35,767 nucleotides of DNA from Acidobacteriota bacterium. Lineage in GTDB: Bacteria; Acidobacteriota; Vicinamibacteria; Vicinamibacterales; UBA8438. The DNA lies in NCBI GenBank assembly GCA_021296515.1, contig JAGWAH010000007.1, positions 61,223 to 96,989 on the forward strand. The letters are read 5' to 3'. Made by a program: the position numbers and the translations under genes. This document shows, piece by piece, positions 1-35,767 of this stretch (positions are counted from its first letter, which is position 1; every line of letters begins with the position of its first letter). The notes below the pieces were generated by a model that saw only the letters and a program-made list of their open reading frames with translations, had not been told where the DNA came from and ran no database searches.

Positions 1-254
1 ACCGCGCGCTCCAGATTGCCGCGGTGCTGCTCCAGCTTGGCGTCGAAGCGCGAGAAGAGCGCGAACGAATCGGCGGCCGAGCCGGCGAACCCGGCCAGCA
101 CGCGGTCGTGGTAGAGCCGCCGGATCTTGCGGGCGGTCTGCTTGACCACGGTCGTGCCGAGCGTGACCTGGCCATCGCTGGCCATCACCGCCTTGTCCGC
201 CCGGCGGACGGCCAGGACCGTCGTGCTCCGGAATCCCGCAGACGTCGCCGTCAT
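1..254 (-). CDS. hslV: HslV, ATP-dependent protease peptidase subunit (N-terminal part, cut by window edge)
   Basis: HslV is the proteolytic dodecamer of the cytoplasmic HslUV (ClpYQ) protease. Only the first 84 codons are in the window; the gene continues past position 1. The visible part has the family's N-terminal block: TTVLAVRR, then the SDGQVTLG motif, KIRRLY, and [11 protein letters not shown]. By alignment to known HslV proteins the catalytic N-terminal threonine of the mature enzyme is Thr11, so a 10-residue propeptide (ending RS) would be removed. The ATG at 254 is preceded by GGGGAGG seven bases upstream and overlaps the TGA of the permease gene (ATGA), implying translational coupling. 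hslU would be expected just outside the window. In many bacteria hslV follows xerC directly; here xerC is about 7.3 kb away. Confidence 0.93.
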
Positions 255-1675
255 CCAGCGTCCTCCCCGGCTGCCGCGCGGCGGCGGAACAGCGGATACA
301 GCGGCAGGCCCGCCGCGATGAGCAGGATTCCGGCGCCCGCCGCGGCCGGCTCGCGCCAGATCTCGTTCACGACCATGGCGGCGCAGGCGGCGACGAAAAT
401 GCCCGGCGCCAGCGGATAGCCCCAGGCCCGGAACGGACGGGGGGCCGCAGGCTCGCGGCGCCGGAGTACGAACAGCGCGGCCACGGCGGCACCGGCGAAC
501 GTGACCACCGCGAACCCGGTGTAGAGCAGCAACTGCTCGAAAGTGCCAGCCAGGACGAGCACACCGCTCCAGATGCTCTGCGCGACGATGGCGGTCACGG
601 GAGTCCGGTACTTCGGATGCACCCGCGCGGCGCCCGCGAAGAACTGTCCGTCGCGGGCCATGGCGAAGTAGACCCGCGGCCCGGCCAGCACCATGGCGCT
701 GACGCTCGCCGAGATCATGATCACCGACGCTGCGGCGAGCGCCGCACCGACGCCGGCCCCGAACAGCCGCTCGCCCGCCGCATCGAGGATGGGTGCACGG
801 TCCGCTCCGAGGTCGACGGCGCCCAGATCGACGAGCGGCATCGCGTAGACATAGAGGAGATTCAGCAGCAGATAGACGACGACGACCGTCGCGGTGCCGG
901 CCGCTATCGCGAGCGGAACGTTGCGGCCCGGGTCCCGGATTTCCTCCGCGACGTAGGTGGCCGCGTTCCATCCCGAATAGCTGAACATGATGGGAATGAG
1001 CGCGAGGAGCCAGAGCTCGGGCGTCACGGGCCCGCCCGGCGCGCCGAAGTGCGCCGCCGAGCCGTCGCCGATCGTGAAGCCGAGAGCGACGAGCACGACG
1101 AGCACGGCGACCTTCGCGCCCGCCAGCAGATTCTGCACGATCCGGCCCGGGCCGAGGCCGAGCACGTGGACCGCGGTCAGGGCTGCGATCGCCGTCAGGG
1201 CCACGACGGTCCGCGGCGAGATCGACAGCGTGACGACCACCAGCGGGATGCTCACCAGCGGCGTCGCATCGCCCGCCGCCGGCAGGAACCGGCCGAGGTA
1301 GCTCGCGATCCCGACGGCCCCGAGGGCGATGGCGCCCGAGAACCCCGCGATGAACGAGGTCCACCCGGAGAGGAACCCGGCGGCCGGCCCGAACGCCTCG
1401 CGCAGATAGACGTACTCGCCCCCGGCCCGCGGCCGCAGCGTCGCCAGCTCGGCATAGGCCATGGCGCCGGCGAAGGCCAGCCCGCCGCCGGCCAGCCACG
1501 CCCCGAGCATCAGCCAGACATCGGGCACCCAGACGGCGACGAGCGCCGGCACCAGGAAGATGCCGCTGCCGATGACGTTCGAGACGATGATCGACGCGCC
1601 GTCGAGCGCACCGAGCCCGCGAACGAGCGACGGGGATGGTGTGGCGGAGGGCACGGGTGCGCCGGGGGCGCTCAC
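251..1675 (-). CDS. APC-superfamily amino acid permease
   Basis: A 474-residue inner-membrane transporter with about 12 hydrophobic segments. The first membrane segment carries the APC-superfamily signature [12 protein letters not shown]. Further family blocks are the [24 protein letters not shown] region after helix 2, [22 protein letters not shown] in the middle (helix 6-7), and the helix 8-9 loop [13 protein letters not shown]. This resembles the LAT/basic-amino-acid branch; the substrate cannot be read from sequence. The open frame extends further upstream, but the GTG at 1675 is chosen because it overlaps the TGA of the upstream lipoprotein gene (GTGA, no Shine-Dalgarno) and leaves a short hydrophilic N-terminus before the first helix. 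Its own stop overlaps the hslV start, so three genes are linked by overlaps. Confidence 0.88.
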
Positions 1676-2241
1676 TGGGTCAACAGTTGGCGTTCGATCG
1701 GGTACTCGCCCAACTTGGCCCACTGCTCGGCGCGGTGCTTGACGAACAACTCGATCTTGACGTCGACGAAATCCCGGTGGCCGAGCATCTCGGCCAGCGA
1801 CTGCTCGCCGGTATAGCCGAGGCTGGACTCCATCGTGAACGGACCGAGACCGTCCCCCGGCACGACCCCTTGACGACCCACCGCGCGGACCAGGGCGCTG
1901 CCCCATTCCTGATCTTCACCCATACAGGTCCCGGCATCCTCATCGGCCGGCGAGACCGGGTCCTCGGGCTCCGGCTGCCCCGCGTAGAGGACCATGCAGC
2001 GCCGGAAGACGCCGTTCAACTGCAGCGTCCGGATGCGTTGATCCGATACGTTCTCGAGGCGGAACGAGATGGTCGGCACCAGCTTGTTGCGGCCGAGCTC
2101 GTCGAATCCGACGTCGAGCCAGCCGGTCGTCATGTCGGTGACGCCCAGGGCGGCCTGGACGTCGAGCGGGGTGCAAGCGCTTCCGGAGACGGCGGCGGTC
2201 AACGCGAGCGCAAGCACGGCGCGCGACGGGCGACGAACCAT
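1672..2241 (-). CDS. Hypothetical lipoprotein (189 aa)
   Basis: I do not recognise the family. The N-terminus is Arg-rich and then hydrophobic, ending in SGSAC, which looks like a lipoprotein signal with Cys23 as the lipidated residue, so a periplasm-facing lipoprotein is likely. The mature part reads like a compact beta-rich domain ([20 protein letters not shown]), with two further cysteines (FRRC and GTC) that could pair. Two ATGs compete: 2247 lies directly against GGAGG, while 2241 has GGAGG at a six-base spacing, so 2241 is preferred. It follows the ECF sigma/anti-sigma/secreted-protein genes on the same strand and overlaps the permease start. Function unknown; it may simply be cargo of the same operon. 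Confidence 0.75.
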
Positions 2242-2253
2242 GAACATCCTCCG

Positions 2254-2282
2254 ATTGTAGTCCAGAAATCTGCACCGGTCCG
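2254..2282 (-). promoter_or_regulatory. Possible internal sigma70-type promoter before the lipoprotein-permease-hslV genes
   Basis: On the minus strand the -10-like hexamer TACAAT (2254-2259, 5/6 match) sits 17 bases from CGGACC (2277-2282), a weak -35. The predicted start of transcription falls near the ATG at 2247, which would exclude the GGAGG at 2249-2253 from the mRNA. The site therefore conflicts with use of that ribosome-binding site, unless translation also relies on read-through from upstream. Confidence 0.28.
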
Positions 2283-2298
2283 CGGTGCGGATCTCGGC

Positions 2299-3102
2299 TC
2301 AGAAGGACGAGACGTCGACCCGCGCCCGGACCTCGTCCAGCGTCAAGCCGCCGGCGTGCAGCGCGGCCACGTCGCCCGCCCTGACCCGCACCGTCGTGTC
2401 CCGTCCCGGCAGACCGCGGGTGTCCCGTGCAACCACCGTCAGCCAGTCGTTCCCGTCGAGCAGTGCGCCCAGCCGCCCGCCGTAGCCCAGGAGCGCGTCT
2501 ACCAGCATCTCCCGCAGCGCTTCCTGATACACCGTGTGCAGGTCCGGCGCCGCTGCCTCCGGCGCGTTGCCTCCGCCCGGCGCCGGCGCGTCGCCGGGAG
2601 CAGCGAGCCCCGGCCGATCCGCCGGTGCGGCGGCGCCGCCCGGTGTGAAGGCGACCCTCCGCCCCGCGTTCGGCTCGAGCTCGCGCAGCACCGGAGGAAG
2701 CGCCCCCGACAGCCGCAGCTCCTGCAGAGCGCCCCGAATCCTCCGCAGATCCGCGTCCATCATCTCCAGGGACCAGAGGACGCTCTGCCGCAGCACGGGG
2801 CACTCGACGTCGAAGAAGACGCCGTACCCGGCCAGACGGAACCCCCGCACCTGGGCCGGCCCCGCGAACAGCATGAGGCCCGGCGTCCAGGGCGGCATCT
2901 GCTGCTCGACGCCGCGCGCGCTCAGCGCGACGGCACGCGACAGCACGTGCTCCAGGACCTGAATCTGCGCGGTCAGCGGGTCGGCGTCGGCGCGCTCGGC
3001 GCCCGCCGGGCCCGCGCCCTGCGCCGTCGCGGGCGCAACGCCGGCCACGGTCAGGACCACGACGACGAGCGTTGCGATTCCCATGTCCCTGCCCCGTGCC
3101 AT
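2299..3102 (-). CDS. Secreted protein of unknown function encoded with sigma/anti-sigma pair
   Basis: A 267-residue protein with an N-terminal signal peptide (MARGRDMGIATLVVVV, cleavage probably after ATAQ). The first mature half is helical and contains the striking segment GYGVFFDVECPVLRQS. A Pro/Ala/Gly-rich low-complexity linker follows (about residues 155-185), then a helical region (LHTVYQEALREMLVDALLGYG) and a small C-terminal domain (ARDTRGLPGRDTTVRVRAGDV). I cannot name a family. The start at 3102 keeps the positively charged n-region; the ATG at 3084 is a possible alternative with AGGG upstream. The gene begins 10 bases after the anti-sigma stop, so all three probably form one transcription unit. 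By context it may be a periplasmic partner or target of the sigma module. That role is inference. Confidence 0.75.
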   Translation of the reverse strand: MARGRDMGIATLVVVVLTVAGVAPATAQGAGPAGAERADADPLTAQIQVLEHVLSRAVALSARGVEQQMPPWTPGLMLFAGPAQVRGFRLAGYGVFFDVECPVLRQSVLWSLEMMDADLRRIRGALQELRLSGALPPVLRELEPNAGRRVAFTPGGAAAPADRPGLAAPGDAPAPGGGNAPEAAAPDLHTVYQEALREMLVDALLGYGGRLGALLDGNDWLTVVARDTRGLPGRDTTVRVRAGDVAALHAGGLTLDEVRARVDVSSF

Positions 3103-3112
3103 TCCCGCGCCG

Positions 3113-3868
3113 CTACTGCTGGGCGACGCGCACCATGTAGTCGGCAAGACTGTCGACCTCCTGCTGCATGCGCAACTGATCCGCCTGCCGGTGCAGGTCG
3201 ACCTCCTGCGCCAGCCGCATCAGTCCCGACGCGAACTCCTGCCGCTGCCGGCGCTCGCTCTCCGCCATCAGCGCCCTGACCTCGCCCAACCAGTCGTCAG
3301 CGGCCGGAATGGCCGCACCGGACTCCGCCGGCAGGGATCGCCCGCCGGCCGGAACGACACCGGTCCGCTGCGCCGTGAGCTCCTCGCGAAGCTGCGCCTC
3401 CAAAGCGGCCAGCTCGGCGCGCCAGGGACGCGTTTCTTCGGCCACCGCCGGCTGCGGTCCGGCCGCGCCATCCACGGGCTGCATTTCGCCGGCGCCCGGT
3501 TCGGTCCAACCCATGCGAAACACGAAGCCGCCGTCCCCGTAGCGCACCTCGACGCTGGCGATCGCGGCGCCCGCGACCAGGACCGTCGTCGCGGCGAGGG
3601 CGGCTCCCCATGCCGGGCGCAGCCCTCCCCCCGACCACCAGGTGGAAGCAGACCTCGCCCCGGACGCCTCCGCCACCACGCGGAACCCGAGCCGCGCCTC
3701 CGGCGGCGCCCATTCCCGCAGCGTGCCGCGCAGCACCGCGAAGCCGTCCAACTCCGCCGCGCAGGCCGTGCACGTCTCCAGGTGCCGCTCGACGTGCGCC
3801 CGCTCGGCGGGTTCGCACTCGTCGTAGACATAGGCAACCAGGGCTTCGTTTTCCGGGCAGTCAGACAC
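3113..3868 (-). CDS. Zinc-finger membrane anti-sigma factor
   Basis: A 251-residue protein encoded directly behind an ECF sigma gene (12-base gap), as expected for its cognate anti-sigma factor. The N-terminal cytoplasmic domain carries the zinc-binding H-x3-C-x2-C motif (His29, Cys33, Cys36; sequence HLETCTAC) of the zf-HC2 anti-sigma family, with Cys4 upstream. One membrane segment follows at about residues 86-106. The C-terminal periplasmic part is long and mostly helical, with a charged coiled-coil-like stretch (residues about 150-170 and 195-245) rich in Glu, Arg and Gln. The start is GTG, with GAGGG well spaced upstream. The expected role is to hold the sigma factor at the membrane until an envelope signal releases it. 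The sensing part shows no recognisable domain. Confidence 0.88.
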   Translation of the reverse strand: MSDCPENEALVAYVYDECEPAERAHVERHLETCTACAAELDGFAVLRGTLREWAPPEARLGFRVVAEASGARSASTWWSGGGLRPAWGAALAATTVLVAGAAIASVEVRYGDGGFVFRMGWTEPGAGEMQPVDGAAGPQPAVAEETRPWRAELAALEAQLREELTAQRTGVVPAGGRSLPAESGAAIPAADDWLGEVRALMAESERRQRQEFASGLMRLAQEVDLHRQADQLRMQQEVDSLADYMVRVAQQ

Positions 3869-3880
3869 TGGCTTCCCTCT

Positions 3881-4480
3881 TCAATCGCCCGCAGGGGGAG
3901 GATAGGACACCGCGCCCCGCTCCTGCAACGACGCCGCCGCGCCCAGCCCGTTCCGCTCGAGCTGCCGGCGGAGTGCGCTGAGCCCCTGGTACAGGCGAGT
4001 CTTGACCGTGCTCAGGGGACATCCCTGCAGGTCGGCGATCTCCTGAAACGTCAGGCCGTGATATTCCTTCAACAGGATGGCGGTCCGCTGCGGCTCGGGG
4101 AGCGTCGCCATCACGCGCTCCACCGCCCGCCCGAGGTCGCGCCGCACGATCAACTCCTCCACGCTCTCCTCGGCCGGCTCGAGCGAGTGCGCCTGCTCCT
4201 GTTGCAGGTCGTCGGACGCCGGGACCATCCTGACGCGCCGCTCCTTCCGGATCCAGTCCCGGCACAGGTTCAGCGCAATGCGGTAGAGCCACGACGAGAA
4301 CCGCGCCTGCCCCTTGAACCCGCCGATCGCCCGGAACGCCCGCAGGAACGCCTCCTGGCAGACGTCGCGCGCGTCCTCCTCGCGGCCCAGCGTGCGGTAG
4401 GCGAGCGCGAAGATCGGCCGCTCCCAGCGGACGACCAACTGGTTGAACGCGCCCGTGTCGCCGCCCGCGGCCAGGGCCAC
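3881..4480 (-). CDS. ECF-family RNA polymerase sigma factor (with anti-sigma partner)
   Basis: A 199-residue group 4 (ECF) sigma factor. Region 2 is clear: GAFNQLVVRWERPIFALAYR, then EEDARDVCQEAFLRAFRAI and FSSWLYRIALNLCRDWIRKE. Region 4 is LPEPQRTAILLKEYHGLTFQEIADLQGC with the helix-turn-helix ending STVKTRLYQGL. The two are joined by a Glu-rich linker. The only in-frame start is GTG at 4480, because a stop lies seven codons upstream; no good Shine-Dalgarno is visible. The protein therefore begins almost at region 2. The gene is first in a run of sigma, anti-sigma, secreted protein and possibly lipoprotein, permease and hslV. An RpoE-like promoter sequence lies 32 bases upstream, suggesting autoregulation. 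Confidence 0.93.
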   Translation of the reverse strand: MALAAGGDTGAFNQLVVRWERPIFALAYRTLGREEDARDVCQEAFLRAFRAIGGFKGQARFSSWLYRIALNLCRDWIRKERRVRMVPASDDLQQEQAHSLEPAEESVEELIVRRDLGRAVERVMATLPEPQRTAILLKEYHGLTFQEIADLQGCPLSTVKTRLYQGLSALRRQLERNGLGAAASLQERGAVSYPPPAGD

Positions 4481-4511
4481 CGGTTGCTGCCGTCGCGGTC
4501 ATGCTTACGGG

Positions 4512-4539
4512 TTAGACGCGCGAGAGGCCCGAAAGGTCG
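4512..4539 (-). promoter_or_regulatory. RpoE/ECF-type promoter, probably autoregulatory for the sigma gene
   Basis: Read on the minus strand, CGACCTT (4533-4539) is followed after exactly 16 bases by TCTAA (4512-4516). The E. coli sigma-E consensus is GGAACTT, 16 bases, TCTGA, so 5/7 and 4/5 positions match at the right spacing. The site lies between the vapC stop and the sigma GTG at 4480, where an autoregulated ECF gene would carry it. The exact specificity of this sigma factor is unknown. Confidence 0.45.
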
Positions 4540-4554
4540 GACGCCGGCGCCCCG

Positions 4555-4947
4555 TCAGGTGGTCAGGCCGTTGATCGGAATACCCATCGTCCGGGCAGCG
4601 TCCGACATACGGTGATCGTACGTTGCGAGTTCGACGGTCTGTCCGTGTTGGCGCAGGTAGTCGGCCGATGCAAGGTGCAGCGCATCGAGGGTGCGAACCG
4701 GTACGGGAAACGCACCGAGCGCGCGGGTGAGGACAGGCGACGACAGTTCCAGCAGGGCGATGCGTCCGAGGAGCGCCGTGGCCGCCTCCCCGTGGGATTC
4801 GGCGAACCTGCGGGCATGCAGGACGGTCCAGACCTCGTACTCGAGCAGGCGGCTGGCGGCCAGCGTGTTGTCCCAGAAGTCGGCAGGTGGACGTCGATCC
4901 TCGAGGAAAAGGTGCGCCAGCGCGACGGAGGCATCGATGTAGATCAC
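4555..4947 (-). CDS. vapC: PIN-domain toxin of a VapBC pair
   Basis: A 130-residue PIN-domain ribonuclease, the toxin half of a type II toxin-antitoxin system that cleaves RNA when free of its antitoxin. The acidic metal-binding residues expected of the family are present: Asp5 (YIDASV), Glu38 (YEVWTVL), Asp88 (RTLDALHLA) and Asp111 (ATYDHRM). Length is normal for VapC. The start is GTG, overlapping the antitoxin stop (GTGA, 4944-4947), so the two are translationally coupled. The pair sits between the ABC-F gene and the sigma operon, in the DNA that separates xerC from hslV. RNA target unknown. Confidence 0.9.
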   Translation of the reverse strand: MIYIDASVALAHLFLEDRRPPADFWDNTLAASRLLEYEVWTVLHARRFAESHGEAATALLGRIALLELSSPVLTRALGAFPVPVRTLDALHLASADYLRQHGQTVELATYDHRMSDAARTMGIPINGLTT

Positions 4948-5237
4948 CTTTCGCCTCGGACCTCGTCCAACATCTCGAGCAGTTGTTCCAGCGTCATGAT
5001 CGGCGCAGGCGCCGAAGGCGGTCCGGCACCTGGGGCCGCGGGTGGCGCCAGCAAGCCCTTGCGCACCATGTCAGCGAGCAGGGCGTCGGCAAGGATGGGG
5101 CTCCGTTCGGCGCGTGGCGGCACGATTTCCGCCACGACGCGGTCGCGGTCCGTCACGAGCACGGTCTCGCCCGCGGCGGCCAGACGCACGTATTCACTCA
5201 GCTTGTTGTTGAGCACCTTCAGTCCGACGGAGCGCAT
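4944..5237 (-). CDS. vapB: Phd/YefM-type antitoxin of the VapBC pair
   Basis: A 97-residue antitoxin. The N-terminus (VGLKVLNNKLSEYVRLAAAGETVLV, then DRDRVVAEIVPP) is the Phd/YefM DNA-binding fold, which normally also represses its own promoter. A Pro/Ala-rich linker (residues about 64-80) leads to a short amphipathic helix (MTLEQLLEMLDEV) that is likely to occupy the toxin active site. The ATG at 5237 has AGGAG only one base upstream, too close to work normally; a candidate promoter ends about seven bases before the ATG, so the mRNA may be leaderless. The start agrees with the family's usual N-terminus. Confidence 0.88.
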   Translation of the reverse strand: MRSVGLKVLNNKLSEYVRLAAAGETVLVTDRDRVVAEIVPPRAERSPILADALLADMVRKGLLAPPAAPGAGPPSAPAPIMTLEQLLEMLDEVRGER

Positions 5238-5244
5238 GCTCCTG

Positions 5245-5274
5245 ACGGTAGCTTCCAGTGGCCACCGCGGTCAA
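5245..5274 (-). promoter_or_regulatory. Candidate vapBC promoter with palindromic operator
   Basis: On the minus strand TTGACC (5269-5274) is followed after 18 bases by TACCGT (5245-5250), only seven bases before the vapB ATG. The perfect 8-bp palindrome GTGGCCAC (5258-5265) lies in the spacer, where a VapB-VapC complex could bind to repress. The palindrome is short and the -10 is weak. Confidence 0.33.
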
Positions 5275-5388
5275 GGCGGTCCCCGGCGTGGTCCGGCAGC
5301 ACCAGCGCGCCATCGGCGTCGAGCTGCGGTCTTCGAGCCCGTCGCCTGCTCCCTGTATCCTTGGCGCCGACAGTTGCACCGCATTCCG

Positions 5389-7564
5389 ATGCTTCACATC
5401 TCCAACCTGCACAAGGCGTTCGGCGACCGGGTCCTGTTCGACAAGGTCTCGTGGCAGCTCCAGCCCGGCATGCGCGTCGGGCTGTGCGGCCCGAACGGGG
5501 CCGGCAAGACGACGCTGCTCAAGATGCTGTCCGGCGAGGTCGAGGCCGACGCGGGCGAGATCGCCCGGCCGAACGATCTGACGGTCGGCTACCTGCCGCA
5601 GGACGGGCTGACCCACGCGGGCCGGACGCTCTACGACGAGACGAGCCGCGCGTTCGAGCCGCTGCTCGCGCTGCAGGCGGAGCTGGGCGAGTTGGAAACG
5701 AAGCTCGGCGACACCAGTTTGTCCCAGAGCCAGCATGACGCCGCGCTCGACCGCTACAGCGAGGTCCAGACCGCCTTCCAGGACCGGGACGGCTACGGCA
5801 TCGAGGCGAAGGTGGACGCCGTGCTGCGCGGTCTCGGCTTCGAGGCGGCCGACTTCGGCAAGCCCACCGAGACGTTCTCCGGCGGCTGGCAGATGCGCAT
5901 CGCGCTCGCCAAGCTGCTCCTCCGCCGGCCCCGCCTGCTGCTGCTCGACGAGCCCACGAACCACCTCGACCTCGAGGCGCGCAACTGGCTGGAGGAGTTC
6001 CTGGTCGCTTATCCCGACGCGGTGGTGCTGGTCTCGCACGACCGCTACTTCCTCGACAGCGTGGTGACGGAGATAGCCGAGGTCGGCCTGCGCACGCTGA
6101 CCGAGTTCCGCGGCACGTACAGCGCCTACCTGACCGAGCGCGAGGCCCGCATCGCCCGGCTGCGGGAGGCCAAGAAGCGGCAGGACGAGGAAGTGGCCCG
6201 GATGCGGCTTTTCATCGACCGCTTTCGCTACAAAGCGACCAAGGCGAAGCAGGTGCAGAGCCGGGTCAAGATGCTCGAGAAGATCACCCCGATCGAGGTG
6301 CCGGCGGCGCGCAAGCGCGTGCACTTCAAGTTCCCGGCCAGCGCCAAGAGCGGCAGGACGGTCGTCGAGCTGCGCGATGTCGCGAAGGCGTACGGCGAGG
6401 TGCGGGTGTTCGAGCGCGCCAACGTCCACATCGAGCGCGGCGCCCGCGTCGCCCTGGTCGGCCCGAACGGCGCGGGCAAGTCGACCCTCATGCGGATGCT
6501 GTCCGGCGTGGAGGCGCCCGACCGGGGCGAACGGATCGACGCAGTACTTCGCCCAGGACGAGGCGGTGCGCCTGGACGGATCGCTCACCGTGTACGAGAC
6601 GCTGGCTTCCGGCTCCCCGGTGGACATGGTCCCCGCGATCCGCAACATCCTGGGCGGCTTCCTGTTCACCGAGGACGACGTCTACAAGCGCGTCAAGGTG
6701 CTCTCGGGCGGCGAGCGCACGCGGCTGGCGGTGGCGCGGATGCTGCTGCGCCCCTCCAACACGCTCATCCTGGACGAGCCCACCAACCACCTCGACATCG
6801 ACTCGACCGACGTGCTGCTCGACGCGCTGACCGACTACGGCGGCACCCTCATCTTCGTCTCGCACGACCGCTATTTCGTCGACCGGCTGGCGACGAAGAT
6901 CATCGACATCGGGCATGGCGAGGCGGCGCTTTACCCGGGCAGCTACGAGGAGTTCCGCTGGAGCCGGGAACAGGCGTCGGACGGCGACGCACCGGCCGCG
7001 CGGACGTCCGGCGGCGGCGCGCCCGGCAGAGAGGGCGTACGTTCCGCGGGCAACGCAGGCCGGTCGAGCCGCGCTGCAGCAGCACGGCGCACCCCGTCCG
7101 GGCAGGGTCCCGGCGCGACGGGGACGGCAAAGCAACAGCCCGTGCGGTCCCCGACCGCGAACTCACCCCACCCGGACGGCCACGCTGCCGGGACACAGGC
7201 ACGGGCGCCCCGGAGGGAGCGCTCCGCGCCGGCGCCGGCCTCCGAGAACGCGGCACCGCCGAGGACTCCGCCCGCGCGCGGTGCCGCCGAGCACAAGCGG
7301 CGCCAGGTGGAGGCGCGCCGGCAACAGCGCAAGCTGGACGGGCTCCGCAGGCGCATCGCCGACCTGGAGAAGCGCATCGCCGAGCGCGAGGAGGCGGTCC
7401 GCAGGCTGGAAGCGGAAATGGCGGCCCCCGGCTTCTTCACGGACCAGGCCTCGGCCGACGAGGCGGTCAAGCGTCATCAAAAGCTGATGTGGGAGGTCGG
7501 CGACCTGATGAACCAGTGGGAGGCGCTCGAGCAGGAGGCCGCCGAGCAGACCGCCGCGTCCTGA
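5389..7564 (+). CDS. ABC-F family ATPase, interrupted by a frameshift near 6538
   Basis: A duplicated ATP-binding-cassette protein without membrane segments, of the ABC-F family (Uup/EttA-like, acting on the ribosome). The first half (ATG 5389) has Walker A GPNGAGKTT, signature FSGGWQMRIALAK, Walker B LLLLDEPTNHLDL and the basic interdomain linker (RFRYKATKAKQVQSR). The second domain starts with Walker A GPNGAGKST. After GERI (to about 6537) the frame is lost. The protein resumes one base out of phase as TQYFAQDEAVRLDG (from 6539), with signature LSGGERTRLAVARMLL and LILDEPTNHLDI, ending at 7564. The junction lacks several residues expected between ER and QYFAQ, so a small deletion (3n+2 bases) is likelier than a one-base insertion. 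After the second cassette comes a roughly 105-residue Ala/Pro/Arg/Gly-rich linker and a C-terminal coiled coil. It may be a pseudogene or an assembly error. Confidence 0.85.
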
Positions 7565-7569
7565 GAGCG

Positions 7570-8499
7570 TCACGCCCGCGGGTGCGTCTTGCGGTAGATC
7601 TCGGTGATCTGAGCGGCGCTGACGTGCGTGTAGCGCTGCGTCGTCGTGATGCGGGCGTGACCGAGCAGCTCCTGGATGGCGCGCAGGTCGGCGCCACGCT
7701 CCAGCAGGTGGGTCGCGAAGGAGTGGCGCAGGGCGTGCGGGCTGATGCCGCGCTGTGCACCGACCTGCGTGACGCACCGCCGCACCATGCGTCCGACGCT
7801 GCGGCTCGACAGGCGCCCGCCGCGGTAGTTCACGAAGAGCGGGTCGCCCATGCGCGGCGCCGGGTCGCCCGCCGCGGTCGCACCGCCATGCGCGCGCGAC
7901 ACGAGGCCGCGGCGCGCCGTCAGGTACTCGCGAATGGCCGCCGCCGCCGCCGGATTGAACGGCACGATGCGTTCCTTACCCCCCTTGCCGAGGACGCGGA
8001 CCATGCGGCCGGACAGGTTCACGTCCTCCAGATCCAGCCCGACGAGCTCGCCTAGGCGCAGGCCGGAGGCGTAGAAGAGCTCCAGAATGGCCCGGTCGCG
8101 CAGGCCGAGCGGAGTGCCCGCATCCGGCGCGGCAAGCAGCGCGGTCACCTCGTCGACGGCCATGTGGGCCGGCATGCGGCGCTCGACCTTCGGAGCCGAG
8201 AGGAGCGTGCCCGGATCCTCCTCCAGCAGGCCCTCGCGGCGCAGATACCGCGCGAAGGTGCGCACTGCCGCGAGCTTGCGTGCGGACGACGACGACGCCT
8301 GCCGCCGCTCGTAGGTATCGGCCAGAAAGTCCCGCACGAGCCGGTGGCCGAGGTCGCCGACCCGCGGCTCGCGGCCGAGGTGTGCGGCCGCGAACTCGAA
8401 GAACTGCGACAGGTCGCTCCCGTAGGCGCGCACCGTGTGCCGCGAGAGATTGCGATTCAGGCGCAGGTGGTCGAGAAACGGCTGAAGCTGCTCGCGCAT
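7570..8499 (-). CDS. xerC: Tyrosine recombinase XerC/XerD
   Basis: A 309-residue site-specific tyrosine recombinase, expected to resolve chromosome dimers at dif during segregation. The N-terminal SAM-like core-binding domain (FLDHLRLNRNLSRHTVRAYGSDL) precedes the catalytic domain, which has the complete active site: Arg148 (SGLRLGEL), Lys172 (GKGGKER), His255 and Arg258 (HALRHSFATHLL), His281 (LLGHARI) and nucleophile Tyr290 (QRYTHV). The length is the usual one with a small Gly/Ala-rich insertion (about 203-217). It faces the ABC-F gene tail to tail with five bases between stops. Position after trmFO matches the codV/xerC slot of the dprA-topA-trmFO-xerC-hslV cluster, hence XerC rather than a phage integrase. 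Confidence 0.93.
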   Translation of the reverse strand: MREQLQPFLDHLRLNRNLSRHTVRAYGSDLSQFFEFAAAHLGREPRVGDLGHRLVRDFLADTYERRQASSSSARKLAAVRTFARYLRREGLLEEDPGTLLSAPKVERRMPAHMAVDEVTALLAAPDAGTPLGLRDRAILELFYASGLRLGELVGLDLEDVNLSGRMVRVLGKGGKERIVPFNPAAAAAIREYLTARRGLVSRAHGGATAAGDPAPRMGDPLFVNYRGGRLSSRSVGRMVRRCVTQVGAQRGISPHALRHSFATHLLERGADLRAIQELLGHARITTTQRYTHVSAAQITEIYRKTHPRA

Positions 8500-8596
8500 C
8501 GACCATCGTATCGGCCGCCGGTGCTCCCATCGTCAGCATGCGCAGACCAACGGGCGGCGCCGGCGCCGATGGACCGTCCGGCGACGCACCGAGCCG

Positions 8597-10006
8597 TCAC
8601 TGCGCGGCTCCGCCCGTCTGCAGCGCCGCCGCGGCAGATGCCTCCGGGTCACCGCCCCGCCACGCGGCGAGGTCCGCCAGCGCCCGCTCGGCCACCGCCC
8701 GGCGGCGCGCCTGCCGCCCGCGGGGCGCCCCCGCCACCACCGGGATCAGCCCGAAGGCGATGTTGGTCGGCTGGTAGTGGCTCGGGTCGGCGTGCGAGAC
8801 GTAGTGGGCCAGCGCGCCCAGCGCGGTCGTGCGCGGCGGCGCCCGCGGCTCCTCGCCGCGCGCGAGCGCGGCCGCGTTCAGCCCGGCGACGAGCCCGGAC
8901 GCGGCCGACTCCACGTAGCCCTCGACGCCGGAGACCTGGCCGGCGATGAACAGGCCGGGGCGGGCCCGGGTCTGCCAGGTCGGCGCCAGCAGGGAGGGCG
9001 CGTTGATGTAGGTGTTGCGGTGGATCATCCCGAGCCGCACGAACTCGGCCTGCTCGAGCCCCGGAATCATCCGGAGCACGCGGCGCTGCTCCGGCCACTT
9101 CAGTTGCGTCTGGAAGCCGACCAGGCTGAAGTGGTCGGCCGCAAGATTGTCCTGCCGGAGCTGAACCACCGCGTAGGGCTGGCGTCCGGTGACCGGGTCC
9201 GTCAGCCCGACCGGCTTCATCGGACCGAAACGCAGGGTGTCCACGCCGCGGTGGGCCATCACCTCGATCGGCAGGCAGCCCTCGAAGTACGGCGTGCGGT
9301 CGAAGTCGTGCAGCTCGGCCAGCTCCGCGGTCGTGAGCGCGGCGTGGAACCGGTGGTACTCCTCCGGGGTCATCGGGCAGTTCAGGTAGTCGCCTTCCTC
9401 CTCGCCCCCGGCGCCGCACGTCCGGCCGACCGCGAGTTCCTTCGTGCGCTCCCGCCGGCCGCGGCGCGAGGCCCGGAAGACCCGCGAGCGATCTATCGAG
9501 TCGGCCAGCACGATGGGGCTGATCGCGTCGAAGAAGTAGAGCTGCTCGCGACCGACCAGGGCGGTGAGCCCGGCCGCAAGGTCCGGCGAGGTCAGCGGTC
9601 CCGTCGCCACGACGACCGGCGAGGCGGCCGACGCCTCCGGGATCCGTTGCACCTCCTCGCGATGGATGGCGATCAGCGGCTCCGCCTCGAGCGCCGCGGT
9701 GACCCCCGCGGCGAACCGCTCGCGGTCGACGGCCAGCGCGCCGCCCGCCGGCACGCGCGTCTCGTCGCCCACCCGCATCACCAGCGAGCCGAGCCGGCGC
9801 ATCTCCTCCTTGAGCAGCCCGACCGCGTTCTCCAGGGAATCGCCGCGAAACGAGTTGCTGCAGACCAGCTCCGCGAGCCGATCCGTCCGGTGGACGGCGG
9901 TCGAGCGGACCGGACGCATCTCGTGCAGCGACACGGGGACGCCCCGGCGCGCGGCCTGCCAGGCCGCCTCGCTGCCCGCCAGGCCGCCGCCGACGATCCG
10001 GATCAT
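8597..10006 (-). CDS. trmFO: TrmFO, folate-dependent tRNA U54 methyltransferase
   Basis: A 469-residue flavoprotein that makes ribothymidine at position 54 of tRNA using methylene-tetrahydrofolate and FAD. The N-terminal dinucleotide-binding motif [12 protein letters not shown] is at residues 6-17. The catalytic cysteines correspond to Cys49 (LVCSNSFR) and Cys244 ([11 protein letters not shown]). Other family blocks are [45 protein letters not shown] and the [11 protein letters not shown] stretch near the end. Between VFRASR and DYLNCPM is a longer than usual charged loop (about residues 180-206, [10 protein letters not shown] then GAGGEEEG). Start ATG 10006 has GAGG six bases upstream; topA ends 23 bases before it. 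Confidence 0.95.
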
Positions 10007-10029
10007 GGGAACCTCGGGGGCGCTTTCGC

Positions 10030-12717
<2,688 letters not shown>

Positions 12718-12762
12718 GGTCCTCCTGTTGAGGTCGCGGCTCGAACCGCCGTCGACCGGGCA

Positions 12763-13884
12763 TTACGTTAGCATCCCCGGGCGCGACCGGACGAATCGAC
12801 CGGCTCCGGCACGGGCGACGAGGCCCGCGATTTCCAGCTCCGTGAGCCGCAACAGAACCGTCGCGCTGTCGAGGCCGCTCCACGCGATCAGGTCGTCGAC
12901 AGCGCAGATCTCGCCCGGGTCCATATGGCGCAGCAGAGGATCCTCCGCCTCCCGCGCCATCCGCTGCTCACCGGCGGCGGCCGGGTCCGACACCCCGCCG
13001 AGCGCGCCGAAGCCGATCGCCTCCAGGATATCGCCCGCCGTCTCCACGATCGCGGCCCCGTCGCGGATCAGGGCATGCCCCCCGGCGCTGCGCCCGCTGA
13101 GCACGTTGCCGGGCACGGCCATCACCTCCCGGCCCTGCTCCGCCGCGCAACGCGCCGTGATCAGCGAGCCGCTGCGGGCCCCGGCCTCGACGACCACAAC
13201 CCCCCGCGCGAGTCCGCTGATCAGACGATTCCGCCGGGGAAAGTGATAGCGGAGCGGCGGCGTGCCCGGCGGGAACTCGCTGAGCACCACACCCGCACGG
13301 GCGATCGACGCTGCGAGCTCCGCGTGCTCGGCGGGGTAGACGACGTCGACTCCCGAGCCGAGGACGGCGATCGTGGCCCCTTCGCCGGCGAGCACCCCCC
13401 GATGCGCCGCTGCATCCACGCCGCGCGCGCACCCGCTCACCACCACGATACCGCAGCCGCTCAGCTCGGACGCCAGTCGCTCCGCGACGGCGACGGCGTA
13501 CGGCGAGGCGGCGCGCGAGCCGACGATCGCCACCGAGGGCCTGGCGAGCACGCCTGCGTGCCCTTTCAGCCAGACGACCGGGGGAGGGTCGTCGAGCGTC
13601 AGGAACTGGCGGGGATAGCGGGAATCGCACCAGCCGACCGGGTCGATGCCGCCGCCGACGGCGGCGTCCAGCAACCGGAGGGCGCGCGCCCGGCAACGCC
13701 GGCCATCCTCGCGGAGGTGCGCCGGCAGGTCGCGAAAGCGGGCCGTCGCCCTTTGCAGGTCGACGTCCCGCCGCTGGTCGTCGCCCCCGCCCGGAGGCGT
13801 ATCGAGCAGCGCGCGGCGCCATCGCTTCCGAACCAGGAACAGAGACAGCGCGACCTCTTCGACGAGAGTTTCCGTTGCCGTCAT
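12763..13884 (-). CDS. dprA: DprA, DNA-processing protein (RecA loader for ssDNA)
   Basis: A 373-residue DprA/Smf protein, which binds incoming single-stranded DNA during transformation and loads RecA. It has an N-terminal helical region, then the Rossmann-like core with VAIVGSRAASPYA, VVSGCARGVDAAAHRG, AVLGSGVDVVYPAEH, HFPRRNRLISGLARGVVVVEA and SGSLITARCAAEQGREVMAVPGN. The C-terminal winged-helix domain (about residues 310-368, AVDDLIAWSGLDSATVLLRLTELEIAGLV) is present. The open frame extends upstream, but ATG 13884 is chosen because GGAGGT sits five bases before it. topA follows after 45 bases. The gene alone does not show that the organism is competent, but a ComF-type gene is also in the window. 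Confidence 0.94.
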   Translation of the reverse strand: MTATETLVEEVALSLFLVRKRWRRALLDTPPGGGDDQRRDVDLQRATARFRDLPAHLREDGRRCRARALRLLDAAVGGGIDPVGWCDSRYPRQFLTLDDPPPVVWLKGHAGVLARPSVAIVGSRAASPYAVAVAERLASELSGCGIVVVSGCARGVDAAAHRGVLAGEGATIAVLGSGVDVVYPAEHAELAASIARAGVVLSEFPPGTPPLRYHFPRRNRLISGLARGVVVVEAGARSGSLITARCAAEQGREVMAVPGNVLSGRSAGGHALIRDGAAIVETAGDILEAIGFGALGGVSDPAAAGEQRMAREAEDPLLRHMDPGEICAVDDLIAWSGLDSATVLLRLTELEIAGLVARAGAGRFVRSRPGMLT

Positions 13885-13937
13885 CGCGACCTCCGGAAGC
13901 AAGAATCGAACCAGGCGGCAGCGAGATCGATGCGGAC

Positions 13938-13967
13938 TTGCGCCGGGCGGCGCGACGTGGCTATATT
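13938..13967 (+). promoter_or_regulatory. Candidate sigma70-type promoter for the TPR/lipoprotein genes
   Basis: TTGCGC (13938-13943) and TATATT (13962-13967) are separated by 18 bases, in the gap between the divergent dprA and TPR genes. TATATT is the most AT-rich hexamer in this area. The distance to the TTG start at 14003 leaves a leader of about 30 bases containing GGAG. Confidence 0.42.
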
Positions 13968-14002
13968 TGGTATGAGAAGCACCTCTGATCGGAGCGACAC
14001 CG

Positions 14003-14362
14003 TTGCCGGGCAGAACAGCCATCATCCTGGTCGCCGCGCTGGCCGCCGCGGTCGTGTCGGCCACGGCCGCCCCCAACTCCCGCGACGACGCGGTGGCGCA
14101 AGTGGAGTTCGGAATCTCCGTCGCGCAGGCGGGACTGTGGGACGAGGCCGAGTACCGCTGGAAGCGCGCCACGGAGATCGATCCCGACTACGCGGCCGCC
14201 TGGAACAACCTCGGCATCGCGTACGAGCAGAAGGGGATGTTCGACGAGGCGCTCGAAGCCTACGAGACCGCTCTGGATCTCGAGCCGAACAACCTCAACA
14301 TTCAGCAGAACTACGATCTCTTCAGGGAAATCCATGACCGCGTTCTTCAAGGCGACCGTTAG
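14003..14362 (+). CDS. Small exported TPR protein
   Basis: A 119-residue protein with an N-terminal signal sequence (TAIILVAALAAAVVSATAA) followed by two tetratricopeptide repeats: roughly residues 30-63 (GISVAQAGLWDEAEYRWKRATEIDPD) and 64-97 (AAWNNLGIAYEQKGMFDEALEAYETALDLEPN). It is thus probably a periplasmic protein-interaction module. The start is TTG with GGAG eight bases upstream. An ATG at 13972 is out of frame. Its last 29 bases overlap the start of the following lipoprotein gene, so the two are likely co-translated and may work together. Partner unknown. Confidence 0.8.
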   Translation: MPGRTAIILVAALAAAVVSATAAPNSRDDAVAQVEFGISVAQAGLWDEAEYRWKRATEIDPDYAAAWNNLGIAYEQKGMFDEALEAYETALDLEPNNLNIQQNYDLFREIHDRVLQGDR

Positions 14363-15152
14363 CGCACTCCTGCTGCTGGGCGGGGCGGCCTGCTCGAGCT
14401 ACTACGAGGTGCCGATCGAGACCCCGTTGCAGCCGAAGCTGGACGTGGGACGCTTCCAGCGCATTCTCGTGGCCGGCTTCGTGGCGGGCGGCACCGAGGA
14501 CGTCGACACCAACCTCGAGACCGCGCGGCTGCTGCGGAGCCAGCTTCGCGCGGAGTCCCGGCTGGAAGTCATCGACGCCGAGGTTCTGGACCTGCTGGAT
14601 ATCGCCGAGAGGCAGAACGGGGACTACGGCGACGGCAACGGCAACGGCAACGGCGGCGACCCGGACGCCGTGAACGGCGACGACTGGCGGGACGACAGGC
14701 CGGACACGGAGGACCGCGGCGACCTCAGCGAGGAGGACCTGGAAGCCTTCGAGCACATCTTCGCCAACGTGAGTTACTGGCGGCAGCTCGGCGAGGAACA
14801 CCAGAATCCGCTCATCGTCACGGGCACCGTCCACTTCACGCCGCACCAGCGGTCGGGAATGGTCACCCGCGAGCGCGAGATCTACGACGAATTCGGCCGG
14901 CGCATGGTGGCGCCGGTGCGGGCGTACCGCGACCGCTCCGGCTTCGTGCTGAGCCCGACGTTCATCTTCATCGACGGCCGGAGCGGGATCACGCTCTATA
15001 CCGAGCGCCACCGCGAAGAGGTGCTGTACGACATCTCCCACAACACGCCGGCGCTGTCCTCGTACTTCGAGTTGATGGACCGCCTGCTGCCGTCGTTCCT
15101 CGGAGCGCTCGCCGACCAGAGCGTGCGCGGCACGCGCATCATGCTCAAGTAG
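14334..15152 (+). CDS. Hypothetical lipoprotein with acidic Gly-Asn spacer
   Basis: A 272-residue putative lipoprotein: signal MTAFFKATVSALLLLGGAAC with Cys20 as the lipidation site. The early segment (RFQRILVAGFVAGGTEDVDTNLETARLLRSQL, then SRLEVIDAEVLDLL) resembles outer-membrane or periplasmic proteins that assemble variable-length effectors, but I cannot assign a family. Residues about 95-135 form a highly acidic, low-complexity spacer with a Gly-Asn run. The C-terminal part is beta-rich (PLIVTGTVHFTP, GFVLSPTFIFIDGRSG, LYTERHREEVLYD) and ends in a helical segment. It overlaps the TPR gene by 29 bases. The next gene, rplU, has its own promoter candidate, so the pair is probably separate from the ribosomal operon. 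Confidence 0.78.
   Translation: MTAFFKATVSALLLLGGAACSSYYEVPIETPLQPKLDVGRFQRILVAGFVAGGTEDVDTNLETARLLRSQLRAESRLEVIDAEVLDLLDIAERQNGDYGDGNGNGNGGDPDAVNGDDWRDDRPDTEDRGDLSEEDLEAFEHIFANVSYWRQLGEEHQNPLIVTGTVHFTPHQRSGMVTREREIYDEFGRRMVAPVRAYRDRSGFVLSPTFIFIDGRSGITLYTERHREEVLYDISHNTPALSSYFELMDRLLPSFLGALADQSVRGTRIMLK
14634..14651 (+). repeat. Three perfect GGCAAC hexamer repeats inside the lipoprotein gene
   Basis: GGCAAC is repeated at 14634, 14640 and 14646 and encodes a Gly-Asn run in an acidic spacer. Such a short in-frame repeat can vary in copy number without breaking the frame. Confidence 0.8.
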
Positions 15153-15184
15153 CGGTCCGGTCCCGGTGCGGCGGCCGGCGCCAC

Positions 15185-15213
15185 TTTACAGCCAGAGGCG
15201 CCGGTATTACGAT
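15185..15213 (+). promoter_or_regulatory. Promoter for the rplU-rpmA-obg block
   Basis: TTTACA (15185-15190, 5/6 of the -35 consensus) and TACGAT (15208-15213, keeping the key T, A and final T) are exactly 17 bases apart, 67 bases before the rplU GTG. The site follows the lipoprotein stop by 32 bases. Confidence 0.5.
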
Positions 15214-15241
15214 TGCACGTTTCCGGTACGGCAGGGATTCG

Positions 15242-15260
15242 CCCGCGAGGTACGCGCGGG
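15242..15260 (+). promoter_or_regulatory. Hairpin in the rplU leader
   Basis: CCCGCG (15242-15247) pairs perfectly with CGCGGG (15255-15260) around a 7-base loop. It lies in the predicted rplU leader, just before the GGAAGGGG ribosome-binding region (15266-15273). L21 leaders with autoregulation are known in other phyla, but nothing here proves it. Confidence 0.3.
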
Positions 15261-15279
15261 GGCTCGGAAGGGGTCGAAC

Positions 15280-15594
15280 GTGTTCGCGATTATCGAGAGC
15301 GGCGGCCGGCAGGTGCGCGTCGAGGAGAACGCGCTCGTGACCGTCGACCGCCTGCACAAGGAGGTTGGGGACGAGGTCGTTTTCGATCGCGTCCTGTTCG
15401 TGGCCGGCGACGACGGCTTCGCGACCGGCGCGCCGTACGTCCCCAGCGCCACGGTGACCGGGGTGGTGGACGCGCTGGACCGGGGACCGAAGATTCGGGT
15501 GTTCCGGAAGCGGCGGCGGAAGGCGTGGCGCCGGACCCTCGGGCACCGAACCGCGTTGACGCGGGTGCGCATCACCGGCATCGACGGCGTGTAG
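15280..15594 (+). CDS. rplU: 50S ribosomal protein bL21
   Basis: A 104-residue ribosomal protein of the large subunit (E. coli L21 has 103). The start block [16 protein letters not shown], the middle [18 protein letters not shown] and the C-terminal [30 protein letters not shown] are family hallmarks. The GTG start at 15280 is chosen over upstream in-frame codons because it gives the family's exact N-terminus and has AAGGGG upstream. rpmA follows after 14 bases, the near-universal rplU-rpmA pairing. Confidence 0.96.
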
Positions 15595-15608
15595 ATTCAG
15601 AGGCATCC

Positions 15609-15869
15609 ATGGCACACAAAAAGGGCCAGGGCAGCTCACGCAACGGACGCGACAGTCAGGCGCAGCGCCTCGGCGTCAAGCGCTTCGACGGCAATCTCGT
15701 GCCGGGAGGCGCCATCCTCGTGCGCCAACGGGGACGGCGGTTCCGACCCGGCCTCAACGTCGGCCTCGGCAAGGACGATACGTTGTTCGCCACCGCGGCG
15801 GGGCGGGTCCGCTTCGAGGATCACGGATCGAGGGGTCGCGTCATCAGTGTCCTGCCGCTCGAGGGATAG
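15609..15869 (+). CDS. rpmA: 50S ribosomal protein bL27
   Basis: An 86-residue protein of the peptidyl-transferase region of the large subunit. [20 protein letters not shown] at the N-terminus and [23 protein letters not shown] after it are characteristic. The N-terminus begins directly with AHKKG, so it is the uncleaved E. coli-like form rather than the Firmicutes type with a cleaved extension. It lies between rplU and obg. Confidence 0.97.
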
Positions 15870-15919
15870 GGCGGCAGGGGCGGCCCGCTGACCGTTCTTC
15901 CAACCATCAGCCAGCCCGG

Positions 15920-16996
15920 ATGTTCGTCGACGAAGTCGACCTGCATGTGGCGGCCGGAGACGGCGGCAACGGGTGCGTCAGCTTCCGCCGCGAGAAATTC
16001 GTGCCGCGGGGTGGACCCGACGGCGGCGACGGTGGTCGCGGCGGTTCCGTCTACCTGCAAGCCACCACGCACCTGAACACGCTGGTCAAGTTCACCTACC
16101 ATCCGCTCTGCCGCGCCCAGCGCGGCGGCCACGGCGAAGGCGCGAACCGCGCGGGTCGCGCCGGTCGCGACCTGCACCTGGACGTGCCGGTCGGCACCGT
16201 CGTCTACGGCGCGGACCCCGACGACGGCCTCGAGAAGCTGGCCGACCTGGCCGAGGACGGGCAGTCCTGGCTGGCTGCGCGGGGCGGTGACGGCGGGCGC
16301 GGCAACCGGCGTTTCACCACGTCGACCAATCGCGCGCCGCGGCGCTTCGAACCGGGTCGCCCCGGCGAGACGCGTACCTTCCGGCTGCGGCTCAAGCTGC
16401 TGGCCGACGTGGGCCTCGTGGGCTACCCCAACGCCGGCAAGTCGACGCTGATCGCCCGGGTATCGGCGGCGCGCCCGAAGATCGCGGACTACCCGTTCAC
16501 GACGCTGTCTCCCAACCTGGGCGTCGTCCGCCTCGACGACGAGCGCAGCTTCGTGCTCGCGGACGTACCGGGGCTCATCGCCGGCGCCCACGAGGGACAC
16601 GGGCTGGGCCATCGCTTCCTGAGTCACCTGGAACGCACGAAGGTCCTGGTCCACGTCGTCGACGTGTCGTCGGCCAGCGGCCGCGACCCGGTGAGCGACT
16701 TCGACACGATCTGCACCGAGCTGGCCCGGTTTCGAGGCGCCGACGACCTGCCGGCCGGCGGCGTCGCCGGGCTGTCGGGCAAGCCGCAGATCGCTGCCGC
16801 CAACAAGATCGACGCCGTCGACGAGCCCGAGCGCCTCGAAGACCTCCGGCGGCACCTCGCGGCGCGCTCGGTGCCTCTCTATACCGTCTCCGCGGTGACC
16901 GGACACGGACTGCCGGCTCTCCTCGAGGCCATGTGGGCGGCGGTGCGAGAGCGCTCCATCGATGAACCCGATCGACCGCCGCAGGAGACGGCGTGA
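15920..16996 (+). CDS. obg: Obg/CgtA GTPase
   Basis: A 358-residue GTPase involved in late assembly of the 50S subunit and in stress control. The Gly-rich Obg fold fills residues 1-160 (VDLHVAAGDGGNGCVSFRRE, RGGPDGGDGGRGGSVYL). The G domain follows: G1 GYPNAGKST (168-176), switch region YPFTTLSPNLGVV, G3 DVPGLI, and G4 NKID. The C-terminal OCT domain found in some homologues is absent, so this is the short form. Its TGA overlaps the nadD GTG (GTGA, 16993-16996). Confidence 0.96.
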   Translation: MFVDEVDLHVAAGDGGNGCVSFRREKFVPRGGPDGGDGGRGGSVYLQATTHLNTLVKFTYHPLCRAQRGGHGEGANRAGRAGRDLHLDVPVGTVVYGADPDDGLEKLADLAEDGQSWLAARGGDGGRGNRRFTTSTNRAPRRFEPGRPGETRTFRLRLKLLADVGLVGYPNAGKSTLIARVSAARPKIADYPFTTLSPNLGVVRLDDERSFVLADVPGLIAGAHEGHGLGHRFLSHLERTKVLVHVVDVSSASGRDPVSDFDTICTELARFRGADDLPAGGVAGLSGKPQIAAANKIDAVDEPERLEDLRRHLAARSVPLYTVSAVTGHGLPALLEAMWAAVRERSIDEPDRPPQETA

Positions 16997-17679
16997 CGAG
17001 CGGCGGGTCCCGCATCGGCTTGCTCGGCGGTACGTTCGACCCGGTGCACTACGGCCATCTGGACGCCGCGGACGCCGCGCGGCGGTCCCTCGCGCTCGCC
17101 GAGGTGGTGCTCGTGCCTTCACGTGTGCCGCCGCACAAGGCTTCGCCGACCCGCACCTCGGGATACCACCGCTTCGCGATGGCGGCGCTCGCTTCGACCG
17201 AATACCCGGGTCTGCGCGTCAGCGACCTGGAGCTGCGGTCGACCGAGCCGTCGTACACGTCGCTGACGCTGCAGCAGCTCGCAGGGGTCGGGTACGCGCC
17301 CTCGCAACTTTTCTTCATTCTCGGCAGCGACGCTTTCGCAGAAATCGCACACTGGCACGACTTTCCCGGGATACTGGCCCGCAGCCATTTCGCCGTCGTC
17401 GCGCGAGCCGGAAGGCCCCTGGCCGATCTGCGCGGCCGGCTGCCCGCGCTGGCCGATCGGATGCGCGAGCCCCAGGCCGGCTCGGATGCCGGAGCCGAGG
17501 CCGGCTCCACGTCAATCTGGCTCGTCGATGCGGAGACCCGCGACGTCTCGTCCTCGAGTATCCGGCGCCGGCTGGCTGCTTCGGAGCCGACCGGCGACCT
17601 GCTGCCGGACGTCGTCGCCGCCTACATCTCCCGGCATCGACTCTACGACGCCACCCCGCGTGGCCGGTTGTTTGCATGA
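16993..17679 (+). CDS. nadD: Nicotinate-nucleotide adenylyltransferase
   Basis: A 228-residue enzyme that adenylates nicotinate mononucleotide to deamido-NAD in NAD biosynthesis. The nucleotidyltransferase motif GGTFDPVHYGHLDAA has His19 and His22 (HxGH). Other family blocks are VPSRVPPHK, YTSLTLQQL, FILGSDAFAEIAHWHDF and the C-terminal SSSIRRRL (ISSTxIR equivalent). A Gly/Ala/Glu-rich insertion (about residues 158-172) replaces the usual short loop before the C-terminal motif. The GTG start overlaps the obg stop; its own TGA overlaps the rsfS ATG (ATGA). Confidence 0.95.
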   Translation: MTSGGSRIGLLGGTFDPVHYGHLDAADAARRSLALAEVVLVPSRVPPHKASPTRTSGYHRFAMAALASTEYPGLRVSDLELRSTEPSYTSLTLQQLAGVGYAPSQLFFILGSDAFAEIAHWHDFPGILARSHFAVVARAGRPLADLRGRLPALADRMREPQAGSDAGAEAGSTSIWLVDAETRDVSSSSIRRRLAASEPTGDLLPDVVAAYISRHRLYDATPRGRLFA

Positions 17680-18065
17680 CTACAGACGTGCTCGATCTCC
17701 CGGAGCCGCTCCCGCAGATCATCGACGCGATGGAGGACAAGAAGGCGCTCGACGTCGTCGTGCTGGATCTGCGCCACAGCGGCGCCTTCACCGACTACTT
17801 CGTGGTCGGTTCCGGGCGCAGCACGCGACAGGTGCAGGCCATTGCGGATGCGGTCGGCAAGCGGCTGCGCACGATCGATGCGCGGCCCACCCACGTGGAA
17901 GGGTACGACCACGCCGAGTGGGTGCTCATGGACTGCTTCGACGTCATCGTCCACATCTTCACGCGGGACACGCGGGAGCTCTACGACCTGGAACGTCTCT
18001 GGGGCAGCGCGACCCGTATCGAGATCCCTGCCGCTGGAGAGGATCGACCGGCCGGCGGCGAATAG
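17676..18065 (+). CDS. rsfS: Ribosomal silencing factor RsfS
   Basis: A 129-residue protein of the RsfS (Iojap/YbeB) family, which binds L14 and blocks subunit joining when nutrients are low. Family motifs are KKALDVVVLDLR, FTDYFVVGSGRSTRQVQAIADAV, VEGYDHAEWVLMDCFDVIVHIF and the C-terminal RELYDLERLWG. The ATG overlaps the nadD stop, giving the widespread nadD-rsfS coupling. No further gene follows in the overlap series; comF starts 37 bases later. Confidence 0.95.
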   Translation: MTTDVLDLPEPLPQIIDAMEDKKALDVVVLDLRHSGAFTDYFVVGSGRSTRQVQAIADAVGKRLRTIDARPTHVEGYDHAEWVLMDCFDVIVHIFTRDTRELYDLERLWGSATRIEIPAAGEDRPAGGE

Positions 18066-18102
18066 CCGTCCGGCCGGAGCTCGCCGCGAAGCCAGGTGAG
18101 GA

Positions 18103-18939
18103 ATGCGCGCGCTCGACGCCATTCTGGCGGTCGTCTGGGCGCCGCGTTGCGCGGCGTGCGACGATCCGCTCGACGCCCCGACCCGGGGAGCCGTCTGCGG
18201 GGCCTGCTGGCACCGGCTTCCCGCTATCGCGGCACCGGTCTGCGACCGTTGCGGCGTGGCGGTCGCAGCGGGGGACACCCGTGCGGACTCGCGGTGCACC
18301 AACTGCCGGAGAACCGGTGGCCCGCCCACCGCGCGCCGGGCCGCCGGGGTGCACGCCGGCACGCTGCGGGCCATCGTCCACGCCTTCAAGTACGACGGTC
18401 GGCGATCGCTCGCACGGCCTCTCGCGCAACGCATGCAGGACGCCGGCGGCGACTGGCTGCACGACGCCGACGTCGCGGTCCCGGTGCCGCTTCATGCCTA
18501 CCGGCGCTGGCGGCGGGGTTTCAACCAGGCGGCCGACCTCGCGGCGCACCTCGGCGTGCCGGTCGTACATGCGCTGCGGCGCACGCGCCACACCGGAAGG
18601 CAGGTCGAGTTGTCGCGGGCCGCGCGGCTGGAAGCGCTCGGCGGCGCGTTCGCCCTTGCGCGGCGCAGCGGCCGACGCCCGGCCGGCGCCGCGGTCCGCG
18701 GCCGTTCCGTCCTGCTCGTCGACGACGTGATCACGACCGGTGCGACGGTGGAAGCCTGCGCCGCGGTGCTCCGCAGCGCAGGGGCGCGGCAGGTGCGGGC
18801 GCTCAGCGCAGCTCTGGCAGTCGCGGCTCAATCGCAGCCGCCATCTCCGCGGCAACGACGTCCGGCGCCTGTTCGGCGTCGATGCGCACCCAGTCCGGCC
18901 CGGCGGCCTGACGGAGGTAGCTCTCCCGAACCCGCGTGA
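18103..18939 (+). CDS. comF: ComF family phosphoribosyltransferase-like protein
   Basis: A 278-residue protein of the ComF/GntX family, linked in other bacteria to DNA uptake. The N-terminus has zinc-binding cysteine pairs C16/C19, C32/C35, C47/C50 and C65/C68. The C-terminal phosphoribosyltransferase domain has VPVPLHAYRRWRRGFNQA and the PRPP-binding loop SVLLVDDVITTGATVEAC. ATG 18103 has AGGTGAGG upstream. After GARQVRALSAALAV, where ComF proteins normally end, the frame runs on for about 38 residues of Pro/Arg/Ser-rich sequence, antisense to the end of tmk. This overlap of 137 bp suggests that the original stop was lost, or that the tail is simply read-through coding of no function. Confidence 0.87.
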   Translation: MRALDAILAVVWAPRCAACDDPLDAPTRGAVCGACWHRLPAIAAPVCDRCGVAVAAGDTRADSRCTNCRRTGGPPTARRAAGVHAGTLRAIVHAFKYDGRRSLARPLAQRMQDAGGDWLHDADVAVPVPLHAYRRWRRGFNQAADLAAHLGVPVVHALRRTRHTGRQVELSRAARLEALGGAFALARRSGRRPAGAAVRGRSVLLVDDVITTGATVEACAAVLRSAGARQVRALSAALAVAAQSQPPSPRQRRPAPVRRRCAPSPARRPDGGSSPEPA

Positions 18940-19390
18940 GCAACGCGAGGTCGCGTTCGTACTGATCGCGGCCGGTCTTCTTGCGGGCCGCGACCGTGTC
19001 CGGCGCGGCATCGAGCAGGATGGTCAGCTCCGGCTGCGGAAGCGCCCCCTGGATGGAGGCCAGCCAGCCGGGGTCGAGCCCGTGCCCCTCGCCGTATGCA
19101 ATCCCGGACGCGATGTAACGGTCGAACAGCACGATCAGGCCGGCGGCGTGCCAGCGCTCGATATCCGCCTTGCGCTCGAAGCGGTTCGCTACGTACAGCA
19201 ACTGCATCGCTTCCGGACCGTAGTCCCGCTCGCCCTGCAACGCCCTGGCGATCTCCTCGCCCAGGAAGCTGTCGTAGTCCGGGAAGGAGACGACCCGCGA
19301 CCTGTACCCGGAGGCGCGGAGTCGATCCCGCAGGTCCTGCGCCTGTGTCGTCTTGCCGGTCTGGTCCAGCCCTTCAACCGCCACCAGCAT
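18803..19390 (-). CDS. tmk: Thymidylate kinase
   Basis: A 195-residue kinase that phosphorylates dTMP to dTDP. The P-loop GLDQTGKTT is at residues 7-15, FPDYDSFLGEEIARAL follows, and the substrate motif FDRYIASGIAYGEGHGLD is intact. LTILLDAAPDTVAARKK ends the core and the lid region is short. The length is slightly under the usual 205-215. ATG 19390 has GAGG eight bases upstream. lysA lies 45 bases upstream on the same strand, so both are probably transcribed together. Its 3' end overlaps the comF tail on the other strand. Confidence 0.93.
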   Translation of the reverse strand: MLVAVEGLDQTGKTTQAQDLRDRLRASGYRSRVVSFPDYDSFLGEEIARALQGERDYGPEAMQLLYVANRFERKADIERWHAAGLIVLFDRYIASGIAYGEGHGLDPGWLASIQGALPQPELTILLDAAPDTVAARKKTGRDQYERDLALLTRVRESYLRQAAGPDWVRIDAEQAPDVVAAEMAAAIEPRLPELR

Positions 19391-19435
19391 CGTATTCGCC
19401 TCGCTCCTTCACCGGCTCCGGTCCGCCGCGCACGG

Positions 19436-20677
19436 TCACGACTCGCAGGCCAGCAGGTCTTCCACCGTCTGGCGACGGCGGATCATCCGCCAAGCGCCGC
19501 CCTCCACCAGCGCCTCGGCCGGCAGCGCACGGCGGTTGTAGTTCGATGCCATCGCCGACCCGTAGGCCCCCGCGTCGCGCACCAGCAGCAGATCCCCGAC
19601 CTCCGGCAGCGGCATCGACTGCCCGAGGCGGATCACGTCGGTCGTCTCGCAGATCGGCCCCACCACGTCGCACGTGACAGTCGGTCCGGAGCGCTCGTTC
19701 AGCCGCTCCAGACGGTGCCTGGCGCCGTAGAGAGCCGGCCGCAGAAGCTCGCTCATCCCGGCATCGAGCACCACGAAGTAGCGTCCGTCGCGCTGGGGCT
19801 TCACGTCCACCACCGTTGCCACGAGCGCACCCGCCGGACCGACGATCCAGCGGCCCGGCTCGACGAGCAGCGTCAATCCCGTCGGCGCCACCGCCTCCAC
19901 GAGCGTCCTGGCGTACTCGGCGACAGCGAGCGCCGGACTCCCATCGTACGAGATCCCGAGCCCGCCGCCGAGATCGACGTGCTCGAGCGCGACGCCCGCG
20001 TCACGCAGGTCCTGCGCGAAGCGCGCCATCGTCGAGGCGGTCCTCGCCACCGCGTCCAGGCTGGTCAACTGGGATCCCACGTGCGCATGCACGCCGACGA
20101 GAGCGAGTCCGGGGCGGCCCGCCGCATCGCGGCACACGGCGCCCGCGTCCTCGATCGGCACCCCGAACTTGTGCTCCGGACCGCCGGTCACGATGCCGGG
20201 ATGGCTGTCGGCCTCAATGCCGGGATTGATTCGCACGGCCACCCGCGCCCGCACGCCGCGCGCGGTCGCGATTCGATCGATGCGGTCCACCTCGCCGGCC
20301 GATTCGGCGTTGATCGCGCCGACTCCGATGCACACCGCCTCCTCGAGCTCCGCCGCGGTCTTGCCGACGCCGGTGAAGACGATGTCCCGGGGATCGACGC
20401 CGGCCCGTCGCGCCACCGCCACCTCGCCGCCCGAGTTGGCGTCCACGGCGCTGCCGGCCGACTGCAGCAGGCGCACGATGCCGAGCGTCGAGTTCGCCTT
20501 CAGCGCGTAGTGCACGCGATGCGGATACGCGCCCAGCGCGGCGTCCAGCGCGCGGTAGCGGTCGACGATGAGGGCCGCGCTGTAGACGTACAGCGGCGTC
20601 CCCTCGGCAGCCGCCAGAGCCGCCGGACTCACCCCGTCGCAGGTCACCGGGTGAGGCGAGAACGTGAATCCGGCCAT
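19436..20677 (-). CDS. lysA: Diaminopimelate decarboxylase
   Basis: A 413-residue fold-type III PLP enzyme making L-lysine from meso-diaminopimelate, the last step of the pathway. The PLP lysine is Lys60 (HYALKANSTL). Other family motifs are GGEVAVARRAG, HKFGVP, GVHAHVGSQL, the Gly-rich HVDLGGGLGISY, LLVEPGRWIVG and VVGPICETTDVI with the active-site cysteine. The ATG 20677 gives a normal N-terminus (MAGFTFSPHPVTCDGVS); the open frame extends upstream but contains the promoter, so longer starts are unlikely. No good ribosome-binding site is visible. tmk follows. Confidence 0.95.
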   Translation of the reverse strand: MAGFTFSPHPVTCDGVSPAALAAAEGTPLYVYSAALIVDRYRALDAALGAYPHRVHYALKANSTLGIVRLLQSAGSAVDANSGGEVAVARRAGVDPRDIVFTGVGKTAAELEEAVCIGVGAINAESAGEVDRIDRIATARGVRARVAVRINPGIEADSHPGIVTGGPEHKFGVPIEDAGAVCRDAAGRPGLALVGVHAHVGSQLTSLDAVARTASTMARFAQDLRDAGVALEHVDLGGGLGISYDGSPALAVAEYARTLVEAVAPTGLTLLVEPGRWIVGPAGALVATVVDVKPQRDGRYFVVLDAGMSELLRPALYGARHRLERLNERSGPTVTCDVVGPICETTDVIRLGQSMPLPEVGDLLLVRDAGAYGSAMASNYNRRALPAEALVEGGAWRMIRRRQTVEDLLACES

Positions 20678-20707
20678 GGGGAATCGTGACGACGCACGGC
20701 GCGGCGC

Positions 20708-20736
20708 ATTGTACGCGGGGCCGGCGGCCCTGTCGA
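20708..20736 (-). promoter_or_regulatory. Strong sigma70-type promoter for lysA-tmk
   Basis: On the minus strand TCGACA (20731-20736, 5/6 of the -35) and TACAAT (20708-20713, 5/6 of the -10) are exactly 17 bases apart. Transcription would start near 20701, leaving a leader of about 24 bases to the lysA ATG. It is the best promoter in the window. Confidence 0.65.
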
Positions 20737-20801
20737 ACCGGGTGGTCCAAAAGCGGCGACGATTTGACCCGCCACGCGTGCCCGCGAGAAACTTGCGGCT
20801 T

Positions 20802-21434
20802 GTGCCCACCGATCCGCTGTCCGGGCCGGCCGACTCCACCGACGCCCTCATCGAGGCCTGCCTGCGGGGAGACCAGACGGCATGGGACGCCATCGTCCGC
20901 CGCTACCGCCGGAAGGTGTTCAACGTCGCGTACACGTTCGTGGGTCGCCACGACGAAGCCGAGGATCTGACGCAGGACATCTTTCTGAAGGTCTTCAAGG
21001 CTCTCGGCACGTTCGACCGCCGGGCCAACTTCACCACGTGGATCATCAGCGTCAGCCGCAACCTCTGCATCGATCACTACAGGCGCGTGCGAAAGGAACG
21101 CGAGGTCGTCGACCACCGCGTGGACGCGAGCGAGCTGTCACCGGTGTCCGGAGGCCTCGACGCGTTCGCACGACTCGATCGCTTCGACCGGCGGGCGTTG
21201 CTGCGCGAGGCCCTCGCGGCGCTGCCGGAGACGCTCCGGGAAGCCGTCGCGTTGCGCGATCTGCAAGAACTGTCCTATCAGGAGATCGCCAGGCAACTCG
21301 GTCTTCCGGACGGCACGGTGAAGTCGCGAATAAACCGGGGACGCCATGAGCTGGCACGCCAGGTGCTGCGGATCGAGAAGGCACAGCGCGCGGACAACAA
21401 CCGGCGTGCGGGAGCAGCGGCCGTCACCCCTTGA
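20802..21434 (+). CDS. ECF-family RNA polymerase sigma factor (with STAS partner)
   Basis: A roughly 210-residue ECF sigma factor. Region 2 is GDQTAWDAIVRRYRRKVFNVAY, then DEAEDLTQDIFLKVFKAL and FTTWIISVSRNLCIDHYRR. Region 4 is LPETLREAVALRDLQELSYQEIARQLGL with the helix-turn-helix ending GTVKSRINRGRHELARQVL. The start is uncertain: GTG 20802 is the closest to the family N-terminus, with TTG 20793 and GTG 20778 as in-frame alternatives. A possible ECF-like CGAACC (20734-20739), 17 bases, CGACGA (20757-20762) precedes it, but it overlaps the lysA promoter region and is weak. No zinc-finger anti-sigma gene follows; instead a STAS-domain gene begins 14 bases after the stop. Confidence 0.9.
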   Translation: MPTDPLSGPADSTDALIEACLRGDQTAWDAIVRRYRRKVFNVAYTFVGRHDEAEDLTQDIFLKVFKALGTFDRRANFTTWIISVSRNLCIDHYRRVRKEREVVDHRVDASELSPVSGGLDAFARLDRFDRRALLREALAALPETLREAVALRDLQELSYQEIARQLGLPDGTVKSRINRGRHELARQVLRIEKAQRADNNRRAGAAAVTP

Positions 21435-21448
21435 GCGGAGCAACTGGA

Positions 21449-21790
21449 ATGAACTTGTCAAGCGAGCGCGTCGGCAAAGCGGTTCTCGTCCGGGTGGGCG
21501 AGGCCAAACTGACGTACCAGATCCTCTCCAAGTTCGCGGACGCGGTGACGAAGCTGTTCGCGGCCGGCGAGAAACGCGTGATCATCGATCTGTCGCGGGT
21601 CGTGTACGTCGACAGCGCGACGATCGGCTGCCTGATGGACCTGTACCGCCAGGCCGACAAGCTCGGCGGCGCGATCAAGCTGGCAGGCGTGCAGAAGCGT
21701 GTCGAAACGATGCTGACCATGACGGGCGCGCACAATTTCATCGAGCTGTACGCGGACGAGGCCGGCGCCGCCAGCAGCTTTGGGGAATGA
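21449..21790 (+). CDS. STAS-domain protein (anti-sigma factor antagonist type)
   Basis: A 113-residue single STAS domain. Features are the beta strand AVLVRVGEAKLTYQ, then KRVIIDLSRVVYVDSATIGCLMDLYRQADKLGG, where DS(56)ATIG matches the DSSGLG loop that carries the phosphorylated serine in SpoIIAA-like anti-anti-sigma factors, and IKLAGVQKRVETMLTMTG as the last helix. ATG 21449 has GCGGAG eight bases upstream; an in-frame TTG at 21431 would read into the sigma gene's stop. Classical STAS antagonists work with an RsbW-type kinase, which is not in this window. The stop overlaps the next ATG (ATGA), so it is coupled to the following gene. Confidence 0.88.
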   Translation: MNLSSERVGKAVLVRVGEAKLTYQILSKFADAVTKLFAAGEKRVIIDLSRVVYVDSATIGCLMDLYRQADKLGGAIKLAGVQKRVETMLTMTGAHNFIELYADEAGAASSFGE

Positions 21791-22095
21791 ACATGCGCAA
21801 GATCAAGACGACCTCAGGCACCGAAATCGGTCTGGACGGCGACCTGCTGGCGGTTCTCGAAACGCTGTATCGCGAACTCCATTCCCGTCACGGGCTCGAC
21901 TACAGCTTCGAGGACACCATGCGCGAGATCCGGCACCTCATCGGCCAGATGGCGGAGACGGACCGCGAGACGTACCTGCTCGAAAGCCTCTTCCTGAATT
22001 CCGTGACCTACGAGAACGAGAAGCTCGGCGCTTACGTCCGCAAGCTCACGTCGGATGCGGGGCCGCCGGCCGCGCACACGGCCGACCGGCCCTGA
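21787..22095 (+). CDS. Small helical protein of unknown function, coupled to STAS gene
   Basis: A 102-residue protein I do not recognise. It starts with a short beta-like segment (KIKTTSGTEIGLDGDLLAVL) and then is almost wholly helical (LYRELHSRHGLDYSFEDTMREIRHLIGQMAETDRE, LESLFLNSVTYENEKLGAYVRKL), with an unstructured tail. There is no signal peptide, membrane segment, cysteine cluster or ATPase motif, so it is not an RsbW-type kinase. ATG 21787 overlaps the STAS stop; ATG 21793 is an alternative with TGGGGA at a better spacing. It is the third gene of the ECF-STAS block and may regulate the sigma or STAS protein. That is inference from position only. Confidence 0.78.
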   Translation: MNMRKIKTTSGTEIGLDGDLLAVLETLYRELHSRHGLDYSFEDTMREIRHLIGQMAETDRETYLLESLFLNSVTYENEKLGAYVRKLTSDAGPPAAHTADRP

Positions 22096-22131
22096 CCGAC
22101 CGCGGCCGCTGCACTCCGAATCGGAAAGGCG

Positions 22132-23040
22132 TCAGCGCGCCGGGACGGCGCCGGGACTGACCGCGGGTACGGCTTCCTCGGATGGCCCGGGCTGGAACTC
22201 GACGAGGCGCCACGCGTCGGTCTCCTCCAGTATCTTCCGGGCGAAAGCGGCGTGGAGCGCGTGTCCGCCCCGGTGGGCGACCACGTGCCCGATGATCGGG
22301 TAACCGACGAGGGCCAGATCGCCGATCACGTCGAGAATCTTGTGGCGAACGAACTCGTCCTCGAAGCGCAGCGTGTTGTTCAGGAAGCCGGTCTCGCCGA
22401 GCACGATGGCGTTGTCGAGCGAGCCGCCGAGCGCGAGCCCCTTCTTGCGCAACTGCTCCACCTCCTTCAGGAAGCCGAACGTGCGCGCGGGTGCAATCTC
22501 CTCCTGGAACGTCTCCTCCGTCACGTGCTGGGTCCGCGACTGGTGCCGCAGCAGCGGATGATCGAAGCTGATGCTGTAGGTGACTTTGAAATGATCGGAG
22601 GCATAGACGGCAATCCGCTTGTTGCCGTTGGAGAGCGCAATGGGGCGGACGACCTTCAGGAATCGCCGGGGCGCCTTGAGCTCCCGCACGCCGGCCTCGT
22701 GCACCAGGTAGACGAAGGATGCGGCGCTGCCGTCCATGATCGGCACTTCGGCTTGGTCCAGCTCGACGCTCACGTTGTCGATCCCGAGACCGACGAGCGC
22801 CGCGAGCAGATGCTCCACCGTGCCGACCGACGCCGCGTCCTGCGCCAGACCGGTGGCGTAGCTGATGCCGGCTATCCGGTCCGCCACCGCGGGTACTTCC
22901 AGACCGTCGAGGTCGAGACGCTTGAAGCGAATGCCGTGATCGGGGGAGGCGGGCTTGAGTCGAAGGGTCACCTTCCGCCCCGAGTGGAGCCCGATACCGG
23001 TGCACGAAACCGACCGCCTAAGAGTCCGCTGGGTCGTCAT
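22132..23040 (-). CDS. lpxC: UDP-3-O-acyl-N-acetylglucosamine deacetylase
   Basis: A 302-residue zinc deacetylase, the committed step of lipid A synthesis, which identifies the host as a diderm. Active-site residues are Glu76/His77 (TVEHLLAAL), His233 and Asp237 (RHKILDVIGDL), and catalytic His260 (HRGGHALH). The zinc ligands are thus His77, His233 and Asp237. The N-terminal RRSVSCTGIGLHSGRKVTL and the substrate-binding ARTFGFLKEVEQL are also present. The C-terminal tail (PGPSEEAVPAV) is low complexity. It has an extended -10 promoter candidate about 120 bases upstream. Confidence 0.96.
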   Translation of the reverse strand: MTTQRTLRRSVSCTGIGLHSGRKVTLRLKPASPDHGIRFKRLDLDGLEVPAVADRIAGISYATGLAQDAASVGTVEHLLAALVGLGIDNVSVELDQAEVPIMDGSAASFVYLVHEAGVRELKAPRRFLKVVRPIALSNGNKRIAVYASDHFKVTYSISFDHPLLRHQSRTQHVTEETFQEEIAPARTFGFLKEVEQLRKKGLALGGSLDNAIVLGETGFLNNTLRFEDEFVRHKILDVIGDLALVGYPIIGHVVAHRGGHALHAAFARKILEETDAWRLVEFQPGPSEEAVPAVSPGAVPAR

Positions 23041-23127
23041 TCCGAGCGACTGTGAGCCTCCCGCAACGCCTCGGTTCGGTAGTGCCTAGCCAGCCACTCG
23101 AAGCCGGCGCTCCCGGCGGTGCCCGAC

Positions 23128-23147
23128 CGACCGATTGTCATCGGTCG
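23128..23147 (-). promoter_or_regulatory. Perfect stem-loop in the lpxC leader
   Basis: CGACCGAT (23128-23135) and ATCGGTCG (23140-23147) form an 8-bp stem around a 4-base loop, 15-35 bases downstream of the lpxC -10 candidate on the minus strand. It could be the 5' end structure of the mRNA or an operator. The rest of the gap 23041-23320 has no gene that I can see and no tRNA. Confidence 0.4.
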
Positions 23148-23162
23148 ACTCACAGATGGGCT

Positions 23163-23171
23163 CTTATACCA
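23163..23171 (-). promoter_or_regulatory. Candidate extended -10 promoter of lpxC
   Basis: On the minus strand TGG directly precedes TATAAG (23163-23168), an extended -10 (TGn) element that needs little -35. No good -35 hexamer lies at 16-18 bases. The leader to the lpxC ATG would be about 115 bases. Confidence 0.35.
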
Positions 23172-23320
23172 CACATGACCACCGCCGGCTAGCATCTTCT
23201 GGGACTATCGGGTGCCGCTGCCGTCAACTTTAGCGGAAGTCGACCACCGGATACCAGTCGCGCCCTTTCCCGCCTCCCGAATCCGGTCTCCGGCGCGAAG
23301 GAGGACGGCCAGCGGAAGGA

Positions 23321-26164
23321 TCAGTGTCCGAGCAGCGGCCGGAGAAACGCGCCCGTCTCGGAAGCGTCGTGCGCCGCCACTTCCTCCGGCGTTCCCTGAG
23401 CGACTATGCGCCCGCCGGCGTCGCCGCCCCCCGGTCCGAGGTCCAGGACGTGGTCGGCGGTCTTGATGACGTCGAGGTGGTGCTCGATCACGACCACCGT
23501 GTTGCCCTGCCCCACGAGGAGATGGAGGACGTCGAGCAGGCGCCGCGTGTCTTCCAGGTGCAGCCCCGTCGTCGGCTCGTCCAGGATGTAGAGCGTCCGG
23601 CCGGTGCTCCGGCGGGACAGCTCCTTGGCCAGCTTCACCCGTTGCGCCTCGCCGCCGCTCAGCGTCGTGGCCGACTGGCCCAGCGTCAGGTAGCCGAGAC
23701 CGACGTCCTGCAACGTACGCAGCTTCGTGGCGACGGACGGCACGTTCTCCAGAAGTGGAACGGCCTGATCAACCGTCAGCGCCAGCATGTCGGCGATGGA
23801 GATGCCGCGGTACCTGACCTCCAGGGTCTCCCGGTTGTAGCGGCGTCCCTTGCACTGCTCGCACGTCACGTAGACGTCCGGGAGAAAGTGCATTTCGATG
23901 GCGATCACCCCATCGCCGTGACATGTCTCGCACCGTCCGCCCTTGACGTTGAACGAGAACCGTCCCGGCCGATAGCCGCGGGCGCGCGACTCGGGAAGCA
24001 TGGCGTAGAGCTCGCGGATGAACGTGAACAGCCCCGTGTAGGTGGCGGGATTGGACCGCGGCGTGCGCCCGATCGGCGACTGATCGATCTGGATCACCTT
24101 GTCGATGGACTCGATGCCGTCGACCGCCGTGTGCGGGCCGGGATCGTCGGTCGCCCGGTAGAGCGCCTGCGCCAGCGTGCGATAGAGGATGTCGTTGACC
24201 AGCGTGGACTTGCCCGATCCGCTGACCCCGGTGACGGCGGTCAGCAGTCCCAGCGGCACCGCCGCGTCGATGTTCTTCAGGTTGTTCGCCCGGGCGCCGC
24301 GGATCTTCAACTCGCCGCCGAGCGCGCGACGACGGGCCGCCGGCACCGGGATCGTCCGCTCGCCTCTCAGGTAGAGGGCCGTGAGCGATTCCCCGCCCGC
24401 CGTCTCCAGGACTCCGGACGGCCCCTGGAAGATCACGCGCCCCCCGTGCTCCCCCGCGCCCGGCCCGAGGTCCACCACGTAGTCCGCCGCGCGAATGGTC
24501 TCCTCGTCGTGCTCGACGACCACCACCGTGTTGCCCAGATCGCGGAGGCGCTGCAGCGTCGCCAGCAGCAACCGGTTGTCGCGCTGGTGCAACCCGATCG
24601 ACGGTTCGTCGAGCACGTACAGCACCCCGGTCAGGTTGGCCCCCACCTGCGTGGCGAGCCGGATACGCTGCGCCTCGCCCCCCGACAGCGTCGTCGCGCC
24701 CCGCGCCAGGGTCAGGTAGCCGACGCCCACGTCGCACAGGAACCGCATCCGGTCGCGGATCTCGCGGAGGACACGCTCCGCCACCGGCGACTCCCGGTCG
24801 CTTAGCTCGAGCCCGTCGATCATCGCCAGCGCATCCGCCACGGACACGTCGACGTAATCCGCCATCGTGCGGCCCTTCACCCGCACCGCACAGCTCTCGG
24901 GACGCAGCCGCCGGCCGTCGCACGCCGCGCACGGCTGCAGGGTCCGGTAGCTCTCCAGCGCCTCCTGTTGCGCCCAGGCTCCCTCGTCGTAGCGGCGCCG
25001 CAGGTTGGGAATGATGCCTTCGAAGTCCTTGCCGAACGGATCGACCCGACCCGATCCGGCGCGCCGTCCCCGGCCGGAGGCGGGCGCGCGGGGAGGCGTT
25101 GCGCCGCCGTTCGGGCCGAAGAGCAACAGGTCGCGGTGGCGCCGCGGCAGCTTGCGGAACGGCACGTCGAGCTCGATGCCGAAGCAGCGCGACAACCGCG
25201 ACAGCGCCCGCTTCACGAGCTGGCGGTCGCCCGCTGCCCAGGCCTCGATGGCGCCCCCGGACAGCGTGACCGTTTCGTCGGGCACGATCCGGGCGGGATC
25301 GAAGTCCTCCACGGCGCCGAGCCCGTGGCAGGCGGGACACGCCCCGTGGGGCGAGTTGAAGGAGAAGGCCCGCGGCGTCATCTCGGGGACGTTGATTCCG
25401 CAGTCGACGCAGGCCATACGGCGCGAGAACAGCCTGTCGCCGCCGCCCAGCGTGTTGATGATGACGACGTCGTCGGCGAGGGTCAGCGCGTACTCGATGG
25501 ACTCGGTGAGACGCCGCTCGGCGCCGCGGCGCACGACGAGTCGGTCCACCACGACGTCGATCCAGTGGTTGCGCCGCCGATCGAGGCGGGTCTCCTCCTC
25601 GACGGCGCGCACCTCCCCGTCGATCCGGACGCGCGTCAGTCCGCGTTCCCGGATGGCGGCCAGCTCCTTCCGGAACTCGCCCTTGCGGCCGCGCACGATG
25701 GGCGCGAGGACGTTGACCCGCTCGGCCGCGGGCTCGGCCATGACGGTCTCGACGATGCGCTCCACCGATTGCGACGTGATCACTCGCCCGCACGACGGAC
25801 AGTGCGGCACGCCGATGTTGGCGAACAGCAGGCGGAGATAGTCGTAGATCTCGGTGACGGTCCCCACCGTCGACCGCGGATTCGACCCCGTGGTGCGCTG
25901 CTCGATGGAGATGGCGGGCGAAAGGCCGTCGATCTGATCGACGTCCGGCTTTTCGACCTGTTCCAGGAACTGACGGGCGTAGGCGGACAGCGACTCGACG
26001 TAGCGCCGCTGCCCTTCGGCGTAGAGGGTGTCGAACGCCAGCGACGACTTGCCCGAGCCTGACAGACCGGTCACCACGACCAGCCGGTTGCGCGGAATCC
26101 GTACGTCGATGTCCTTCAGATTGTGAACGCGGGCCCCGCGGATGTCGATCCAGTCGTGCGGCAT
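23321..26164 (-). CDS. uvrA: Excinuclease ABC subunit UvrA
   Basis: A 947-residue ABC-type ATPase that recognises DNA damage in nucleotide excision repair (E. coli UvrA has 940). First cassette: Walker [18 protein letters not shown], signature [18 protein letters not shown], Walker [18 protein letters not shown]. Second cassette: [52 protein letters not shown]. The cysteine pairs of the zinc modules are present (CPSC, CVDC with CPAC, CAAC, CETC with CEQC). A basic Gly/Ala/Arg insertion (about residues 354-372) lies before the second half of the first cassette. ATG 26164 starts the family N-terminus [17 protein letters not shown]. Confidence 0.97.
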
Positions 26165-26218
26165 GGCACGGTCAGCCCCCTTCGACGGAAACCCAAACCT
26201 TGCATGCTAGCACGTCGG

Positions 26219-27247
26219 TCAGGGAAGGCCCGGTTGCCCTATCGCCACGGCGCCGGGATCGAGTCGGTACGCCGTGTCGCCCGACGCCACCACGACGCCC
26301 CCCGAGGGGTCGAAAGCAACGCCGACCAGACTCGTCGCCGCCAGCACCAGCGTGCGCGTCCCGTCACCGTCGATCCGGTACAGGCCGCTGGCCCCCGCGA
26401 GCGCTTCGACCACGTGGAGCACGCCCTGCGCGTCGAACGCGAGTCCCTGCGGCCGGCCGAAACCCGACGCGACCGTCGCCACCGCGCCGGTACGATCGAT
26501 GCGATAGACGCGATCGCTGGTCGCGAGCGTCGGGGCGGAGACGTACAGGCCGTCGTCGTGCCCCCAGGCGAGGTGAAAGGCGGCGACGCTGGGCGGAAGC
26601 GTCGCGAACGGCGTGGCCCGGCCGGCCGTCGCCACCCTGAAGACCGTGCCCGACCGGTCGCCGACGTAGAGCGTCCCGTCGGGACTGAAGGCCATTCCGC
26701 AAGTCACTCCGAGGTCGCTCGCGAACACGTCGTACGAACCGTCCTCGGCGATGCAGTAGACGGAACCCTCGGAGCGGCTCGACACGTGCAGTCTGCCGTC
26801 GGGCGACAGGGCCATCGACGTCGCGTTGACGATACCGGTGACGAACGGCTCGCGGTAGCCGTCGGAGCGGACCCGGAAGATCGACACGGGCGACCGCTCG
26901 CCCCGGGGTCCGCTGTAGGTGACGAACAGGGTTCCGTCGCCGTCGATGACGGGATTGTCCACTTGGTGCACGCCGGTCGCCACCGGACGCCCCACCTCGA
27001 GGAACGCGGTCGCGCCGGACGCCCCACCGACCCGCACCGGGGTCCGTCCCCCGTCGAGACCCGCCGGCACGGTGACCGAGACCGAACGCGGCGAGGCGGC
27101 GACGACGCGCGCGGTCGACGCGCCGATCCGTACCTCGGGCAGGAGAGCCTCCCGCCCCCCGGATCCCAAGCCTTCCCCGCGAATGGTGATCCGTCCGCCC
27201 TCCACCGCCCACGGCGGCTGAACGGCGGTGATGCGTGGTTCGGGCAC
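26219..27247 (-). CDS. IPT/TIG-domain plus NHL/SMP-30-like beta-propeller protein
   Basis: A 342-residue protein with two parts. Residues about 5-85 form an IPT/TIG immunoglobulin-like domain (ITAVQPPWAVEGGRITIRGEGLG, VRVGGASGATAFLEVG). Residues about 90-335 form a beta-propeller with repeated blades of the NHL/SMP-30 (gluconolactonase-like) type: MALSPDGRLHVSSRSEGSVY, MAFSPDGTLYVGDRSGTVFRV, LAWGHDDGLYVSAP, LAFDAQGVLHVVEAL, VAFDPSGGVVVASGD. No signal peptide is seen, so it appears cytoplasmic. The start is GTG. It could be a sugar-lactone hydrolase-like or a binding protein; no catalytic residues can be assigned with confidence. It lies between the HNH gene and uvrA on the same strand. Confidence 0.8.
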   Translation of the reverse strand: MPEPRITAVQPPWAVEGGRITIRGEGLGSGGREALLPEVRIGASTARVVAASPRSVSVTVPAGLDGGRTPVRVGGASGATAFLEVGRPVATGVHQVDNPVIDGDGTLFVTYSGPRGERSPVSIFRVRSDGYREPFVTGIVNATSMALSPDGRLHVSSRSEGSVYCIAEDGSYDVFASDLGVTCGMAFSPDGTLYVGDRSGTVFRVATAGRATPFATLPPSVAAFHLAWGHDDGLYVSAPTLATSDRVYRIDRTGAVATVASGFGRPQGLAFDAQGVLHVVEALAGASGLYRIDGDGTRTLVLAATSLVGVAFDPSGGVVVASGDTAYRLDPGAVAIGQPGLP

Positions 27248-27298
27248 GCTTTCAGCACCCGCGGCGGAGACCGGTGGAGGCCGAGGGGGCCCGTTGCA

Positions 27299-27856
27299 TC
27301 ACGTCCGGTCGAGCTCGACGTTCCAGTACAGATAGTCGCGCCAGCTCGCCGGCGCGTCGCGCAAACCGAAGGTGATGCGTACGACGGGCGACCGCGTGGG
27401 GCGACAGGGCTGCCGGATGACGCGCATTCCGGCCTGGGCCGGAGTGCGCCCGCCCTTTCTGCGGTTGCACGGGATACAGGCCGTCACGATGTTCTCCCAG
27501 TCCTTGCGCCCGCCCTGCGAGACGGGCACGACGTGATCGAAGGTCAGCTCCGCGACCGGGAGCTCCCGCCCGCAGTACTGGCAGCGGTGCCCGTCCCTGG
27601 CGTAGATGTTGGCGCGCGAGAACGGCACGTCGTCCAGCCGCCGGCTGATCGTAATGTAGCGCAGGAGGCGAATCACGGAGGGGAGCCGGAAGGTGACCGA
27701 CACCGAGCGGATCTCGCGGTCGTACTCGGAGACGACCTCCACCTTGCCCTGACACAGCAGGGTCATCGCCTTGCGCCAGTCGACCACCTTCAGCGGCTCG
27801 TACGTCGCGTTCAGCAGCAAGGTCTGCTCCACGGCCCCCCCGGAATGCTGCGCCAT
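27299..27856 (-). CDS. HNH endonuclease
   Basis: A 185-residue HNH nuclease of the McrA-like zinc type. The catalytic fold is complete: zinc pair Cys92/Cys95 (RCQYCGREL), LTFDHVVPVSQGG (Asp107, His108), then DWENIVTACIPCNRRKGG with Asn122 and zinc pair Cys127/Cys130. The N-terminal part has the conserved LLLNATYEPLKVVDWRKAMTLLCQGKVEVV found in the widespread short chromosomal HNH proteins of Acidobacteria, Cyanobacteria and others. No restriction methylase is near, so it is not an obvious restriction enzyme; its cellular role is unclear. ATG 27856 is chosen; GTG nine codons in is an alternative. Confidence 0.9.
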   Translation of the reverse strand: MAQHSGGAVEQTLLLNATYEPLKVVDWRKAMTLLCQGKVEVVSEYDREIRSVSVTFRLPSVIRLLRYITISRRLDDVPFSRANIYARDGHRCQYCGRELPVAELTFDHVVPVSQGGRKDWENIVTACIPCNRRKGGRTPAQAGMRVIRQPCRPTRSPVVRITFGLRDAPASWRDYLYWNVELDRT

Positions 27857-27942
27857 TCTCGCCGACGCCCAGCCCGGTGTCAACCGAACCACGATGTAAC
27901 ACGTTGCGCACACGAGAGTTACCTCCCCGCAACGCAACGCTG

Positions 27943-29433
27943 TCAAGAGCCTGGCTGGACGACCTTGATGACGTCGCCGGGCAACGGCTGCTCGTTCACC
28001 GGATAGCCGTTCATGATCGCGAGCGTGGCGGCCGAGACAATCTCGTCCCCGACCCGCTGGGCGATGCGCTGCCACGTGTCCCCGTCCTGCACGTTGTAGA
28101 GCGCGAGCCGATTGGGCCGGATCCGCTCCGCCTCGTCGCGGCTGATCTGTCGAAAGGAATGCAGGCTGTCGTGGACCTCCCGCTCCACCAGCCGGTACCC
28201 TTCCGCGTCGGCGAAGGCGCCGAGCAGATAGACCGAGGAACCGGACCGGATGAAGGCCACGCGCGCGATCATGGGTCCTACCCCGCGGACATCCTGCGTG
28301 TAGGTGCCGATGTAGGCGTCCAGGCCGTTGATCTCGCTCGGCGTGCCCTGCACCTCCACGAATCCCGTTCCCGCCATCCCGCGCTCCGCGGTCCGCTGCA
28401 GGTCGTAACCGGTCTCCTCTGCAATCTGCAACAACATGTAGCGATCCTGCCCCGGTTCGCGCGCCACCACGACCTCGGCCCCGTTGTGCACCTCCCAACC
28501 GACCGGGAACTCCAATGCGAAGCGGAGGGCCGGGTGCAGGAACTCCCGGCCGCGGACGACGCCCTGCTCGGGGTTGTCGCCATGGACGATGCCTTCCACG
28601 CGGGCCAGGTACCCCGCGCGGTCGACGCGCAGCGCGGACAGGTCGCTCGTTTCCGCAAGCAGGGTCTCGACGGTGCCGGCAACGCCGCCGACCCGGTCGG
28701 CCGGCTCCGGATGGGTGGCGAGCCAGTTGGGGGTCCCACGGCGGTCGGTCGTGTCCGCGATACGCCCCAGCGTCGTCAGCATGTCGCCGACGCCGTGCGG
28801 GTCCCAGCCGGAAGCGATGGCGTACTCGGCCCCGAGGCGGTCCGCCTGCCGTTCGTCGTCGCGCCCGAATTTCAGGAACAGCAACCCCAGTCCCTGCCCG
28901 GCGGCGTCGCCGACTCCGGGTGCTCCGTACCGGGGACGCATGGCCGGAACGAAGATCTGGCCGAGCAGCAGCCCCATCTGGGCCCCGGCGGCGCGACTGT
29001 ACGCCTGCACCGAGTGGCGGGCCGTCACGTGGCCGATCTCGTGGCCCAGCACGCCGGCCAGCTCCGCCTCGTCGTTCAGGTACGCCAGCAGGCCGCGCGT
29101 CAGATAGATGTATCCACCCGGCACGGCGAACGCGTTCACGACCGGCGAATCGATCACCGTGAACTGCCACGGCAGGTCCGGGCGATGCGAGACCGCGGCC
29201 AGCTCGTTGCCGATCCTCGCGACGTACTCCTGCAGGGCCGCATCCTCGTAGACGCCCATCTCGCTGCGGATCTGCGCGTCGGCGGACCGGCCCAGATCGG
29301 CCTCCTGCGACTCGCTCATGAAGACGAGCTCGCGGCTCCCGGTGACAGGGTTCCTGGCGCAGGCCGCGGCCACTGCCGCGAGCAGAACCGCGGCGAGCAG
29401 CCGTCCGGCGCGTGACTGAAGCAGATGAGCCAT
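27943..29433 (-). CDS. M48-family metalloprotease, lipoprotein with C-terminal LysM-like domain
   Basis: A 496-residue lipoprotein (lipobox AAAC, Cys25) of the BepA/YfgC group of periplasmic zinc peptidases. The zinc site is HEIGHVTARH (His131, Glu132, His135), with the further Glu ligand in RDDERQADRLG (Glu194 region). NPVTGSRELVFMSESQEADLGRS marks the N-terminus of this family. A beta-rich middle domain and a C-terminal LysM-like segment (VQDGDTWQRIAQRVGD, then LPGDVIKVV) follow. The function by family is outer-membrane or periplasmic protein quality control. ATG 29433 has GGAGGTG eight bases upstream, which decides the start. It is followed by the HNH gene. Confidence 0.93.
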   Translation of the reverse strand: MAHLLQSRAGRLLAAVLLAAVAAACARNPVTGSRELVFMSESQEADLGRSADAQIRSEMGVYEDAALQEYVARIGNELAAVSHRPDLPWQFTVIDSPVVNAFAVPGGYIYLTRGLLAYLNDEAELAGVLGHEIGHVTARHSVQAYSRAAGAQMGLLLGQIFVPAMRPRYGAPGVGDAAGQGLGLLFLKFGRDDERQADRLGAEYAIASGWDPHGVGDMLTTLGRIADTTDRRGTPNWLATHPEPADRVGGVAGTVETLLAETSDLSALRVDRAGYLARVEGIVHGDNPEQGVVRGREFLHPALRFALEFPVGWEVHNGAEVVVAREPGQDRYMLLQIAEETGYDLQRTAERGMAGTGFVEVQGTPSEINGLDAYIGTYTQDVRGVGPMIARVAFIRSGSSVYLLGAFADAEGYRLVEREVHDSLHSFRQISRDEAERIRPNRLALYNVQDGDTWQRIAQRVGDEIVSAATLAIMNGYPVNEQPLPGDVIKVVQPGS

Positions 29434-29555
29434 GCCGTCCACCTCCGCGAGGCGTGGAAATCCGGGAGCGGTGCGCGAGCTCCGGACCGGGCACCGTCCT
29501 TCGCACCAGCGTACCACGGGCGGCCGGGACCCGGCGGCCGGCCGCGGTGCCGGGA

Positions 29556-30443
29556 TCAGGCTACCGGCACGTGCAGGTGGTCCAACGCCCGGCGGATCTC
29601 CCCGGTCGCGCCCTCGCTTGCAGGGCGGAGCGGGGGGCAGGGATCGCCGCCGGTGAAACCGAGCAGCGAGACGGCCGCCTTGAGGCCCGGCACGCCGTAC
29701 CTCGACGTCACCAGGCCCGCGAGCGGCGTCAGGCGACGCTGCAGATCGCGCGCCTCGTCGAGGCGGCCGGCACGGACCAGGTCGTACAGATCGACGCACA
29801 GGTCGGGCACGACCGAGGCGAGAGCCAGAATCCCGCCGGCGGCGCCCACCAGCAGGCTGGCATAGAACACCGGCGCCGACCCCGCCATGACCGCGAAATC
29901 GTCCGGCGTGCCGTCGATGAGCGCGGTCAGGAGCTTGAGGTCGCTCCCCGACTCCTTCAGACCGATGATGTTCGGGTGCTCGGCCAGCCTCGCCACGGCG
30001 TCCACGCCGAGTGTGACGCCGGTCAGCGCCGTGTAGTTGTAGAGCACCACCGGAACCGGCGACGCATCCGCCACCGCAACGTAGTGCGCCACGAACGCGT
30101 CCGACGTCAGCAGCGGCTTGAAGTACGAAGGGGTTCGGACCAGCACCGCGTCGGCCCCCAGGTCGGCCGCGCGCCGCGAGGCACCGATCGCTGCGGCGGT
30201 CGACTCGCGTCCGGTGCCGGCGAGGCAGAGGCGGCCGCTCGGCACGGCATCGCGCGCGGCCGCGATCGCCGCGTCCGATTCCGTTTCGTCGATCAGCGGC
30301 GCCTCGCCATTCGAGCCGAGCACCACGACGCCGCGGATGCGGGTCGCCATCCAGCGCTCGACGTTCGACGCCATCGCCGCGACGTCGACGCGGCCGTCCT
30401 TGAAGGGGGTAGGAATGGGCGGAAACACACCATCGATATGCAC
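29556..30443 (-). CDS. DHDPS-superfamily aldolase, HOGA-like (4-hydroxy-2-oxoglutarate aldolase type)
   Basis: A 295-residue (beta/alpha)8 aldolase of the DapA/NAL superfamily. Schiff-base Lys163 (GLKESGSD) and Tyr135 (VVLYNYTALTG) are conserved. The nucleotide-binding GTTGE of DapA is here GSNGE (Ser44, Asn45), and the Arg that DapA uses to hold the substrate carboxylate (Arg138 in E. coli) is replaced by Leu140. GSNGE, Lys163-x-Ser165 and the AGSA and GVPGLK blocks match the human HOGA1 pattern instead. It is therefore probably not the lysine-pathway DapA, even though lysA is in the window. The start is GTG with no Shine-Dalgarno. It lies between the DUF5916 and M48 genes. Confidence 0.82.
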   Translation of the reverse strand: MHIDGVFPPIPTPFKDGRVDVAAMASNVERWMATRIRGVVVLGSNGEAPLIDETESDAAIAAARDAVPSGRLCLAGTGRESTAAAIGASRRAADLGADAVLVRTPSYFKPLLTSDAFVAHYVAVADASPVPVVLYNYTALTGVTLGVDAVARLAEHPNIIGLKESGSDLKLLTALIDGTPDDFAVMAGSAPVFYASLLVGAAGGILALASVVPDLCVDLYDLVRAGRLDEARDLQRRLTPLAGLVTSRYGVPGLKAAVSLLGFTGGDPCPPLRPASEGATGEIRRALDHLHVPVA

Positions 30444-30511
30444 GGGTGGTGTTGTAGCCGCGCCGCCGGACCGTGTCAAGCACGGATCGCGCGCGACCGC
30501 AGGTGGCGCAC

Positions 30512-32869
30512 TCAGCGCAGAATGTCGAACAGGTAGCTGTACTTCACCGTCAGGCTGCGGCCGGACCTGATGATGAAGTCGCCGCGTTCGAGGCCCAGCG
30601 GCTGGATGTCGTTGTACACGACGAACAGCCCGGTGTTGGCGTCCGACAGCAGGCCGAACCGCAGGTTCGAGGACCAGAGATTGGCGCGGTCGTTGTACTG
30701 CACGAGCGCCTGGAGGAACATGCGGGTGGTGAAAGAATAGGACGTCCGCAGGCGGATCAGGTTGGTCGTGAAGTGCCCGAGCGGCAGGTCCAGGTCGTTG
30801 TAGCTCCACTCGAGCATCGCGTTGAACGTCTCGCCGGAGCGCGCGGCGATCGACGGGGTGATGGTGACGCGGTGACCGCCGAAGAGCCCCCCGACGATGG
30901 CGTTGAAGTTGCCGCTCACCGGCGCGCCGAGGTTCGTGTTCCCGGCGATCTGCGCCTCGCTGTGATCGTACCGCCCGGGCGGCACGATGACCCCCGGGAA
31001 GATCTCGAACGGCTCGAAGACCCCTTCCCGCGTGACGTTCACGCCGGTGTGGATCTCGTAGCCGTTGCGCCACTCGATGTGGTTGTCGATGTGGGTGAAC
31101 TGCGTCTCCTGCCAACCGGTGTCGAAGTCGAAGATGGTGAAGTGGGAGATGTGGGGACGGAACTCGTGGACGCCCCAGAAGTCGTCGGGCCGCAGGGTCG
31201 AGAACACGCTGGTGTTCATCCGGCGGTAGCTCCGGCGGGCGAGGAACCCGACCTCGGGGTTGAAGTCGGGCGCGACCTCGGTAAAGCCGAGACTCAGACG
31301 CAGGGCCTGCGACTGGTGCTGCGCGCTGAAGGCGTAGGCGTGGTTGTCGTCCCCCGGCCGCCCGGGGCTGTCGGTCTGCGAGACGAATCCGGAGAGGGTG
31401 CCGCCCTCGCCGATGCCCCAGCGGCCGTCGAGCGCGTAGGCCCGGTTGTAGTCCTGATCCCCCGCCAGCGCCCCGCTGGCCTGGCGGTTGACGAACATCG
31501 CGCCGACGTTGGAACGGTTCGCCAGATCCTGGCGGACGCGGCCCACCGTGAAGTTCTGCTGCGGCGTGCCGGTCGAGTCGACGGCGCCGGTCTGCATGTT
31601 CAGGAAGCCGACGTTGGTGTTGTTCCCGACCCTGCCCGAGAGCCGCCCGCCGCCGAGAAGGGGAATCTGCTCGCCGCTCTCGCCGAGGCCGATGCGCCGG
31701 CTGAAGAAGATGTCGACGGCCCCGGACTGGCCCACCGAGAACAGCCCCGCGTTCTCCAGAAAGAAGGGCCGCTTCTCGGGGAAGAACAGCGTGAACCGGT
31801 CGAGGTTGACCTGCTCGTCGTCCACCTCCACTTGCGCGAAGTCCGTGTTGATGGTGGCGTCGAGGGTCATGCTCGGGGTGATGCTGTACTTCAGATCGCC
31901 GCCGACGGCGCCGGTGCGGTCGGTGCGCCGCACCTCGCTGCTGTAGGCCGCGTCCCCGAGGACGTACGGCATCAACTGCAGGTTCCGCTGAGCCGGAACG
32001 CTGAGACCCTGGAGCTCGCCGGCCAGCGTCAGCCGGTTCAGGGTGAACTGCCGCGGCAACGGCGACCAGTAGGCCTGCTCGTTGTTGAAGCGGATGTTGC
32101 GCTGGAAGTTCATGCCCCAGGTCTGCACGTCGGTGGGTGGATAGCGCAGCGTGCGGAACGGGATGGCGATTTCGGCCGTCCAGCCGACGTCGGTGATGCT
32201 CGTGGCCACCTGCCACGCGCCGTCCCAGTTCACGTTCAGGCCGCCCCCGGATCCGCGCTGCTGCCGGCTGTTGCTCGGCCGTCCGCTCCCGCCGCCACCG
32301 AAACGACCGCTCCCCTGCCCTTCGTTCGTCAGTTGCCCGTCGTACTCGACGCCGGCCGGATTGGTCCCGAAGACGAAGCCGTTCAGGCCGTCGTGGTAGG
32401 TGTCGAGGATGAGCCGGAAGCTGTCGGTCTCGGTCAGGTCGGAGTCGCGGCGGCTGTCGGCCACGATGATCGTGGACGGGTCGTCCGTATAGCAGACGAC
32501 GCCGAAATACAGCGTGTCCTCCGTGTAGACGATGCGCACCTCGGTCCGCTCCGAGGCGGGCCGCCCCTCGAAAGGGCGGCTCTGCACGAAGCCGGTCGCC
32601 AGCCGCGCGTCCTCGTAGGCCGGGTCGGCGAGCACATCGCCGTCGACCGCCGGCGCCTCCCCGACGCGCAGCGCGAACGCGATCGGCGCGCCGGCCGCGG
32701 TGAGCGCGCGAGCCTCGAGGGCGGAGAACGTCTGCGCGCCGGCCTCCGCCGGCTCGCCGCCGCCGTTGCCGTTGGTCGACTGCGCGGCCGCCCCCGCAGG
32801 CAGCCCGGCGGCCAGAATCACGACGGCGATGGAGCGGCCGATGCGGAGCCGGTTCTGGAGATTGCTCAT
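30512..32869 (-). CDS. DUF5916 outer-membrane barrel protein with CBM9-like domain
   Basis: A 785-residue exported protein. A signal peptide (MSNLQNRLRIGRSIAVVILAAGLPAGAAAQ) is followed by a carbohydrate-binding family 9-like domain (about residues 65-275, AFALRVGEAPAVDGDVLADPAY, TEVRIVYTEDTLYFGVVCYTDDP, GWTAEIAIPFRTLRY). The rest is the DUF5916 domain, with amphipathic beta strands typical of an outer-membrane barrel (TDFAQVEVDDEQVNLDRFTLFFPEKRPFFLENAG, SFFTRMFLQALVQYNDR-like strands) and an aromatic end (YSYLFDILR). A Gly/Ser/Arg/Gln-rich loop (about residues 185-210) breaks the first domain. The ligand is unknown. A possible -10 (TAGAAT) lies about 30 bases upstream of the ATG. Confidence 0.9.
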   Translation of the reverse strand: MSNLQNRLRIGRSIAVVILAAGLPAGAAAQSTNGNGGGEPAEAGAQTFSALEARALTAAGAPIAFALRVGEAPAVDGDVLADPAYEDARLATGFVQSRPFEGRPASERTEVRIVYTEDTLYFGVVCYTDDPSTIIVADSRRDSDLTETDSFRLILDTYHDGLNGFVFGTNPAGVEYDGQLTNEGQGSGRFGGGGSGRPSNSRQQRGSGGGLNVNWDGAWQVATSITDVGWTAEIAIPFRTLRYPPTDVQTWGMNFQRNIRFNNEQAYWSPLPRQFTLNRLTLAGELQGLSVPAQRNLQLMPYVLGDAAYSSEVRRTDRTGAVGGDLKYSITPSMTLDATINTDFAQVEVDDEQVNLDRFTLFFPEKRPFFLENAGLFSVGQSGAVDIFFSRRIGLGESGEQIPLLGGGRLSGRVGNNTNVGFLNMQTGAVDSTGTPQQNFTVGRVRQDLANRSNVGAMFVNRQASGALAGDQDYNRAYALDGRWGIGEGGTLSGFVSQTDSPGRPGDDNHAYAFSAQHQSQALRLSLGFTEVAPDFNPEVGFLARRSYRRMNTSVFSTLRPDDFWGVHEFRPHISHFTIFDFDTGWQETQFTHIDNHIEWRNGYEIHTGVNVTREGVFEPFEIFPGVIVPPGRYDHSEAQIAGNTNLGAPVSGNFNAIVGGLFGGHRVTITPSIAARSGETFNAMLEWSYNDLDLPLGHFTTNLIRLRTSYSFTTRMFLQALVQYNDRANLWSSNLRFGLLSDANTGLFVVYNDIQPLGLERGDFIIRSGRSLTVKYSYLFDILR

Positions 32870-33016
32870 GAGCTGCGTGCCTTCGAGGAGAAAAGCTGAA
32901 TTCTAGTCGTCTTCGACGGCTTCCGGGGCCGGACCGTTTACGGCTGCCCCAATCGCTGCGCCTTCGGACGGACCAATCCGAACCTCGCCGGCCGGCGCCC
33001 GACGCGTTCGATCTCC

Positions 33017-33046
33017 TTGACCGGACCTCCATCTTCCGCGCAACAT
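33017..33046 (+). promoter_or_regulatory. Weak promoter candidate for xth in the divergent gap
   Basis: TTGACC (33017-33022) and CAACAT (33041-33046) are 18 bases apart, 40 bases before the xth ATG. The -10 is poor. The remainder of the gap 32870-33085 shows only the TAGAAT hexamer (32900-32905, minus strand) for the DUF5916 gene. Confidence 0.22.
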
Positions 33047-33085
33047 CGTGGCCTTCGACGTGGAGCCGGATCGAATCGTGACGCC

Positions 33086-33859
33086 ATGCGCATCGTGAGC
33101 TGGAACGTCAACGGCCTGCGGGCCTGCGCCCGAAAAGGCTTCCTCCGCTTCCTGGACGACTCCGAGGCCGACATCGTCGGGATCCAGGAGGTACGCGCCT
33201 TCGAGCACCAGCTCGAGCCGTCCTTGCGCGCGCCGCCGGGCTGGCACGCGACGTTCTCCCCCGCCGAGCGGGCCGGCTACAGCGGGGTCGCGATCTACTC
33301 CCGCGAGCCACCCGACCGCGTCGAGACCTCCCTCGACGAGCCGCGCTTCGATGCCGAGGGCCGCCTGGTCATCGCCCGGTTCGGACGGCTCGCCGTGGCG
33401 TCGGTCTACTTTCCCAAGGGCAGCGGCAGAGACCGGGACAACCGCCGCGTGCCGTACAAGCTCGACTTCTACGCCGCGCTCTTCGATCGCCTGCAACTGC
33501 TGCGGCGCCGCGGGCCTGTGTTCGTCGCCGGCGACTACAACACGGCGCGCGAGCCGGTCGATCTCGCGCGGCCCGCCGCCAACACGAGAACCAGCGGCTT
33601 CCTGCCGGAGGAGCGGGCGGAGTTGACGCGCTGGATCGACGCCGGCTGGGTGGACACGTTCCGCGCCCTCCATCCGGGCGAGGCGGGCCACTACACGTGG
33701 TGGCGGCAGTGGGGCGGCGCCCGCGAGAACAACGTCGGGTGGCGCATCGACTACGTCCTGGCTTCGCCGTCCGCTGCGCGGCGGGTGACCTCTGCCTTCA
33801 TCCGGCCCGAGGTGACCGGATCCGATCATTGCCCGGTAGGGGTCGATCTGACTCTCTGA
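33086..33859 (+). CDS. xth: Exodeoxyribonuclease III
   Basis: A 257-residue AP endonuclease/3'-5' exonuclease of base excision repair. MRIVSWNVNGLRACARKG starts the protein. Catalytic motifs are DIVGIQEVRA (Glu), VASVYFPKG (Tyr), FVAGDYNTA (Asp and Asn), GWRIDYVLAS (Asp) and GSDHCPVGVDL (Asp, His). The length agrees with the family. The open frame extends 23 codons upstream, but ATG 33086 gives the usual N-terminus. It is divergent from the DUF5916 gene; the 29-bp repeats begin 12 bases after its stop. Confidence 0.95.
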   Translation: MRIVSWNVNGLRACARKGFLRFLDDSEADIVGIQEVRAFEHQLEPSLRAPPGWHATFSPAERAGYSGVAIYSREPPDRVETSLDEPRFDAEGRLVIARFGRLAVASVYFPKGSGRDRDNRRVPYKLDFYAALFDRLQLLRRRGPVFVAGDYNTAREPVDLARPAANTRTSGFLPEERAELTRWIDAGWVDTFRALHPGEAGHYTWWRQWGGARENNVGWRIDYVLASPSAARRVTSAFIRPEVTGSDHCPVGVDLTL

Positions 33860-33870
33860 CCTGGAGGCGG

Positions 33871-33899
33871 ATCCGCACGCGGGCGCGCCGGGGGACGTC
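33871..33899 (+). repeat. 29-bp direct repeat, copy 1
   Basis: A perfect 29-bp repeat whose second copy is at 33932-33960; 32 bases separate them. It contains the palindrome GGCGCGCC and ends with GACGTC. It sits between xth and the metal-associated gene. Confidence 0.9.
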
Positions 33900-33931
33900 C
33901 GTGACAGATGCCGGGCCGCCGGTCGTGTCGA

Positions 33932-33960
33932 ATCCGCACGCGGGCGCGCCGGGGGACGTC
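33932..33960 (+). repeat. 29-bp direct repeat, copy 2
   Basis: Identical at all 29 positions to 33871-33899. The bases flanking the two copies differ. No third copy follows, and no leader or cas gene is visible. It ends 70 bases before the candidate -35 of the following gene. Confidence 0.9.
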
Positions 33961-34030
33961 TCCCCTGCCGCGCAGGCCCGTCGGCGGGCAACACGTCAGA
34001 CAAACTTCAGAAACCGCGGCCCGCCCGCCC

Positions 34031-34059
34031 TTGCCGCCTCGCACGGTCTCCGCTATCGT
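34031..34059 (+). promoter_or_regulatory. Candidate promoter of the metal-associated gene
   Basis: TTGCCG (34031-34036) and TATCGT (34054-34059) are exactly 17 bases apart. The predicted mRNA would begin near 34066, with AGGAGG (34077-34082) and ATG 34087 following at normal spacing. Confidence 0.42.
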
Positions 34060-34086
34060 GGAAGCTCGATGGTCAAAGGAGGACCC

Positions 34087-34374
34087 ATGCACACAGGGCT
34101 CGCGCGACGTAGCCCTGGCTGGCGCATCCGGATCGCCGTTCTGGCGATAGCGCTGGTCGGTGCTGCATCCACCGCGGCCGTCTGGCACGATGAGCACGCA
34201 GACGACCAGGACTGCACGGTCTGCCAGCTCCGACACCAGCCCGCCGCCGCACTTTCCGAATCCGTGCAAGTCGGGTTCGCGGACGTCCCGGAGCCGTTCG
34301 AGCCGGCTCCTGCCGCCGAATGGATCGCATCCGGACACACCCCCCGCCTCCCGGCCCGCGCCCCGCCCGCCTAG
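34087..34374 (+). CDS. Small membrane-anchored His/Cys protein upstream of a TonB receptor
   Basis: A 95-residue protein. A basic N-terminus precedes one hydrophobic segment (IRIAVLAIALVGAASTAAV, about residues 14-32), either a signal peptide or an anchor. Right after it comes HDEHADDQDCTVCQLRHQ, with two or three histidines and a CxxC pair, a likely metal-binding site. The rest is Pro/Ala-rich. The layout recalls DUF2946-type small proteins found beside TonB-dependent metal receptors, but I cannot assign that family firmly. ATG 34087 is decided by AAAGGAGG four bases upstream; the ATG at 34069 is rejected. The receptor gene begins 235 bases downstream; that gap shows nothing else. Confidence 0.75.
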   Translation: MHTGLARRSPGWRIRIAVLAIALVGAASTAAVWHDEHADDQDCTVCQLRHQPAAALSESVQVGFADVPEPFEPAPAAEWIASGHTPRLPARAPPA

Positions 34375-34609
34375 TTCCAGTTCCGCGCTGATCGTCGTCC
34401 GTCGTCTCGCGAGCGCCGTCGAGCCGGCGCGCGCCCGAGGTGCACATCCCGTGCGCCGCGGGAAGAGCGCCGCGCCTCCCGGAACAGCGATGCGGTGCAG
34501 GAAGCTCCGGCTCCCGACGCCGTACCGACGGGTTCCCCGCATGCGTGGCCAATCGCACGGGGAGAAAGACACGGTTCACGAAGAGTTGGGAACTCGGGAA
34601 GGGGAATCG

Positions 34610-35767
34610 ATGTACCGATTGATCGCTGCAGGCTTCGCGGCGGCAGCTACTCTGGCCGCCGGCACTACTACCACGCTCATGGCCCAGGAGGCCGGCGCCG
34701 TCCGCGGCACGGTGACGTTGGAGGAGAACGGGGGGCCCGTCCATGGCGCGGTGATCCTCGTGGTCGGCTCGGGCGCGTTCGCGCTGACCGACGAGCAGGG
34801 AATGTTCGAGATCGACAACATACCGGCCGGCTCGTACGAGGTCCTCGCGCAGCGCGAGCACCTGACCGCGGGCCGCCAGACGGTGACCGTCGAACCCGGT
34901 GGGGCGGCGACGGTGGACTTCGTGCTCGGGCTCTCCCCCGTCCACGAGGACGTGACCGTCACCGCCTCGGTGGGCGGCACCGAAACGACGTTCGAGGCGT
35001 TCAACGCGGTCACCACCCTGGACTCGTTCGACATCACCAGGGAGTCGGCCGGCAGCCTCGGCGACGCGCTCCGGAACGAGCCCGGGATCGCGAGCCGCAG
35101 CTTCGGCCCCGGGTCGAGCCGGCCGATCATCCGCGGCTTCGACGGGGACCGCGTGCTCATTCTCGAGGACGGGCTCCGCACCGGCGACCTGTCCAGCCAG
35201 TCGGGCGACCACGGCGTGACGATCGACCCGAACGGCGCCGAGCGGATCGAGATCGTGCGCGGACCGGCAACCCTGCTCTACGGGTCGAACGCGGTCGGCG
35301 GGCTCGTCAACGTCATCACGCCGCACGAGAGCTACCGCGAGTCGCTCTTCGACGGCGCTCGGGCGCAGTTCGGCACCAACGTCGGCAGCGCGAACGCCGA
35401 GGCGGGCACCACCGCCAGCCTGCAGTACTCGCAGAACAACGTGCTGGTCTGGGGCGGCGGGAGCATGCGGCGGACGGACGACTGGGAGCCGTCGAGAACT
35501 CCGCCTCCGAGCTGACGAACGCGCGGGCCGGCCTCGGCTGGTTCGGCGACCGGTTCTTCGCCAGTAGCGGGTTCACGCTGGAGGACGGCCGCTACGGGGT
35601 GCCCTTCGCGGACGAGTTCCACCAGGCGCACGGCGTGCACGGGGCGGATGCCGGGGAGACGGAGATCGACATCGCGTCGCGCCGCCGCGTCGGGCGCTTC
35701 GACATGGGCCTCCGCAACCTCGCCAACACCGTGATCGAGGGCGTGCGCGTGGCCCTGAACGTCATCG
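34610..35767 (+). CDS. TonB-dependent receptor with carboxypeptidase-regulatory-like N-domain (frameshifted, cut by window edge)
   Basis: The N-terminal part of an outer-membrane TonB-dependent transporter. ATG 34610 follows GGAAGGGGA; a signal peptide (MYRLIAAGFAAAATLAAG, cleaved near LMAQEA) leads to a carboxypeptidase-regulatory-like domain (VRGTVTLEENGGPVHGAVI, about residues 29-108). The plug domain has SLGDALRNEPGI, RPIIRGFDGDRVLILEDGLRTGD and GAERIEIVRGPATLLYGSNAVGGLVNVI. The reading frame is lost at about 35490: in frame it ends at TGA 35513. The protein continues from GTC 35491 as VENSASELTNARAGLGWFGDRFF in another phase to the window end. After VPFADEFHQAHGVHGADAGETEID the barrel continues. 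The net shift fits a deletion of 3n+1 bases. A His-containing loop (HQAHGVH) and the preceding gene suggest a metal ligand. Confidence 0.85.

Follow-up and report, generated by a model that had tools for sequence, protein, structure and literature searches.

Gene order and coding content of the locus

The window, the whole stretch of 35,767 nucleotides that was analysed, belongs to a 3.3 Mb draft genome (G000), the relatives of which are mostly labelled Vicinamibacterales or Acidobacteria. At positions 20802-22095, it carries a trio of genes, all on the plus strand, that encode an ECF sigma factor, a STAS protein and a small protein from a new protein family, hereafter called the third protein. 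The features are as follows.

20802..21434, plus strand: ECF sigma gene, 210 aa, GTG start (PF04542, 1.1e-21; PF08281, 7.7e-18; TIGR02937, 1.8e-33); orthologue found in 164 of the 193 genomes of the class (E <= 1e-42)
21449..21790, plus strand: single-domain STAS gene, 113 aa; product with the anti-sigma factor antagonist site Asp55-Ser56 (PF01740, 9e-16; TIGR00377)
21787..22095, plus strand: third gene, 102 aa (100 aa from 21793), new protein family without a significant family or PDB match; modelled with AlphaFold2; present in 169 of 193 class genomes
21787..21790, plus strand: ATGA overlap of the STAS stop and the third start, read from the sequence and also found in L002-L004

Previously, a preliminary description of this DNA reported an ECF sigma gene followed after 14 bases by a STAS gene and then, through an ATGA overlap, by a third open reading frame, and the reading-frame coordinates together with the Pfam and NCBIfam matches bear out this arrangement. 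The same ATGA overlap is found in three relatives (L002-L004), and the STAS and third genes mostly lie 1-2 bases apart in other relatives. The overlap could possibly couple the translation of the two genes. The trio is flanked upstream by a divergent lysA gene and downstream by a convergent lpxC gene, which is followed by uvrA; accordingly, neither an anti-sigma factor nor an RsbW kinase adjoins it. The kinase partner was also described as absent, which holds for the locus but not for the genome, since we found RsbW-type kinases elsewhere in all seven genomes checked, including the window genome. Several of these kinases adjoin STAS genes of their own.

The sigma protein matches Sigma70_r2 (PF04542) at residues 31-97 and Sigma70_r4_2 (PF08281) at residues 133-181, both over the Pfam cut-off, and thus has only the Sigma70 regions 2 and 4 that define ECF factors. 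The STAS protein consists of a STAS domain alone with an Asp-Ser phosphorylation site, as in RsbV/SpoIIAA-type antagonists, and scores 54.6 bits against the cut-off of 53.45 for TIGR00377 in NCBIfam. Because this Asp-Ser site of RsbV/SpoIIAA is kept, with Ser56 invariant in 107 of 107 sequences even at loci where the STAS gene remains alone, the STAS protein is probably phosphorylated. A sigma-70-type promoter was recognised 5' of the sigma gene at 23 of 94 loci, compared with 0.2 expected by shuffling; the window shows no evident promoter of this kind. This enrichment points to steady expression of the genes and control after translation, by protein binding. Autoregulation through an ECF-type promoter was considered and rejected, as no ECF-like dyad was found and the promoter is of the sigma-70 type instead.

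The third protein

Compared with its counterpart in a relative of the same genus (L004), the third gene differs at 3, 4 and 31 sites at codon positions 1, 2 and 3, respectively, over 88 codons. Because of this codon-position pattern, and because it is present in 52 of 60 relatives, comparative evidence indicates that it is a real gene under purifying selection. Outside the genus, its homologues begin at the second methionine (MR...), so that positions 21787 and 21793, the latter giving a protein of 100 aa, are equally likely starts. The protein contains no cysteine and no membrane helix or hydrophobic stretch. Its most conserved stretch, YLxESLFLNxVxYEN, lies in the long helix of the predicted fold.

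We obtained a fairly confident AlphaFold2 model from 53 sequences (pLDDT 84.6, pTM 0.62). The predicted fold begins with an N-terminal beta hairpin, followed by helices at residues 20-35 and 41-53 and a long helix at 57-90. The protein had been described as helical from its sequence; the three helices agree with this view, but the model adds the hairpin. Searches by sequence and by predicted fold gave no significant match for the third protein in Pfam, NCBIfam, PADLOC or the PDB, and no convincing family match emerged for its 53 relatives. A Foldseek search of the model against the PDB returned nothing below an E value of 1, and the predicted fold matches no solved anti-sigma factor there.

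The homology and structure prediction proposed in the preliminary description thus led to neither an RsbW-type kinase nor any other family. The third protein has no HATPase_c domain by Pfam or NCBIfam, and the predicted hairpin and three helices differ from what the RsbW/SpoIIAB kinases would require. It also lacks the HxxxCxxC motif, the transmembrane helix and the Pfam domain of ZAS/RseA proteins. Neither FlgM nor NepR is among the Pfam and NCBIfam matches of the window protein or among the families listed for the 53 relatives. We therefore rejected assignments of the third protein as an RsbW kinase, a zinc anti-sigma factor, NepR or FlgM. Scattered matches to BID, vimentin, Seadorna VP6 and ubiquitin fragments in the PDB, Pfam and Foldseek searches were discarded as well, with E values for the window protein of 0.05 or worse by sequence and above 1 by fold. 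The exodeoxyribonuclease VII small subunit, an NCBIfam match among the relatives, was likewise discarded; its best E value of 0.001 is far below the cut-off and it covers only about 20-40 residues. A separate weak NCBIfam match, to LIC_11502, recurs in 11 of 53 family members at residues 31-66 in a constant register, with a best E value of 0.0055 that is also far below the cut-off. Judging from this register, the third-protein family could be a distant relative of LIC_11502, a family whose name follows the style of a Leptospira locus tag.

Conservation of the trio and joint loss of two genes

A STAS gene lies directly 5' of the third gene for all 101 distinct third proteins, and the sigma gene lies 5' of the STAS gene for 96 of them; three of the five exceptions are 300 bases or less from a contig end. 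With strict cut-offs, the third, STAS and sigma genes were detected in 169, 177 and 164 of the 193 genomes of the class, respectively. The full trio also occurs beyond the class, in a few other Acidobacteriota lineages (L056-L058) at about 47% identity; the search beyond the phylum was one pattern-based scan of genome contigs. A look for the same order in other genomes had been suggested as a check, and the order is kept across the whole bacterial class. Genomic comparison thus indicates that the trio is more than a chance arrangement. We found no ECF-STAS-small protein trio from Acidobacteria in the literature searched; the main ECF classification paper lay outside that search, and an earlier mention is possible.

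Three genomes from other Acidobacteriota lineages (G065, G080 and G092) have the STAS-third pair without a linked sigma gene. The pair stands alone in G080 and G092. The G065 locus (L156:4448-6329) has the order GGDEF diguanylate cyclase (with a weak GAF match), STAS and third gene, with no sigma gene at the locus. Each of the three genomes has an unlinked sigma gene that is the best match both ways to the trio sigma gene. These genes were rejected as the missing trio sigma, as the tree places them outside the trio clade. An unlinked ECF sigma gene in these genomes (L180, L181 and L182 for G065, G092 and G080) is followed by a gene for a membrane protein that starts with B-box-like cysteines and has membrane segments resembling DUF5683/LiaF; this arrangement is conserved in two families and is possibly another sigma/regulator pair. 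Two other neighbours were recorded at related loci. A large TPR-repeat protein is encoded 3' of STAS-third pairs that have no sigma gene linked to them (L158:3742-5295 and L157:3160-4722). Another order of the class has a DUF1573 gene that either abuts the 3' end of the third gene or overlaps it (L163:4499-4909, L103, L110, L123, L127 and L137).

Nine STAS-positive genomes among the 193 lack the third gene, and the sigma gene is also gone in all nine. The STAS gene still stands between lysA and lpxC in every one of them, though it lies between the two lost genes. Remnants of the sigma gene are preserved as fragments in G521, and L207 has two such fragments. On a genome tree built from lysA, lpxC and uvrA, the nine genomes fall on about three branches and hence do not represent nine independent events. 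One branch holds a group of seven, another G523 beside the trio-bearing G527 and G515, and the third, less sure (support 0.28), G513 beside the trio-bearing G524. All three genes are decaying in G341, where part of the interior of the sigma gene is deleted and the truncated STAS gene runs into a broken third gene. A further 14 genomes of the class have none of the three genes at the cut-offs used. The missing third gene in G016 and the missing STAS and third genes in G024 were not accepted as real losses, since they coincide with contig ends.

Because the sigma and third genes are lost together while the STAS gene between them persists, the former two depend on each other, and the STAS protein can serve something else. 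Such joint loss is the pattern that a sigma/anti-sigma pair would leave, and an obligate co-activator would give the same pattern. The third protein had been put forward as a possible new kind of regulator; its conservation and its joint loss with the sigma gene strengthen this suggestion, and the mechanism is what we infer in the next section.

At related loci, a gene for a radical SAM/SPASM protein, with the SPASM domain first, lies 3' of the third gene on the same strand (for example, L066:3290-4651); it is absent in the window. The radical SAM/SPASM protein may be an accessory fourth member, because its gene follows the third gene at 40 of 78 loci and none of the STAS-only genomes has it.

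A putative STAS-controlled sigma switch and its alternatives

We propose that the three genes constitute one partner-switch module. The third protein would hold the ECF sigma factor inactive as a soluble, non-membrane and non-kinase anti-sigma factor, and the STAS protein, when unphosphorylated, would capture this inhibitor and thereby free the sigma factor. An RsbW-type kinase encoded elsewhere would phosphorylate Ser56 and a phosphatase would reverse the reaction, which would set the switch. All binding, the negative sign of the third protein's effect, and phosphorylation with its enzymes are steps that we infer. We put the chances that the module works with the predicted inhibition and relief at about even. 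A predicted fold unlike that of solved anti-sigma factors, the three genomes without a linked sigma gene, and a joint loss that a co-activator would fit as well all argue against it. A model in which the STAS and third chains of L090 were joined by read-through of the stop codon, a modelling device and not a claim about the organism, reached a pTM of 0.55 with only six paired rows.

The closest working parallel is HsbA of Pseudomonas aeruginosa: in its unphosphorylated state it binds the non-kinase anti-sigma factor FlgM, and its phosphorylated form binds the diguanylate cyclase HsbD (PMC6482189; also PMC5085249 and the review PMC8256260). In the HsbA-FlgM-FliA system, which also includes HsbR and HsbD, a STAS protein of a single domain sequesters a small anti-sigma factor that is not a kinase and so frees the sigma factor; the trio would work likewise. 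HsbA also works with a GGDEF diguanylate cyclase, which the GGDEF-STAS-third order of G065 recalls. However, FliA does not belong to the ECF factors, Pfam and NCBIfam give no FlgM match for the third protein, and the trio genes form one tight unit with no HsbR-like protein beside them. In the general stress response of Alphaproteobacteria, the ECF factor EcfG is held by NepR, a small soluble protein, which parallels the proposed role of the third protein (PMC8103513). EcfG-NepR-PhyR likewise has one locus that encodes an ECF sigma factor, an anti-anti-sigma factor and a small helical protein that is soluble, but the antagonist of the trio is a STAS protein instead of a sigma-like response regulator, and the third protein has no NepR match. 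The trio resembles RsbV-RsbW-SigB and SpoIIAA-SpoIIAB-SigF in having a STAS antagonist with a conserved phosphorylation-site serine adjoining a sigma gene, whereas its sigma factor is of the ECF type and its third protein is not a HATPase kinase. As with RseA/ZAS-type anti-sigma factors, the third protein is encoded near an ECF sigma gene and lost together with it. Unlike them, it has neither HxxxCxxC, being free of cysteine, nor a membrane helix or family match, and a STAS gene sits between the sigma and third genes.

An alternative explanation, which we consider unlikely, would have the third protein regulate the STAS protein or act as its effector, for example as an adaptor between it and a trans-encoded kinase or phosphatase, or as its output target. 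The third protein would then make no contact with the sigma factor, which would be the usual co-transcribed output. The STAS gene as the sole neighbour never missing, the STAS-third pairs without a linked sigma gene in G065, G080 and G092, once behind a GGDEF protein, and the RsbW-type kinases present in trans would all fit this explanation. In the nine genomes in which the STAS gene persists, however, the sigma and third genes are both gone; the third protein is thus more than a partner of the STAS protein and goes with the sigma factor.

Even less probable in our estimate is a positive role, in which the third protein would assist the sigma factor as an obligate co-activator or a promoter-recognition subunit, with the STAS protein regulating the pair. 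In its favour, the joint loss would be equally expected, and the sigma regions 2 and 4 look complete. Against it, ECF factors with both regions complete normally require no co-activator, and an antagonist and an inhibitor downstream of the sigma gene is the usual order for inhibitors. In addition, anti-sigma factors are known targets of STAS proteins of this type (PMC8256260). Least probable is another function altogether, for example one tied to the radical SAM/SPASM gene, in a trio that is a mere operon of co-used genes: that gene follows the third gene at the loci counted above, and each of the 80 genomes (of 193) that carry it has the trio or remnants of it, but it is absent from the window genome and about half of the trio genomes, and the near-total retention of the sigma/antagonist order with touching genes suggests a direct switch.

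Returning to the partner-switch module, we file the system as partner switching of a sigma factor in which a new protein family takes the putative anti-sigma position: the third-protein family is new, and the kind of system is known. A more far-reaching proposal, which we hold tentatively and at somewhat less than even chances, is that the third protein is the founder of a new soluble, non-kinase anti-sigma family with a fold unlike any solved, and that the trio represents an ECF sigma factor that is controlled through a STAS protein and has no kinase anti-sigma factor of its own, serving as a nearly universal regulator across one whole class within the Acidobacteriota. Via a new small-protein family, the trio would join ECF sigma factors with STAS partner switches, two regulatory worlds that are both large and mostly separate. 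If true, this would be a new way to keep a sigma factor silent, it would give a testable function to many genes annotated as 'hypothetical protein', and it would open to study the regulon of a common, hard-to-culture group of soil and marine bacteria.
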